A stretch of 64,000 nt of DNA from Bacteroidota bacterium (lineage in GTDB: Bacteria > Bacteroidota > Bacteroidia > Flavobacteriales_D > Sanyastnellaceae). Shown piece after piece: positions 1 through 64,000 of this stretch. A program made the position numbers and the translations under genes. Each line of letters begins with the position of its first letter. Positions within the stretch are counted from its first letter, which is position 1. The DNA is taken from assembly GCA_002746975.1 (NCBI GenBank), contig NVXE01000007.1, positions 56,615 through 120,614 on the forward strand. The letters are read 5' to 3'. The notes beneath the pieces were generated by a model. That model was not told where the DNA came from. It searched no databases and saw only the letters and a program-made list of their open reading frames with translations.

Positions 1-225
1 GGTCAGCATAATCGTTTGCGTGCACCGGGTTCTATTGGAGCTGCTTCTTATCCTGCTCGTGTTTTCAAAGGAATGCGCATGGCAGGTCAAATGGGAAATG
101 AGCGCGTTACTATTGAGAATTTAGAAGTCCTCAAAGTAATGCCTGAAGAAGGTGTACTTGTTGTAAAGGGTGCAGTACCTGGACACAAAGGGACCACAGT
201 CGTAATCCGTAAGCCACAAGCATAA
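1..225 (+). CDS. rplC: 50S ribosomal protein L3, 3' end (partial)
   Basis: Only the last 74 codons are in the window; the frame is open to base 1, so the gene starts upstream. The residues [24 protein letters not shown] and the following [10 protein letters not shown] stretch are the conserved L3 C-terminal half that reaches toward the peptidyl transferase centre in the large subunit. An internal TTG at 16 is not the start. The stop codon TAA (223-225) shares its last base with the rplD ATG, which suggests translational coupling. The identity also follows from position: L3-L4-L23-L2 is the universal S10 operon order. Confidence 0.97.
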
Positions 226-851
226 TGAAACTCGACGTATATACAAGTAAAGGCTCTAAGTCAAAGAAAAGCGCTGAACTCAACGATTCTGTTTTCGGAA
301 TTGAACCAAATGATCACGCTATCTACCTAGACGTTAAGCGTTACCATGCTGCTCAAAGGCAGGGAACACACGACACTCTACATAGAGGTCTAGTTTCAGG
401 ATCAACTCGTAAGATTAAGAAACAAAAAGGAACAGGTACTGCTCGTGCAGGATCAATTAAAAACCCTTTGTTTCGTGGTGGAGGTAATACGTTTGGTCCT
501 GAACCAAGGGATTACACACTAAACCTTAACTCTAAGTTGCGTAAGCTTGCAAGACGCAGTGCTCTTAGCTACAAAGCAAAAGCAGAAGGAATTATGGTAG
601 TTGACAACATCAAGTTAGACGCTCCTAAAACTAAGGATTTCCTTAACGTAATGACAAATTTGAAACTTGATGATAAGAAGACTCTTACGATTCTTCCATC
701 TCAAGATGACAACGTTTATCGTAGCTGCCGCAATTTGCCTAAGCATCGTGTAATGTTAGCTTCTGATTTAAGTACTTACGATATTATGAATTGTACGAAT
801 TTATTATTCGTTAATAATGCCCACGAGGTTCTCGAGGGATTGCTAAAGTGA
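225..851 (+). CDS. rplD: 50S ribosomal protein L4
   Basis: The product is 208 residues, the normal bacterial L4 length. The motif QKGTGTARAG around residues 67-76 followed by RGGGNTFGPEPRDY is the L4 extended loop that lines the peptide exit tunnel. Residues 1-50 form the usual N-terminal part (SVFGIEPNDHAIYLDV). The start codon overlaps the rplC stop by one base and the stop lies 7 bases before rplW. In E. coli L4 also represses its own operon; nothing here shows whether that holds in this organism. Confidence 0.98.
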   Translation: MKLDVYTSKGSKSKKSAELNDSVFGIEPNDHAIYLDVKRYHAAQRQGTHDTLHRGLVSGSTRKIKKQKGTGTARAGSIKNPLFRGGGNTFGPEPRDYTLNLNSKLRKLARRSALSYKAKAEGIMVVDNIKLDAPKTKDFLNVMTNLKLDDKKTLTILPSQDDNVYRSCRNLPKHRVMLASDLSTYDIMNCTNLLFVNNAHEVLEGLLK

Positions 852-858
852 TATCACT

Positions 859-1152
859 ATGAAAGAGATTCTCATTAAGCCCCTTATTACCGAGAAAATG
901 TCAGCAGATACTGACAAAACAAATAGCTACGGTTTCGTAGTTGCACTCGGAGCAAATAAGATCGAAATTAAAAAGGCGATCGAAAAAGAATATAACGTTT
1001 CCGTTACTAGCGTTCGCACTTTACGTGTTGATGGAAAAGCGAAACAACGTTTCACAAAAACCGGTGTCGTCAAAGGACGTACTAATTCTTATAAAAAAGC
1101 ATTAGTAAGTATAGCTGAAGGCGAAATCATCGATTTCTACGATAACATCTGA
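859..1152 (+). CDS. rplW: 50S ribosomal protein L23
   Basis: A 97-residue L23. The N-terminus ([14 protein letters not shown]) and the [22 protein letters not shown] segment are the family signature. L23 sits at the tunnel exit and is the docking site for trigger factor and SRP. The gene lies 7 bases after rplD and one base before rplB, inside the S10 operon. Confidence 0.98.
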
Positions 1153-1153
1153 T

Positions 1154-1975
1154 ATGGCATTACGTAAATTCAATCCAATAACGCCTGGTATGCGTCATAG
1201 GGTGCTCACGAACTTTTCGGAGCTAACTACTGACAAACCACATAAGCCGTTACTTGAGTCAATCAAGAAATCTGGTGGTCGTAACGACACTGGAAAGATG
1301 ACTATGCGTTACCGTGGTGGTGGCCATAAGCGTAGATATCGTGTTATTGATTTTAAACGCAATAAGCATGAGGAAGCTACAGTTTTAACTGTTGAATACG
1401 ATCCAAATCGTACAAGCCGTATATGTCTTGTTGAGTATAAAGATGGCGATAAACGCTATATCATCGCTCCAGCAGGGTTAACACCTGGGATGAAGATTAA
1501 CTCTGGTAAAACTGCTATACCTCAAGTAGGTCATGCAATGTATTTATCTGATATTCCACTCGGAACGATTATTCATAATATTGAGTTGAACCCAGGACGA
1601 GGCGCGTGTATTGCTCGTAGTGCTGGTTCTTATGCTCAATTGGCTGCTCGTGATGGCAAGTTTGCTATCATTAAGCTTCCTAGTGGAGAAACAAGAATGA
1701 TTTTAGTTACTTGCCTTGCGGTAATAGGTTCAGTAGGTAACTCTGAACACAACCTTCAGGTTAGTGGTAAAGCCGGTCGTTCACGCTGGTTGGGTCGTCG
1801 TCCACGCGTTCGTGGAGTCGTAATGAACCCAGTAGATCACCCTATGGGTGGTGGTGAAGGTAAATCATCTGGTGGACATCCACGTTCACGTAATGGAATT
1901 CCTGCGAAAGGTTATAAAACTCGTAACCCACGCAACAAGTCGTCTAAGTATATCATTGAACGAAGGAAGAAATAA
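1154..1975 (+). CDS. rplB: 50S ribosomal protein L2
   Basis: At 273 residues this is a full-length L2. The conserved C-terminal block [21 protein letters not shown] contains the histidine implicated in subunit association and peptidyl transferase centre structure. The N-terminal half carries the OB-fold and SH3-like folds ([24 protein letters not shown], then VEYDPNRT). It follows rplW by one base and precedes rpsS by three. No anomalies were seen. Confidence 0.99.
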
Positions 1976-1978
1976 GAT

Positions 1979-2254
1979 ATGGCACGTTCGCTGAAAAAAC
2001 CCCCATTTGTCCATTACAAGCTGGTTCAACGTGTTGACGCCATGCATGCTTCTGGAAAAAAGTCAGTTATTAAAACTTGGTCTCGAGCCAGTACAATTAC
2101 TCCTGACTTTGTAGGATTGACAATAGCCGTTCATAACGGTCGCCAGTTTATACCTGTATTTGTTACAGAGAACATGGTAGGTCATAAGCTCGGAGAATTT
2201 TCTCCAACTCGTTCGTTCCGTGGACACGCGGATAAAAAGGATAAGAAGCGCTAG
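1979..2254 (+). CDS. rpsS: 30S ribosomal protein S19
   Basis: A 91-residue S19. It begins [11 protein letters not shown], has the conserved [16 protein letters not shown] block, and ends with [16 protein letters not shown], which contacts 16S rRNA in the subunit head near S13. It lies within the operon, three bases after rplB. Confidence 0.98.
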
Positions 2255-2275
2255 CCGCTCGCTAACTAAGGAACT

Positions 2276-2674
2276 ATGGGAGCACGTAAAAGATTAAAAG
2301 CAGAAGAGCGCAAAGAAGCAATGAAGTCAATTGCTATTGCGAAACTCAATAACTGCCCTACCTCGCCTCGTAAGATGCGTTTGGTAGCAGATACCGTTCG
2401 CGGTAAGGATGTATTCGACGCACTTAATATCTTGCGCTTTTCAGCTCAAGAAGCATCTGGTCGAATTGAAAAATTACTCAGATCAGCAATTGCTAACTGG
2501 GAAGCAAAAAATGCAGGAGCACGTCCTGAAGATTCGGATTTAACCATCCGTGAAATCTTTGTTGATAGTGCAAGAATGCTTAAGCGTATTCAACCAGCAC
2601 CTCAGGGTCGAGCTCACCGCATTAGGAAGCGTTCGAACCACGTTACCATCATTGTAGATAGCGCTAAGAATTAA
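2276..2674 (+). CDS. rplV: 50S ribosomal protein L22
   Basis: The core [32 protein letters not shown] identifies L22, whose beta-hairpin lines the exit tunnel. The tail [21 protein letters not shown] is the conserved C-terminal hairpin and end. The product is 132 residues with a basic N-terminal extension before the core ([18 protein letters not shown]), which is usual for Bacteroidota L22. An internal ATG 15 codons in would give a shorter form, but the first ATG fits the phylum better. Confidence 0.97.
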
Positions 2675-2675
2675 T

Positions 2676-3410
2676 ATGGGACAGAAAACACATCCAATAG
2701 GTAATCGCCTCGGAATAATTCGCGGTTGGGATTCTAACTGGTACGGAGGAAACGATTATGGCTCTAAGCTTGTAGAGGACTATAAAATCCGTGAATATCT
2801 TACAGCACGTTTGCGTAAAGCAAGTGTCGCTAACGTTATTATCGAACGTACTCTTAAGTTAGTAACCGTAACCATTAAATCTGCTCGTCCTGGTGTAATC
2901 ATCGGTAAAGGAGGATCGGAAGTTGATAAACTTCGTGAAGAACTTAAAAAGCTAACAGGAAAAGATGTTCAAATTAACATCTATGAAATAAAGCGCCCTG
3001 AGTTAGACGCTCGTCTTGTTGCAGATAGTGTAGCTCGTCAATTAGAGGCTAGAATTAATCATAGACGTGCAATTAAGATGTCGATTCAAAGTACTATGCG
3101 TCTAGGCGCTGAAGGTATTAAGATAAACATTGCTGGTCGTATTAATGGTGCTGAGATTGCTCGTTCGGAAGCATATAAAGAAGGACGTATTCCTCTTCAT
3201 ACATTCCGTGCAGATATTGATTATGCTCATGTTGAAGCTCACACAACTTATGGTGTGTTAGGAATTAAATGTTGGATTTGTCGTGGAGAGATTTACGGGA
3301 AACCTGATTTAGCTCCACTACCTCCTCAAAAGAAGGAGAGAGGAGGAGATCGTCGTGGTGGTGAACGCCATGGTGGTGGAGGAGGTCGTCGTAATAACCC
3401 ACGTAGATAA
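2676..3410 (+). CDS. rpsC: 30S ribosomal protein S3
   Basis: Starts [18 protein letters not shown], the S3 signature. A KH domain lies around residues 60-110 with the GVIIGKGG loop that binds single-stranded rRNA; the C-terminal domain follows ([28 protein letters not shown]). S3 forms part of the mRNA entry helicase. The product is 244 residues, ending in a long Gly/Arg-rich tail (about 25 residues) that is probably disordered. The start is one base after the rplV stop. Confidence 0.98.
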
Positions 3411-3422
3411 TAGCTGACTGAT

Positions 3423-3845
3423 ATGTTACAGCCAAAAAGAACAAAATTCCGTAAAATGCAAAAGGGCCGCGTACGTGGTCTTGCCTACCGTGGTAGCACA
3501 GTAGCTTACGGTTCATTCGCAATTAAGACTCTTGATGTAGGATTTATTACCTCACGTCAAATTGAAGCTGCACGTATTGCGATTAATCGTTTTATGAAAC
3601 GTGAAGGAAAAGTTTGGATTAGAATATTTCCGGATAAACCTATGACATCAAAACCTGCTGAAGTACGTATGGGTAAAGGTAAAGGAGCTCCTTCTCATTG
3701 GGTAGCACCAGTACGCCCAGGTCGTATAATGTTCGAAGTTGATGGTGTGCCGTTTGAAACAGCACAAGAAGCATTACGTCTTGGAGCACAAAAGCTCCCA
3801 GTTCGTTGTAAGTTTGTAACTCGCCCTGATTATGCAGCGCAATGA
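3423..3845 (+). CDS. rplP: 50S ribosomal protein L16
   Basis: A 140-residue L16: [16 protein letters not shown] at the start, [12 protein letters not shown], and the [19 protein letters not shown] block. L16 organises the A-site/tRNA region of the large subunit. The stop codon TGA overlaps the rpmC ATG in an ATGA arrangement, so the two are likely translationally coupled. Confidence 0.98.
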
Positions 3846-4057
3846 TTGAAATGAACGAAATACGCCAGATGTCTGATAAAGACTTGGCAGAAAGAATTGT
3901 TGTTGAGCGTGAAGCTTACACAAAACTACGCTTTAACCACACTATTGCTGGTTTAGAAACGCCGACTATTTTAAAAATTAAGAAGCGCGATATCGCACGT
4001 CTTTTAACAGAACAAACTTCGCGTTCGAACGCTAAGGTTGATTCTACGAACGCTTAA
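3842..4057 (+). CDS. rpmC: 50S ribosomal protein L29
   Basis: A short (71-residue) helical protein. The pattern [36 protein letters not shown] then [12 protein letters not shown] is the L29 two-helix hairpin at the tunnel exit. The ATG at 3842 overlaps the rplP stop by four bases; an in-frame ATG at 3851 would also serve. Position between L16 and S17 is canonical. Confidence 0.96.
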
Positions 4058-4059
4058 TT

Positions 4060-4329
4060 ATGAGTACAGAAACTATCACACGCAACCTACGTAAAGAACG
4101 AATTGGCATTGTTACATCTAATAAGATGGATAAGTCAATAGTTGTAGCTGTTGAGAGAAAGGAAAAGCATCCTTTCTACGGGAAGTTCGTTACTAAGACG
4201 ACAAAATTTGTTGCTCATGATGAGGAACAAACGTGTAACATCGGTGATACAGTACGTATCATGGAAACACGCCCACTTAGTAAGCGCAAGTGCTGGAGAT
4301 TAATTGAGGTAATTGAACGTGCTAAGTAA
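4060..4329 (+). CDS. rpsQ: 30S ribosomal protein S17
   Basis: An 89-residue S17 with the OB-fold residues [29 protein letters not shown] and the C-terminal [20 protein letters not shown] motif. It is a primary 16S rRNA binder in the subunit body. It begins two bases after rpmC. Confidence 0.98.
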
Positions 4330-4348
4330 TTTTAACTACTAAGAAACG

Positions 4349-4717
4349 ATGATACAACAAGAATCCAGAATGAAAGTAGCAGATAACAGCGGTGCTCGTG
4401 AAGTACTCTGTATCCGTGTACTTGGAGGAACCAAGAGACGTTATGCTTCAATTGGTGATAAAGTAGTGGTTACAGTAAAAAGCGCAACACCTAACGGAAA
4501 CGTTAAAAAAGGTACTGTTGTAAAAGCTGTAGTAGTAAGAACTCGTAAAGAAGTACGTAGACAAGATGGATCTTATATCCGTTTTGACGACAATGCTGTA
4601 GTTCTCTTGAATGAGAATGGCGAGTTAAGAGGAACACGTATATTCGGTCCTGTAGCACGTGAATTACGTGATAAGGACTTCATGAAAATTGTCTCATTAG
4701 CACCTGAGGTACTTTAA
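4349..4717 (+). CDS. rplN: 50S ribosomal protein L14
   Basis: A 122-residue L14, the normal size: [16 protein letters not shown] at the N-terminus, [21 protein letters not shown] in the centre and [14 protein letters not shown] near the end. L14 forms intersubunit bridges with 16S rRNA and is the binding site of the silencing factor RsfS. Confidence 0.99.
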
Positions 4718-4733
4718 AGACGAGTAAGGAAAG

Positions 4734-5054
4734 ATGGAAAAGCGACTAAAAATAAAATCAGGAGATACTGTAAAGGTCATTTCTGGGGGTAACCGCGGAA
4801 AGCAAGGATCTGTACTTTCTGTTGATCGCAAAACAGACCGTGTAGTGATTGAAGGTGTAAACATCATCACAAAGCACGTTAAGCCAAGTGCGTCTAACCC
4901 ACAGGGTGGCGTAGTGAAAGTTGAAGCTGCTATTCACATTTCAAATGTGATGGTTGTTGATTCTTCAGGCAAAACAACTCGAGTAGGCCGTCGCAGAAAC
5001 GACGCCGGTAAACTTACTCGTTATTCTAAAAAAACTAATGAAGATCTGAAGTAA
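4734..5054 (+). CDS. rplX: 50S ribosomal protein L24
   Basis: The 106-residue product carries the KOW motif ([20 protein letters not shown]) near the N-terminus and the [18 protein letters not shown] segment. L24 is an assembly initiator of the large subunit. The stop TAA ends at 5054, the same base that begins the rplE ATG, so the genes overlap by one base. Confidence 0.98.
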
Positions 5055-5605
5055 TGACATACGTATCTAGACTTCAAACCCAGTATAATGATGAGATAGC
5101 TCCTGCTCTTGTAAAGCAGTTTGAGTACTCATCTAAAATGCAGGCTCCACGTATTACTAAAATTTGTCTTAACCAAGGTGTTGGTCAAGCAGTAGGAGAT
5201 CGTAAAATGGTTGATCAAGCCGTTGAAGAGATGAGTAATATAGCTGGACAAAAAGCTGTAAAGACTAATTCTACAAAGGATGTCTCTAACTTTAAACTCA
5301 GAAAAGGAATGCCTATTGGATGTCGCGTAACTTTACGTCGTGATAAAATGTATGATTTCCTTGATCGTCTTATTTCGATTACTCTTCCTAGAACTCGTGA
5401 CTTCCAGGGCATCAAAGCAAAAGGTTTTGACGGCAGAGGTAACTTTACGTTTGGAATTAAAGAGCAACTTGTATTTCCTGAGATAAATATTGACTCTGTC
5501 AAGCTTATTAACGGAATGGATATTACTATTGTAACAACAGCAAATACTGATGAAGAGGCAAAAGCCTTATTGACAGAATTTGGCTTCCCTTTCAAAAAGA
5601 ACTAA
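5054..5605 (+). CDS. rplE: 50S ribosomal protein L5
   Basis: A 183-residue L5, which binds 5S rRNA and contacts the P-site tRNA. Signatures are [49 protein letters not shown], and the [14 protein letters not shown] block. It overlaps the rplX stop by one base and precedes rpsN by two. An antiparallel ORF on the opposite strand is a shadow. Confidence 0.99.
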
Positions 5606-5607
5606 TT

Positions 5608-5877
5608 ATGGCGAAAGAAAGCATGAAAGCGCGAGAGCGCAAGCGCGCCAAGATGGTCGCTAAGTACGCTGCAAAGCGAAAAGCCTTGAAGGAGGCAGGT
5701 GATTGGGAAGGCTTACAGAAGCTCCCACCAAACTCAGCTGCTGTGCGAATGCACAACCGTTGTCAGATTACAGGACGTCCTCGTGGATATATGCGTCAAT
5801 TCGGCGTTTCCCGTGTTCTATTTAGAAAACTGGCCCTTTCGGGTCGCATCCCAGGCGTGAAGAAAGCTAGCTGGTAA
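5608..5877 (+). CDS. rpsN: 30S ribosomal protein S14 (long form lacking zinc ligands)
   Basis: The 89-residue product is the long S14 type. The conserved segment [25 protein letters not shown] is present, but the CxxC...CxxC zinc ribbon of the short 61-residue form is absent. [17 protein letters not shown] is the typical N-terminus. The codon choice here has somewhat more G+C than its neighbours (for example 5611-5720), which is mild and may only reflect Arg/Ala richness. Confidence 0.98.
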
Positions 5878-5908
5878 GCTGCTTTTTAATCTCCAGAAAG
5901 AAACTGAT

Positions 5909-6307
5909 ATGCACAGTGATCCTTTAGCAGACCTATTAACTCGCATTCGCAATGCGCAGATGGCACAACACAAAGTTGTAAATGTTCCTTCTTCTAATTT
6001 AAAGAAAGAAGTAACAAAGATACTTTTTGACCAGGGCTATATTCTTAACTACAAATTTGTAGATGAGAAGCCTCAGGGTACCATTAAAATTGCACTCCGC
6101 TACGATTCTAAAACTCGTAGACCTGCCATAACAGAAGTTAAACGCTTCTCAAAGCCTGGTCTTCGTAAATACGGTAGTTCATCTGAGCTACCTAGAGTTT
6201 TAAATGGACTTGGAATAAGTATAATTTCAACCAATAAAGGGTTGATGACAGATAAAGAGGCACGTCGATTAAACATTGGCGGAGAAATTCTTTGTACAGT
6301 TTACTGA
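5909..6307 (+). CDS. rpsH: 30S ribosomal protein S8
   Basis: A 132-residue S8: DPLADLLTRIRNAQMAQHKVV at the start and the C-terminal STNKGLMTDKEARRLNIGGEILCTVY signature, which contacts helix 21 of 16S rRNA. In E. coli S8 represses the spc operon by binding the L5 mRNA; that control was not assessed here. A 31-base gap separates it from rpsN. Confidence 0.99.
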   Translation: MHSDPLADLLTRIRNAQMAQHKVVNVPSSNLKKEVTKILFDQGYILNYKFVDEKPQGTIKIALRYDSKTRRPAITEVKRFSKPGLRKYGSSSELPRVLNGLGISIISTNKGLMTDKEARRLNIGGEILCTVY

Positions 6308-6324
6308 TATAATCAAAAAAGAAA

Positions 6325-6876
6325 ATGTCACGTATAGGAAAAGCCCCAATAACGATACCTGAAGGTGTTACTTTAACATTTGACAATAATGTTGTCAAAG
6401 TAAAAGGAACGAAAGGTGAATTAACACAACAGATAGATAACTCTATTTCAGTTGCAATAGAAGATAATATTGTTTCTTTTACTCGTTCTTCGAATGATAA
6501 AGAATTCAGATCTAAGCATGGATTATACCGCGCTCTGATTTTCAATATGATTGAGGGTGTATCTAAAGGGTACACAAAAGAACTTGAGCTTTACGGAGTA
6601 GGTTTCCGTGCATCATCACAAGGCCAACAGCTCACACTGAGCTTAGGGTATAGCCATGCTATTGTGATGGAGCTACCTACTGAAGTAAAACTACTTGCTG
6701 AAACTAAAAAAGGACAACCACCATATGTTAAGCTAGAGTCTCATGACAAACAGCTGATTGGAATTGTCGCAGCAAAAATCCGTTCACTCCGTAAACCGGA
6801 ACCTTATAAAGGTAAAGGAATTCGTTATAAGGGTGAAGAAATTCGTCGTAAAGCTGGTAAGACGGCTGCTAAATAA
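6325..6876 (+). CDS. rplF: 50S ribosomal protein L6
   Basis: A 183-residue L6 with the two repeated alpha/beta domains: [17 protein letters not shown] begins the first, and the second carries [20 protein letters not shown] and the C-terminal signature [23 protein letters not shown]. It sits near the sarcin-ricin loop and the elongation factor site. Confidence 0.99.
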
Positions 6877-6884
6877 ATAAAGTA

Positions 6885-7241
6885 ATGTCTACGAATAAAA
6901 AAGCATTAGCTCGTCTAAAAGTAAAACGCCGCGTTCGCGGTAAGTTGTCAGGAACATCAGATCGTCCGAGATTATCTGTGTTTCGTAGCAATAAGCAGAT
7001 TTATGCTCAAATCATTGATGACCAAAGCGGTCGTACTTTGGCTTCAGCATCATCTATCACAAAAGAAGGATCAATCAAGCAACCTAAGTTAGAGCAAGCC
7101 TCTTCAGTAGGTTCTATGATTGCTGAACAAGCAAAAAACGCTGGAATTAGTAATGTGGTTTTTGACCGCAACGGTTACTTATTTCACGGACGTGTTAAAC
7201 AATTAGCTCAAGCTGCCCGTGACGGTGGTCTTAAATTCTAA
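6885..7241 (+). CDS. rplR: 50S ribosomal protein L18
   Basis: A 118-residue 5S rRNA-binding L18: [33 protein letters not shown] and the C-terminal [26 protein letters not shown]. It lies between L6 and S5 as usual in the spc operon. Confidence 0.99.
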
Positions 7242-7246
7242 TAATT

Positions 7247-7822
7247 ATGAATCAAGGACAAGGACAAGGCCAAGGACAAGGCCAAGGAAAGCGTAACCAA
7301 CGCCCAGGAGGACGTCGTGAACAGCAAAGTCGTACAGGTGATCCAGATTTGAAGGAACGCTTAGTTGGTATTAACCGTGTTGCAAAAACAACAAAAGGAG
7401 GAAGAACTTTTAGCTTTAGTGCGATTGTTGTAGTTGGCGATGAAAAAGGTAAAGTTGGGCATGGTCTAGGTAAGAGCCGTGAGGTAGCTACTGCTATCCA
7501 AAAGGGTATCGAAACAGGCAAGAAAGACATGATCACAGTGCCCGTTATTAACGGTACTATTCCTCATCGTCAAGAAGCAAAGTACGCTGGTGCTCATGTG
7601 TTAATCCGTCCTGCATCTGCTGGAACTGGAGTTATTGCTGGAGGTGCTATGCGTGCCGTTCTTGAGAGTGCAGGTATTAAAAACGTTCTTGCTAAGTCTC
7701 TCGGTTCTTCAAATCCACACAACGTGGTGAAAGCTACATTCAATGCTTTGAGAGAGCTTCGTGATGCGAAGACAATTGCTAATGCTCGCGGTATTTCTGT
7801 AAGCAAAGTATTTCAAGGCTGA
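7247..7822 (+). CDS. rpsE: 30S ribosomal protein S5 with Gly-Gln repeat N-terminus
   Basis: The S5 core starts near residue 35: [46 protein letters not shown] is the double-stranded RNA-binding domain, followed by the C-terminal domain with [29 protein letters not shown]5 takes part in decoding fidelity and mRNA entry. The product is 191 residues because of an N-terminal extension of about 30 residues that starts with repeated Gly-Gln dipeptides encoded by tandem hexamers. The only ATG in frame that fits the spacing is at 7247. Confidence 0.98.
7253..7288 (+). repeat. Tandem CAAGGA/CAAGGC hexamers inside rpsE
   Basis: Six consecutive 6-base units (CAAGGA, CAAGGA, CAAGGC, CAAGGA, CAAGGC, CAAGGA) encode alternating Gln-Gly directly after the Met-Asn start of S5. 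Two 12-base higher-order copies of CAAGGACAAGGC are perfect (7259-7270 and 7271-7282). Unit changes keep the frame, so length variation would alter the tail without destroying the protein. Confidence 0.9.
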
Positions 7823-7833
7823 ACCTAAGAATT

Positions 7834-8013
7834 ATGAGTAAAGTAATAATTACACAAGTACGTAGTGCAATAAATCGCACGAAACGTCAGAAAGACACTA
7901 TTGTGGCTTTAGGAATTAAAAAGCTTAACAATCCTGTTGAGCACGAGGCGACACCACAAATTATGGGCATGATCCGTAAGGTAAGTCACCTTGTTAAAAT
8001 TGAGAATAAATAA
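7834..8013 (+). CDS. rpmD: 50S ribosomal protein L30
   Basis: A 59-residue product between S5 and L15, the canonical place of rpmD. It reads MSKVIITQVRSAIN, then KRQKDTIVALGIKKLN and MGMIRKVSHLVKI, which matches the short bacterial L30 fold (beta-alpha-beta-beta with the conserved ALGL/I motif). It starts 11 bases after the rpsE stop and ends 16 bases before rplO. Confidence 0.97.
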   Translation: MSKVIITQVRSAINRTKRQKDTIVALGIKKLNNPVEHEATPQIMGMIRKVSHLVKIENK

Positions 8014-8029
8014 TTAAACCAGCAATAAA

Positions 8030-8491
8030 ATGAATCTAAGCAATTTAAAACCTGCATCAGGATCTATTAAGAAGCGCAAGCGAGTTGGACGTGGTGAAGG
8101 TTCTGGTCACGGCGGAACTTCTACACGTGGACACAAAGGAGCTAAATCTCGTTCAGGATACTCTTCTAAAATCGGTTTTGAAGGTGGTCAAATGCCACTT
8201 CAACGTCGTGTACCTAAGTTTGGTTTTGTTAGTCCAAATCGCGTAGAATACAAGGCAATAAATCTTGATGTGCTTCAAGAATTATCTGAAAAAATTGGAA
8301 AGACTACTATAACTCCTCAAGAAATTGTCGATAATGGTCTTGCTAGTAAGCGTGACTTAATTAAAATTCTCGGACGTGGAGAGTTAACTTCTAAAATTGA
8401 AGTTTCTGCTCACCAGTTTTCAAAGACTGCTGCTGCAGCAATTGAAGCAATCGGTGGAGTTATGGTAACTATTGATCGCCTTGCGAAATGA
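8030..8491 (+). CDS. rplO: 50S ribosomal protein L15
   Basis: A 153-residue L15. The glycine-rich N-terminus ([26 protein letters not shown], then [18 protein letters not shown]) is diagnostic; it threads into the large subunit core. The TGA stop overlaps the secY ATG in an ATGA junction. Confidence 0.99.
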
Positions 8492-9834
8492 GACTGTTTT
8501 CTAAAATAGCCGATATATGGCGTCACGAAGAACTTAGAAATAAGATTGGAGTTACTCTTGGGCTTATTCTGGTATATAGAATAGGGTCTTTTATCGTCAT
8601 CCCCGGCGTTAATAGTGATGTGTTAGCAGATCAAATGAATTCACTAGGAAGCGGAGGATTAGGTGATATACTTTCTCTATTTACTGGTGGCGCATTTACT
8701 AGAGCATCAATCTTTGCTTTGGGTATTATGCCATACATTTCGGCTTCTATTATTGTTCAGTTAATGAGCATTGCTGTACCTGCAGTTCAGAAACTTCAGA
8801 ATGATGGCGAAAGTGGACGAAAGAAAATCACACAATGGACAAGGTTTTTGACTATAGCTATTGCGGTTGTACAAGCTCCTGGATATCTAGCTTCAACAGT
8901 AGTATCTGTTCCAGGTGCTGTTGTTAACCCTAGTACCTTCTGGTGGTTCTCTGCTGTAATGATTATTGTAAGTAGTACTTTAGTTATTATGTGGTTGGGT
9001 GAGCGTATTACTGATAAAGGAGTTGGAAATGGTATCTCTCTCCTTATTATGATAGGTATTATTGCGACATTCCCTCAAGCACTTATACAAGAATTTGTTC
9101 ATCCAGATTCAACAGTTTACTTTTTCCTAGTTGAGATTGCCTTCTTCCTTATAGTTATTGGAGCAAGTGTTGCTCTTGTCCAAGGTATCAGAAAGGTTCC
9201 TGTTCAAATGGCTAAGTTGCAACAAGCTGATTCTCAAATGCCATCAGGTTCGGGAGCTAGAAGTTTTATTCCTCTTAAAGTAAATTCTTCGGGAGTTATG
9301 CCTATTATTTTTGCACAGGCAATAATGTTTGTTCCTCTTTATATGACACAAGCAGAATCATTTCAGAATAATTCATTTCTACAAAGCTTAAGCGATTTTA
9401 ATGGAGTTGGGTACAACCTACTTTTCTTCTTAATGATTGTAGCGTTTACTTATTTTTATACTGCTATAACGGTTAATCCTAACCAAATGGCAGATGATTT
9501 AAAACGCCAAAATAGTTTTGTTCCTGGAATTAAACCTGGACGTGCAACAGCTGAATTTTTAGACGCAGTACTTTCTAAGATTACTCTACCAGGAGCAGTA
9601 TTTCTAGGTCTTATTGCGATATTACCAGCTATCGTATTCAACTTTGGGTTGACACATTCACAAACATTTTCCATTTTCTTTGGCGGAACATCGCTATTGA
9701 TTATGGTGGGAGTTATTTTAGACACACTTCAACAAGTTGAAAGTTATTTACTTTCTCGTCATTACGACGGTTTGATGAAGTCAGGAAAAATGCGTAGTCG
9801 CTCACAGTCACCTGTGGGAGGACTAGGCGGATAA
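8488..9834 (+). CDS. secY: Preprotein translocase channel subunit SecY
   Basis: A 448-residue inner-membrane protein with about ten hydrophobic segments spread over its length. It forms the protein-conducting channel with SecE/SecG and takes substrates from SecA and ribosomes. Family features include the N-terminal [12 protein letters not shown], the [17 protein letters not shown] segment after the plug region, [20 protein letters not shown], and the C-terminal cytosolic tail. The start overlaps the rplO stop by four bases, as expected for the spc operon; map follows by 7 bases. Confidence 0.99.
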
Positions 9835-9841
9835 TTACGAA

Positions 9842-10636
9842 ATGGGTTTAGGCAGACGAATCCGGATTAAATCGGAAGAAGAAGTCGAACTTATTCGTAA
9901 GAGTTCATTGCTTGTTGGGAGGACTTTAGCAGAAGTAGCCGCACTGGTTAAACCAGGGGTTACCACGCTTCAGCTTGATGCCATTGCTGAGGAATTTATC
10001 CGAGACAATGGTGCCGAACCAGGTTTTAAGGGATATGGAGGTTTTCCAAATTCTCTTTGTACTTCGGTTAATCATGCAGTAGTTCATGGAATACCAAATA
10101 ATCATCCATTACAGGATGGCGATGTGGTTTCGATTGACTGCGGCACGCTGATGAATGGGTTTTATGGAGATAGCGCTTATACCTTTGAGGTAGGAGAGGT
10201 ATCACCTGAAATCAGTAAACTGTTAAGTGTTACAAAGGAATGCCTTACTTTATCGATTGAACAAGCAATTGTAGGTAAGCGTATTGGCGATATAGGAGCT
10301 GCTTGTCAAAAGCATGCTGAATCTAATGGGTTTGGCGTGGTAAGAGAATTAGTTGGTCACGGATTAGGGCGAGAGCTTCATGAAGCACCAGAAGTTCCTA
10401 ACTTTGGCCGCCGTGGAAACGGTCCACGTTTAGTAGATGGCATGGTGCTAGCTATTGAACCGATGATCAATCTTGGAAGACGTGAAGTACGTACTGATGA
10501 AGATGGTTGGACGATTGTAACATTAGATAGTATGGTCAGCGCTCATTTCGAACACGATATCGTTGTTAGAAAGGGTAAGGCCGATGTCCTCTCAAGTTTT
10601 TTAGAAATAGAAAGAGTTATTAATAAAACGAAATAG
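9842..10636 (+). CDS. map: Type I methionine aminopeptidase
   Basis: A 264-residue cytosolic enzyme that removes the initiator Met from nascent proteins. The five metal ligands of the pita-bread fold are visible: two Asp in VVSIDCGTLMNGFYGDSAY, His in GHGLGRELHEAPEVPNFG, Glu in VLAIEPMI and Glu in SAHFEHDIVV. There is no N-terminal zinc or SH3 extension, so it is the short type Ia. Its place between secY and infA is common in the phylum. Confidence 0.97.
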   Translation: MGLGRRIRIKSEEEVELIRKSSLLVGRTLAEVAALVKPGVTTLQLDAIAEEFIRDNGAEPGFKGYGGFPNSLCTSVNHAVVHGIPNNHPLQDGDVVSIDCGTLMNGFYGDSAYTFEVGEVSPEISKLLSVTKECLTLSIEQAIVGKRIGDIGAACQKHAESNGFGVVRELVGHGLGRELHEAPEVPNFGRRGNGPRLVDGMVLAIEPMINLGRREVRTDEDGWTIVTLDSMVSAHFEHDIVVRKGKADVLSSFLEIERVINKTK

Positions 10637-10654
10637 ATCGAAATATATTAGTCC

Positions 10655-10876
10655 ATGGCGAAACAACCATCGATCACACAAGACGGTACAATCCTTGAAG
10701 CATTGTCAAACGCAATGTTCAGGGTGGAACTTGAAAATGGTCACGTAATAACGGCCCATATCTCGGGTAAAATGAGGATGTATTACATCAAAATTTTACC
10801 TAGCGATCGTGTGAAAGTTGAAATGTCTCCGTACGACTTATCTAAAGGACGTATCACATTTCGTTATAAGAAGTAA
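10655..10876 (+). CDS. infA: Translation initiation factor IF-1
   Basis: A 73-residue S1/OB-fold protein: [32 protein letters not shown] and [28 protein letters not shown] are near-universal IF-1 residues. It blocks the ribosomal A site during initiation. It follows map by 18 bases and precedes rpmJ by 11. Confidence 0.99.
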
Positions 10877-10887
10877 AAATCAGCCCA

Positions 10888-11004
10888 ATGAAAACACGCG
10901 CATCAATAAAGAAGCGAACGGCCGATTGTAAGATCGTTCGCCGTAAAGGACGACTTTTCGTCATTAACAAGAAGAATCCTAAAATGAAGCAACGTCAGGG
11001 TTAA
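10888..11004 (+). CDS. rpmJ: 50S ribosomal protein L36 (zinc-free form)
   Basis: A 38-residue product, [21 protein letters not shown] followed by a tail ending NPKMKQRQG, aligned with L36 over its whole length. Of the four classical zinc ligands (C-x2-C...C...H) only one Cys remains; the others are Thr, Asn and Met. It is therefore the C-minus form, as commonly seen in this phylum. The position between infA and rpsM is canonical. Confidence 0.96.
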
Positions 11005-11032
11005 TCCTGATTTTGCGAAATTCAATATACTC

Positions 11033-11401
11033 ATGGCACGTATAGCTGGTGTAGACATCCCCCGCAATAAGCGAGGAGCAATTTCCCTCACGTACATTTA
11101 CGGCGTAGGTCGTAGTCGTGCGCTGAAAGTTTTAACTGAAGCGGGAGTTGACTCAAACAAGAAAGTTGAGGAATGGAACGACGATGAAGTCGGTTCTATT
11201 CGTAACATTATAGGTTCAAGCTTCAAAGTTGAAGGTGAACTTAGAACTGAAACTCAATCAGATATTAAAAGATTGATGGATATCGGTTGTTACCGAGGAA
11301 TTCGTCATCGTAATGGTCTACCTTTGCGCGGTCAACGCACAAAGAATAATTCTAGAACTCGTAAGGGGCGTAGAAAGACTGTTGCAAATAAGAAACAATA
11401 A
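11033..11401 (+). CDS. rpsM: 30S ribosomal protein S13
   Basis: A 122-residue S13: [30 protein letters not shown] at the start (with the helix-two-turn-helix part), and the C-terminal [22 protein letters not shown] tail that reaches between tRNAs. It begins the alpha-operon part of the cluster, 28 bases after rpmJ. Confidence 0.99.
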
Positions 11402-11406
11402 TTTAT

Positions 11407-11445
11407 TAGCTGTTAAGCTATTTTATAAACGGGTCCATCTGGACC
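11407..11445 (+). promoter_or_regulatory. Two adjacent hairpins between rpsM and rpsK
   Basis: The 66-base gap between rpsM and rpsK is the longest between genes of this cluster and holds two short perfect inverted repeats. TAGCT-GTTA-AGCTA lies at 11407-11420, and GGTCC-ATCT-GGACC at 11432-11445. There is no T-tract directly behind the second, so a terminator is unlikely. A leader structure for control of rpsK-rpsD-rpoA, or an RNA processing site, is possible. The function is inferred only from position. Confidence 0.4.
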
Positions 11446-11467
11446 GATCACCTCCAAACTACTGACG

Positions 11468-11851
11468 ATGGCAAAAAGCGCCAAAAAGAAGAAAAAGGTT
11501 AAAGTTGACTCCGTTGGAGAAGCTCACATACATTCTTCGTTTAACAATATCATCATCTCCCTGACAAATACTACAGGCCAGGTGATTTCCTGGTCAAGTG
11601 CAGGAAAAATGGGATTTAGAGGATCTAAAAAGAACACTCCTTATGCTGCACAGTGTGCTGCAGAAGATTGCGGAAAAGAAGCAATGGAGTATGGTCTTAA
11701 AAAAATTCGTGTTTTTGTAAAGGGACCTGGACAAGGTCGTGAAAGCGCAATTAGAACTCTTCATAATATGGGAATTCAAGTTACAGAAATTGTTGATGTA
11801 ACTCCTCTCCCACATAACGGTTGTCGCCCTCCAAAGCGTCGCCGCGTTTAA
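11468..11851 (+). CDS. rpsK: 30S ribosomal protein S11
   Basis: A 127-residue S11 of the platform. Diagnostic parts are [44 protein letters not shown] and the C-terminal [17 protein letters not shown]. The basic N-terminus ([11 protein letters not shown]) is usual. It is preceded by the hairpin-containing gap and followed by rpsD after 28 bases. Confidence 0.99.
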
Positions 11852-11879
11852 TAATCGTCAACCTTAAGAATATCGATCA

Positions 11880-12485
11880 ATGGCACGTTACCGCGGACCC
11901 AAATCAAAAATAGCCCGTCGCTTTAAAGAAGCGATTTTCGGACCTGACAAAGCGCTTGAGCGCCGTACTTATGGTCCTGGACAACACGGGAATACTCGTC
12001 GCAGAAAGAAGGAGTCAGAGTACTCTGTACAGCTTGCGGAAAAACAAAAAGCGAAATACACATACGGCATTCTTGAAAAGCAATTTTCAAATCTGTTTAA
12101 ATCTGCTAGTTCAAAGCAGGGTATTACAGGTGAGATTTTACTTCAAATGTGTGAAAGTCGTCTTGATAATGTAGTTTTCCGTTTAGGACTAAGCCCTACA
12201 CGTAGAGGTGCACGTCAATTAGTATCACACCGTCACATTACGATTAATGGTAGTGTCGTAAATATTCCTTCATGCAGCGTACGTCCTGGTGATGTTGTTG
12301 GAGTAAGGGAAAAGAGTAAGTCATTGGAAATCATTTCTATGTCTTTAGGCTCTAAAAATCAAAATCACGATTGGCTAAATTGGGACGCACAGGCTATGTC
12401 TGGCACTCTTGTTAGCACACCAACTCGTGACCAGATCCCTGAAAACATCAAGGAATCTTTAATTGTAGAATTGTACTCTAAGTAA
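11880..12485 (+). CDS. rpsD: 30S ribosomal protein S4
   Basis: A 201-residue S4: [36 protein letters not shown], then the S4 RNA-binding domain ([41 protein letters not shown]). The N-terminal Cys residues that bind zinc in some species are absent. S4 nucleates small subunit assembly, and in other bacteria it represses the alpha operon. A second-frame ORF inside it is a shadow. Confidence 0.99.
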
Positions 12486-12503
12486 TTTCGAAAAGCATTA
12501 TTC

Positions 12504-13496
12504 ATGGCCATTCTCGATTTTCAACAACCGGATAAAGTAATCATGTTAGACTCTTCGGAGAATACTGGTCGCTTTGAATTCCGCCCTCTTGAGCCAGGAT
12601 TTGGCGTAACAGTAGGAAACGCATTACGTCGTATTTTACTTTCGTCACTTGAAGGCTTCGCAATTACTTCCCTTCGTATCGACGGTGTCGATCACGAGTA
12701 CTCTACTATTAAGGGAGTAATGGAAGATATGACTGAGCTAATTTTAAACCTTAAACAGGTTAGATTTAAGCGTCAGATAGAAGACACTGATATGGAAACA
12801 GTAACTGTTTCTGTGAAAGGTAAAACAGTTTTGACAGCTGGTGACTTAGGTAAATTTACATCTGCATTCCAGGTGATAAATTCTGACCTTGTTATCTGTC
12901 GTATGGAAAAAGACGTAGAGCTTAAAATGGAACTTACCATAGGTAAAGGCCGTGGATATGTTCCTGCTGAAGATAACGTACGTTCTGAGGCTCCTCTTGG
13001 TACTATTTCTATGGATAGCATCTTTACACCTATTCGTAACGTTAAGTATGATATTGAAAACTTTCGTGTTGAGCAACGAACTGATTACGAGAAACTTATT
13101 CTTGAATTAGATTGTGACGGTAGTATTACACCGAAGGATGCGCTACAAGAAGCTGCTAAAATTCTAATTCATCACTTTATGTTGTTCTCAGATGAGCGTA
13201 TTACGCTTGAGTCTGATGATCAAGTTGAAGCTGAAGAATTTGATGAGTCTAGTTTACATATGCGTCAACTTCTTAAAACGAAATTGGCTGATATGGATCT
13301 TAGTGTTAGAGCTTTGAATTGTTTGAAAGCAGCAGATATAGAGACTCTAGGAGACTTAGTTGCTTTCAACAAAAACGACCTACTCAAATTCCGTAACTTC
13401 GGTAAGAAGTCTTTAACGGAACTTGAAGAATTGGTTGAAATTAAGAATCTTGCATTCGGTATGGATGTGAGTAAGTACAAACTGGATAAGGAGTAA
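12504..13496 (+). CDS. rpoA: RNA polymerase alpha subunit
   Basis: A 330-residue alpha subunit. The N-terminal dimerisation domain carries [30 protein letters not shown]; the C-terminal domain (about residues 255-320) has [21 protein letters not shown] and [18 protein letters not shown], the helices that bind UP elements and activators. The gene is in its standard place between rpsD and rplQ, 18 bases after rpsD and three before rplQ. Confidence 0.99.
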
Positions 13497-13499
13497 GCT

Positions 13500-14036
13500 A
13501 TGCGTCACGGTAAGAAATTCAATCACTTAAGTCGTAAAACGGCGCATCGTAAAGCGATGCTAACTAATATGGCTTGCTCGCTTATAGAACATAAGCGCAT
13601 TAATACTACAGTTGCTAAGGCAAAAGCTCTGAAGAAGTATGTTGAGCCAATTGTAAATCGTTCAAAAGACGATTCTACTCATAGTCGACGAGTTTGCTTT
13701 CGTTATCTAGCGAGTAAGGATGCTGTTACGGAATTATTTCGTGAAGTAGGCCCTAAAGTTGCTAATAGAGAAGGAGGATATACTCGTATTATCAGAACAG
13801 GAAATCGTTTAGGAGATAACGCAGACATGTGTTTAATCGAACTTGTAGATTTTAACGAATTATACGGTAACGAAGAGAAAAAGAAAAAGACTCGTCGTTC
13901 ACGTCGTGGAGGAGCTAAGGCAGTTGAGCCTACTTCTGCTCAGCCAGTATCTGAAGAAAAGTCAGCTGCAGAAACAGCAACTGACACTACTGAAAATACT
14001 GCTAGTGATTCAACTGAGACTAAGAAAGAAGACTAA
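13500..14036 (+). CDS. rplQ: 50S ribosomal protein L17 with acidic C-terminal tail
   Basis: The first 115 residues are L17 ([40 protein letters not shown]). A tail of about 60 residues follows: first basic ([12 protein letters not shown]), then Ala/Thr/Ser/Glu-rich and probably disordered. Extended L17 tails are common in this phylum. It is the last gene of the ribosomal cluster, followed by a hairpin terminator. The overlapping frame at 13906-14181 is a shadow. Confidence 0.97.
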
Positions 14037-14055
14037 TCCTTTCTTTAAGAATATT

Positions 14056-14085
14056 ACAAAGGGCATCCGAATGGGTGCCCTTTGT
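14056..14085 (+). terminator. Hairpin ending the ribosomal protein cluster
   Basis: Arms ACAAAGGGCATCC (14056-14068) and GGGTGCCCTTTGT (14073-14085) pair over 13 bases with one G-U wobble and a 4-base loop, 20 bases after the rplQ stop. No clean T-tract follows, so termination may be partial or the hairpin may mainly stabilise the mRNA end. Confidence 0.7.
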
Positions 14086-14119
14086 GCGTTTATAAATTCA
14101 GTATTATTAAGTGTGATTA

Positions 14120-14154
14120 TTTGCAAGGTTAATTACATACTAGAAGTATCTTTG
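14120..14154 (+). promoter_or_regulatory. Bacteroidota-type promoter of carA-eno
   Basis: A perfect TAnnTTTG element, TATCTTTG at 14147-14154, is preceded by TTTG at 14120-14123 with a 23-base spacer. This matches the -7/-33 consensus of the phylum's primary sigma factor. The expected transcription start falls at about 14158-14161, practically on the predicted carA start codon (14159). Confidence 0.65.
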
Positions 14155-14158
14155 CATT

Positions 14159-16562
<2,404 letters not shown>

Positions 16563-16594
16563 GAATCTCGCTTGAATATTGCGAATCTCTTTTG

Positions 16595-19500
16595 CTATTT
16601 TAGCACTACAATGCGTTGAGTGCCAAAACCTTTTGATCTTAAGAAATAAAGACCTTGCGTAAGATTTTCAACTCTTATTTGAGATGAGTTTCCTTGAGCA
16701 ACTTGTTTGCCTAAACTATTTAAAAGAACCCAAGGTGTTGATTCGGGACATCGTATTAAGTCAATCACGGCATAACCAGAGCTAAGTCTAGTGGGATTAG
16801 GATAAGGAATACATTTAGGGGCATCTATATCAAGAGCTGAAGGTTCTATTACAGAGTTGATAGAATCACATAAAGAATCTAATGGAGATTCAGTAATAAG
16901 TATGATTTGGGATACCTCCAAAATGTTATTACATGCATCGGATATTGTATATACCCTTTCAATTGAGCATGCATCAGTTTCACAATCTCCATCTAAATAA
17001 TAATCTGCACAGAATGACGATATGGAATTGCAATTATCTGATATATCTAGTTGAGTTTCATTGCAAGGTGGTAAATCAGACAAGCAAGTGAAACTTAATT
17101 CCTCTAGGTTCGTGTTAAGTATTGGGGCTATCGTGTCTATTAGAATAGTGACATGAACGGAATCATATGAATTCCCGCAATTGTCAGTGATTCTATATGT
17201 ACGATGATTCTCAGTTGAGCAATCACCACCTACCAAACTTGATCCTTGATATGTTACAACAAGATTGTTTGGTGATCCTAAATCGTAGCCTAAAAGACTG
17301 TCTGTTACTAATGATAGAGTATCACCATCACAAGTAAGAGTAGATGTAGATGGGAAGTTTGTGAATTCAGGAGCTGTAGTGTCAACAACTAGGATGACTT
17401 GCGTTGATGTCGCATTATTCCCACAAGCGTCAGAAGCAGTATAAGTCCTGAGAATAGTTGTAGAACCAATACAAGTACCAGGTTCAGTAATCTCATCACA
17501 CGTCCATTCTGAAAAGCTGCAATCATCTGAGATTTGTATATCAGCCTCATAGCATGGCGATATTTCCACGCCAAGTTCGATTACCAAGTCTTCAGGAATG
17601 CTAAGGAAAGTTGGGGCAATCGAATCTGTTACCGTAATTGAATATGATGCATTTACAACATTTCCGCAAAGGTCTTCTGCTGATAATTCGTGAAAAATCA
17701 CATAATTACTTTCACAAGAACCAGGAGTTATATAAGTAGAATCATTAAGCGAAATAGATTCACTACAATTGTCAACTACCACAATTTCAAATGATGGTAC
17801 TTCTTCTTCGCATGAAATAGAAACATCACTGGGTAAATTAACAAAATCAGGAGCCTGTGTATCAGTGATTGAAATTGTTTGGATCTGTGTATCTCCTAGA
17901 AATCCACAGCCATCAGTAGGTGTCATAGACCTAATAATATCATAGTTATTTGGACATATACCCAGTAAAGTGTCAAAAGACATATCCCAAACGATACCAT
18001 TAACACCATTTGCAATTGGTTCGTCTAGTATAAACTCCTCGTTACATGCATACTGCACGTCAGCAGGAATGTAACTCCAAACGGGAGGAGTTAAGTCTGA
18101 GATAAATATTATGTGAGAAAGTTGATTAGAGTTGCCAGAAGGGTCCGAAATACTATAGGTGTAATGAATTTCGAAAGGACCAGAACAAGGCCCTATTTCA
18201 GTAAATACAGTATCTAATGTACAGTTAAATATCAGCTCTTCAGGAGAATAACAATTATCTACAGCAGACCATTGCAAAGAATCACAAAGAGGAAGAGAAA
18301 TACCAAAATCAAGATAATCGGGTAAAATAGGTAATTGAGTAAAAGTAGGCGCAAGTGTGTCAGATACTGTAACTAACTGAATAGTCGCGGCTTCGTTTCC
18401 GCAGTTGTCGATTGCTTGCCAAAGGATACTCAGAATTAAGTCGTGAGGTGTTGTTGAAGAGATAGTATCAATGGTGTATTGAAGTGATACAGCGCTGCAT
18501 ATATCATCTGCAATGGGGAAGTCATTGGGTATTGTAACGGAACAATCTATCGCAATATCAGATGGTATGTATGTGAAAAATGGAGAAACGGTATCTATGA
18601 ATTGAATTGTTTGTTCTAAAGAAGAAAGATTACCACATGCGTCAGTTGCAGTGAAAACCCTAACAACATTAGAGCTAGGGGTCATACAACCTCCAGAGCC
18701 AGGGAGATCTATAAATGACAGATCCGTGACTATGCTACATGAATCGTAAGCCTCTACATCAAGTTGAATATCTTGAGTACAAGCTAATTCTATGAAGTAT
18801 GGAGTATTTCCGAATCCAGGACCAATAGTATCAGAGTATTCGATTAACTGCACTCCATAGTTTGTATTTCCGCAATCGTCAGAAGCTGTAAAAGTTCTTG
18901 TAATAGAGTAGTTAGCAGGACAACTTCCCAAAAGTGTATCAGAACTGACAGATAAAGTAACACTTGAGCATAAATCAGAAGCTACGGCATTTCCTAAATC
19001 GTTAATGTCTAAGCAGTTTAAATTTAAGTTGCTAGGAGTAATTATAACAGGCGCAGTAGAATCGACTACAGTTATAGTTTGTGTCGCAGAGGTAGCGTTA
19101 CCGGCATCATCAGTAGCTGTAAAAGTCCGTGTTAAAGTATAAGCCCCTTCACAAATTCCAAGTTCGGTATTTTCTAATAATGTGATAACAACTTGTCCAC
19201 AATTATCATATGCTGTTGCCTCTTCTAGAGTTAGAGTAATTGAACATTCGGTGCTATAATCTGCAGGAATACTAAGAACAGGGGGTGTTGTATCCTGAAA
19301 AACAATAGTTTGTGTATCCGTTATGGAATTTCCACATGCATCTGTAGCAGTAAAGATTCTAGAAACAATATAGTTTCCGACTGCCGTACTAAATAAAGTG
19401 TCAGTGGTAAGCGAAATACTGACACTAGAACAAATATCACTGGCTGTTGCATCTTCTAAAAGTGCAACATCTGAACATTCGAGCACTTGATCAATAGGGA

Positions 19501-20413
19501 AGGAAGTCCAGGTGGGAGCAGTAGTGTCTATATGATCTATTGTAATATCTACTTCATCATATCCGCATAAATTACCTGCAAAAAAACGATATAGTATGTC
19601 ATTATCATTAGCACAATCAGATACTGTTTCTTGACAATTTTGTAAATCTATATTTACATCTCCAGGTCCACTTATTGTGTCAGCTCCTACTAAGACCTCC
19701 CAAGTTATCCATCCACTTAAACCGTTATTAAGATTGATGTTATTCGCGCCCATAGTTCCTAATTGAAACCCTAAGTTTTCACTTAATGGAGCATGTTGAA
19801 GTCGTATGTTTTGGCCTTGATTAGCTCCAACACCTATCAGTTTAGAAATGTTATTTTGCATCAGAAAGTAAACCCAACTTGCTTCTGTGCCTTGAAAAAG
19901 ACCATCTAAGGCCTGTTTCCCCATTGCCTGCCATTCAGTCCAATTGTATCCACCTTCTAAATAAATATCAATGTTGTATGCAAAACTTGGATCAGTGTCA
20001 TTGTAAACCAAACCACTTAAGGTTGCTGAGCCATTAGCATAATGGGTCCATTGTAGAGGTTGGCTACCAACGAAGAATAAATCAGATGGAGCAAGTCCTG
20101 CAGAAGCAAAGCCGTAAAGAGAAAGGCAAAGATCCTGTCCAGCTCCTATTGTTTGAGCAATTGACCCCTCACATGTAGATTTGTTACCGAGAGTTGCGAT
20201 AAAAGTCTCCTCAGTTATCCCTAATGTGCTACACGAAGTTGTATAATTAGGAAATAGTGGTGGAGTTAATGTCTCACATGATTCAACAATAAGACTTGTA
20301 ACTGGATCGAAAACGGGAGCACAGCCAGTACAATTAACTTGTGCTGCAAGCTGTGAAGTAACAGAAATTAGTGTTGTAAAGACAACGAACTGGATGGTTT
20401 TTACTATATTCAA
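16595..20413 (-). CDS. Giant secreted protein with about 11 HYR-like repeats and T9SS sorting domain
   Basis: A 1272-residue exported protein. Residues 1-25 form a signal peptide (cleavage near LAAQ). A 250-residue unique N-terminal region rich in Cys follows, then about 11 consecutive repeats of roughly 75-85 residues. Each repeat opens with D-[ST]-x-[AP]-P, has a central Cys pair and closes with a (T/S)A(T/S)D.CGN motif; they resemble HYR-type Ig-fold modules of adhesins. The last 75 residues hold the T9SS type A sorting domain (YPNPTRLSSG to the final IVVLK). It probably acts at the cell surface or in matrix adhesion; the ligand is unknown. It is convergent with eno and upstream of no obvious partner. 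Confidence 0.88.
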   Translation of the reverse strand: MNIVKTIQFVVFTTLISVTSQLAAQVNCTGCAPVFDPVTSLIVESCETLTPPLFPNYTTSCSTLGITEETFIATLGNKSTCEGSIAQTIGAGQDLCLSLYGFASAGLAPSDLFFVGSQPLQWTHYANGSATLSGLVYNDTDPSFAYNIDIYLEGGYNWTEWQAMGKQALDGLFQGTEASWVYFLMQNNISKLIGVGANQGQNIRLQHAPLSENLGFQLGTMGANNINLNNGLSGWITWEVLVGADTISGPGDVNIDLQNCQETVSDCANDNDILYRFFAGNLCGYDEVDITIDHIDTTAPTWTSFPIDQVLECSDVALLEDATASDICSSVSISLTTDTLFSTAVGNYIVSRIFTATDACGNSITDTQTIVFQDTTPPVLSIPADYSTECSITLTLEEATAYDNCGQVVITLLENTELGICEGAYTLTRTFTATDDAGNATSATQTITVVDSTAPVIITPSNLNLNCLDINDLGNAVASDLCSSVTLSVSSDTLLGSCPANYSITRTFTASDDCGNTNYGVQLIEYSDTIGPGFGNTPYFIELACTQDIQLDVEAYDSCSIVTDLSFIDLPGSGGCMTPSSNVVRVFTATDACGNLSSLEQTIQFIDTVSPFFTYIPSDIAIDCSVTIPNDFPIADDICSAVSLQYTIDTISSTTPHDLILSILWQAIDNCGNEAATIQLVTVSDTLAPTFTQLPILPDYLDFGISLPLCDSLQWSAVDNCYSPEELIFNCTLDTVFTEIGPCSGPFEIHYTYSISDPSGNSNQLSHIIFISDLTPPVWSYIPADVQYACNEEFILDEPIANGVNGIVWDMSFDTLLGICPNNYDIIRSMTPTDGCGFLGDTQIQTISITDTQAPDFVNLPSDVSISCEEEVPSFEIVVVDNCSESISLNDSTYITPGSCESNYVIFHELSAEDLCGNVVNASYSITVTDSIAPTFLSIPEDLVIELGVEISPCYEADIQISDDCSFSEWTCDEITEPGTCIGSTTILRTYTASDACGNNATSTQVILVVDTTAPEFTNFPSTSTLTCDGDTLSLVTDSLLGYDLGSPNNLVVTYQGSSLVGGDCSTENHRTYRITDNCGNSYDSVHVTILIDTIAPILNTNLEELSFTCLSDLPPCNETQLDISDNCNSISSFCADYYLDGDCETDACSIERVYTISDACNNILEVSQIILITESPLDSLCDSINSVIEPSALDIDAPKCIPYPNPTRLSSGYAVIDLIRCPESTPWVLLNSLGKQVAQGNSSQIRVENLTQGLYFLRSKGFGTQRIVVLK

Positions 20414-20482
20414 AATAACTTTTTTATGGCTAAGTTTATGGGTGGATAGTATTTAGTGCTGTATAAAGATATAATAATTATA

Positions 20483-21256
20483 CTAAGATTGCAAGTCTGC
20501 ATTTAGAGCAAATAATGCAATTCCCGCAGATACGGACACATTTAAACTTGAAGTTTGACCTTTCATTGGGATTTTAAGTCGATGTTCACACAGTTTTAAT
20601 ACCTCAGGAGAAATCCCATAACCTTCATCTCCTAGAACTAAGCAGAAAGGAGGCTTTATGTTGTGAGTAGATAATTCATCAGAGCTCTTCTCAGATAAAG
20701 CAACACAAGTAACCCCACTTTGAATTAAAAGTTCAATAGCATGAGAAATGTTTGATACTCGACAAACTGGTAAACGTAATAAAGCACCGCTTGAACTTTT
20801 AATAGCTCCTTCATTAATTGAAGCTGACCCTCTTTCTGGAATTATTAATGCATGTGCACCAAAACATTCAGCAGACCTTGCAATTGCTCCTAAGTTTCTA
20901 ACATCGGTTATTCCATCCGCAGCAACTAACACTGGTGGTTCACCTCGTTCAAATGCTCCTAGAATAATCTCATCCAAAGGTTGGTATGTGATAGGAGAAA
21001 GAAAAGCAACTATCCCTTGGTGGTTTTTCAGAGTAAATGAGTCAAGCTTTTCACGTGGCACCATTTTTATCGGAACTCCTGCTGCTCTAACACGCCCCAA
21101 TAATTTATTCAGTCTATCATTTGAGCTAGAACGTATAACAAAAACGCTATCTAGGTCCTTACCTACATCAAGCGCTTCGCTTACTGGGTGAATGCCAAAT
21201 ACAAAAGTACTTTCAGAAGGACGCTTAGGTCCTCGGTATGTTGGTTTAGAATCCAT
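20483..21256 (-). CDS. rlmB: TrmH-family 2'-O-ribose RNA methyltransferase (RlmB-like)
   Basis: A 257-residue SpoU/TrmH knot methyltransferase. The N-terminal substrate-binding domain carries FVFGIHPVSEALDVGKDLDSVFV. The SAM-binding knot carries the three family motifs: ADGITDVRNLGAIARSAECFGA, LVLGDEGYGISPEVLKLCE and LKIPMKGQTSSLNVSVSAGIALF. RlmB modifies G2251 of 23S rRNA; other members modify different sites, so the exact target is inferred. It is the last gene of the rmuC-GWxTD-rlmB minus-strand group. Confidence 0.88.
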   Translation of the reverse strand: MDSKPTYRGPKRPSESTFVFGIHPVSEALDVGKDLDSVFVIRSSSNDRLNKLLGRVRAAGVPIKMVPREKLDSFTLKNHQGIVAFLSPITYQPLDEIILGAFERGEPPVLVAADGITDVRNLGAIARSAECFGAHALIIPERGSASINEGAIKSSSGALLRLPVCRVSNISHAIELLIQSGVTCVALSEKSSDELSTHNIKPPFCLVLGDEGYGISPEVLKLCEHRLKIPMKGQTSSLNVSVSAGIALFALNADLQS

Positions 21257-21272
21257 GAACGCAAGGTACTAC

Positions 21273-22451
21273 TCAATCTCGTTGAACTCTGCCATTACGC
21301 CAATTTGTTACCATCCTATCCCAAGTAGTTCTGTAAATAATATTTCTTTCTAACCTAAATCTATTATTATCAAGTTCGTGACTCCTTCTTCTAAACCTAA
21401 GAGTTAAACTATTAGTCGTCCCATCTTCACCATAAGTCCAGTATTCATTCCAATAATCACGCCTAATTCTAGTAGGTACTCCCATGATAATATGTACCAT
21501 CCCTCTGTCTGTTCTCCAGCCTTCTTGTAGTCCTGAAAATGCTCTGTTAGCTTCCTCTACCCTTAAGTAATATGTCTTAATTAGCTCTTTCGTTCGTTCA
21601 GGGGATTTCCCACATGCAAGCCAAAATTCATCTAGTGCTTCCTTAGGCTGAGAAGCATTATTCATCTCTGAGTATTCACTTCTTGTTGCAATGTATCTAG
21701 TTGCCTCTATTAGCTTTCTTACATCCTTAACCTCAGGGAAGTCCTTAGGTCTACTGTGTAATACCCATCTTAAATCAGATGTGAGTGAGATAAAAGATTG
21801 AGTGCCATCAATTACCGTCCACATGCTGTCAATTGTACTGTAATGTTTTGCAGTAATCGTATCTAATGGATTTCGGTATCCAGAATAAGGTGGTGCGGGC
21901 ATAGTTTTCTTCGGAACTACAGACTTTACCTCCCACTTGCTTTCATTGTCAGAAAGTATTTTAATTCTCGTCCCAATAGATGCATTCCCTCCGCTAATGG
22001 GCCAGTTTTCCTCAATATCCCAAATAAGAATTTCGGAAATATCTAATACATCTTCAACAGATGAATTCCTGTTACCATCTAAAACAGTCACCTTGAGTTT
22101 CTTACTTAATTCGTCAGAATCACGATATTTATAAGCACTTATTTCGAATTTTTTCAAAATCCATCTTGATGATGTTGTAGATAAAGTATCATTAATAATC
22201 CACTCATTTTTATTCATTTTTATATTAAGGGAAGAAGTAAAAGGTGTGTTTTCACTTTCTCTTGTATAAAGTAATTCCTTCCTGTCAAGTGTCAGATAAA
22301 CAGAAATGGAATCACCGTGTCTATAGGGTGTTATTTCTGGGTGAAGAGGAGTAGATTCATAATCATAAGGTCTTCTCGATGATGTGGATTCAACAATAAT
22401 GGATGTTGAACATGACGAAAGGGCTATTATGATTATAATGAAATATCTCAT
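21273..22451 (-). CDS. GWxTD domain lipoprotein
   Basis: A 392-residue protein. The N-terminus MRYFIIIIIALSSCSTS is a lipoprotein signal with the lipobox Cys near residue 14. The C-terminal third contains the GWxTD motif itself (EGWRTDRGMVHIIMGVPTRIRRDYWNEYW), the name-giving signature of a Bacteroidota domain of unknown function. The middle is beta-rich and unassigned. The start overlaps the rmuC stop by four bases, so translation is coupled. The cellular role is unknown. Confidence 0.85.
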   Translation of the reverse strand: MRYFIIIIIALSSCSTSIIVESTSSRRPYDYESTPLHPEITPYRHGDSISVYLTLDRKELLYTRESENTPFTSSLNIKMNKNEWIINDTLSTTSSRWILKKFEISAYKYRDSDELSKKLKVTVLDGNRNSSVEDVLDISEILIWDIEENWPISGGNASIGTRIKILSDNESKWEVKSVVPKKTMPAPPYSGYRNPLDTITAKHYSTIDSMWTVIDGTQSFISLTSDLRWVLHSRPKDFPEVKDVRKLIEATRYIATRSEYSEMNNASQPKEALDEFWLACGKSPERTKELIKTYYLRVEEANRAFSGLQEGWRTDRGMVHIIMGVPTRIRRDYWNEYWTYGEDGTTNSLTLRFRRRSHELDNNRFRLERNIIYRTTWDRMVTNWRNGRVQRD

Positions 22452-23725
22452 TGATCAGAGATGAATTTTTCGGGAATGGTTTCTTTTACATCTAACCCTA
22501 ATTTGCGTAGTTTTTCAGCTTGTCCGATAAGATTACCTCTGCCTGTTGAAAGTTTAGATACGGCATCACGATAAGCATTATCTGCCTTATTAAGGTGGTC
22601 GCCGATGGATTCCATCGATTTTGAAAAGCTAACGAACTTTTCATATAAAAGTTTTCCACGGTTAGAAATCTCAACAACATTTGTTCTTTGCTGATCTTGT
22701 CTCCAGATATAACTTACTGTTCTCAATGTTGCCAAAACCGTAGTTGTTGAAACTAATAAAACTTGTGCTGCAAGGCCTTCTTTTTGAATAGATTGAAGCT
22801 CATTTCCGGCGGCAAAAAATGCTGGTTCAATAGGCACAAACATCAACGTGTAATCCACGGACTTGTTGTAAAGAGATCCGTAATCTTTTTTCGCTAACCC
22901 TCTGATATGATTTCTCAAGCTTTGAATATGCTCTTTAAGATATGTCTCTCGATCTATATCATTATCTGCATTTACGTAGCGCTCATAGGCAGTTAAGCTG
23001 ACTTTTGAATCGATAACTAGAATTTTTTCATCGGGTAATGAGACCAAAAAATCAGGTCTATAAGTCCTTCCTTCCTCTGACTTAACAGAAGACTGTGTGG
23101 TAAAATGTAATCCTTTTTCTAGACCTACATCTTCTAGGATTCTCTCTAATTGGTATTCTCCCCAATCTCCTTGAACTTTTGAATCACCTTTAAGAGCTTT
23201 AACCAGATTTTCAGCTTGTTTATTTAATCCCATATTCATTTCTGCAAGGTCTTCGAGTTCTTTGTTAAGAGCACCTCTCCATTGCTGCTCATCTCCATAG
23301 TACTTCTCTACCTGCTTCTGAAAACCTTGGAATTGAATTCTGACGGGCTCAAGAAGTTGCTTTAACCTCTCAGCGTGAGCTCCCTCTATTTGATTTTGAG
23401 ATCTTTTCGTCGCGTCGTCTAAGACCTCTCTAGCAACCTTTTCAAGATCCTTACGTTGTCTTTCAACCTCAGACGCCCACTTTGTTTCCGCGTCTTCGCG
23501 ATATTCGTTAATGTCTTCTAATTTCTGTTCTAATCGTCCTATTTGAATTTTCAACGCTAAAATTTCATCTTCCTTATTAGAAAGTGAACTTTTTAGCTCA
23601 GTTAAATCGCCAAGGTCTCCAATGGTATTGTTTTTTATATGGTTTGGCATTAAAAACTTATAAATAAGCCAAACAATCAAGGAGCCGGCAACAATGCCAG
23701 CTGATATGAGAAATAATTCGTTCAA
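22448..23725 (-). CDS. rmuC: DNA recombination protein RmuC family
   Basis: A 425-residue protein with an N-terminal membrane anchor (about residues 4-24), a coiled coil (about 45-130) and the RmuC nuclease-like domain (PD-(D/E)XK-like fold): KVQGDWGEYQLERILEDVGLEKG, RPDFLVSLPDEKILVIDSKVSLTAYE and VDYTLMFVPIEPAFFAA. The D-x(n)-D-S-K motif is intact. RmuC limits inversions at short repeats. Translation probably starts at a TTG (23723-23725), because no ATG precedes the anchor and the next Met (residue 27) would delete it. Overlaps the GWxTD gene by four bases. Confidence 0.93.
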   Translation of the reverse strand: MNELFLISAGIVAGSLIVWLIYKFLMPNHIKNNTIGDLGDLTELKSSLSNKEDEILALKIQIGRLEQKLEDINEYREDAETKWASEVERQRKDLEKVAREVLDDATKRSQNQIEGAHAERLKQLLEPVRIQFQGFQKQVEKYYGDEQQWRGALNKELEDLAEMNMGLNKQAENLVKALKGDSKVQGDWGEYQLERILEDVGLEKGLHFTTQSSVKSEEGRTYRPDFLVSLPDEKILVIDSKVSLTAYERYVNADNDIDRETYLKEHIQSLRNHIRGLAKKDYGSLYNKSVDYTLMFVPIEPAFFAAGNELQSIQKEGLAAQVLLVSTTTVLATLRTVSYIWRQDQQRTNVVEISNRGKLLYEKFVSFSKSMESIGDHLNKADNAYRDAVSKLSTGRGNLIGQAEKLRKLGLDVKETIPEKFISDQ

Positions 23726-23832
23726 AGTATTATTTATATGTGGGGTATTCCGTGAAGGTAAACAATGATCGTAACCTTTTAGTAGTAGGTAACGTATAAA
23801 AAATTCCCTATCATTTTTTTAAATCATATGTT

Positions 23833-23955
23833 ATGAAACATTTCCTTAGAATTTCAGCAGTAGTGCTTCTTTTAGGAGCAGCATTAGTATCATGCGCACC
23901 AGCTTATACAGCATGCGGAGCGTACACTTGTGTCGATTTAGACGACTGCGAATAA
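23833..23955 (+). CDS. Very small Cys-rich lipoprotein (40 residues)
   Basis: The reading frame encodes a lysine/arginine N-terminus (MKHFLR), a hydrophobic stretch, the lipobox ALVSC with lipidated Cys at residue 21, and only 19 further residues ending DLDDCE. After processing the mature part would be 20 residues with four Cys (21, 28, 33, 39), two of them in CGAYTC. It is followed after 27 bases by a strong terminator, which supports a real monocistronic gene. No homologue or function is recognised. Confidence 0.65.
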   Translation: MKHFLRISAVVLLLGAALVSCAPAYTACGAYTCVDLDDCE

Positions 23956-23982
23956 GATATTTGTATTTCGAAGTTTAATAAA

Positions 23983-24016
23983 AAAATCCCTGTTTATCTT
24001 TTTAAACGGGGATTTT
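23983..24016. terminator. Bidirectional Rho-independent terminator
   Basis: Arms AAAATCCCTGTTTA (23983-23996) and TAAACGGGGATTTT (24003-24016) pair over 14 bases with one wobble and a 6-base loop. A- and T-tracts flank both sides, so it can serve the small lipoprotein gene on the + strand and the convergent OsmC gene on the - strand. Confidence 0.85.
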
Positions 24017-24021
24017 CGTTA

Positions 24022-24444
24022 TTATCCTTTTTGTAGATCAAATTCAAAGGTTAAATTTTGTAATACTTCGTCAGAAAGGGATTTAGCAACAGGGCATGCT
24101 CGAGCAACTCTTTCGAGGCGTTTAGCTTCATTTAAATCGCATCCAATTAGAGAAATTCGTATATGAGCTCTAATTTCAGCAACTCTTCTGGGCTTAGATG
24201 CCATTATTTTATTTACACTAGCATTCATAGAAAGTATCTCAGTATCACTTTTTGAGCATGCTATTCCGACTATCGTCATTACACATGAAACCAGTGATGT
24301 AGCTAGTAAATCCGTAGGTGAAAAGGACTCTCCTTTACCGAAATTATCGACAGGTGCGTCTGTGATTATTTCTATCCCAGATTTGACGTGAGTTGAAAAA
24401 GTTCTAAGCGGATTAGTGTATGTTAATGTGTATTGAGGTTCCAT
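24022..24444 (-). CDS. OsmC/Ohr family redox protein
   Basis: A 140-residue OsmC-fold protein from the ATG at 24444 (MEPQYTLTY); an upstream in-frame Met adds six unlikely residues. The pair of redox Cys is visible in the segments SLVSCVMTIVG and RACPVAKSLS, at the spacing seen in OsmC-type organic hydroperoxide reductases. SFSPTDLLATSLVSC is the conserved helix start. It likely detoxifies peroxides in the cytoplasm. Its start is 17 bases from the divergent gene at 24462, so the two share a promoter region. Confidence 0.88.
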   Translation of the reverse strand: MEPQYTLTYTNPLRTFSTHVKSGIEIITDAPVDNFGKGESFSPTDLLATSLVSCVMTIVGIACSKSDTEILSMNASVNKIMASKPRRVAEIRAHIRISLIGCDLNEAKRLERVARACPVAKSLSDEVLQNLTFEFDLQKG

Positions 24445-24461
24445 GCGGTAAATTTGGTGCA

Positions 24462-25271
24462 ATGCAAGCGGAAAGAAAAATAAAATTTATATCTGTAGCT
24501 ATTTATTTTATAGTCGTCTTAACGGGTAACGATTTTTTAGCCCAAACGAACACTGGTATAACCACAGGTAAGGATGCTGTGTACGGTGAAGAGGGAGTTG
24601 ATGTTCTTTTCAGTCATACTTCAGGGGTTCATATTTCAGTACATACTCAAGGAGCAGGAGTGGGGGGTAGATACGGATATTTCAAAACTGCAAAGAAGTC
24701 TAAATCAATCGCCGTAGATCTAAGGTATTTCAAGCATGAAAAAGAGGAGAAAACGGTTAATCCGGTTTATAACGATGGTTTGCCTTACATTTTCGGAAAA
24801 GTTAATAGCTTTTTAGCATTTAATATTGTTGTAGAGACAAGAAAACAACTTACACCTAAGCTTAGAAAAGGTGCCGTGCAAGTGTCTACAGTAAAGAAGT
24901 ATGGGGTTAGTTTGGGAATAGAGAAGCCCGTATATCTAGAAATAGGTTATCCTGAGATTCCATACGAATATTTAGCAACTGAGAGGTATAACCCTGAGGA
25001 ACACTTCTACAATGATATCTATGGTAGGTCACCGTGGGTGAATGGTTTGGATGAAATAAAACTTATTCCAGGCGGGAGCATCAGCTATGGTTTACTTTTT
25101 GAGTATAGTGATAAGAGATCTAAGACCAAATCAGTTGAGCTTGGTATGACTTTAGACGTCTTTATGAGGCCTATTGAGATTATGGCAGTGGAGTTTGTTG
25201 ATAGTAAAATGGTGTTTTTGAATCTATACCTAAGATTAGAGGTCGGTGCAAAGTGGACTCAAGCAAGGTGA
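24462..25271 (+). CDS. Exported protein of unknown function upstream of lipA
   Basis: A 269-residue protein starting MQAERKIKF, with a signal peptide cleaved near FLAQ (about residue 28). The rest is rich in beta-strand pattern, aromatic residues and glycines (for example GVDVLFSHTSGVHISVHTQGAGVGGRYGYFKTAKK and LYLRLEVGAKW near the end), which resembles a small outer-membrane beta-barrel or a protein bound to one. No named family was recognised. The longer frame from 24420 was rejected because it would overlap osmC. lipA starts 30 bases downstream. Confidence 0.75.
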   Translation: MQAERKIKFISVAIYFIVVLTGNDFLAQTNTGITTGKDAVYGEEGVDVLFSHTSGVHISVHTQGAGVGGRYGYFKTAKKSKSIAVDLRYFKHEKEEKTVNPVYNDGLPYIFGKVNSFLAFNIVVETRKQLTPKLRKGAVQVSTVKKYGVSLGIEKPVYLEIGYPEIPYEYLATERYNPEEHFYNDIYGRSPWVNGLDEIKLIPGGSISYGLLFEYSDKRSKTKSVELGMTLDVFMRPIEIMAVEFVDSKMVFLNLYLRLEVGAKWTQAR

Positions 25272-25301
25272 TTTTTAGTCTAAAGTCACGAACTTTGCGC
25301 T

Positions 25302-26168
25302 ATGTCAGAATTAACTACTAAAGTAAAGCGCGTTCCTAAGCCAAGTTGGTTAAGAGTAAAGCTGCCTACAGGCGAAACGTATAAAAAAGTTCGTGAGATT
25401 GTTTCTGAACATAAACTTCATACGATTTGTGAGAGTGGGCACTGTCCAAATATGGGCGAGTGTTGGGGAGAGGGGACAGCGACCTTTATGATCCTAGGTA
25501 ACATCTGTACTAGGTCTTGTGGCTTCTGTAATGTCGCTACTGGAAGACCGGAGCCGGTTGATCATTTCGAGCCTGCTAAAGTCGCTAATTCAGTGAAATT
25601 AATGAACGTAAAGCACGCCGTAATTACGTCAGTTGATAGAGACGAATTAAAAGACGGTGGAGCTGAAATTTGGGCCGAAACAGTTCGAGCTATACGTCAC
25701 CAATGTCCAGACACGACTCTTGAAACTTTGATTCCAGATTTTGCTGGAAAATGGGAAAATCTACAACTAATCATTGATGAAGCACCTGAGGTCGTAAGTC
25801 ATAATTTAGAAACAGTGCGCCGACTGACTAAAGGCGTTCGCATACAAGCAAAGTACGACCGTTCTTTGGAAGTTTTGGAAAGACTAGGGAAAGCAGGGAT
25901 AAGGACGAAAAGCGGATTAATGCTCGGTTTGGGAGAGACAAAGGAGGAGGTGATTGAAGCTATGGATGACCTTAGAAACGTAGGAGTTAACGTTCTAACT
26001 TTAGGACAATATCTACAACCTACCCCCAACCATTTGCCTGTTGCAGAATTTATTCATCCCGATCTTTTCGACGCGTATAAGTCTATTGCGTTAGAAAAAG
26101 GATTCATGTATGTTGAGAGCAGTCCTTTAGTACGCTCGTCATATCATGCAGAAAAACATGTAAAATAA
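25302..26168 (+). CDS. lipA: Lipoyl synthase
   Basis: A 288-residue radical SAM enzyme that inserts two sulfurs into octanoyl groups on lipoyl domains. The auxiliary cluster Cys triad lies in [12 protein letters not shown], the radical SAM triad in CTRSCGFC, and the essential C-terminal Ser in [31 protein letters not shown] and [17 protein letters not shown] are family blocks. The start [18 protein letters not shown] fits flavobacterial LipA. Confidence 0.98.
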
Positions 26169-26218
26169 CTCGTATTGTTGTAACTTCCGCCGGCAATTTA
26201 GATTGAAAAACAAGTTAT

Positions 26219-29200
26219 ATGGTATCAAAATATTTGACCCTTGGAGCCCTTGCGGCTATCGCGTTAGTTTGGAGCTTTACTCCAGATAGTATCTATTCTG
26301 AGTCTTTATACTCACCTCGTGAGTCTGAAAATCCAGTCTCACAAGATGCCAAAGGCGCTGCTGAAATTACCAGAATGATGTTGGGAGATGTTGAAACTGG
26401 AGAGATTAACTCTGAGGGGTTATCCCAGCTTCGCAATAAAGTTTTAAAATTCGCTTCTGCTCAGGCACGTGCTCAATCAAAGAGTACTGACTTATCGTGG
26501 GTAGAAATGGGGCCTGATAACGTAGGAGGAAGGACTAGAGCTATTGAACCTGTAAATGAAGATTTGATTTATGCAGGTGCTGTTTCTGGAGGTCTTTGGA
26601 GGTCTTTGGATGGAGCGAATACTTGGAATCAAGTAACGTCTTTTCCTAATCTAATGGTTGCATCTATAGCAGTTGCAAATAATGGAGACATTTATATAGG
26701 AACAGGATCGTTATTTGATGGCGCTGATGGAGATGGAGGTTCTGGATTTAGAGGTAGAGGAATTTGGTGGAGTAACGATAATGGCGAGACATTTAATATT
26801 GTAGAAGGTACAGATCCTGGAGAATTTTCTGGTGGAACTTGGTCAACTAATGATGTACTGAAAAAGCATCCATTAGTTGATAATAAGGTTTGGTACGGAT
26901 CAAACGCTTCATTTGGTACTATAGTAAATGGAGTAATAAACATAAACCCTGCCTCTGGAGGTCCTACAGGTGGAGTTACTGATATGGCTATTGCTCAAGA
27001 TGGTAGTTATATGCTTGTGGCGTCCTCAAATGGTCGAGTTTACAGATCTACATCCTCAGATTTTTCTAACTTTGATATAATATCTTCAGGAGGTTCAAAT
27101 ACGGGTAATTTACCACAAAGTGGGATAGGTCGTGTTAGAATTGCTATTTCTCAAGATGATTCTAACCATGCATTTGCTCTTTATTCAACTTCAGGGGGAC
27201 TGTTTTACGGGCTTTACCATTCTGATGGAGCGGCTGAAATGGGTTCCTGGAGTGTGTGCTGGCCTGGCGGAATAGATACCTCAACTCCTCTTCCGAGGAA
27301 TCAGGGGTATTATGACCTTGCTTTAGGGATTAAAAAAGGACAACCAGACTTAGCTTATGTAGGTGGAATTTCATTATGGCGTTCAGGACCGAATCAGCAA
27401 GCTGAACCTGCTGCCGCTGCTTTTGATATTGCAGGATTTCCATTTGGAGTACACGCAGATGTTCATGAAATTGTGTTTACAGAAGCAGGCACAATGTTCG
27501 TATGTACTGATGGTGGAATATATAAGAGTACAGATGGTGGAGTTTCATATACAGAGAGTAATTTTAAATATAATGTCACACAATTTTATGGCATTGCTCA
27601 TAGTGCAGGGTCTGCTGTGCTTGGTGGTACTCAGGATAATGGTTCTTTGTTTATACCTACGGGGGATTATTTTTTAAGCAATCAAAATGCATTGGAAGTT
27701 CAAGGTGGTGATGGGTTTGATTGTGCTATTAGTCAAGTAACAGAATCCCCGGATAATCATTTTGCTTGGTTTGCGGCTTATCAAAATGGTGGGCTTGTTA
27801 GAGGAACCATTTCTCCGGGAGAGATGATTAACTCAGGTCCATTTTATGACGCACCGATGATAGATTTGATAGATGACAATGGTGACTTGGGGCAGTTCTA
27901 TACTTGTTTACGTCTATATGAAGATACTGAGGATGAGGACTCTAAACAGGAGGTTATTCTTGTAAACCCGTACGGAGAAACGGTTACAGACAGTACATTT
28001 ACTTTAGCTACGAATAGCCAAAACCTTCCTTTTGAATATACTCTTGCAAGTGGAGAGGAATTAATGTACTATGATCAAATTATACGACCTGAGCTCCTTC
28101 TTGCTGAGGCTTTAACTGAGGACACAAATTATTTTTGGTTAGATCCACAAGTTGTAATTGAGCAGTTTATTTGTGTAGATGATACTCTTAGTATTGACAC
28201 AATAGAGGTGATTGTTGAAATAATCCCAAATCTACTTGATACAATTATTATTGTAAATGATGTTTCATACGAAGTCACATTGGATTTAGGAAATGATACA
28301 ATATATGGTGATGAGATTCAGTTTAACATTGTTGAAAATTGTGACACAATGTTTTTACATTTAGCTGATACTATTTACGATCAGCCAGGAAGGTTGAAAA
28401 TTCACGATCCATACACTTCGATGCTTACTATAGGATTTAGAGGTAATGAAGGTATTTGGATGACTAGAGAAGCTCTTAACTTTAATACTCAGCCTAAGTG
28501 GATGCGCTTGGGACCTGCTCCTGGAGGATTTTCAGGAACTAAGGCTATCGAATATGTTGTTAATGATGACGTTTATGCTGGTGACGTTATGTTCGTAAGT
28601 GGATGGAATGCAACTCTGTATCGTTTCTCTGGTTTGAAGAATGTATATTCTCAGGCGGATGTTGAAGGTAATGTAGTTGTTGACCAACTTATTTCTTCTG
28701 CCGGAAGTGCAATCACAGGGATAAGTGTAGACCCGAATAATGCAAACCACGTTGTTATTTCAGTAGGAGGCTATGGGGCTATCGGAGCAGGTAAAGTTCG
28801 TGAATCTTGGGATGCTCTATCAGAATCTCCAACTTTCTCAAATATTTGGACTGCACCGGGGCTAAATAGTATGCCTATTTACGATGTGTTAATTGATTTC
28901 CAAGATGCATCAGGAGCTACGATTATTGTAGGAACTGAGTATGGAGCCTTCATAACAGATAATGGTGGTTCTGATTGGACTATTGCTAACTTGGGAATGG
29001 CTACAACAGCTGAAGGGCTTACAGCACCTGTATTTGACCTTAAGCAGCAATGGCGTTCTGAGACTATGTGGAGCTTTCCAACTAACACAGGAGCTATTTA
29101 TTCAGGAACTCACGGTCGTGGGATATTCAGATCAGATAGTTTCTTAGGAGCCGAAGAGGTTGCTGTTGAAGTAAATACAACACCGGATAATCTTCTTATC

Positions 29201-29437
29201 TACCCTAATCCTGTTACTTCATCTTCTCTTCAAGTTAGTACTTATGGATTTAGCGGATCAGTATCTCTTGATATTTATGATCTTCAGGGAAGGATGGTTT
29301 ATTCTGAAGTAATAGCAAATGCTCAAGGAAGTGATAGAGCTATTGTGGACGTAAGCAATTTGGACAATGGTACGTATGTGGTACGTATGTCAAGCTCGGT
29401 TAAAACTCTTGCTTCTAAGCTTGTTATTCGTAGATAG
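26219..29437 (+). CDS. Secreted VPS10/BNR beta-propeller protein with T9SS sorting domain
   Basis: A 1072-residue protein with an N-terminal signal/anchor segment (about residues 4-20). Repeated BNR/Asp-box style motifs follow, as in SGGLWRSLDGANTW, RGIWWSNDNGETF, GGIYKSTDGGVSY and GAFITDNGGSDW, which build a sortilin/VPS10-like propeller. The segment GPDNVGGRTRAIEPV is also found, in variant form, in the propeller at 50187-52679. An Asp/Ile-rich stretch of about 100 residues near residues 630-730 interrupts the propeller. Residues from IYPNPVTSSSLQ to the end form a T9SS type A sorting domain. Surface or extracellular; ligand unknown. Confidence 0.88.
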   Translation: MVSKYLTLGALAAIALVWSFTPDSIYSESLYSPRESENPVSQDAKGAAEITRMMLGDVETGEINSEGLSQLRNKVLKFASAQARAQSKSTDLSWVEMGPDNVGGRTRAIEPVNEDLIYAGAVSGGLWRSLDGANTWNQVTSFPNLMVASIAVANNGDIYIGTGSLFDGADGDGGSGFRGRGIWWSNDNGETFNIVEGTDPGEFSGGTWSTNDVLKKHPLVDNKVWYGSNASFGTIVNGVININPASGGPTGGVTDMAIAQDGSYMLVASSNGRVYRSTSSDFSNFDIISSGGSNTGNLPQSGIGRVRIAISQDDSNHAFALYSTSGGLFYGLYHSDGAAEMGSWSVCWPGGIDTSTPLPRNQGYYDLALGIKKGQPDLAYVGGISLWRSGPNQQAEPAAAAFDIAGFPFGVHADVHEIVFTEAGTMFVCTDGGIYKSTDGGVSYTESNFKYNVTQFYGIAHSAGSAVLGGTQDNGSLFIPTGDYFLSNQNALEVQGGDGFDCAISQVTESPDNHFAWFAAYQNGGLVRGTISPGEMINSGPFYDAPMIDLIDDNGDLGQFYTCLRLYEDTEDEDSKQEVILVNPYGETVTDSTFTLATNSQNLPFEYTLASGEELMYYDQIIRPELLLAEALTEDTNYFWLDPQVVIEQFICVDDTLSIDTIEVIVEIIPNLLDTIIIVNDVSYEVTLDLGNDTIYGDEIQFNIVENCDTMFLHLADTIYDQPGRLKIHDPYTSMLTIGFRGNEGIWMTREALNFNTQPKWMRLGPAPGGFSGTKAIEYVVNDDVYAGDVMFVSGWNATLYRFSGLKNVYSQADVEGNVVVDQLISSAGSAITGISVDPNNANHVVISVGGYGAIGAGKVRESWDALSESPTFSNIWTAPGLNSMPIYDVLIDFQDASGATIIVGTEYGAFITDNGGSDWTIANLGMATTAEGLTAPVFDLKQQWRSETMWSFPTNTGAIYSGTHGRGIFRSDSFLGAEEVAVEVNTTPDNLLIYPNPVTSSSLQVSTYGFSGSVSLDIYDLQGRMVYSEVIANAQGSDRAIVDVSNLDNGTYVVRMSSSVKTLASKLVIRR

Positions 29438-29485
29438 AAATCTATATTTCGAATTTTACGATAATAAACGAAACGATATTTAATA

Positions 29486-29520
29486 AAAAGGGAGGACCAA
29501 TGTCGGTCCTCCCTTTTTTT
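29486..29520 (+). terminator. Strong Rho-independent terminator
   Basis: Arms AAAAGGGAGGACC (29486-29498) and GGTCCTCCCTTTT (29505-29517) pair perfectly around a 6-base loop and end in a T-tract. It lies between the convergent propeller gene and lpxH; with A-runs on the left it can work on both strands. Confidence 0.92.
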
Positions 29521-29548
29521 AAGTAAACTGTTCGAACGTTTTTTCCTT

Positions 29549-30325
29549 CTACCCTTTTAATAGAGTGAGTTTTCCGTCAATTAACTTTGCAGAACTGAAG
29601 TGTGTAATCCAGTCTCCAGTATTAATATATCGCGATGCGGTATTTTGGGACTCGAGCTTAGTAAGTTCAAGATCTAAAGGAATGTGTCGATGACCGAATA
29701 TGAAGCAATTAATAGATGGATCTATCGATAATCTATCTTGACAATATTTAAAAAGATTCTCGTTCGAGGAAGAAATAAATTCTCCTCCACTTTTCCCACC
29801 TGCTGCACGAGAGTTGCGAGAAAGTCGATTTGCTAAACGTATTCCTAGGTCGGGGTGAAGACAGTGAAATATAAATTGAGGAATCTTACTCTGATAAAAC
29901 TTTTTCGTGACTTTGTATCCGATTTCGCCAGGGCCTAAGCCATCACCATGACCGATTAAGCATTTAAGACCGTCCCATTCTTTTATAATGGGCGTTCTAT
30001 GGAGCGTAACCCCGAGTTCGGACTCTAGATATCCAAACGACCATAGGTCATGATTTCCTACGTGATAGTGAACTGGAATCCCGAGATCGGTGATTTTCGC
30101 AATGGTTCCGAGTAGTCGTACGCCACCTTTAGGAATTACGTGAGAATATTCGAACCAGAAATCGAAAAGATCCCCCAGTAGATGTATTTCCGTAGCTCCC
30201 TCGAGAACAGCATTATCTAGCCATGCTACAAACTTCAACTCGCGCTTGCGGCTGTTAGATAAATCGGGTACACCTAGATGAAGGTCCGAAGCAAAATAAA
30301 TTTTGTGACTTAATTCAGAATTCAA
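29549..30325 (-). CDS. lpxH: UDP-2,3-diacylglucosamine hydrolase (LpxH-type)
   Basis: A 258-residue metallophosphoesterase of lipid A synthesis (forms lipid X at the inner membrane). The metal-binding motifs are clear: IYFASDLHLG, HLLGDLFDFW, HVGNHD, CLIGHGDGLG and FIFGHRHIPLDLEL. Genes for lipid A enzymes in the same operon (lpxK upstream) support the role. The start overlaps the stop of the preceding thioredoxin gene by four bases. Confidence 0.93.
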   Translation of the reverse strand: MNSELSHKIYFASDLHLGVPDLSNSRKRELKFVAWLDNAVLEGATEIHLLGDLFDFWFEYSHVIPKGGVRLLGTIAKITDLGIPVHYHVGNHDLWSFGYLESELGVTLHRTPIIKEWDGLKCLIGHGDGLGPGEIGYKVTKKFYQSKIPQFIFHCLHPDLGIRLANRLSRNSRAAGGKSGGEFISSSNENLFKYCQDRLSIDPSINCFIFGHRHIPLDLELTKLESQNTASRYINTGDWITHFSSAKLIDGKLTLLKG

Positions 30326-31524
30326 TCGAATAGTTTTTCGAGTTCTAAATCTAACACCCGTCCTCTCAGATGAGTCTTTATTATCTTCCCATCTCTTCCT
30401 ATGAGTATAGTGTGTGGAATACTTGAAATTCCATAAGCTCTAGAGGCCGCGTTTTGCCATCCCTTCAGGTCTGACACATGATTAGGCCAAACAAGACCAT
30501 CCTGTTTAATAGCTTTAAGCCATTTGTCTTTATTGCTATCTAATGAAACAGAGAACACCTCAAATCCCTTAGAGTTATACTTATTGTATGCTAGTACAAC
30601 ATTTGGATTCTCTCTTCTACAAGGTCCACACCATGAAGCCCAGAAATCAATAAGAACCACCTTACCTCTGAGATCACTAAGTTTGCGAACGTTCCCGTCA
30701 GGGTCAGCCATTTCAATTTCAAGAGCTACATCACCTACGCCGAATTGACCGTTTTTTCTTGTTTGCTTTTTTGGAGGAGGGGGTTGGTTGGGGATAGTTC
30801 TATTTGATATAGAGGTATCGTACTTTCCCTTGAGCATTGTGTAGTAATGAGAGTCAGAGAATGTCTTAGAGAGAGATTTTATTACAGCTTTATAAGCTGC
30901 ACCGTTCTTTTTAGGATCCAAATTTTCCAGAGCTGCCAAAGTTGCTGGACTGTTAGGGTGCTGTTTTATGAAATCGATGCTTAATTTATCTAGACTTTCA
31001 ATAAGCAGCTTCATTTTCTTCGTTGTTGCAGCTTGAGCATCTCCAGAGAGTGATTGAATTGATTTTTGGGCTACAAGAAGATCGTCTTGCATAGGCATGA
31101 GTTCACTATAAAAAGTTGCAAGAAGCTCGCTGGTAGGAGATCCATCAATGACGGCATTAGATAAGTAGCCAGGATTGTCTGGAATCGCAGCCGTAACAAT
31201 AGGAGCTTCAGTAGAATCAGTGATTAGGACCACAGGCCAACGTTTATTTAAAATTAGTTGGTGGTATCCTTTCTTTAATGGAGCATCTGGTTGAAAGGAG
31301 AATTTTCCATTCGTGTCAGTTTTAGTTTCTCCGACTTTAACTAAAGTTCCATTCTTAAAGCTACGTAGAAGAATAGGAGTTGGTTCTGAAATTCCAGTGA
31401 ATTGCCCAGAAATAGTACCGGCATTTTCAAGAGCAGAATTATCTTCAGTGCATCCAGTAAATAAGAGTGTAACCGAACTTAAAAGTACGATTGAAATGTA
31501 TGTTTTAATTGTGTAAAGATTCAT
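30322..31524 (-). CDS. TlpA-like thiol-disulfide oxidoreductase lipoprotein (DUF4369 + thioredoxin fold)
   Basis: A 400-residue lipoprotein: lipobox LLFTGC near residue 25, an N-terminal beta-domain of DUF4369 type (about 35-130), a helical middle, and a C-terminal TlpA/thioredoxin domain with the redox site WASWCGPCRREN near residue 300. It likely reduces disulfides in the periplasm, for example in cytochrome maturation. It sits between lpxK and lpxH, with four-base overlaps on both sides, although its function has no obvious link to lipid A. Confidence 0.88.
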   Translation of the reverse strand: MNLYTIKTYISIVLLSSVTLLFTGCTEDNSALENAGTISGQFTGISEPTPILLRSFKNGTLVKVGETKTDTNGKFSFQPDAPLKKGYHQLILNKRWPVVLITDSTEAPIVTAAIPDNPGYLSNAVIDGSPTSELLATFYSELMPMQDDLLVAQKSIQSLSGDAQAATTKKMKLLIESLDKLSIDFIKQHPNSPATLAALENLDPKKNGAAYKAVIKSLSKTFSDSHYYTMLKGKYDTSISNRTIPNQPPPPKKQTRKNGQFGVGDVALEIEMADPDGNVRKLSDLRGKVVLIDFWASWCGPCRRENPNVVLAYNKYNSKGFEVFSVSLDSNKDKWLKAIKQDGLVWPNHVSDLKGWQNAASRAYGISSIPHTILIGRDGKIIKTHLRGRVLDLELEKLFD

Positions 31525-32585
31525 TTTGTTCTTGTTGAAGGTACAAATATCGTAGATTCAAGCCACTCATCAACCCAAATATCTATTGCTTCTTCATCGT
31601 GCCATTTTACCGACATAGGTATTACCTCTAATCGAACATCTTTTAATACATTCTTAAAAGGTTTTATTCTCACGGCATCTTTAGCTGTAGTTACTATCGC
31701 TTCTAGATTTTCTGATTTCACGCATATAACCCAACTCTTCACGTCTTTTTCTGTGAATTCGTAGTGATCAGAGTATGATTGTCGTCTTACAACATTCCAT
31801 TTTGAGGCCAAACCATTCATAAATACTTCAGGAGTAGCAATACCACTTACAGCAATAACTCTAGGCCTTTCACTTTTATTTACCCTTTCAACTTCAACTT
31901 CATTTTCTACAATCATTTCAGAGGAGAATACTCTAATACTAGCTTCGTTTTGTTTTCGAGAAGGGGGGAGGGGGAGTTCCTTTTTATCTGAGTTTCGGGT
32001 ATAAATCCACGCGTCAAAAAAATTAGCTCGGTACTTCAGGTCACGTAAATCTCCAGAAGGAATAAGAGTTTGGTTTGTTAGAGGTCTATTTGAGTCAATA
32101 AGTAGAACAGACCTATCAGGAATTAATGCTCTATGTTGCAACCCGTCATCTAGCACAACAACTTTTACTTGGGGGAATTTTTTAGAAATAGCGTCTATCC
32201 CTTCTAGCCTGTTTTCACAAACAGTAATATGATGATTCGGATTTAATAGTTTGAGGAGTTTAGGTTCGTCACCCACTAAATGCCAATCAGTATCTTCTTC
32301 TACGACAAAAAAACCTCTAGTTTTTCGTCCAAACCCTCGACTCAATAGAGCAACGTATTCAATTCCACCAAGTTTTCTAGAAAGGATATCAAGAAAAGCA
32401 GATGCGTGAGGGGTTTTGCCGGTGCCTCCAGCGTGTAAATTTCCAATAACCAGTGTCGGAAGACTTCCTTTTCGGCTTTTTTTAATACGAAAATCATAGG
32501 CCCAATGCCTTAAATACAGCACAACTGCATGAAGTGCCGTAATAGGAGCTAATAAAACTCGTCTTATAAGTATCTTAGTCGTCAT
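31521..32585 (-). CDS. lpxK: Tetraacyldisaccharide 4'-kinase
   Basis: A 354-residue lipid A kinase with an N-terminal membrane-associated helix (RRVLLAPITALHAVVLYLRHW), the unusual Walker A of the family (VIGNLHAGGTGKTPHASAF, about residues 47-65) and the Walker B-like VVLDDGLQHRAL. It phosphorylates the 4' position of the lipid A disaccharide. It is the first gene of the lpxK-TlpA-lpxH operon. Its start codon overlaps that of the divergent nif3-like gene (shared CATG at 32583-32586). Confidence 0.95.
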   Translation of the reverse strand: MTTKILIRRVLLAPITALHAVVLYLRHWAYDFRIKKSRKGSLPTLVIGNLHAGGTGKTPHASAFLDILSRKLGGIEYVALLSRGFGRKTRGFFVVEEDTDWHLVGDEPKLLKLLNPNHHITVCENRLEGIDAISKKFPQVKVVVLDDGLQHRALIPDRSVLLIDSNRPLTNQTLIPSGDLRDLKYRANFFDAWIYTRNSDKKELPLPPSRKQNEASIRVFSSEMIVENEVEVERVNKSERPRVIAVSGIATPEVFMNGLASKWNVVRRQSYSDHYEFTEKDVKSWVICVKSENLEAIVTTAKDAVRIKPFKNVLKDVRLEVIPMSVKWHDEEAIDIWVDEWLESTIFVPSTRTK

Positions 32586-33702
32586 GGAATCTCAGAACGC
32601 CCTGAAGGTACGCGACATTACGCGTTTGTTAGAGGAGTGGGCACCTCCCTTTCTACAAGAGTCTTATGATAACTCTGGATTAATAGTGGGTAGCTTAGAC
32701 GCCACTATTACGAAAGTGCTTGTCTCTCTAGATTGTACAGAAGAAGTAGTAAAAGAGGCAGAACGCGAGGGAGCAGGACTTATTGTAAGTCACCATCCAA
32801 TTGTCTTTTCAGGATTGAAGAGATTGACTGGTGCAAATTACGTTGAGCGAACAGTGCTTAGGGCGATAAAATCAGGAATCGCACTCTACGCAATTCACAC
32901 AAATCTCGATAACATTAAGTCAGGAGTTAACTTCGAGTTAGCAACTGCTCTAGGCTGTCTACCAGAATCGTTAAAGATACTTCGCCCTAAAGCAGATCTA
33001 CTGGATAAAGTTACCGTTTACTGTCCAGAAGATCATCTTGAAAAAGTTAAGGAAGCGATGTTTTCTGTAGGTGCAGGAAGCATCGGGAACTACGATAATT
33101 GTAGTTTTTCTTCATCTGGAGAGTCTACTTTTAGACCAAACCAATATGCCTCCCCATTTGTTGGAGAAATAGGAGAGAAGTACAGTGGTTCTGAAGCGAA
33201 AATAGAGGTCTTAGTAGAGAGATGGAAGACAGGAAATGTCATTTCTGCTGCTTCTCAAGTTCATCCTTACGAGGAAATGGCCTATTTCATCACTCCAATT
33301 TCCAATAAAGAAAAAAATATCGGGGCTGGAATGATAGGGAAATTGGCTGAGCCTATCGAGTGGCAAACCTTTCTTGAAAATACAAAATCAGCACTTAATG
33401 TCACACACCTAAAGCATACCTATCCTCCTAAAGAAAAGGTCCGTACTATCGCTGTTTGTGGAGGTTCAGGAGCATTTTTGTTGCGTGATGCGATATCTAA
33501 AAACGCAGATGTTTTCGTAACGTCAGATTTTAAATATCATGAATTTTTTGATGCTGAAAACAAGATATTAATAGCCGATGTTGGACATTATGAAAGCGAA
33601 TGGCGAACAAGTAACTTGATTGTCAGTAGAATCAATCATAAATTCACTAATTTCGCGGTTCGTTTGGCAACAACTAATACGAACCCTGTTCAAATCCGTT
33701 GA
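32584..33702 (+). CDS. Nif3-like dinuclear metal centre protein with inserted PII-like domain
   Basis: A 372-residue Nif3/YbgI/YqfO family protein. Metal-binding His/Asp/Glu lie in LIVSHHPIVFSG, YAIHTNLDNIKSGVN and IADVGHYESE. Residues about 140-240 form the middle insertion seen in YqfO-type members. Members have been linked to GTP cyclohydrolase I or RNA processing; the exact function is unsettled. It probably forms an operon with the coiled-coil gene that follows after 19 bases, an association well known in bacteria. Confidence 0.92.
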   Translation: MESQNALKVRDITRLLEEWAPPFLQESYDNSGLIVGSLDATITKVLVSLDCTEEVVKEAEREGAGLIVSHHPIVFSGLKRLTGANYVERTVLRAIKSGIALYAIHTNLDNIKSGVNFELATALGCLPESLKILRPKADLLDKVTVYCPEDHLEKVKEAMFSVGAGSIGNYDNCSFSSSGESTFRPNQYASPFVGEIGEKYSGSEAKIEVLVERWKTGNVISAASQVHPYEEMAYFITPISNKEKNIGAGMIGKLAEPIEWQTFLENTKSALNVTHLKHTYPPKEKVRTIAVCGGSGAFLLRDAISKNADVFVTSDFKYHEFFDAENKILIADVGHYESEWRTSNLIVSRINHKFTNFAVRLATTNTNPVQIR

Positions 33703-33721
33703 TTTACAACCTAGTGACCCC

Positions 33722-34522
33722 ATGGCAACTAAAAAGACCCTTAATGCAGAGGATAGACTCCGCGCTTTGTATGACTTACAACTTATCGATAGCCGTATCG
33801 ACCGCATACGTGTGGTTCGTGGTGAGCTACCTTTAGAGGTTGAAGATCTTGAAAATGATATTGCTGGTCTCTCTACTCGTCTAGAAAAGATGGAGGAGGA
33901 GAATGATATGGTAACTCAGAGAATTACTGCTTATGAAATTCAAATTAAGGAAAGTCAATCCCTTATTGAAAAATATGAAGAGCAGCAGAATAACGTGCGT
34001 AATAATCGCGAGTTTGAATCTTTGAATAAAGAAGTTGAATACCAAACTTTAGAGATAGAACTATGTGAGAAGCGTATTCGCGAGTGCAAAGCTCAACAGA
34101 TTCAGAAATCAGAAGGTTTAGAGAATCTTCGCGCGAAAAATGAACAGCGTACTGCAGATCTCGCTTCTAAGCAGTCTGAGTTAGAAGAAATCATTGCAGA
34201 AACTCAAGCTGAAGAGGAGGTACTACTTAAGCAAAGTGAGAAGATGGCAAAAACTATCGACGATCGTTTACTGAGAACCTACACTAGAATTCGTGGAGCA
34301 GCAAAGAACGGTTTGGCAGTAGTTCCTATTGAACGACAGGCAAGTGCAGGAACTTTTATTAAGATTCCACCACAACGTCAAATTGACATCGCTCAGCGTA
34401 AGCAAATTATCGTTGACGAGCACAGTGGACGTATCCTAGTTGATAAAGCTCTTGCAGAAGAAGAGCGTGAACGTATGGATACTATTATGAATAAAGAGCT
34501 GAAGAAGCTTAAGAAAGCGTAA
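33722..34522 (+). CDS. CT398-like coiled-coil hairpin protein with degenerate zinc ribbon
   Basis: From ATG 33722 (MATKKTLNAED) the product is 266 residues. Residues about 15-185 are a long antiparallel coiled coil, including the conserved NNREFESLNKEVEY motif. The C-terminal part aligns with the C4 zinc ribbon of the family, but the four Cys are replaced: the usual C-G-G-C is SAGT and the usual C-x-x-C is DEHS, while IPPQRQIDIAQR and SGRILVD are kept. The fold may therefore exist without zinc. The longer frame from 33620 lies inside nif3 and was rejected. Confidence 0.88.
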   Translation: MATKKTLNAEDRLRALYDLQLIDSRIDRIRVVRGELPLEVEDLENDIAGLSTRLEKMEEENDMVTQRITAYEIQIKESQSLIEKYEEQQNNVRNNREFESLNKEVEYQTLEIELCEKRIRECKAQQIQKSEGLENLRAKNEQRTADLASKQSELEEIIAETQAEEEVLLKQSEKMAKTIDDRLLRTYTRIRGAAKNGLAVVPIERQASAGTFIKIPPQRQIDIAQRKQIIVDEHSGRILVDKALAEEERERMDTIMNKELKKLKKA

Positions 34523-34549
34523 TTATTTACGTATTTTAAATAGAATTTG

Positions 34550-34578
34550 AAAGGCTCGCACAATGCGGGCCTTTTTTT
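34550..34578 (+). terminator. Rho-independent terminator after the coiled-coil gene
   Basis: AAAGGCTCGCA (34550-34560), loop CAA, TGCGGGCCTTT (34564-34574) with one wobble, then TTTT. It overlaps the stop codon of the convergent porin gene at 34577, so the two transcripts meet here. Confidence 0.88.
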
Positions 34579-36094
34579 ATATTCTAAACCCAGCACCTAT
34601 TGATAACATCCCTAAAGATCTGTCAACCTGCAAGGGGCTTCCTTGTAGTAGTGGGTCTATAAGATATAGATCTTCAGAATACCAAGTCCTATTCCAGGCA
34701 AAGCCTGCGTACCATCTTTCATTTCTATATTCACCTCCTAGACTGGCATTAAATTGTGATGGATCAGAAAGAACTCCAGATTGATGTGAGTAAGGAGAAG
34801 TAGATATTCCTGTTCCCACTCTTAATCGAAAATCCTTAGCGACTCGTACTTCTAGTCCCACACGTGCCTCATGTCCTCGTCTGTAGATATCGTTTACGGT
34901 TTGGTTTTCCGTTTCGAACGAGTAACCTGTCGACATCCACCCATCAATACTCTTTAATTTTCCTCTACTATAATCAACGGATTCGTAGTCTGTGGAGATT
35001 ATGGCATATTTCCCTAAAACGAAAGATCCACTTACTATAAATCTTGACGGGGTTATTATCAAATACTCGTATGCTCCGTCTGGTGAGCTTTCTTCATATA
35101 GGTCCCCATCTTTCCAAACACTTCTCATAGAAGTGCTGTAACTATCGGTTAATTTTAGTCGCGAAGGACTATGCCATGCGAGTCCTACTCGTAACCAATC
35201 TGTAACTTTGGCGATAGCTCCTAGTTTGGCAGAAATGCCTGAACCTTGAACATCTAAATTTTCTACATAAGTCCAAGAAGCTAAGTCCGTTCCTTCCTCT
35301 GTGGGTATTTCTTCGTGGCGAGACTCTTCAGAAAAAGTGACTTTTGAAGTACTTATAGTTGCGCCTATGCTAAGCCAATCCCTAAATGTGCCGCCCATAG
35401 AGTATTGAGTATCCCCAATATTGCCACTCCTTTCTATCCTGCGATTAAGAGTAACCGCGGTGTCAGTATTAAACGGAGTGATATAATCAACATTACTTTC
35501 TCCATCAGGGTCTAACAGATAAGTATACCATGCAAGAGATGCTGTGTAAGGAAATGCAATACCGTCGTTAAGGTCTGCGTTATGGGTACCCTGTGCCAAA
35601 CCTTGAAATACACCTAGTAAACTTCCGTTAAGATTTGCATTTTCTAATAAGAGTCGTTGGTCGTAAATAGCTTGCTTTACGTGAGTAACCCCCATGGTAA
35701 CGAATGGCCAATCTGGATTTACGCTAGGGGTAGTTATCACAACTCCTATGGCACCGAGAGAGCCAGAAATGTCGGTTTCTATATTCGAAGCCCCTCCTAA
35801 AGTTGATTTGGTTCCACTAGAATGAATGCCTGCGGAAAAACTAGCATCCCCTCTTCTATACATACCTATTCCAGCAGGGTTTATACCTATAGACCCTATA
35901 TCGGCACCTAACGATCCAAAGGCTCCTCCCATGCCCATAGTTCTAATTGAACCAGCGCGGTTGAGTCTACTGTAGCGAAGCACATCAATCTCATTTTGTC
36001 CAGAAACGTTAGTAGTAATACTAAAGAACGATAATGTAATAAGTGTAATCCCCCAAGCACGCAGTCTTCTGCATGATCTAAATGTCTTTTTCAT
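34577..36094 (-). CDS. Outer-membrane transport protein, OmpP1/FadL type
   Basis: A 505-residue outer-membrane beta-barrel with a signal peptide (cleavage near NVSGQ, about residue 33). The N-terminal LRYSRLNRAGSIRTMGMGGAFGSLGADIGSIGINPAGIGMYRRGD stretch is the conserved hatch region of the Bacteroidota OmpP1/FadL group, and the C-terminus ends with alternating strands (SIGAGFRI). It likely admits hydrophobic compounds. It lies 9 bases after the low-complexity lipoprotein gene, so both are probably co-transcribed. Confidence 0.88.
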   Translation of the reverse strand: MKKTFRSCRRLRAWGITLITLSFFSITTNVSGQNEIDVLRYSRLNRAGSIRTMGMGGAFGSLGADIGSIGINPAGIGMYRRGDASFSAGIHSSGTKSTLGGASNIETDISGSLGAIGVVITTPSVNPDWPFVTMGVTHVKQAIYDQRLLLENANLNGSLLGVFQGLAQGTHNADLNDGIAFPYTASLAWYTYLLDPDGESNVDYITPFNTDTAVTLNRRIERSGNIGDTQYSMGGTFRDWLSIGATISTSKVTFSEESRHEEIPTEEGTDLASWTYVENLDVQGSGISAKLGAIAKVTDWLRVGLAWHSPSRLKLTDSYSTSMRSVWKDGDLYEESSPDGAYEYLIITPSRFIVSGSFVLGKYAIISTDYESVDYSRGKLKSIDGWMSTGYSFETENQTVNDIYRRGHEARVGLEVRVAKDFRLRVGTGISTSPYSHQSGVLSDPSQFNASLGGEYRNERWYAGFAWNRTWYSEDLYLIDPLLQGSPLQVDRSLGMLSIGAGFRI

Positions 36095-36103
36095 AGAAAT
36101 GTA

Positions 36104-36973
36104 TTATGGACGTCCCCCAGACCTACCTGATGAATTACTCGGTCTACTTGAAGAAGACCTAGTACTCGAATTATTCGAGTTAGAATTAGACCCTCTACCA
36201 GGGGAAGAACCACGAGTTAAAGAGTTTGAATGATTATTCCGATTATTCCGATAATTAGTTTGGCCTTGAGTACCTGACTCATTACTTATACCACGAGTTT
36301 TCGTCTCAAATTTAGTAGATACATTTCCCGAGTTTCCACTAGAGTCGTTCTGAATTTCAGCGCTTTGGTTTCTGTTCGTCAATAACCTACCGCCAGAATA
36401 ATTGCTGTTCAATAAAGTGTTTGTCAAAATGGGAGTTCTAGGCCCAACTAATACAGAACTCGTATTGTAAAACACATCACTTCCTCCAAACCCACCAAAC
36501 CCACCGTTATAACCATAACCGTTATAACCATAAGGATTGTAACCCCCATAATAATTCCCATAACTATATGGGTTATATCCACCGTATCCACCGTAATTTC
36601 CTGCTCCGTAAGGGTTAAAGTATGAGCTAAGGCCTAGCCCTCCTATTTGGTTGAAATTATTTGAAAAAGGGTTGTTGTATGGATTTGAGTATGGGTTTGA
36701 GTATGGATTGTAGTAAGGGTTATTGAAGCTACTGTTATAATTATCGTTATAAAAATTGTATTCATAGTACTCTTCGTCAGTGTCTAGGGTTTCTAGATCT
36801 TTTGAAGCAAAGGCCAAATATTCTGCGTCTGTAATGAATTCTTCGGTAGTTGAAAGGTATAATTCGTCGGATTCAAGAGAAGATGAGAGGTTTGGGCTAA
36901 TGCCACAACCTGAAAAAACACCCACAACGAGTAGGAGGAGGGGGCTTTTGTATAAATGTGTAATTAAATCCAT
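36104..36973 (-). CDS. Low-complexity Asn/Tyr/Gly/Ser-rich lipoprotein
   Basis: A 289-residue protein with a lipoprotein signal (VVGVFSGC, Cys about residue 23). A short acidic region (about 30-75) follows, then a tract of repeated NPY(S/N) units and YGGY/GYNG units (about 80-170), and a Ser/Asn/Arg/Gly-rich tail (200-289). Most of the chain should be disordered. It has no recognisable domain; the pairing with an OmpP1 gene is the only functional hint. It is divergent from proS. Confidence 0.75.
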   Translation of the reverse strand: MDLITHLYKSPLLLLVVGVFSGCGISPNLSSSLESDELYLSTTEEFITDAEYLAFASKDLETLDTDEEYYEYNFYNDNYNSSFNNPYYNPYSNPYSNPYNNPFSNNFNQIGGLGLSSYFNPYGAGNYGGYGGYNPYSYGNYYGGYNPYGYNGYGYNGGFGGFGGSDVFYNTSSVLVGPRTPILTNTLLNSNYSGGRLLTNRNQSAEIQNDSSGNSGNVSTKFETKTRGISNESGTQGQTNYRNNRNNHSNSLTRGSSPGRGSNSNSNNSSTRSSSSRPSNSSGRSGGRP

Positions 36974-37067
36974 GAGCTTTATAGATTAGCAAGGTAATCA
37001 AATTCGTACTTTCGCAATGCGAATAGCATCACGCATTCGTAATTACACAAATCGTACCAAAAACGAA

Positions 37068-38540
37068 ATGGCGAAGAAAATTACCTCTAGAAGCGAAGAT
37101 TATAGCAAATGGTATAATGATATAGTCGTTGACGCTGATCTTGCACAACACTCTGATGTGAAGGGATGCATGGTGATTAAACCTTATGGCTATGCTATTT
37201 GGGAGAGGATGAAAGATGTCCTCGATAAGAAATTTAAGGAGACGGGGCATATGAATGCTTATTTCCCATTATTAATTCCTAAGAGCTACTTTTCAAAAGA
37301 AGCCGCACACGTTGAGGGTTTCGCTAAGGAATGCGCTGTGGTTACTCACTACCGATTAATGAATGATCCTAATGGGGGTGGTGTGATTGTGGATCCTGAT
37401 GCGAAGCTAGAGGAGGAACTCATCATCCGTCCTACGTCTGAAACGATTATTTGGAATACATATAGAAAGTGGATTCAAAGCTATCGCGACTTGCCTTTGC
37501 TCATAAACCAATGGGCGAATGTAGTTCGGTGGGAGATGCGTACAAGGCTATTTCTAAGAACTACAGAATTTTTATGGCAGGAGGGTCACACGGCCCATGC
37601 AACTAAGACAGAAGCTCAGGAGGAGACAAGTCGTATGCTTGAGGTGTACGCTGACTTCGCCGAGGGTTGGATGGCGATGCCCGTTATCAAAGGGAATAAA
37701 ACTGAGTCTGAGCGTTTCGCCGGCGCTTTAGACACCTTGTGTATTGAGGCTAGAATGCAGGATGGAAAGGCTCTTCAGGCAGGTACGTCTCATTTTTTAG
37801 GCCAAAACTTCGCTCGCGCTTTCGACGTGAAGTTCGCTACAAAAGAGGGTGGACAAGAACTGGTTTGGGCTACTTCGTGGGGAGTATCTACCCGCCTAAT
37901 GGGAGCCCTCGTCATGACTCACTCCGACGATGCAGGTCTCGTTCTACCTCCTAAGCTCGCTCCGATTGAAGTAGTAATCGTACCTATCTACAAAGGTCAG
38001 GACCAAATGGACGAAATCGTTTCTAAGTGCCGCGAGATCGAATCGCAACTACGCGATGCCGGCATCCGCGTAAAGCTCGACGCCGACGACTCCAAGCGGT
38101 CAGGATGGAAATTTGCCGAGTACGAACTCAAGGGCGTTCCGCTCCGCCTCGCTATCGGACCACGTGATCTAGAAAAAGGCTCTTGCGAGCTCGCACGCCG
38201 AGATACCCGCACGAAATCGTTCGAGTCCCTAGAAAATATCGCTACCCACGTCCGCACTCTACTCGACACGATACAGAATGACCTACTTTCTACAGCTCAA
38301 ACTCGCCTTAAAGAAAATACCGTCACAGTCGATACCTGGGCGGAGTTCAAGGCAGCTATTAAAGCCGAAAAGTTCGTTATGGCACATTGGGACGGTACCT
38401 CAAAAACCGAAGACTGGATCTCTCAAGACACTAAAGCTTCCATTCGTTGTCTTCCTTTTGACACCGAGATTACTCCAGGAATCTGTGTAAAGACGGGTAA
38501 TCCGAGCCCTCGCCGAGTCCTTTTCGCTAAAGCATATTAA
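37068..38540 (+). CDS. proS: Prolyl-tRNA synthetase, archaeal/eukaryotic type (ProS type 3)
   Basis: From ATG 37068 ([16 protein letters not shown]) the product is 490 residues. Class II motif 2/3 regions are visible ([50 protein letters not shown]), followed by the anticodon-binding domain and a C-terminal domain ending in Tyr (VLFAKAY). No bacterial-type editing insertion is present, so this is the short type found in Bacteroidota. An upstream frame from 37017 would add 17 residues and is less likely. The 3' third is notably GC-rich (see findings). Confidence 0.96.
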
Positions 38541-38596
38541 TTTTAGCTCAGGTGCTTGTGATAATAGAAAGTATAACTATCTTTGCGCTCCTCTAT

Positions 38597-38668
38597 GGCC
38601 CGTTCGTCTAGGGGTTAGGACGCCAGGTTTTCATCCTGGTAGCAGGGGTTCGAATCCCCTACGGGCTA
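38597..38668 (+). tRNA. tRNA-Glu (anticodon UUC)
   Basis: A 72-base cloverleaf. The acceptor arms GGCCCGT and ACGGGCT pair (first pair G-U), the D arm is GTCT...GGAC, the anticodon stem CCAGG/CCTGG encloses TTTTCAT with anticodon TTC, and the T arm is AGGGG-TTCGAAT-CCCCT. The discriminator is A. CCA is not encoded (ACAAC follows). Single tRNA, 56 bases after proS, followed by a terminator. Confidence 0.96.
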
Positions 38669-38683
38669 CAACAAAAGCAAAAG

Positions 38684-38708
38684 AACCGCGCACCAGCGCG
38701 GTTTTTTT
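38684..38708 (+). terminator. Rho-independent terminator of tRNA-Glu
   Basis: AACCGCGC (38684-38691), loop ACCA, GCGCGGTT (38696-38703), then TTTTT. Perfect 8-base stem and T-tract 15 bases after the tRNA. The T-tract is also the start of the outer arm of the structured element that follows. Confidence 0.95.
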
Positions 38709-38885
38709 GTGCCCGAACTTTCGCACAAAAAAAAACAGAACGTCGCAAAGCGCGAGAGGGCGGGTGTGTGAACCCACCCGAGCGTAGCTCGAGGTGGGGG
38801 AGGGCGCCCAATCCTCTCGATGAGGCATCGCCTCACGTTCTGATTTTTTTTACGATAACGAAAAACCGAAATCGGGCACAAAAAA
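38703..38885. other. Large nested inverted-repeat element without ORF; possible structured RNA
   Basis: Three nested pairs of arms are visible. Outer: TTTTTTGTGCCCGA (38703-38716) with its exact complement at 38872-38885. Middle: nine A plus CAGAACGT (38727-38743) with ACGTTCTG plus A and eight T (38835-38851), one mismatch in 17. Inner: CGAGAGG (38753-38759) with CCTCTCG (38813-38819). Inside are further hairpins: CCCACC.GAGC-GTA-GCTC..GGTGGG (about 38773-38797) and TGAGGC-ATC-GCCTCA (38821-38835). The T-tract at 38844-38851 would make the middle stem a terminator on the + strand, and the A-tract at 38727-38735 does so on the - strand. No reading frame has coding character. Confidence 0.7.
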
Positions 38886-38917
38886 CTTCCCGACAGCACC
38901 GCCAAGTCGAGGAAGTT
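38884..38917. repeat. Long hairpin directly after the nested element
   Basis: AACTTCCCGAC (38884-38894) pairs with GTCGAGGAAGTT (38906-38917) around an 11-base loop; 11 pairs with one bulged A. It abuts the outer arm of the preceding element. The rest of 38918-39080 contains a run of eight C (38944-38951), a GA-rich stretch (38966-38991) and A+T-rich sequence; I see no gene in it. Confidence 0.6.
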
Positions 38918-39080
38918 CTGTTGCTTTTCCGTTGAGTACTACGCCCCCCCCGCCAGGGATCACGACCGAACGAGTAAAGCGAGCGAGGGAGTAATCACCG
39001 ATTTTAAACACTTAAAATCATTAAATCCTGTTCTCAAAACTATAGCGATTTTTCTTCACTTTCTCATAATCTTTTCAGTT

Positions 39081-39773
39081 TTACTGTATCACTATTTTCT
39101 TAGGTTTTAACCCCTTACCCGCGAAGAAGTACATCCCTGGTTTTAAGTTGTTTAAGTTATAGTTGGTTTGGATATCTGTTAACTCTAAATTTAGAATATG
39201 ATTGCCATAGAGGTTATATAAACCTATTTCAACCGGAAGTATTGATGATTCAGGCAAGAAAATTTCGAATATCCCTTCACTAGGGTTGGGATACACTTTG
39301 AAATTATTATTTAAATCTATTTCATTTGTAGAGATAACCACATTTACGATACAGCTTCCGTCTAGATTGTATGTTTCTGTTTCAATTTGATAATATTCAC
39401 TCCACATACTTAAGTACTTATTTTTATAATTAAAATTATTGTCAGAATAGCATGTTAATGCTGAGGTCGCAACATTCTCATCTAAGTATTCTAAGACACC
39501 TCCTTCTCCGAATGGTAAATGCCTAATAACCCCCCAATTAGACCCTACTCCTTCAACCCAAACAAAAAATACACCCTGTAGTGCTCCATAAACTGAAGAA
39601 ATATACCATGCATTTCTAATTTGATTGTCAGAAGTTATGGCTGAAATACTATCAACAATAAACGGAGAACCCCAGACTCCTAACATTGATGCCGATATGA
39701 AATTCTGAATGGTATCGCCAACACTTAAATTAAAATCATATACAACATGGACTTGCAATAAAAAAATGGACAC
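39081..39773 (-). pseudogene. 5'-truncated T9SS-sorted secreted protein
   Basis: The 230-codon frame ends in a clear T9SS type A sorting domain (KVYPNPSEGIFEIFL to LKPKKIVIQ). Upstream lies a YDFNLSVGDTI segment and a GSNWGVIRHLPF segment, which in full-length Bacteroidota relatives sit in the middle of a larger secreted protein. Here there is no signal peptide: the frame opens with a GTG directly preceded by an in-frame TAA. So the N-terminal part is lost and the product could not be exported. This is probably a decayed remnant. The distance to the divergent lipoprotein gene is only 53 bases. Confidence 0.72.
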
Positions 39774-39826
39774 TTAGTTTAAATAATTTGTTTTTATATT
39801 GCTAGAATTAATTTAAATCATTACTT

Positions 39827-40258
39827 ATGAAAAATTTGTTTATGTTTGTTGGGATACTTCTCACAGTATCTATAGTTGGTTGTAAAACAGAAGGATGTAC
39901 TGATCCTGATGCCGTTAACTGGAACCCAGATGCAGATACTTTTGATGGTTCTTGTCAATTCGAAGGACGTGCAGTTTTATGGTATGGAGAAGAAGTATCT
40001 AATACGAAACAAGAATGGGCTACCTCATACTCTTTTTATGTTGATGGCGCAATTGTAGGTTCACAAGCTGTAACTATGTTTTGGACAGGTGCACCAGACT
40101 GTGGTCAAGCATCTTCGATTACAATTACAAAGGACCTAGGTAATAATAATTCCATGCAATCTACTTACGAGGTGAGAGACGATCAAGGTTACGTTGTTTG
40201 GTCAGGCTCTATTAACTTTCAAGCAAATACTTGTATTGCGATAGAATTGACTCTATAG
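39827..40258 (+). CDS. Small lipoprotein with GCTD-type motif
   Basis: A 143-residue lipoprotein, MKNLFMFVGILLTVSIVGC (Cys 19). Directly after the lipobox comes GCTDPDAVNWNP followed by DGSC, the 'GCTDP.A.N..P.A..DGSC' motif frequent in Bacteroidota secreted proteins. The remainder (about residues 50-143) looks like a small beta-sandwich with two Cys (APDCGQASS and ANTCIAIE). Function unknown. It has its own terminator downstream. Confidence 0.78.
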   Translation: MKNLFMFVGILLTVSIVGCKTEGCTDPDAVNWNPDADTFDGSCQFEGRAVLWYGEEVSNTKQEWATSYSFYVDGAIVGSQAVTMFWTGAPDCGQASSITITKDLGNNNSMQSTYEVRDDQGYVVWSGSINFQANTCIAIELTL

Positions 40259-40282
40259 ATTGAAAACTCGATATTTAAAAGA

Positions 40283-40312
40283 AAAGGCACTTTCGAGTGT
40301 CTTTTTTTTTTT
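40283..40312 (+). terminator. Rho-independent terminator after the small lipoprotein gene
   Basis: AAAGGCACT (40283-40291), loop TTCG, AGTGTCTTT (40296-40304) with one wobble and a run of T to 40312. Confidence 0.9.
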
Positions 40313-40344
40313 GATATAATTCATAATATTATAAATCACCCCAC

Positions 40345-40653
40345 CTACTCCACCAATTCACAATAAGTTACCTCGACAATAGGCCCCACCATACAAATAC
40401 TTGCAGCTTCAACTTCGTCATAATCAACACAAAGCACCATCCCCTCTTCAATAATTACGCCACATTCTGCGAAATTATACGCTTCTAGAACTCCGTTTTC
40501 AGTTTCCAAAACTAACCCACATCCATCAAGTCCTGTGTAATCCCTAACAGTTACCAATGTGTGATTGTCGCAACAGTCTACAGGAGTGTCACAACAACTA
40601 CTAATTGAGAAGCTTAAGCATATAACAAGCGACATTGTGAGTAAATTTTTCAT
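40345..40653 (-). CDS. Cys-rich small lipoprotein
   Basis: A 102-residue product with a lipoprotein signal (MKNLLTMSLVICLSFSISSC, Cys 20 or 21). The mature chain holds about ten Cys including CC pairs (SSCCDTPVDCCDN) and looks like a small disulfide-bonded domain (YTGLDGCGLVLE, LCVDYDEVEAASICMVG). No family was recognised. It lies downstream of the AbiEii-type gene on the same strand with a 26-base gap, so it might share its transcript. Confidence 0.7.
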   Translation of the reverse strand: MKNLLTMSLVICLSFSISSCCDTPVDCCDNHTLVTVRDYTGLDGCGLVLETENGVLEAYNFAECGVIIEEGMVLCVDYDEVEAASICMVGPIVEVTYCELVE

Positions 40654-40679
40654 AGAATTTCAACGTATTTAAGTGCGAT

Positions 40680-41285
40680 TTATTTCACGGTGTTTTTAAG
40701 CCTAGTTTTTACATCTTCCCAGCTGAGATCTTCAATGGTGATAGGGGGCGGCTCAAGTTCTGCGTTTTCGAAATAAACAATACTTTTTTTAGCGAAAAAC
40801 ACATCTGTATTTGGATACTTTATTGAGAAAAAATCTATAATTTTATTTAATTTAAAGACTTCTAGAAGGTAGTAAATATCATAAAAGTCTTTTTTGCTTC
40901 CCCGATTGCAAATTGCATTAATCTTCATTGCGGCTATATCTTCGAGGCTCATCAGCCTGATTTTCTCTTCAGTTCTAGATTTAGATATAGTTTTGTAAGC
41001 ATGTCTTATAAAATCAACTTTAATGTCGTTGATATACATGTTAATGCAGTTGTTAGATATAGAAGTCACACGAGTAGATGAGAATTTATTAATTAAAATT
41101 CCCAATAGTTTTTTTTCGTCAAATTCCTCTATTGTAAATAAATCTAAATCAACCGAAATTCTATGACCTATTTGTAGAGATAGCGCAGTCCCGCCTACTA
41201 GGTCGAACGATGTCAACTCTTCACTTTCCATAATCTCCCTTAAGAGTTCCAGTGTTGATCTCTCAACTGTGCTTGTGTATAGCAT
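40680..41285 (-). CDS. AbiEii/AbiGii-family nucleotidyltransferase toxin
   Basis: A 201-residue member of the DUF1814 nucleotidyltransferase superfamily. The active-site signature LVGGTALSLQIGHRISVDLDLFT (Gly pair at 31-32, Asp 46 and 48) and the later KKDFYDIYYLLE motif with its conserved Lys-Asp are intact. Relatives (AbiEii, MenT) transfer nucleotides to tRNA or other targets and act as toxins in phage-defence or toxin-antitoxin systems. The start overlaps the 3' end of the upstream partner gene by 46 bases, which fits a tightly coupled TA pair. Toxicity is inferred. Confidence 0.85.
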   Translation of the reverse strand: MLYTSTVERSTLELLREIMESEELTSFDLVGGTALSLQIGHRISVDLDLFTIEEFDEKKLLGILINKFSSTRVTSISNNCINMYINDIKVDFIRHAYKTISKSRTEEKIRLMSLEDIAAMKINAICNRGSKKDFYDIYYLLEVFKLNKIIDFFSIKYPNTDVFFAKKSIVYFENAELEPPPITIEDLSWEDVKTRLKNTVK

Positions 41286-41524
41286 TCAAAATTAGCGATA
41301 GGAATTTTGTAAAAAAGTGACAAGAAATTCAAAGTTTTTGCGTCAAGGGATTTGATTTTTATGATCTCACATTTGATCTCATCTTCAGAATAGACTCGGC
41401 GTAATTCCTCCCAATCTTCGTTCAAGCCCCTTTGTACAACTCGTGAAATTATAAAGTGAGCGTGCTCGTCTTTATTTATCTCTTTAGGATTTACATCCCA
41501 AAATATAGAGTCGTTGAAATTCAT
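41240..41524 (-). CDS. Putative antitoxin partner of the AbiEii-like protein (DUF6922-like)
   Basis: A 94-residue soluble protein starting MNFNDSIFWDVNPKEIN, with HAHFIISRVVQRGLNEDWEELRRVYS and a C-terminal half resembling a small helical domain (LDAKTLNFLSLFYKIP). This N-terminal pattern (FWDV..., D..., FIISRVL.RG..ED...L...Y) is typical of short genes encoded directly before AbiEii-type nucleotidyltransferases in Bacteroidota. It overlaps the toxin gene by 46 bases. No classical winged-helix like that of AbiEi is evident. Antitoxin role inferred from context. Confidence 0.75.
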   Translation of the reverse strand: MNFNDSIFWDVNPKEINKDEHAHFIISRVVQRGLNEDWEELRRVYSEDEIKCEIIKIKSLDAKTLNFLSLFYKIPIANFECYTQAQLRDQHWNS

Positions 41525-41596
41525 AGTCCTAAGTTACGCTATTTATCCATCGTGTTTCTTGAATTTTGAGAGATTTTGTTAAAAAAGGTACTTTGC

Positions 41597-41629
41597 TTTG
41601 CATAGTACTAGGTTTATGATGTATGTTTG
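41597..41629 (+). promoter_or_regulatory. padR promoter with palindromic operator candidate
   Basis: TTTG (41597-41600), a 21-base spacer and TATGTTTG (41622-41629) match the Bacteroidota -33/-7 promoter. The perfect palindrome TAGTACTA (41603-41610) sits between the two elements, where a bound repressor would block RNA polymerase. Autoregulation by the PadR protein encoded next is plausible. Confidence 0.65.
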
Positions 41630-41656
41630 CAAAATAATGATTATTTCAAAACGCAT

Positions 41657-41992
41657 ATGAACATCGAAAACGCAAAAGCCCAAATGAGGAAGGGGGTACT
41701 TGAACTCTGTATTCTATCGATATTGAAATCGCAAGAATCGTACCCCTCGGAAATAATCAGTACTCTACGTGATTCTAAGTTGATCGTAGTAGAGGGAACA
41801 TTATATCCATTACTTACTAGACTTAAAAACTCCGGGATACTTGTGTATAGATGGGAGGAGTCAAGCTCAGGACCGCCCAGGAAATATTATTCACTTACAT
41901 CTGAAGGGCTGAGCTTTTTATCGGAACTTCAAGAATCTTGGGATATGCTTGTAAAGGGAGTTAAAAAATCATTAACGAAAACTGCGTCATAA
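41657..41992 (+). CDS. PadR family transcriptional regulator
   Basis: From ATG 41657 (MNIENAKAQMRKGVLE) the product is 111 residues: a winged-helix PadR domain with QMRKGVLELCILSIL, VEGTLYPLLTRLKNSGILVYRW and GPPRKYYSLTSEG. The TTG at 41627, which would lengthen it by ten residues, overlaps the -7 element and was rejected. It is followed after 11 bases by a PspC-domain gene; this pair recurs in the phylum and suggests control of an envelope-stress operon. Confidence 0.93.
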   Translation: MNIENAKAQMRKGVLELCILSILKSQESYPSEIISTLRDSKLIVVEGTLYPLLTRLKNSGILVYRWEESSSGPPRKYYSLTSEGLSFLSELQESWDMLVKGVKKSLTKTAS

Positions 41993-42003
41993 TAATCTTA
42001 GCC

Positions 42004-43536
42004 ATGAATAAAACGATTTCAATAAATATCAGTGGTTTGGTCTTTAACATCGAAATAGATGCTTATGAATCTTTGGAAAAATATTTAAATGCCCTGAAAC
42101 TTAAATTTCAAAACGAAGACGGGGGTGATGAAATAATTTCTGATATAGAATCTAGAATTGCTGAACTTTTTCAATCAAGATTAAGTGATAGTAAAGAAGT
42201 TCTGGATATGGATGATCTTAATTATATGATCTCTTTGATGGGTCAACCTGATTCTTACGAAAATGATTCTGATTCTAAAAGCTCAAAGGAGGATGATAGT
42301 TCGGGAAATGACAGCAAACGCTTTTTTCGTGATACCGAAGATAAATTGATAGGAGGAGTAGCTTCGGGCCTTTCACATTATTTCGGAATAGACCCTGTAA
42401 TTCTTAGAGTGATATTTGTCTTGATGCTGCTTTCTGGATTTGGTATTTTATTCTACATAGTTCTGTGGATTGTAATGCCAGGTGCAAAATCCACTAGCGA
42501 TAAACTTCGTATGCGTAAAAAAAAAGTTAACGTTAACAATATCTTCTCTGAAAAGAACACGAATTTAGGAAAGGAATACACACGTAATATCTTCGATAAG
42601 ATTATACATATTATCGGAGAGATTCTGCGTGTTTTAGGTAGAATTTTTCGATATGTATTCGGAGCTGTCTTTTTAATTTGGGCTATTTCATTAGTAATAG
42701 TAGCTATTTACTCTATTTTCGGTATTGGACTTGCATTTGATACCTTTACTATACTTACGGTAAGTGAAATGATAGACCTCTACGTGCCGTCTCCAAATGG
42801 CTTGGTTATTGCCATTGTAGGTATGTCAATCAGTATAATTTCGTTCATTTTTTTACTGTTTTACCTTGCGGTGGTTCTTCTTCGTAATCGCAGAGGGTCT
42901 TTCCATTTCGTTCTCTGGATGTCTCCAGTGTTAATAGTTTTAGGCCTAATAATTAGTTCATTTGGAATCGTACCTAACCTCATTCATTTTAATGATTCAC
43001 ACCAAACTCGTGAGATAGTTTATTCGAATTTTACTAAAGGAGACACCCTTTCGTTATCATTTAATAATAATTTGTCTCTAGGCTTACCCTTAATAAAGTT
43101 TAACGATGATGTTTTTGACGGGATTAAAATTAAAGATGAGAAGGTATATAGTTCTTCTGTAAGTGTTTGTTATCGTCCAACAACTAAAGATACTTTTTCA
43201 GTTGAGATAGTAAGGGAAAGTAATGGCAAATCGGAACTTGCAGCTTCAGGCACCACTAATGCAATAGATTACGAAGTAGTTATTGACTCTAATAATGTAA
43301 ACTTACCTTCTTATTTGGGATTCCCATTAGATGACGGGTTCCGAAATCAACATGTTACAGTAAACTTATTAATTCCAAATGGACTCATAGTAATGCCTGA
43401 TTCCTCTGCTAAATCTACGATTTCTTACTATCATCATGACGCTCTTGTAAATCAAGATGGATCTCTTATTCGACTAAATCAAGATTTTGCTCCTATAGAC
43501 TCGAGTAAGTATAAAAAGTACATCTTTATATACTGA
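42004..43536 (+). CDS. PspC domain membrane protein
   Basis: A 510-residue protein. Residues 1-80 are a soluble region (ISGLVFNIEIDAYESLEKYLNALK, then DIESRIAELFQSRL). A PspC domain follows at about 108-168 (FRDTEDKLIGGVASGLSHYFGIDPVILRVIFVLMLLSGFGILFY), then four or so more membrane segments up to about 325 and a C-terminal beta-rich extracytoplasmic part. PspC domains act in envelope-stress sensing; the target here is unknown. It is in an operon with padR. Confidence 0.9.
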   Translation: MNKTISINISGLVFNIEIDAYESLEKYLNALKLKFQNEDGGDEIISDIESRIAELFQSRLSDSKEVLDMDDLNYMISLMGQPDSYENDSDSKSSKEDDSSGNDSKRFFRDTEDKLIGGVASGLSHYFGIDPVILRVIFVLMLLSGFGILFYIVLWIVMPGAKSTSDKLRMRKKKVNVNNIFSEKNTNLGKEYTRNIFDKIIHIIGEILRVLGRIFRYVFGAVFLIWAISLVIVAIYSIFGIGLAFDTFTILTVSEMIDLYVPSPNGLVIAIVGMSISIISFIFLLFYLAVVLLRNRRGSFHFVLWMSPVLIVLGLIISSFGIVPNLIHFNDSHQTREIVYSNFTKGDTLSLSFNNNLSLGLPLIKFNDDVFDGIKIKDEKVYSSSVSVCYRPTTKDTFSVEIVRESNGKSELAASGTTNAIDYEVVIDSNNVNLPSYLGFPLDDGFRNQHVTVNLLIPNGLIVMPDSSAKSTISYYHHDALVNQDGSLIRLNQDFAPIDSSKYKKYIFIY

Positions 43537-43560
43537 TGAAAATTATATTATTCTTTAATT

Positions 43561-44112
43561 TTATCTAGTACTAGAGGCAAATTTGCCCCCAAGCATGCCC
43601 AGAAATGTCCATGGAATAATGGCGTCTATCAAATGAGCATATATCCCAGGTGATTTAAACCAAATATACCCATTGTAGAATTCCATCATGAATGTGATAA
43701 GTCCAATCCCTACACATATCATTATTGATTTCTTGTAGTCAAGTTCTTTAATTTGATTAAGTATCATAAAAAGTAAGGCGGTTACAAATAAGTTCATTGA
43801 GAATCCACGGAATAGATTCAGCCCCATGGACATGTCTGCGGTTTCAATATAATTAAGAACACCCCATGGTTTTCCTTTAAAATTTGCTTCCCAGTCCGAA
43901 ATTTGTCCTTCCTGACCTAGAGTAGCGTCACCCTGACCTAAAGCATACATACCTGGTTCTAAGCCTGTTTCAGCAATAGCGGAAAGGATTTCAGTTTCTA
44001 ATGGAGTGTAAGCCTGTTCATCAATGTGAAAATTAATTCCTGCCCACGAAAGGAAGCCCCAAATAAATAAAATAACTCCACCAATTAAGGTAAATAGTAT
44101 GTGATTTTTCAT
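43561..44112 (-). CDS. Integral membrane protein of unknown function
   Basis: From ATG 44112 (MKNHILFTLIGGVILFIWGF) the product is 183 residues with about four membrane segments: residues 4-25, near 105-122, near 132-150 and near 160-178. A soluble loop lies between the first two (PLETEILSAIAETGLEPGMYALGQGD). No family was recognised with confidence. A longer frame running into the methyltransferase gene was rejected. It is in the same direction as the methyltransferase, 22 bases downstream, and may be co-transcribed. Confidence 0.72.
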   Translation of the reverse strand: MKNHILFTLIGGVILFIWGFLSWAGINFHIDEQAYTPLETEILSAIAETGLEPGMYALGQGDATLGQEGQISDWEANFKGKPWGVLNYIETADMSMGLNLFRGFSMNLFVTALLFMILNQIKELDYKKSIMICVGIGLITFMMEFYNGYIWFKSPGIYAHLIDAIIPWTFLGMLGGKFASSTR

Positions 44113-44134
44113 AGAATGCAGGTAATGATATTGC

Positions 44135-44749
44135 TCAAGGTAATGATTTTCCATGAAACTGCAAAGTGACAGCTTTTCCCTGATGAAATGCCCCCTCATC
44201 AAGTGTTTGTATTTTTTTATTAATTGACACTATTTTAATTCCTGCGAAGTCAGCTTTCAACATTTTATCATCGAAAAGCATTTCTATTTTTTTAGGTCCT
44301 CCTGACTTAAGACCAAACTGCTCTTTGTGGAATCCTTCAATTAAAATTGTACCTCCAGGCTTAAGCCAGTTCAATACTCTGTGGTGGAATTCTCTCCTTA
44401 GCTCTAGAGGCATATGAGCGAAAATCAGCGCTATGACATCAAATTTCTTATCGGGATTGAATTCGAAAGCGTCTGATATTTGCGAATCAATTTTTACTCC
44501 TTCTTCCGTAGCCCATAGTTTTGACTTCTCAACTCCGACCGAGCTATTGTCGAATGAGCAAACATTCCATCCTCGTGATGCAGCATAGACTGCGTTGCGT
44601 CCTTCTCCATCACAGGGGAGAAGTATGTTCTTTCCGCCTTCCGAATCATCTTTTTCAAGCTCGCTCAGTGACGTAGCGAAGAATTTATTTGGGTTACGCC
44701 CATATGCGGCCTCGTTTTCAGCATATCTATCGTTCCAATGTTCTTTCAT
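44135..44749 (-). CDS. Class I SAM-dependent methyltransferase
   Basis: A 204-residue Rossmann methyltransferase. It starts MKEHWNDRYAENEAAYGRNPNKF; motif I is NILLPCDGEGRNAVYAASRGW (SAM-binding GxGxN variant), followed by VCSFDNSSVGVEKSKLWA and KFDVIALIFAHMP, then LKPGGTILIEGF. This subgroup is related to TehB/UbiG-like enzymes; the substrate cannot be told from sequence. Confidence 0.86.
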   Translation of the reverse strand: MKEHWNDRYAENEAAYGRNPNKFFATSLSELEKDDSEGGKNILLPCDGEGRNAVYAASRGWNVCSFDNSSVGVEKSKLWATEEGVKIDSQISDAFEFNPDKKFDVIALIFAHMPLELRREFHHRVLNWLKPGGTILIEGFHKEQFGLKSGGPKKIEMLFDDKMLKADFAGIKIVSINKKIQTLDEGAFHQGKAVTLQFHGKSLP

Positions 44750-44784
44750 TGTGTGAAAATACAGATAAAGGACTTAGGAAAGAA

Positions 44785-44816
44785 AAACCCCGCCAGTCCT
44801 AAGACAAGCGGGGTTT
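44785..44816 (-). terminator. Terminator in the 306-base gap 44750-45055
   Basis: Read on the minus strand, AAACCCCGC and GCGGGGTTT form a perfect 9-base stem with a 14-base loop followed by a T-rich tract, suitable for ending the transcript of the glycosidase gene at 45056-47251, 240 bases downstream of its stop. The loop contains TGTCTTAGG (complement of 44798-44806), which is exactly complementary to CCTAAGACA (complement of 44923-44931). No ORF is visible in 44817-45055; the long trailer could be a 3'UTR or hold a small RNA. Confidence 0.75.
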
Positions 44817-45055
44817 CCCGAAGATTGTTTGGTCTAAAGCTATGCCAAAACCAGAGCTTTTAGAGTGATTTGTTAGAGATTGGAAGCTAAGAAAGCTAGG
44901 GAAATTAGGAATAGGAAAAAGCTGTCTTAGGTTTAAAAAACAGAATTAAATCCAATTTGAATTAAGTAGGTGAGCTTGTTAGTAACATTACAGTTAAAGA
45001 GTGGATAGACATTTATGAAACTGCATATAATAAGTGGTTTTTTGATATTATATGA

Positions 45056-47251
45056 TTAAATGCAGGGCTCCCCGAATAAAGAAAGGAAAATAAGAATGTC
45101 GTCAGAGGTGATTACACCGTCAGCATTAAGATCGTAGTTGCAATTAATAGCACACCCAAATTCTGAGAGTAAGTCTAAGAAGTCATTCGTTTCGACAATT
45201 CCGTTTCCATTAAAATCGGCAAAACATGAGCAGCTTGTTGATGACGATGTATATGGTATTTTTAAAGTGCACACGCTGAATGAAGGGGCGTTAATTGTGT
45301 AGTATCCTCCTAACGAGATAACGGTACTGAGATTAATATTGTAGTATAGAGCCGATGAGTCGCCAATTAAAACTTCAAGAATAGCATCTCCGCCTATTCT
45401 ATCACACGGAAGTTGAAATTCAATAAAGTGATTCGATTCGTCATCGTTATTAAGAATAAGAAATTCTAGAGTATCGTTTACGAGATCGTCATTTGCGTAA
45501 ATTTTTAGAGCATTGACTGTAGATGGCGTAAAGACATTGTTACCACTAGTATCGGTTGAAAATAGGATGATGTCGATAATAGGATTATTTGAGATTAGTA
45601 TTTCGGAACTATGTAACATTTGGTCTCCTATAACATCCTGAACCATGCGAGTAGCTTCAGACTGAGGGGTATGTATGATAGGGCCTAAACTACTGTTAAG
45701 ATTGTAATGCCACATATGAATTAAATTAGTTCCAAGCGTAATTCCTGCAAAGTGATTTGACAAACGGATGTCTAAAATGTCATCAGCCTGTGCTTGCTGA
45801 AATTGACTATAAAAGTTCGCTGTGTATAGACCCCCAAGAATGCCGTTATATGCAGAGTTACAGTCGCCACTACCACAAAGGCGAATATTCCACTCAGTTA
45901 AAGCTAACCCTATCTCTGGTATTCCTAATGAAGAACATATTGAATCAAGGTTTGTTTCGCTAGGAGTAAATTCGTGTGAGATTTTTTCGTCAACAATGTG
46001 TATAATCTCAGAAAGATAGCCTCCGTTTAGAGCTAGATCAGTATTGCTATTGTATGGATGGTTTATTAAAAAGTCTGGAGGACTTGTTTGAAGTCGAGAA
46101 TTGAAATTAGGGGTGTTTATAAGGGTCTGTCTAAAGTCGATGCAGTACCCAACTTCAATAGATGGGTCAGCCATTTTCATAGCATCTCTAATTGCAAATG
46201 CGCCTTCATGATGGGTGTCATATTCAACTAAAATTAGTTGGTTTTCAAGTAGTGGTAGGGTAGGGTTTACAGTTACAGTTTTTCCGTCATTACTTACAGT
46301 GTACTGTGAAGGATCTAGCAAATTAGCAGGTTCTGTGATTACATCGTATAAGTTTTGCTGAACTTGTAGGCATGGTTGATACAATGAGCTATCACAAGTA
46401 GTATCTTCATTTTGTAATCCAACGCTTATAGATGTATCGCTAATAAGCCAAACAATCGCACTTCCAGGTGTTATTGGGCCAAACTTTACGTCTACTACTG
46501 CTTCTGCGTCAGCCTGCTCTTGAGCCGTCACTCTATGTATAGTTCCTAGGATAGAGTTGAAAACGGTCATTCCATCGGTATATCTGGGCACCCAGCCCTT
46601 GCGAGAAATGTCACCTCCGAAATAATGAAGGTGGTCAGTAGTTGTTCGCGGCATATCTAAGACAGGCTCTCCACTTCTGTATGCTATTTGTTGATTTTGC
46701 CCTCCGGCAACCCATGAAACATGCCATTCCCACTTTGCCGCTAGCTCGTTTCCTAATTCCCAATATTTCACTCCTACTACTGTTGTGTCGCCGAAGTAGT
46801 TCTGACGTAGTGTTTTATATGTGGGTGATGTATCGTTGAGTATGTGAACTAGTTCTGCCGCTTCGGATGGTGTCGTAGTACCATAATTGATGACGTAGTT
46901 TATTTCAGCACCTACGCTGTTAGCTAGCTCTATTGTGTTTTTGAGGTTAAGGAACAAAGGATTGTTTAATTCACGCTTCCAATCGTAGTTGTTTGCAGAT
47001 GTTCCTCCGGGAAATCTCATAGTGCCGGGATTTATAGCTGAGAAAGCAGATACGAATTCTGGGTTGTTTACGTATTCAAGCAGAGTGCTTGAGGTTTGGT
47101 TTACACCTTTAAGAGAGGCAGGGACATCGTGAGGGATGGGGTTGTTTACAAGTGAAACCTGAGTGCTTGTAGAAACTTGAGAAATAGACTCTAGCGACGT
47201 GAAGCACGTGATAATTAACAGTATTAGATAAAGTGGTAATAGTTGTTTCAT
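45056..47251 (-). CDS. Secreted GH51-like glycosidase with dockerin-like C-terminal module
   Basis: A 731-residue exported protein: signal peptide to about residue 25 (ESISQ), then a clan GH-A type (beta/alpha)8 barrel. PGTMRFPGG (75-83) and YWELGNEL (163-170, general acid/base Glu 169) are typical of alpha-L-arabinofuranosidases of GH51, and LALTEWNIR provides the nucleophile Glu. A beta-rich insertion of roughly 130 residues lies between them. The last 58 residues (674-731) form a Cys-flanked double dockerin/EF-hand-like module (D-x-N-G-N-G and D-x-N-A-D-G loops, ending LFGEPC). It probably attacks arabinan or a related polysaccharide; substrate not proven. Confidence 0.78.
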   Translation of the reverse strand: MKQLLPLYLILLIITCFTSLESISQVSTSTQVSLVNNPIPHDVPASLKGVNQTSSTLLEYVNNPEFVSAFSAINPGTMRFPGGTSANNYDWKRELNNPLFLNLKNTIELANSVGAEINYVINYGTTTPSEAAELVHILNDTSPTYKTLRQNYFGDTTVVGVKYWELGNELAAKWEWHVSWVAGGQNQQIAYRSGEPVLDMPRTTTDHLHYFGGDISRKGWVPRYTDGMTVFNSILGTIHRVTAQEQADAEAVVDVKFGPITPGSAIVWLISDTSISVGLQNEDTTCDSSLYQPCLQVQQNLYDVITEPANLLDPSQYTVSNDGKTVTVNPTLPLLENQLILVEYDTHHEGAFAIRDAMKMADPSIEVGYCIDFRQTLINTPNFNSRLQTSPPDFLINHPYNSNTDLALNGGYLSEIIHIVDEKISHEFTPSETNLDSICSSLGIPEIGLALTEWNIRLCGSGDCNSAYNGILGGLYTANFYSQFQQAQADDILDIRLSNHFAGITLGTNLIHMWHYNLNSSLGPIIHTPQSEATRMVQDVIGDQMLHSSEILISNNPIIDIILFSTDTSGNNVFTPSTVNALKIYANDDLVNDTLEFLILNNDDESNHFIEFQLPCDRIGGDAILEVLIGDSSALYYNINLSTVISLGGYYTINAPSFSVCTLKIPYTSSSTSCSCFADFNGNGIVETNDFLDLLSEFGCAINCNYDLNADGVITSDDILIFLSLFGEPCI

Positions 47252-47372
47252 GACTTCATGGTTTTGTGTAACTTTCCTGTTCGCTAAGTTTAGACATTTT
47301 TTGTGGTATTTTGATTATTTTAATCTGTTTTTTCTAGTGTTTGGATGTGTTTTGTGTACTAAATGAGCGAAA

Positions 47373-47807
47373 ATGAGTAGGAAAGTTAAATTAAAATGGT
47401 GTCCAGCGGGTGATGTGGCATTCGATGCGGTTGCTTTTTTTGATGAGGGAGTTCAGGCTGGTTTTCCTTCACCGGCAGAAGATCATCTCGATTTAGACCT
47501 CGATTTAAGTTCGTATTTGATTCAACATCCATCTGCTACTTTTTGTGTTCGTGTTGAAGGTGATTCTATGGTGGGGGCGGGAATTCAAAGTGGTGATGTG
47601 ATTATGATAGATAGATCACTGACTCCTTGTAAGGGTAGTGTAGTGCTTGCAATTTTAGATGGAGAGTTTACTGTTAAAAGGGTAGATGTCGTGGATGAAA
47701 AGTTATTTTTAATTCCGGAAAATCCGAGGCTTAAACCTATAGAGGTGGCTGAGGAGTCGAATTTTCAGGTTTGGGGTGTTGTGACTTTCGTGATACATAA
47801 GGTATGA
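47373..47807 (+). CDS. umuD: UmuD-type S24 peptidase, error-prone polymerase subunit
   Basis: A 144-residue UmuD. The self-cleavage site lies in [11 protein letters not shown] (Ala29-Gly30), the catalytic Ser65 in [10 protein letters not shown] and the Lys102 in EFTVKRVDV. Cleaved UmuD' joins UmuC in translesion synthesis during DNA damage. The ATG at 47373 is preceded by a closed frame. It overlaps umuC by four bases. An upstream LexA box was not identified. Confidence 0.94.
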
Positions 47808-49057
47808 TAGCTCTAGTCGATTGTAATAATTTCTTCGCATCATGCGAACGAGTATTTAGACCAAACCTGAAATCACAGCCCGTAGTAGTTCTGTCGAATA
47901 ACGACGGGTGTGTTATTGCGAGAAGTAATGAGGCGAAAGCTTTGGGTGTTAAGATGGGAGCTCCCGCTTTTAAGAATGAGGAGTTTTTTGAGCGAAACGG
48001 AGTTAACGTGTTTTCTTCTAATTTCGCTTTGTACGGAGATATGTCAAAGAGGGTGATGGATACGATAAAAACTGAGGTAGATGATATGGAGGTGTACTCT
48101 ATTGACGAGGCGTTTCTGGTTTTTGAAGGACCGGCTGCCGAAGAAAGAGCTCGAGCACTTCGCGTAAAAGTCGAGCGGTGGACGGGAATCCCTGTTTCTA
48201 TCGGCCTCGCGCCTACGAAAACTCTAGCAAAAATTGCGACTCGTATTGCCAAGAAGATGCCGGAAATGAATGGTGTTTTCGTTTTGAGCTCGAGTGCCGA
48301 TATGGAGAGAGCGCTTCAGCGATGTCCGGTTGAGGATATTTGGGGGATTGGGCGTAGATCTGCGGCGAAACTTCAATCCTTAGGTGTTACGAATGCGCTG
48401 AAGCTCGCATTTGCAGATTCTGGTTGGATACGTAGTAACCTAAGTGTTACCGGTGTTCGATTACAGAAAGAACTTCAAGGAACGGTTTGTTTCTCGGTAA
48501 ACGATATCACGCTTCGCAAGAAGAATATTAGGACAGCACGATCCTTCGGTAAGGAAGTTTCCAATTTAGCGGGCCTGAGAGAGTCCGTGGGGACTTTCGC
48601 GGTTAATTGTGCGAGGAAGCTAAGGAAAGAGGGGAGTTGTTGTTCATCAGTTACGGTATTTGTTAATACGAATCCATTTAAACCACAAGCGACTCAATAT
48701 AACGGTGCTCGAACTATAAAACTAGCTGTTCCTACGAACGATAACCTCGAAATTGTCGATGCAGCTATTCGTGCTTTGCGAGAAATTTATCGAGCGGACT
48801 GTACGTATAAAAAGGCCGGTGTAATCGTGGGCAACATCGTTCCAGCCGAACAAGTGCAGCTAGGGCTTTTCGATTCGGTAGATAGAACTAAGCGTGGGGT
48901 TTTAATGAAGAGCGTAGATTACATCAACGATAAGATGGGGCGAGATAAAGTTCGTCTCGCCGTTCAGGGCTTCGATAGGAAATGGCGACTCCGCCAAGAA
49001 CGACTTTCCCCGTGTTACACGACCCGGTTTTCAGAAATTTTGACCGTAAGGGTTTAG
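47804..49057 (+). CDS. umuC: UmuC, Y-family DNA polymerase V catalytic subunit
   Basis: A 417-residue Y-family polymerase. Active-site motifs are [18 protein letters not shown] (Asp6), [18 protein letters not shown] and [12 protein letters not shown] (Asp-Glu). The helix-hairpin DNA-binding part [17 protein letters not shown] and the little finger follow. The ATGA overlap with umuD confirms an operon. The G+C of this gene is a little above that of its neighbours. Confidence 0.96.
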
Positions 49058-49087
49058 CGTGGGGGATTTAATAACGACCTTTGTGAT

Positions 49088-49807
49088 ATGGAGACTAGGA
49101 TAAATAAATTTCTAAGTGAGGTGGGTTACTGTTCGAGAAGAGCTGCGGATAAACTTATCGATGAGGGGAGGATTACCTTAAATGGAGTAGTGCCTGAGAT
49201 GGGTACGAAAGTAAAGGCAGGAGATGAGGTTAGAGTGGATGGAAAGTTGGTGGGAGAGGGGAAAAGAGATGATTTGGTCTATCTAGCATTCCATAAGCCC
49301 GTGGGGGTGGTGTGTACGACGGATCAGAATCGAGAGAGTGATAATATCATTGATTATATAGGTTACCCGACTAGGATTTTCCCCATTGGAAGGCTTGATA
49401 AGCCTAGCGAAGGTCTTATTTTTTTGACAAATGACGGTGACATAGTAAATAAGATTCTCAGAGCGAAGAATCAGCATGAAAAAGAGTATATCGTAACTGT
49501 TGACCGGATTATTATTGGAAACTTTATTAGGGATATGGGTAATGGAGTGCCGATTTTGGATACGGTTACAAATCCTTGTTTTATAGAACAAACCGGTGAT
49601 CGTGAGTTCCGCATCATTCTTACTCAGGGTCTCAATCGCCAGATTCGTAGAATGTGCGAGTACTTCGGTTATAGAGTAGGGCGACTGAAGCGAGTACGGA
49701 TAATGAATATGTACCTCGATATGCCAGTCGGAACTTGGCGCGATTTTAAGAAAGAAGAACTTGAGGAAATGTACAGATTGATAGGAAATTCTTCGAAGAC
49801 GTTTTGA
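49088..49807 (+). CDS. rluF: Ribosomal large subunit pseudouridine synthase RluF-like
   Basis: A 239-residue protein: N-terminal S4 domain (TRINKFLSEVGYCSRRAADKLIDEGRITLNG) and a RsuA/RluB-E/F-type catalytic domain with IFPIGRLDKPSEGLIFLTNDGD (catalytic Asp) and ILTQGLNRQIRRMCEYFGYRV. The latter motif and the TDQNRESDNIIDYI stretch fit RluF (23S rRNA U2604); RluB/RsuA cannot be excluded. The TGA stop overlaps the ATG of the next gene by one base. Confidence 0.9.
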   Translation: METRINKFLSEVGYCSRRAADKLIDEGRITLNGVVPEMGTKVKAGDEVRVDGKLVGEGKRDDLVYLAFHKPVGVVCTTDQNRESDNIIDYIGYPTRIFPIGRLDKPSEGLIFLTNDGDIVNKILRAKNQHEKEYIVTVDRIIIGNFIRDMGNGVPILDTVTNPCFIEQTGDREFRIILTQGLNRQIRRMCEYFGYRVGRLKRVRIMNMYLDMPVGTWRDFKKEELEEMYRLIGNSSKTF

Positions 49808-50181
49808 TGGTACAAGAAGTTAATGCAGAGACAATTCTAGATCATGTTGCGGGACTTCCTGGAGTAACACAGGGCTTTCCTTTTGACGAAAGTATTCTAG
49901 TTTTTAAAGTAGGAACAGATGATAAGCGTAAGATATTTGCACTTCTAAATGTCGAAGATTTTAGGTTCGTAAATCTTAAATGTGATCCCGAGAGGTCGGA
50001 GGAATTACGAGGCGAATACGAGGGGATTAAGCCCGCTTGGCATATGAATAAAAAGCACTGGAATTCTGTGATTCCAGACCCGATTTCCGATGTTCCAGCG
50101 AAACTATTTTGGGAATTGCTATTACATAGTTACCAGCTAGTAAGAGATTCGTTGCCAGTAAAGGTGAAGTCGAAGCTGTAA
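49807..50181 (+). CDS. MmcQ/YjbR family protein
   Basis: A 124-residue protein of the MmcQ/YjbR (CyaY-like DNA-binding fold) family: VAGLPGVTQGFPFDESILVFKVG, FALLNVEDFRFVNLKCDPERSEELR and IKPAWHMNKKHWNSVIPD are typical. ATG 49807 overlaps the rluF stop (TGATG); a TTG one codon earlier is less likely. The role is unknown, although the fold suggests nucleic-acid contact. Convergent with the next gene. Confidence 0.9.
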   Translation: MVQEVNAETILDHVAGLPGVTQGFPFDESILVFKVGTDDKRKIFALLNVEDFRFVNLKCDPERSEELRGEYEGIKPAWHMNKKHWNSVIPDPISDVPAKLFWELLLHSYQLVRDSLPVKVKSKL

Positions 50182-50186
50182 CAGGA

Positions 50187-52679
50187 TTAAGGGCAGTTTT
50201 GACCGAACATTGAAAGTATCTGCAACACATCGGAAATTGTAACAATGTTATCACCGTCTATATCTCCTTGACAATCGATAATACATCCATACTGACTTAG
50301 AATAAGTAGAACATCACTAATGTCTATTATGCCGTTTACGACAATGTCTTCTGGACAAGTGTAGGTAGTAATAGGGGGTGTTCCCACAAGTATGGAGTCG
50401 ATGGGAAAGCTTTGAATGCTTCGTGAAAACGTTCCTGCAACAAGTCGTCCCTGAGCCGTGTCCACTACTAGGTCGTAAACAGGAATCCAAGGCATTGCTC
50501 CAAGCCTCTCCCAATGGTTTCCAGCATCTACAGTAGCGTAAACCCCAGCATCAGAAGCAGCAGCCCAGACCACTTCACTTAGTGCTACCACAGAGTTCAT
50601 GGGATGTTCAGGTAAATCACCAGATATTGAGTGCCATGGACCGCCTAGAGCAGCTTTTAAAATATGTGGAGTATAAGCGTAATCGCGATATCCACTAACA
50701 GTACAAAATAAAGAGTCTGGGTTATATGGGTCGAAGTAAAGATCGGTTACGTACCTGTTAGGGAGACCCGATGTCATTAAATTCCAAGTCGCCCCGCCGT
50801 CAGTTGTAAAGTGTACTTGTCCGTCGGAAGTGCCTGCAGCTACGATGTTTTCGTCAATGGGAGAGCCGGTAATCGAGGTGATGATGCGGTAGCTAAGAGC
50901 TGGTTCTACGTTGAGCGTGAGGTCCGAACTCATGGCAGTCCAGTTCCCGGAAGGTTCGCCTATCATTCTCCACATTCTCTGAGTCCCAGTCCAAATATGA
51001 TCTGGATTCGCAGGATGAAGCATAATAGGAGCATCCCATGCCTTTCTATCGTTATAGTCAGTATATGCCATTCCAGTCCATACGGGGTTAATACTTGTGG
51101 GAGGGTCGTATGAGTAAGCAAAATTCGCATATTGAACTGTAGCTATTCTGAAATTAGGATTTGTGGGGTGAAAAACTGGAGTGAAACCGTCACCTCCGCG
51201 GTCGCGGTTCCAGCTATTCAACCCGATATATGAGCCCGTTGACGTGCCATTGTCTTGAGCGCCCCCAGTATATCGACCTAGATTATGTGGATTTACTTCT
51301 ACCCTATAAAATTGCGAATTAGGTATATTCTCTATGTCGGTCCATGTAGCTCCATGATCGGAAGTTCTATACGCTCCCCCGTCGGTGGCGAGTAAAGCAG
51401 AGTTTGGTCCTACCCACTGCATATCATGCTTGTCTGCATGAACGGAGTACTCCCACCAAGGAGGAGCCATCTCGCTCCAGGTCTCACCTCCGTCAAGTGA
51501 ATTCCAAATATCGACTCCTAAAATAGTGATGTCATCTACATTCCAAGGATTCACTCTTATTTTCGAGAAGTACCATCCAAATCCACCAAGGGCATTTGCT
51601 AGTGGAGCAGGGTCTACAATAATGGGTGTCCATGAAAGGCCGCCATTAGTGCTTTTGTATATATTGTCAACTTGCATATCGAGACCTACGACGAGCGCGA
51701 AAAAAGTTCCATTTACTTCATTAACTCCTATTCGACATCTATCCTCCATCCCCCATGGATTAGTGATAGGAGTCCAAGTCAAGCCCAAATCTGAAGATCG
51801 ATAAAGCTTAGATTCAGGACCTGTAACCAATGAACTTATTGAATTTCGCAGTCTATTCCATCCCGCGGCTATCATGATGCCTGAGGTCGGGTCATAAGCG
51901 ATATCATTAACACCTGCCGAGTCAGACGGAAGTAAAACTTGCGTCCAAGTCGCCCCAGAGTTCGTACTTCTATATAGGCCTCTATCTGGCCCTTTTACTG
52001 CTGGATTCCCCATAGTTGCGGCCATAACTATTTCGGGGGAGTCCTCTAAAATGAGAACTTTACTCACGATTCGTGCTGAATCGAGTCCTAGGTGTACCCA
52101 GTTCGCTCCTCCATCTGTAGATCTATACACCCCATTTCCGATTCGTGGATGGCTAGAAATTTGAGGGTCGCCTGTTCCTATATAAATGACTCCTTCCTGA
52201 GAAGGGTGGAATGCAATACTTCCCATGGCCATCCACCCGAAATCGTCGGTCAATGGAACCCAGCTCTCTCCTCCATCATTTGTACCGAAAAGTCCGCCGG
52301 CGGCACTGCCCACTAAAATATGATTTGCGTCGAAAGGATCTCGCTGTATCGCATTTAGTCGACCTCCTATATTTTGCGGTCCTTCCATCCTCCACGACCC
52401 TCCGATTTCACGAGAGTAATCTAGAGCTTCCAGTGCTTCAAAATGTTCGCGTACCGCTACTAATGCCTCATCAGCAGAACGAGCATCCCAATCATTGTCC
52501 GGGTAAGACCATTTAAACGACGCAGCTTCCCAAGGCTCGAATTTTGAAAAAGCGTTTTTTCTTGAATCGTTGTTAATTGTCCTGAAACCATCGATTTTTT
52601 CAACGAAAAAAAAGGTGAAAATGAGAGAAACAGAAAATGTTACTAACAAAAGTTGAGAAAAGCGTCTATTTTTTTTCAT
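50187..52679 (-). CDS. Secreted VPS10/BNR beta-propeller protein with dockerin-like C-terminal module
   Basis: An 830-residue exported protein: N-terminal signal/anchor (about residues 8-26), then a propeller with repeated Asp-box motifs (GGLFGTNDGGESW, NGVYRSTDGGANW, RGLYRSTNSGATW, YRSSDLGLTW, VHFTTDGGATW). EGPQNIGGRLNAIQRD matches the propeller protein at 26219-29437. The last 56 residues (775-830) are the same Cys-flanked dockerin-like module as in the glycosidase at 45056, with D-x-D-G-D loops and the end MFGQNC. It lacks a T9SS domain. Function in binding or cleavage of glycans is possible but unproven. Confidence 0.86.
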   Translation of the reverse strand: MKKNRRFSQLLLVTFSVSLIFTFFFVEKIDGFRTINNDSRKNAFSKFEPWEAASFKWSYPDNDWDARSADEALVAVREHFEALEALDYSREIGGSWRMEGPQNIGGRLNAIQRDPFDANHILVGSAAGGLFGTNDGGESWVPLTDDFGWMAMGSIAFHPSQEGVIYIGTGDPQISSHPRIGNGVYRSTDGGANWVHLGLDSARIVSKVLILEDSPEIVMAATMGNPAVKGPDRGLYRSTNSGATWTQVLLPSDSAGVNDIAYDPTSGIMIAAGWNRLRNSISSLVTGPESKLYRSSDLGLTWTPITNPWGMEDRCRIGVNEVNGTFFALVVGLDMQVDNIYKSTNGGLSWTPIIVDPAPLANALGGFGWYFSKIRVNPWNVDDITILGVDIWNSLDGGETWSEMAPPWWEYSVHADKHDMQWVGPNSALLATDGGAYRTSDHGATWTDIENIPNSQFYRVEVNPHNLGRYTGGAQDNGTSTGSYIGLNSWNRDRGGDGFTPVFHPTNPNFRIATVQYANFAYSYDPPTSINPVWTGMAYTDYNDRKAWDAPIMLHPANPDHIWTGTQRMWRMIGEPSGNWTAMSSDLTLNVEPALSYRIITSITGSPIDENIVAAGTSDGQVHFTTDGGATWNLMTSGLPNRYVTDLYFDPYNPDSLFCTVSGYRDYAYTPHILKAALGGPWHSISGDLPEHPMNSVVALSEVVWAAASDAGVYATVDAGNHWERLGAMPWIPVYDLVVDTAQGRLVAGTFSRSIQSFPIDSILVGTPPITTYTCPEDIVVNGIIDISDVLLILSQYGCIIDCQGDIDGDNIVTISDVLQILSMFGQNCP

Positions 52680-52697
52680 TAGCCGAAAGATACAGAG

Positions 52698-52705
52698 TAA
52701 GTTTG
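52698..52705 (+). promoter_or_regulatory. Candidate -7 element upstream of the lamin-tail gene
   Basis: TAAGTTTG matches TAnnTTTG and lies 25 bases before the ATG at 52731, in the 51-base gap between two divergent genes. No good TTTG/TTG element was found at the expected distance upstream, so confidence is limited. Confidence 0.4.
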
Positions 52706-52730
52706 GCTTGCTAAATCAAAATCAAAATTT

Positions 52731-53684
52731 ATGCGCATTTCTACTATATTTCTCCTCACAGCAGGATTAGGTTTATCCCTAACGTCTTCCCTAACGTCTA
52801 ACGCTCAAAATGATTGTTCAGATATTTTTATTTCAGAATACCTAGAAGGTTCAGGTAATAACAAGGGCTTGGAGTTCTTTAACCCTACTAGCGAGGCTAT
52901 AGATTTAAGTGTATATACTTTACAGCGATGGAGTAATGGTGAGGCCGGTATGACTGATGAAACACAGCTTTTCGGGACATTGCCTTCTATGACTACTTGG
53001 GTTCTTGTAAATGGCCAAACAGAAGATGTGGATCTTGGCGGGGGGTCTATTTCTCCAGCATGTGACCCTGCAATGCAGGGACTAGCAGATCAGCTTGATA
53101 ATCCATATCCAGCGCCGACTTATATGAACGGTAACGATGCTCTAGTACTAGTAAAGAATGGGACTACAGTTGTTGATATCTTCGGTAAGCCAGGAGAAAA
53201 CCCAGGCACAGCTTGGACGAACGATGCAGAAAACGGTTTTGTCGATATAGGTGATGGCGCTTCTTGGCTAACATCAAACCACACTCTTCAGCGTAAATAC
53301 GCAGTGGGCTCAGGTTTAACTACACCACCTGTTGTGTTCGATACGTTTTTGGAGTGGGATACTCTGCCTAACAATACATGGACTGGACTGGGTAATCACA
53401 GCTGCGTTTGTGGTACAACAGGAATACATTTAATCGAAGAATCATCTTCAGTAAATGTTTTCCCGAACCCATCTACTAACGGAGTTTTCACAATTGAAAG
53501 TGGTAAATCGGTCAAGAAGATTGAAGTTTATAGCCCAGAGGGGCGTCTTGTTAAAATTGAAATACCTACTTCTGAAGTACGCTCTTGGAACATATCCACT
53601 TCAGATTGGAATGCAGGGGTGTATTTCATAAATATTCAGTACGCAAGCGGCGCAATTTTCGCTCACCGCATTGTGATTCGATAG
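52731..53684 (+). CDS. Lamin-tail domain secreted protein with T9SS sorting domain
   Basis: A 317-residue protein with a signal peptide (to about SNAQ, residue 25). A lamin-tail (LTD) Ig-like domain follows at about 28-210 (DIFISEYLEGSGNNKGLEFFNPTSEAIDLSVYTLQRW, then NDALVLVKNGTTVVDIFG). The T9SS type A sorting domain covers about 240-317 (VFPNPSTNGVFTIES to HRIVIR). LTDs often accompany extracellular nucleases and phosphatases. It is the first gene of the plus-strand run, 13 bases before the TonB receptor gene. Confidence 0.9.
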   Translation: MRISTIFLLTAGLGLSLTSSLTSNAQNDCSDIFISEYLEGSGNNKGLEFFNPTSEAIDLSVYTLQRWSNGEAGMTDETQLFGTLPSMTTWVLVNGQTEDVDLGGGSISPACDPAMQGLADQLDNPYPAPTYMNGNDALVLVKNGTTVVDIFGKPGENPGTAWTNDAENGFVDIGDGASWLTSNHTLQRKYAVGSGLTTPPVVFDTFLEWDTLPNNTWTGLGNHSCVCGTTGIHLIEESSSVNVFPNPSTNGVFTIESGKSVKKIEVYSPEGRLVKIEIPTSEVRSWNISTSDWNAGVYFINIQYASGAIFAHRIVIR

Positions 53685-53697
53685 TTAAAGTTTTACT

Positions 53698-56601
53698 ATG
53701 ATTCGTATTAAATCGCTTGCCCTCTATTTATTTTTGGGTCTACTTTTCGGCGGCATTAATGTCTCTTTAGCCCAAACAGGTCTTGTCCGAGGCACCATCT
53801 CAGATGCCGCTACCGGCGAGCCACTAATTCAGGCTGCGGTTATTTACGGAGCAGATGGAGCATCTAAAGGGGTGCTTACTGATTTCGATGGTGTGTTTTC
53901 AATTGAACTAACTCCAGGTAAATACATTTTACGGGTTTCTTATGTTGGATACGAGCCCATGAAGAAGTCAGTAGATGTTATTGCAAACACCTCTCGAGAA
54001 GTCAACTTTAAGATGGAGACGGTTCTTCTTCAAGAGGCAATGGTTATAGCTGATATTGCAATTGAAAGAGAGACTCCCGTTGCTTTCTCGAACATAAAAC
54101 CCATACAGATACAAGAGGAGTTAGGATCACAGCCTATACCGATGTTATTAAATACCACTCCTGGAGTATATGCTACTGAGGGGGGGTCTGACAATGGTGG
54201 ACCTAGTATAACTATTCGCGGTTTCAAGCAGAGAAACGTCAGTGTCCTTATAGATGGTATTCCTGTAAACGATATGGAGAACGGTGGGGTATATTGGAAC
54301 AACTGGTTTGGTTTAGATCTTGTAACCCAAACCATGCAAGTTCAACGTGGACTCGGAGCTTCGAAACTTGCACTACCAGCTATCGGAGGAACAGTAAATA
54401 TTATTACGGTAGGTATAGAGAATAAGAAGAAAACGAGCGTAAAACAGGAGCTCGGCAGCTTCGGAATGACAAGAACTACCATTGGGCATACCAGCGGACG
54501 CTTAGATGGCGGTTGGGGTTATACATTAGCTGGATCCTTTAAAAATAGCGGTGGATACTCTGCAAAATCGTACAGTAAATCATGGTTTTACTACGGTAAG
54601 GTTCAGAAAGAAATAGGGTCTCATATTCTCTCCTTAACTGCAACAGGAGCTCCATCACAGAATTCTGCGCGTGGATACAAACAACGCATTGCAACCCACA
54701 GTGTTGATTACGCTCGAGGACTATTCACAGGTACTGATGCTGAGTATGAGTCAATGACTCAGTATAGCCAAGCCTACGACGCGATTTTTAACGACGGTAC
54801 ACTTTCACTAGCAGAAGAGCAAGCGGCATTTTCACAGTTAAATACTCAATACGGTTACAATCCAAACGGAAACGCTAGTGACTTCGAAAATGAAATGACT
54901 TCAACGAACTATATTGACACTACTGGACTTCGAGATATGGGGTTGAAATATAATGTTCATTGGGGAGAATTAAATGGATCTACCCTTTACGAACGCCAAA
55001 ATACATACCATAAACCACTATTTTCTCTTCGTCACAGTTGGCGTGCTTCAGATAAATTATATGTATCAACAACTGCGTATGCTTCTTATGGACATGGAGG
55101 AGGTACTAGGTTAGAGAATAGTCTTGGATCTGGTGATTACTCAGCAGATGGACAGGTTGATTTTCAAAAATTTTGGAATAATAACACGATAGGAGGTTTG
55201 TTTGGTCCTCCTATAGATCCAACATACTCAACTGAATTACTAAAGAGTTCAAGGATTCTCAGAAAGCTATATAATAACCACAAGTGGTTCGGTGCTCTAT
55301 CGACATTCCGTTACGAGTATTCCGAAAAGTTAGTCGTCTCAGGAGGAATCGATTATCGAACATATCAAGGGGAACACTACAGTACGGTTAGCGATTTGAT
55401 AGGGGGAGACTACTACGTAGATGTGGACGATAATAACGATTCACAACCTATGCATGTAGTTGGCGATACTATAGGATATCACAATGATGGTTTCGTGAAG
55501 TGGGGGGGTGCATTCGCTTTAGTTGAGTACAAAGGGCCGTGGTATAATTACTTCATTAACGTAAGTGCTGTTAAACAGGGCTATAAGAGAGTTGATTATT
55601 TTAAACCAAAAGTTGAAAATATTCAAACGGGAGAACTTGAGTATGCAAACTCTGGTTGGAAGTGGATTCCAGGATATACGATTAAAGGGGGGGGTAATGT
55701 AAATATTAATGAGTGGACAAATGCATTTATGAATTTAGGTTACTTAAATAGGACTCCTGCCTTTTCAAGCGTGATTGATTACGATAATAAATTCATTCAA
55801 AATACCCAGAATGAAAAGATTTCATCTATTGAGTTAGGTGTGAAATGGAGTAGGTCTCCTTTGACATTAAATCTGAATGGATATTACACTGATTGGCAGA
55901 ACAGACCTCTTAATAGTATGCTTCGCTTTGAAACAGTTGATGGAGATATAGTTAGGGCTAATATTAACTCTATGAGCGCTCTACATAAAGGAGGTGAGAT
56001 AGACTTCGGTTATCAAGTCAACAGAAACTTGACCATTGAAGGGTTTGCTTCTTATGGAGATTGGCGTTGGACGAGTTCTGAGGATAGCCTAATCCTACTA
56101 GACGATGAGACATTTTTACCATACGTTGATTGGCAAGGAAATCCAGAGATCATAAGTTATAATGCAGCAAATGTGTCAGTAGGAGATGCTCCACAAACCC
56201 AAATCGGTGTTGCAGTCCGATATCGCAAAAACGGCTTCTATGTTAAGCCGAGATATACTTTCTTCGATAGGTTCTATGCAGATTTCGATCCATTCTCTCT
56301 AAATGGCGAAAACGAAGGGCGTCAATCTTGGAAGTTGCCTGCTTACGGACTTTTAGATTTACATATGGGTTACACTTTAGATATGGATGAATCACAAATC
56401 GATTTCCGTGTTTCTGCGTTTAACATCTTAAATACGATTTACCTAGTTAATGCTCAAAATAATGACCCTTATGGAGAGTGGAACTTTACAGACTCAAATC
56501 GTACATATGCCTTCACAGAAAACAACTTTGACGCAGCTTCAGCTAGTGTCTTTATGGGATATGGATTCCGCTCTAATTTTTCTGTTAGAGTTAGGTTCTA
56601 G
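53698..56601 (+). CDS. SusC-like TonB-dependent receptor
   Basis: A 967-residue outer-membrane receptor. After the signal peptide (cleavage near SLAQ) there is a carboxypeptidase-regulatory-like beta-sandwich (GTISDAATGEPLIQAAVIYG, VGYEPMKKSVDV), then the plug (LLNTTPGVYATEGGSDNGGPSITIRGF, VLIDGIPVNDMENGGVYWNNWFGLD) and a long barrel ending in VRVRF. It imports a ligand with TonB energy. Flanked by two T9SS-secreted proteins (lamin-tail and PLD-like), which suggests that they capture or break down its substrate. No SusD-type gene is adjacent. Confidence 0.94.
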   Translation: MIRIKSLALYLFLGLLFGGINVSLAQTGLVRGTISDAATGEPLIQAAVIYGADGASKGVLTDFDGVFSIELTPGKYILRVSYVGYEPMKKSVDVIANTSREVNFKMETVLLQEAMVIADIAIERETPVAFSNIKPIQIQEELGSQPIPMLLNTTPGVYATEGGSDNGGPSITIRGFKQRNVSVLIDGIPVNDMENGGVYWNNWFGLDLVTQTMQVQRGLGASKLALPAIGGTVNIITVGIENKKKTSVKQELGSFGMTRTTIGHTSGRLDGGWGYTLAGSFKNSGGYSAKSYSKSWFYYGKVQKEIGSHILSLTATGAPSQNSARGYKQRIATHSVDYARGLFTGTDAEYESMTQYSQAYDAIFNDGTLSLAEEQAAFSQLNTQYGYNPNGNASDFENEMTSTNYIDTTGLRDMGLKYNVHWGELNGSTLYERQNTYHKPLFSLRHSWRASDKLYVSTTAYASYGHGGGTRLENSLGSGDYSADGQVDFQKFWNNNTIGGLFGPPIDPTYSTELLKSSRILRKLYNNHKWFGALSTFRYEYSEKLVVSGGIDYRTYQGEHYSTVSDLIGGDYYVDVDDNNDSQPMHVVGDTIGYHNDGFVKWGGAFALVEYKGPWYNYFINVSAVKQGYKRVDYFKPKVENIQTGELEYANSGWKWIPGYTIKGGGNVNINEWTNAFMNLGYLNRTPAFSSVIDYDNKFIQNTQNEKISSIELGVKWSRSPLTLNLNGYYTDWQNRPLNSMLRFETVDGDIVRANINSMSALHKGGEIDFGYQVNRNLTIEGFASYGDWRWTSSEDSLILLDDETFLPYVDWQGNPEIISYNAANVSVGDAPQTQIGVAVRYRKNGFYVKPRYTFFDRFYADFDPFSLNGENEGRQSWKLPAYGLLDLHMGYTLDMDESQIDFRVSAFNILNTIYLVNAQNNDPYGEWNFTDSNRTYAFTENNFDAASASVFMGYGFRSNFSVRVRF

Positions 56602-56640
56602 TACGAGTTATAGAATGAACAAGAGACTTAAAATCACAAC

Positions 56641-58839
56641 ATGAATATTTTTCGAACCACCGTACTTTTCTTTGCTGTATTTGTTTCAGCAAATCTTTTA
56701 GCCCAAACTGATATACAAGATGCTAGATCTAACTATAATGTTGGAGACGTTGTAACGATTACGGGAATTATAACAAGTGGAGCTGATTTAGGCTCAGTCC
56801 GCTACATTCAAGATTTGACTGCAGGTATAGCTCTTTATCCAGGTGGTGATTGGACAGACTGGGCTACTGAACCAAATCCTGGAGATGAGGTCACGATAAC
56901 AGGTGAAATATCTGAGTATAATGGTCTCTTAGAAGTGGGGCCTAACCTAACTCAGGTAGATATTTTGAGTTCAGGAAACGCACTTCCAGAGGCTCAGATT
57001 GTTACTCCTAGCCAGCTAGACGAATCTCTTGAAGGAGAGATTGTAGTTATTCAAGGAACTACCTTCGATGCTGGAGGCCAAACCATAGAAAGCAATTCAA
57101 CTTACACTTTCGCTTCAGCAGGAGAAGAGGGGATTATCTATGTTAGATCATCTAATTCATTAGTAGGCACGATATTGAACGGTTGTGAAATGAACCTAAT
57201 GGGAATTGTTTCTCAATTTTCTTTCGATGGATATGGTGGTTATCAGCTTTTACCTAGGGGGGCTTCTGATATGCAATCCACTTCTGGTATATGTCTTTCA
57301 TCCGAGGTAGAGCAGTTAAATATTACAAATAATTCGTTTGATTTGACTTGGTCTACTGATGTGGAAGGGTCTAGTTCTGTAGAATGGGGTTTAACCCCCG
57401 ATTTAGGTTCAACTAATTCAGATCCTGCTATGACTACATCTCATACACTATCACTTTTGGAATTACAACCAGGTACACTTTACTATGCTAGAGTAGTATC
57501 AATTAATGTAGATGGAGAAACTGTAATTTCTCCAACACGAGTTTACGCAACAGTTTCGGAATCTTCAGGTAATATTCATGTATACTTTACCGGCTCAGTA
57601 GATACCTCTGTTGCTATTGATGAGTATGCAATGTCGCTAGGAACGAATACTAACGACACAATTGCTGCCTGGATTACTTCAGCTCAGCATACATTAGATG
57701 TTGCAGTTTACAACACGAATAACGTCGCTATTGAGAATGCTCTCAACACTGCAGCGGCAAATGGAGTTCAAATTCGCTACATAGCTGAAGGTTCAAATGC
57801 AAATTTTGGGATAAATAACTTTGATAGTTCTATAGCGGTTCATTACCGCACTGATGGTGAAGGTAGTGGGATGCATAATAAGTTTTTCATAGGTGATGCA
57901 GATTACCCAGAGACAGCATTCGTTTTGACAGGCTCTACGAACATGACTACTGCAAATTTGAATACAGATAAAAACAATGTTATAGTTTTCCAAGACCAAA
58001 GCCTCGCTCGTGGATATCGTCTAGAGTTCAATGAAATGTGGGGAAGTGACGGTATGGTGCCGGATGCAACTGCTTCTAAGTTTGGTCCAGATAAAACGGT
58101 CAATACTCCACTAAAATATATTGTAGGGGGGGCAGAAGTAGAGGTGTATTTTTCTCCATCCGATGGTACTACTTCAGGGATTCGTAAAACTATTGAAACC
58201 ATGGATTATGACATGGCTTTCGCTTTGCTTTCTTTTACTCGGGATGATCTTGCAGCTGCAATTATTGAAGGGGCTAGTTTTTTCGTAACTCCTCAAGGAG
58301 CGATAGAAGAAGTGGGGGGGACAGGAGCTGAGTACGAGACTTTATTAGATGCTGGGATTGACGTTCATTCTCATCAAGGTATATCGGGTCAGCTTCATCA
58401 TAAATATGCAGTTATTGATTATAGCGAACCTTTGTCTGATCCGACTGTTATAACTGGATCTCATAACTGGTCTTCAACAGCGGAAAATATTAATGACGAG
58501 AATACAGTAATAGTTCATGATGCACGTGTAGCTAATCTATTCTATCAGGAATTTAGAGGGCTACTAATATCTATGGGAGTAATTGTCTCCATTGAAGATT
58601 TAGATGGAAATAATGTTATTTCTGCCTTCCCTAACCCTACTTCATCTGAGTTATTTGTTGAGGTAACTCAATCTCAAGTAGGATCCGAGTTTACACTACG
58701 AGACATTAGCGGTCGTGAAGTATATCGTTTTGTAGCATCTTTGGGAATAAACACACTTGATCTAAGTACGATGGAAAGTGGAGTGTACATACTGAGTACT
58801 TCTGGTATATCCAGTTCTTTAAGGGTTATTGTTAGATAA
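56641..58839 (+). CDS. Secreted phospholipase D-superfamily protein with OB-like and FN3 domains and T9SS sorting domain
   Basis: A 732-residue protein: signal peptide (FVSANLLAQ, about residue 22), a DUF5689-like OB domain (about 25-220, NVGDVVTITGIITSGADLG), a fibronectin type III domain (about 225-310), and two PLD half-sites. HKD motif one is MHNKFFIGDADYPE followed by LTGSTNMT; motif two is LHHKYAVIDYSEP with TGSHNWSSTAEN. It ends with a T9SS sorting domain (AFPNPTSSELFVEV to SLRVIVR). Two HKD motifs fit a nuclease or phospholipase. Neighbours suggest extracellular scavenging of DNA, nucleotides or phospholipid. Confidence 0.9.
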   Translation: MNIFRTTVLFFAVFVSANLLAQTDIQDARSNYNVGDVVTITGIITSGADLGSVRYIQDLTAGIALYPGGDWTDWATEPNPGDEVTITGEISEYNGLLEVGPNLTQVDILSSGNALPEAQIVTPSQLDESLEGEIVVIQGTTFDAGGQTIESNSTYTFASAGEEGIIYVRSSNSLVGTILNGCEMNLMGIVSQFSFDGYGGYQLLPRGASDMQSTSGICLSSEVEQLNITNNSFDLTWSTDVEGSSSVEWGLTPDLGSTNSDPAMTTSHTLSLLELQPGTLYYARVVSINVDGETVISPTRVYATVSESSGNIHVYFTGSVDTSVAIDEYAMSLGTNTNDTIAAWITSAQHTLDVAVYNTNNVAIENALNTAAANGVQIRYIAEGSNANFGINNFDSSIAVHYRTDGEGSGMHNKFFIGDADYPETAFVLTGSTNMTTANLNTDKNNVIVFQDQSLARGYRLEFNEMWGSDGMVPDATASKFGPDKTVNTPLKYIVGGAEVEVYFSPSDGTTSGIRKTIETMDYDMAFALLSFTRDDLAAAIIEGASFFVTPQGAIEEVGGTGAEYETLLDAGIDVHSHQGISGQLHHKYAVIDYSEPLSDPTVITGSHNWSSTAENINDENTVIVHDARVANLFYQEFRGLLISMGVIVSIEDLDGNNVISAFPNPTSSELFVEVTQSQVGSEFTLRDISGREVYRFVASLGINTLDLSTMESGVYILSTSGISSSLRVIVR

Positions 58840-58862
58840 AAAGTCAGTATCTTTTCCAGACA

Positions 58863-59597
58863 ATGGATAACGACTTAGAAAAAGCTCAAGATTTTAATAG
58901 CTACACCTCGGCTCAACATTCTACGTGGAATTTTCTTTACGAAAGACAGAAAGCTAACTTACAGGGGAAGGCGAGTCGTTTGAACCTAAGGACTCTTGAT
59001 GAAATGTCGAGCTCACTTACGAGCAAGACTATTCCTAATGTAGCAGATATGGTAAATCAACTTTCTGATAAAACAGGTTGGTCTTTAGAGATAGTGCCTG
59101 GTTTGATTCCTCCATCTGATTTTTTCCGACTATTATCTCAAAAAAAGTTCTGTACTTCAACGTGGGTTAGAAGACAAGACCAAGTAGATTATATCGAAGA
59201 GCCAGATATGTTCCACGATACTTTTGGGCATGTCCCTCCATTAATGGATTGCGATTTTGCAAGCTTTATGCACAGGTTTGGAGAGGTAGGAGCTGCTTTG
59301 TCAGCAGATGGAAGAGATCATCAAGTCACGATGTTGCAAAGACTGTATTGGTTTTTTGTCGAATTTGGCTTCATTAGGGAAGAAGGTGAGGCAAAACTAT
59401 TTGGAGCTGGAATCATGTCTTCTTTCGGTGAGACAAAACACGCGTGGGATCTTCGAGATAACCTAAAAGTTTTCGATTTAGAAGAAGTTATGGCTACTCC
59501 TTTTAGAACAGATGTTATACAAGATTTTTATTTTATTCTTAACGACATTCCTCAGCTAGAACAAGATCTTAATTCCTGGTTCGAAAAAACGTATTAA
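58863..59597 (+). CDS. phhA: Phenylalanine 4-monooxygenase
   Basis: A 244-residue pterin-dependent aromatic amino acid hydroxylase (Phe to Tyr). The iron ligands are His118 and His123 in PDMFHDTFGHVPPLMD and Glu167 in LYWFFVEFGF; WVRRQDQVDYIEEPD and SSFGETKHAW are further family blocks. No regulatory ACT domain is present, as usual for bacteria. Lies 24 bases after the PLD-like gene. The pterin recycling genes are not in the window. Confidence 0.96.
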   Translation: MDNDLEKAQDFNSYTSAQHSTWNFLYERQKANLQGKASRLNLRTLDEMSSSLTSKTIPNVADMVNQLSDKTGWSLEIVPGLIPPSDFFRLLSQKKFCTSTWVRRQDQVDYIEEPDMFHDTFGHVPPLMDCDFASFMHRFGEVGAALSADGRDHQVTMLQRLYWFFVEFGFIREEGEAKLFGAGIMSSFGETKHAWDLRDNLKVFDLEEVMATPFRTDVIQDFYFILNDIPQLEQDLNSWFEKTY

Positions 59598-59622
59598 CAA
59601 TATTTTCACTTAGCACTTACAT

Positions 59623-60348
59623 ATGATATTTGAAATTTGTGCTAGTACCCCTATTGATGTTGCTGTGGCGAAAGAAGTCGGTGCAAACAGGGTTGAGCTG
59701 TGTAGCCATTGGGAATGTGGGGGGCTTACACCTTCACCAGCTTCGATTCGTGCTAGTGTGAATATTGGAATACCCATAAGAGCTCTGGTTAGACCTAGAG
59801 CAGGAGACTTTTGTTATAATGCTTCCGAACAACAACTAATTTTAGCGGAAGCTCTAGATTGTTTGGATGCTGGTGCAGAAATGGTAGTTCTAGGAGGGTT
59901 AAATGAGGGAGGCGAAATAGACGAGGCTTTGATGGAAATTATTTGCTCTAAAATTCCTTCAGACCTCATTGTTTTTCACCGAGCATTAGATTTGTCATTA
60001 GATCCAATGGAAAGTATGTCTGTCTTACAAAATTTCGGTATTTATTCAGTCCTGTCGAGTGGAGCAGCGCCGGCAGCTGGCTTAGGCTTGGGGTTAATTA
60101 AACAATTGAGTGATGCTGGGATGAAAGTCATTGCTGGAGGAGGGGTCAGGCCAGAAGATGTTTGTTCATTAGGGGAGTCAGGCGTAGAAGCTATTCACGC
60201 ATCGTGTAGACTGAAGTCGACATCTGAGTTGAAGGTTCAAGGAGGTGAGGAATTATTCGATTTGAGTACTTTCCCAGTAGATATTGAGAAGGCGATGGTT
60301 TTATCTGAGGCGATTGAGAATTGGATTGAATTTGAAGATGATGAATAG
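59623..60348 (+). CDS. cutC: CutC family protein
   Basis: A 241-residue TIM-barrel of the CutC family: MIFEICASTPIDVAVAKEVGANRVELCSHWECGGLTPSPASI and IPIRALVRPRAGDFCYNASEQQLI are diagnostic, then VFHRALDLSLDP and VLSSGAAPAAGLGLGLIKQL. It was once linked to copper tolerance, but its true enzymatic role is unclear. The 3' end overlaps the start of the hexosaminidase gene. Confidence 0.93.
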   Translation: MIFEICASTPIDVAVAKEVGANRVELCSHWECGGLTPSPASIRASVNIGIPIRALVRPRAGDFCYNASEQQLILAEALDCLDAGAEMVVLGGLNEGGEIDEALMEIICSKIPSDLIVFHRALDLSLDPMESMSVLQNFGIYSVLSSGAAPAAGLGLGLIKQLSDAGMKVIAGGGVRPEDVCSLGESGVEAIHASCRLKSTSELKVQGGEELFDLSTFPVDIEKAMVLSEAIENWIEFEDDE

Positions 60349-62656
60349 AGGTATTTTACGTTTACTCTTATTTGTTTCGGTTATTATCATTGCGAACTCT
60401 TGTAATCAAATAAGCCCACATAGAATTCCCAAGGGCTCAATAGACAACATCACTCCTTATCCAACTTCCATTCACGAAATAAAAAAGGACTCGTCAATGG
60501 TCGAGTTTTTTTCGGGAAAAAAATTACGTATTGAGGGCTTGTCAAATTTGGGCGTGTCTGAGGAAGTTGTAAAAGACTGGTTATTGAAGTCTGGTGTAGA
60601 GCTTGAAGAGGATTTTGGGACAAACCCGAATTTGGTATTCATAAAGAAAGATTATGTAAGAAGTTCGCAGGAAATCAGTAGTGAGGATTATGAGTTAATT
60701 GTCCAAAATGATGTTATTATAATATCTGCATATACTGAAGCGGGGCTGTTTTACGGATTTACCACACTTAGGCTAATGATGCCTAGGGAGTGTGAATACG
60801 GGGGCTGTTCGAATGGTTTTTTTCTACCAGAAGTCGTCATTCAGGATGGACCCGCGTTTAGTCATAGGGGACTTCTTTTGGACTGCTGTCGTCATTTCAT
60901 GAAACCGGAGTTCGTTATGAAAATGATAGACAATTTGGCTTTGCACAAGATGAATGTACTTCACTGGCATCTGACAGAAGATCAGGGTTGGAGGATAGCT
61001 ATAGATGCATTTCCCAAGTTGACGAATGTAGGTGCATGGCGTACAGAACTAGACGGGACTATACACGGAGGGTTTTATTCAAAAGACCAAATACGTCAGA
61101 TTATTCAATATGCACAAGCCCGCAATGTTGAAATAATTCCAGAAATAGAACTTCCCGGACATAGTAGGGCTGCATTATCTGCATATCCATATTTAGGATG
61201 TACTGGAGACACTTTGAATGTTGCAAATAGATGGGGAGTTTTTAAGGATATATACTGTGCAGGGAACGACAGTACACTCGCGTTTTTGGAGACTGTATTC
61301 AGTGAAGTTTGTGAGCTTTTTCCGTCCAAGAGGATTCATATAGGAGGAGATGAAGCTCCTAAAGTACGTTGGCGTAATTGTGATAAATGTACTAAAAGAA
61401 TAAAAGAGGAGGGGCTTAAGGATGAGCACGAACTTCAAACATGGTTTATTGAAAGAATAGCACAATTTTTAAAAACAAAAGGAAAGACCATTATAGGATG
61501 GGATGAGATTTTAGAGGGTGGACTGCCAAAAGGAGCTGTGGTTCAAAGTTGGCGTGGAATGGATGGTGCAATCGAGGCTGTTAAGATTGGAACCGATGTT
61601 ATCGTTTCTCCAACAAGTCATTGCTATTTGGATTATCCTTTGTCATTGATAGATTTAGAAAAAGTTTATAGCTTTAACCCCATACCGGAGCAAGCTTTGT
61701 TAAGTCCAGGCAAAATTATAGGAGGAGAGTGTAATATGTGGACGGAACACACGCCTCAAGAGATGGTAGAATCAAAGGTTTTTCCAAGAGCAATTGCTTT
61801 AGCAGAGGTTCTTTGGACTGGTCCTGATTTTACGAGTAAAAATGGTGCTTACTCTAGATTTACCGATAGGTTATCATCACATCTAGAACGACTTTCTCTA
61901 TTAGGAATAGATTATGGAATGGAGTCAGTCCCAGTACACCTTTCTCTTGGAGTTAGTGACGAAAATCTCTACGCAACTCTGGTACCTGAAGGAGATTATA
62001 TTAGGGGATATACCCATTTCTATGAAGGTAATACGACCTTAAACACACATAACGATAGCGTTCCCTTAGGTAAATCGTTATTAATTGATGGAGGAGGAGT
62101 GTTAAGTGCCTCAATCATTTACAGAGGCCGATATCTACCAAACCCCGAACTATTTTATTTAGATGGTCATAGAGGAGTTTTTCACCCAGTTGCTTTAGGA
62201 TTTGTACCTAGCCCAAACTACTCTGGAGGAGGAGATAATGCATTGGCTGATGGGAGGTTGGGTTCACTAGATTTTCACGATGGCGCGTGGCAAGCAGTCC
62301 AAAGTGATGATATAACGGTTATTATAGATTTAGAAAAGGTGGTAGAAATAGATTCTCTCTTCTCGCACTTTTATCGATATCAGGACGCATGGATTTTCAC
62401 TCCTCGTAGAGTAGCGTTTTCAACTTCTTTAGATGGGAATGAGTATAAAGTGATTTCAGAAATTAATCTGGAAGGGTTTGGTCTAAAAAATGACAATCAG
62501 GAAATAATTACAGTAAGTTCTGGACCACTAAAAGGAATTAAGGCTCAATTTGTGAAACTTACGGCTGAGAATATAGTTCTTTGTCCAGATTGGCACGCCG
62601 CATCATCTGAACCCTCATGGCTATTCTGTGATGAGTTTGTTGTGAGGGGAAAATGA
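60341..62656 (+). CDS. Beta-N-acetylhexosaminidase lipoprotein (GH20)
   Basis: Starts at ATG 60341 (MNRGILRLLLFVSVIIIANSC, lipobox Cys about residue 21), with ATG 60338 as an alternative; either overlaps cutC by 8-11 bases. The N-terminal GH20b domain (about 40-170) is followed by the GH20 barrel: HRGLLLDCCRHFM, LHWHLTEDQGWRIAIDAFP, the catalytic Asp-Glu pair in IHIGGDEAPKVRW near residue 335, and GWDEILEGGLPKGAVVQSW. The C-terminal part (about 620-772) looks like an F5/8-type sugar-binding domain. It removes terminal GlcNAc or GalNAc from glycans. Confidence 0.95.
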   Translation: MNRGILRLLLFVSVIIIANSCNQISPHRIPKGSIDNITPYPTSIHEIKKDSSMVEFFSGKKLRIEGLSNLGVSEEVVKDWLLKSGVELEEDFGTNPNLVFIKKDYVRSSQEISSEDYELIVQNDVIIISAYTEAGLFYGFTTLRLMMPRECEYGGCSNGFFLPEVVIQDGPAFSHRGLLLDCCRHFMKPEFVMKMIDNLALHKMNVLHWHLTEDQGWRIAIDAFPKLTNVGAWRTELDGTIHGGFYSKDQIRQIIQYAQARNVEIIPEIELPGHSRAALSAYPYLGCTGDTLNVANRWGVFKDIYCAGNDSTLAFLETVFSEVCELFPSKRIHIGGDEAPKVRWRNCDKCTKRIKEEGLKDEHELQTWFIERIAQFLKTKGKTIIGWDEILEGGLPKGAVVQSWRGMDGAIEAVKIGTDVIVSPTSHCYLDYPLSLIDLEKVYSFNPIPEQALLSPGKIIGGECNMWTEHTPQEMVESKVFPRAIALAEVLWTGPDFTSKNGAYSRFTDRLSSHLERLSLLGIDYGMESVPVHLSLGVSDENLYATLVPEGDYIRGYTHFYEGNTTLNTHNDSVPLGKSLLIDGGGVLSASIIYRGRYLPNPELFYLDGHRGVFHPVALGFVPSPNYSGGGDNALADGRLGSLDFHDGAWQAVQSDDITVIIDLEKVVEIDSLFSHFYRYQDAWIFTPRRVAFSTSLDGNEYKVISEINLEGFGLKNDNQEIITVSSGPLKGIKAQFVKLTAENIVLCPDWHAASSEPSWLFCDEFVVRGK

Positions 62657-62659
62657 TGA

Positions 62660-64000
62660 TTATAAGACTGACGAAAGGCTTCTTGATGTGACGAAAAGCT
62701 GTGTTTTGACGTTATGAATCTTAGGGCTTGAAGAAAATTCAGGTGCCCACGTTGAGAGCTTGAAAGGGGTAAACTTTATAAACCGCTTTTCTCCAGGAAG
62801 TAAATCGAATCCATTATCGTCGAAATTACCTGAGATATTAGCCTCTAATTGAACACTTTTCGCGAAAACATCTGATTCTATTTTTAGTAACACGCTACCA
62901 TCATCTTGAACACTAAGCTTTTCGATAGATATTTTCGCATCAAGTAACTTAATGTCTTTAGGCTCTACAGCCCAAACAACTGCGTTAGCTTTCATCTCAC
63001 AATTAGATATTTCTAAACATGCGCTGTCCGACCACGACAATTGCACAAAAGTTTTTGAGAGGTCAGTTTTTTTGCTTATGATATCATCAAGAATAAGCCA
63101 GTTAGGTATTCCAGGTTTTAAATTAAATGTGTGATTACTAATTGAAAGCACTTCGCCATCTAACCCTACCAACGAAACTCGTAAATAACCTGAGATTAAT
63201 TCAGGAAAGCTAGGATTTGGGTTAGCCACAAGTCCCACCTTTAACTTCGAATCTCGCCCCAAAACATCCCACTTTCCGTACAATAATATTGGCGCGAATG
63301 CTTCTTTTAGTGCATGGTGTAAGAGTTTCCACTTTCCATGAGAATCTATAGAAGACCATGAGGCTATGGGTAGGCAATCATTTAACTGCCAAACAAGAGA
63401 CCCCGAACAATGCTCTTGATTAAGCCTTGCCGCTCTAACTCCGTCAGAAATTCCTTTCGCCTGTATTAACTGAGATAAATACGTCCAATCATCGAACGAC
63501 AGTTCTTCTATATCATCTCCATAAGGTTTAGCTAAATACGAATTAATAATATCAAACCCTCTCGATTGCTTTTCGTGTGATATAAGTTCGTGTGAACTTC
63601 TATCAGACGAATTTAATATCGTTTCGTAGTTCACGACAGTTTCAAACGTCGATTTCTCAGGAAAGCTTTGAAATCCAAACTCACTCATAAATCTCGGAAC
63701 CCGAGTCCACAAACTATCGAAGGAGTATCCATCATGCCAAATCCCCCAGTCATGTGCATCCCCACGGTTCACGAAATCGTTGTCTCCTCTACCTAACATA
63801 GGAGATGACGGCCAGTAAGGAGCATCGTCAATTTCTTCGACAATAGATGGTAAGACTTCATTAAATAAGAGGTTGTACGATTTTTCAACGTCTTTAACCT
63901 CGGCTTCGCTCAATCCAGTCTTCCAGCCCCATCTTTCCCAGCCTTCACTCACTTCATTATTGCCACACCACATTGCTAATGAAGGGTGGTGTCGAAGTCT
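62660..64000 (-). CDS. Beta-mannosidase, GH2 family (5' end outside the window)
   Basis: 446 residues of the C-terminal part are inside the window; the frame stays open to the edge (RLRHHPSLAMWCGNNEVSEG), so the gene continues upstream. The general acid/base Glu is in WCGNNE and the nucleophile Glu in RFMSEFGFQSFPE, exactly the GH2 mannosidase arrangement. GSLVWQLNDCLPIASWSSID and the terminal beta-sandwich domain follow. It converges with the GH20 gene only 3 bases away. Both could trim the Man-GlcNAc core of N-glycans or similar glycans. Confidence 0.94.
   Translation of the reverse strand, partial: RLRHHPSLAMWCGNNEVSEGWERWGWKTGLSEAEVKDVEKSYNLLFNEVLPSIVEEIDDAPYWPSSPMLGRGDNDFVNRGDAHDWGIWHDGYSFDSLWTRVPRFMSEFGFQSFPEKSTFETVVNYETILNSSDRSSHELISHEKQSRGFDIINSYLAKPYGDDIEELSFDDWTYLSQLIQAKGISDGVRAARLNQEHCSGSLVWQLNDCLPIASWSSIDSHGKWKLLHHALKEAFAPILLYGKWDVLGRDSKLKVGLVANPNPSFPELISGYLRVSLVGLDGEVLSISNHTFNLKPGIPNWLILDDIISKKTDLSKTFVQLSWSDSACLEISNCEMKANAVVWAVEPKDIKLLDAKISIEKLSVQDDGSVLLKIESDVFAKSVQLEANISGNFDDNGFDLLPGEKRFIKFTPFKLSTWAPEFSSSPKIHNVKTQLFVTSRSLSSVL

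Follow-up and report, generated by a model that had tools for sequence, protein, structure and literature searches.

We describe a large family of short, gene-less elements at the 3′ ends of tRNA genes whose members maintain the same shape despite extensive changes in their letters, and which is apparently undescribed in what could be searched. The representative from which this work began lies immediately behind a tRNA-Glu gene in the 64-kb stretch of DNA that was analysed (hereafter, the window), which derives from the genome designated G000. We consider it probable, at roughly 60%, that this representative results from an old insertion of an integrative element that carries no genes and targets the 3′ ends of tRNA and tmRNA genes. 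More broadly, the family suggests the existence of a new kind of minimal mobile DNA.

The palindromic element behind tRNA-Glu

The features of the window copy are as follows, with the basis for each assignment in parentheses where one applies.

38597–38669, + strand: tRNA-Glu (ttc), the putative insertion target (ARAGORN, Rfam)
38653–38669, + strand: final 17 nt of the tRNA, from the T-loop A to the base after the discriminator; this stretch is duplicated in fresh members (family comparison)
38670–38992, + strand: full element, from the tRNA-Glu 3′ end onward (homology with other members)
38683–38708, + strand: tRNA-Glu terminator hairpin and T7, inside the element in this subtype (the tandem tRNA-Leu unit includes the terminator)
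38703–38716, + strand: outer stem, left arm; pairs 14/14 with 38872–38885
38727–38743, + strand: middle stem, left arm (16/17), the inner part of which forms the closing helix of the predicted four-way junction
38727–38842, + strand: domain A core; matches covariance models R2 and R3, both built without the window copy
38744–38752, + strand: small arm 1, CGC-AAA-GCG (folding)
38753–38819, + strand: long central arm, with its apex CGAGC-GTA-GCTCG at 38779–38791, followed by a bulged A (folding)
38822–38834, + strand: small arm 2, GAGGC-ATC-GCCTC (folding)
38835–38851, + strand: middle stem, right arm, with T8 at its end
38872–38885, + strand: outer stem, right arm
38929–38992, + strand: domain B, a block conserved at the right end (30.1 bits with model R1, E 8.5e-8; the window copy is among the 12 in the model)
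38993–38999, + strand: AATCACC, probable decayed remnant of the expected tRNA-Glu 3′ copy (AATCCCC...; 9/17 positions)

An earlier note on this DNA had reported three nested arm pairs (14/14, 16/17 and 7/7), and all three are present where it placed them. The innermost is formed by CGAGAGG (38753–38759) and CCTCTCG (38813–38819), and the middle stem is flanked by an A9 tract (38727–38735) and a T8 tract (38844–38851). Further hairpins, of which the note had counted at least two, are formed by CGCAAAGCG (38744–38752), CGAGCGTAGCTCG (38779–38791) and GAGGCATCGCCTC (38822–38834), and the left outer arm indeed reuses the T-tract of the tRNA-Glu terminator. When folded as RNA, the region from 38690 to 38900 yields z-scores of −8.0 (+ strand) and −5.5 (− strand). 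The corresponding values for 38703–38885 folded as DNA are −9.95 and −9.28, and none of 200 shuffled sequences was equally stable. Fold z-scores in the range of about −8 to −10 show that the palindromes are genuine and not a product of chance. Of the two minus-strand frames that were said to cross the palindromes, one encodes 65 aa and the other 79 aa; both exist, and neither has support as a gene. The originally proposed extent of the element, 38703–38885, captures its palindromic half; by homology, the whole unit is 38670–38992, or about twice as long.

Covariance models of domain A also recover the window copy. In searches conducted over 451 bases with filters off, its + strand scored 22.8 bits with model R2 and 23.2 bits with model R3 (E about 1e-6), and its − strand only 3.3 and 5.3 bits, respectively. 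A search with default filters across the 64 kb did not report it. On the basis of the filters-off scores, the window copy fits the four-way-junction model of the family. At the opposite end of the element, the domain B hairpin pairs GGGATCAC (38956–38963) with GT/AATCAC (38991–38998), wherein C38961 lies opposite A38993. The right repeat matches the tRNA-Glu 3′ end at only 9 of 17 positions, which is not significant when considered alone. Thus, the window copy is probably old and its right-end repeat decayed, and its interpretation as an insertion depends on its relatives. Plain DNA similarity revealed no second copy of this element in G000. Two adjoining small genes are present downstream of the element, at 40680–41524 (− strand), and the 201-aa product of one of them resembles an AbiEii-type nucleotidyltransferase.

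A family of elements at tRNA and tmRNA genes

The possibility that the window carries only a local repeat was ruled out because relatives share its anatomy, which recurs behind other tRNA genes in the same genome and in sister species. Among the 34 tRNA genes of G000, 30 of which had their downstream regions inspected, at least nine are followed by elements: Glu (the window copy), Leu(taa), Leu(gag), Ala, Met, Arg(cct), Arg(ccg), Val(gac) and Cys. The Val(gac) and Cys copies are known by domain B and their tRNA copy, with domain A being degenerate. Sister species carry further elements behind Gln, Asp and tmRNA genes. Possible element remnants are also evident at the Pro and His tRNA genes of G000.

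Although their letters differ, members are built in the same order: the closing stem comes first and is followed by one small arm, the long central arm (apex sequences such as AAGCTTGCTT), the other small arm and domain B. This last block ends in ..GGT and is followed by a copy of the host tRNA’s own 3′ end. The elements span about 150–320 bp and contain no genes; the longest complete frame is 66 aa, and a protein-coding function was rejected because no frame inside the elements exceeds this length. A terminator separates the tRNA from domain A in the Glu, Leu(taa), Asp and other copies, and no terminator intervenes in the Arg, Ala and Met copies. At Leu(taa) in G000 the element occurs as a tandem unit, wherein the second copy is truncated and the terminator is inside the repeated unit. 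A palindromic mobile element that had landed in the tRNA terminator was among the readings first offered for the window. The window copy is one of many at tRNA 3′ ends, which makes the palindromic mobile element the closest of the note’s three options. The terminator, however, was not the landing site: insertion is at the 3′ end of the tRNA, and in this subtype the terminator lies within the element.

Nine members exhibit at their right end an exact 17/17 copy of the 3′ end of their own tRNA or tmRNA. Over 22 site-matched copies, 277 of 374 positions agree, compared with a mean of 196 after permutation, and none of 10,000 permutations gave a value as high. An empty site is available at tRNA-Arg(ccg) of genome G013, where the tRNA runs straight into the terminator TAAAGTTATT...; in G000 and G008, the element and a 17-nt copy are located between this same tRNA and the terminator. 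Similarly, the tRNA-Glu site is occupied in G000 and G008 and is without the element in G001, G004 and G011, and many tRNA genes of G000, along with the equivalent genes in sister species, have none. Comparisons of this type indicate that the elements insert at the 3′ ends of tRNA and tmRNA genes. The Arg(cct) and Arg(ccg) copies are 90% alike within G000 and 88% alike within G008, compared with 62–67% for copies at the same gene between the two genomes. This pattern is expected if elements spread among the tRNA genes of a lineage, and gene conversion could produce the same similarity. The Ala copies of G000 and G008 were clearly inherited vertically.

In the sister species G008, the tRNA-Glu element is inverted between its 14-bp outer arms (L003 1575–1700, at the end of contig G008:C92). 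This contig ends at the apex of the central arm, such that a real inversion and an assembly artefact are indistinguishable. Truncated copies in G000 and G008 (L040 1845–1968; L013 1–130) are interrupted at the tip of the central hairpin or close to it, the point at which the G008 tRNA-Glu contig also stops.

The shared shape of the elements appears to be under selection. When each sequence is folded singly, 15 or 16 of 19 members (depending on whether one half-decayed member is counted) form a closing stem and three arms of near-fixed size, wherein the small arms are mostly 9–17 nt, the central arm is 58–67 nt and the stem sequences are unrelated. The outer arms vary between members. The earlier note had recommended an examination of the arms for compensatory changes, and such changes are abundant: model R2 derives from five Arg copies, and once 15 members are aligned to it, both sides have changed in 33 of 37 base pairs. 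In this alignment, 90.9% of cells pair, compared with 65.6% after shuffling and 35–43% when the partner is slid by one column; the alignment (A6) was fitted to the structure and leans towards it, a bias that single-sequence folds do not share. Domain B exhibits a separate regularity. In 21 of 32 hairpins at the right end, the base facing the start of the tRNA copy is a C (null mean 5, maximum 11), which places the anomaly exactly at the junction between element and tRNA copy.

Outside the genus, neither plain DNA similarity nor the domain B model (applied to 399 genomes of the order) recovered more than almost nothing, and the only copy there that the latter matched is in one other genus (G077). 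That copy (G077:C35, L210 4161–4333) is a complete element with a tRNA-Arg 3′ copy on its right and no tRNA body on its left, and it may reflect transfer, rearrangement or misbinning. Only covariance model R3 reached other families, with matches in 15 further genomes of the class and E-values down to 4e-13. To judge from named proS relatives, this class is presumably Bacteroidia. In eight of these 15 genomes, ARAGORN identifies a tRNA or tmRNA no more than 90 nt upstream (Arg, Cys, tmRNA, Ser, Leu, Gly, Lys and Met), and the matches supported in this manner fall in seven other families. Two further R3 matches have tRNA-like ends as judged by eye. At a tRNA-Ser site in another family, the element is repeated in tandem, and the second copy carries a tRNA-Ser 3′ copy of its own. 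As a control for false positives, R3 was applied to 552 kb surrounding proS genes in 80 genomes, and no matches were obtained. Two weak class-wide hits (L242 and L244) were set aside because they look like chance matches inside coding sequence.

The proposal that the window contains an undescribed structured element is supported by its fold, which is kept by compensatory changes, and by the lack of a corresponding family in Rfam. Covariance searches at the window locus returned only the tRNA, with no other family above the gathering threshold, and a search with 12 members at E-values up to 1 gave no significant non-tRNA match. A phage or plasmid origin was rejected given the lack of DNA matches in phages or plasmids, and the exact domain B pattern was not found in viral contigs. 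Unlike a MITE, the copies have no terminal inverted repeats in common, and their outer arms differ. In contrast to an integron cassette or attC site, no GTTRRRY core is present as judged by reading, the right ends read ..GGT/AATCC, and most copies have no integrase in the neighbourhoods checked. A narrow search of open-licence papers uncovered no description of such elements.

Candidate mechanism and alternative explanations

Insertion at the 3′ end of a tRNA gene with a displaced fragment is the mark of tyrosine integrases (PMC4383910). In sister species, an integrase is located directly behind tRNA-Glu and tRNA-Arg(cct), with domains Arm-DNA-bind_5 and Phage_int_SAM_5 and a weak match to Phage_integrase. 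The integrase found behind tRNA-Glu in these species is absent from G000, and no integrase is linked to most copies in the neighbourhoods checked. Two loci provide additional observations. In G001:C8 (L208 1344–17180), a 444-aa tyrosine integrase lies directly behind tRNA-Glu. Genes with secreted-looking products come next, as do several displaced tRNA-Glu 3′ ends that carry the conserved lead-in ATTTACTGAGGNGTGTGTAGCCCCCTACGGGCTAC (5336 and 12605), and the whole is possibly a cassette-like array. In G533:C29 (L247 5742–7260), which belongs to a distant family, the integrase gene is found about 150 bp upstream of an element and points away from it, and a tRNA-like 3′ end lies between the two, in a layout reminiscent of an integron.

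From the family, its insertion signature and its conserved structure, we infer both an enzyme and a substrate. The element would have two folded parts, namely the four-way junction of domain A and, at its right end, the domain B hairpin, the 3′ arm of which continues into the tRNA copy. Because the elements carry no gene, the moving enzyme must act in trans. A tyrosine-type integrase is the candidate, and its target would be the T-arm and 3′ end of tRNA genes. After insertion, the tRNA to the left of the element would be intact, and the right end of the element would carry a displaced copy of the final 17 nt of that gene. No circular form, excision event or gain between strains was seen. The substrate, for which we have less support, may be a folded single DNA strand, with selection acting on shape and not on a product. 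This form of substrate is favoured by the selection on shape, the triloops, the fixed anomaly at the junction and the lack of a product.

The main alternative is that the element is a conserved structured RNA made by read-through from the tRNA, with a role in tRNA maturation or regulation and with the 3′ copy as part of the RNA. The tRNA-sense strand folds more stably in 18 of 19 members and contains more G-U pairs (46 versus 30), the covariation is strong, and the copies without an intervening terminator could be reached by read-through. However, the Glu, Leu(taa), Asp and other copies are separated from their tRNA by a terminator, the element is missing at many tRNA genes of G000 and at the same genes in sister species, and the G008 Glu element is inverted. 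Moreover, triloops cap almost all of the small arms, unlike the GNRA tetraloops that are usual in structured RNAs. We regard this explanation as unlikely.

Next in rank is the view that the elements are deletion remnants of ordinary tRNA-integrated islands, in which a larger integrase-coding element has been reduced to its two ends. Integrase islands do occupy the same tRNA genes in sister species, and in G005 domain A is directly followed by an integrase remnant. Yet intact island ends (G001, G004 and G005) are without domains A and B, no large element bounded by these two domains was found, and decay would preserve neither a four-way junction by compensatory changes nor the same small size across many families, making this origin improbable. 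Least probable is that the element serves as a double terminator, insulating the tRNA locus from transcription on either side. This proposal, also made in the earlier note, suits the window copy, where A9 and T8 flank the middle stem, and some members such as Leu(gag) end in T-runs. It fails as a description of the family because a T-run after the stem is missing from the Met copies and from most Arg copies, and because the three arms, domain B and the tRNA copy are conserved yet unneeded for termination.

Beyond our preferred reading of a gene-less integrative element, we tentatively consider a wider possibility to which we assign less than even odds. Namely, a minimal mobile DNA may be distributed throughout the class, comprising gene-less cassettes that are conserved only as a folded single-stranded shape and are moved between tRNA and tmRNA 3′ ends by a host or foreign tyrosine recombinase. 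Such cassettes would amount to a gene-free counterpart of integron cassettes, with tRNA genes serving as the platform.

Comparison with known systems

Genes for tRNAs are a standard entry point for mobile DNA, and to our knowledge the known entrants carry an integrase and genes. If our reading is correct, the elements described herein, which occur in several families of one class and keep their shape through compensatory change, would rank with the smallest integrative elements. They would also allow a clean test of whether folded single-stranded DNA is subject to selection in settings other than integrons and ssDNA phages, and would account for assembly breaks and for odd hairpins that follow tRNA genes in these genomes.

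When assessed as a tDNA-targeted integrative element, the family exhibits 3′-end insertion and a displaced 3′ copy at the far end, which is exact in nine members, and lacks an integrase of its own. As with the tRNA and tmRNA islands of the Islander set (PMC4383910), the target is the 3′ part of the gene, which stays intact on one side with a displaced 3′ fragment at the other end. In contrast to those islands, the elements have no integrase or any other gene, measure only 150–320 bp, maintain a conserved nucleic-acid fold and can number up to nine or more in a single genome, where they occupy different tRNA genes.

Integron cassettes and their attC sites, for which a folded single strand serves as the substrate (PMC3053210), provide a second comparison. 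Both have a hairpin recombination-like site, a fixed unpaired position, a shape that is kept while sequence varies, and tandem copies. The elements differ in that they have no gene, no adjacent integron integrase and no GTTRRRY core seen at their right end, and a tRNA 3′ end takes the place of attI (PMC3053210). Finally, like MITEs and REP/BIME repeats, they are short, non-coding, palindromic, multi-copy and presumably moved in trans. Unlike these repeats, they share no terminal inverted repeats, are bounded by a 17-nt tRNA-derived repeat and not by a short target duplication, target tRNA genes and exhibit a far more elaborate fold.
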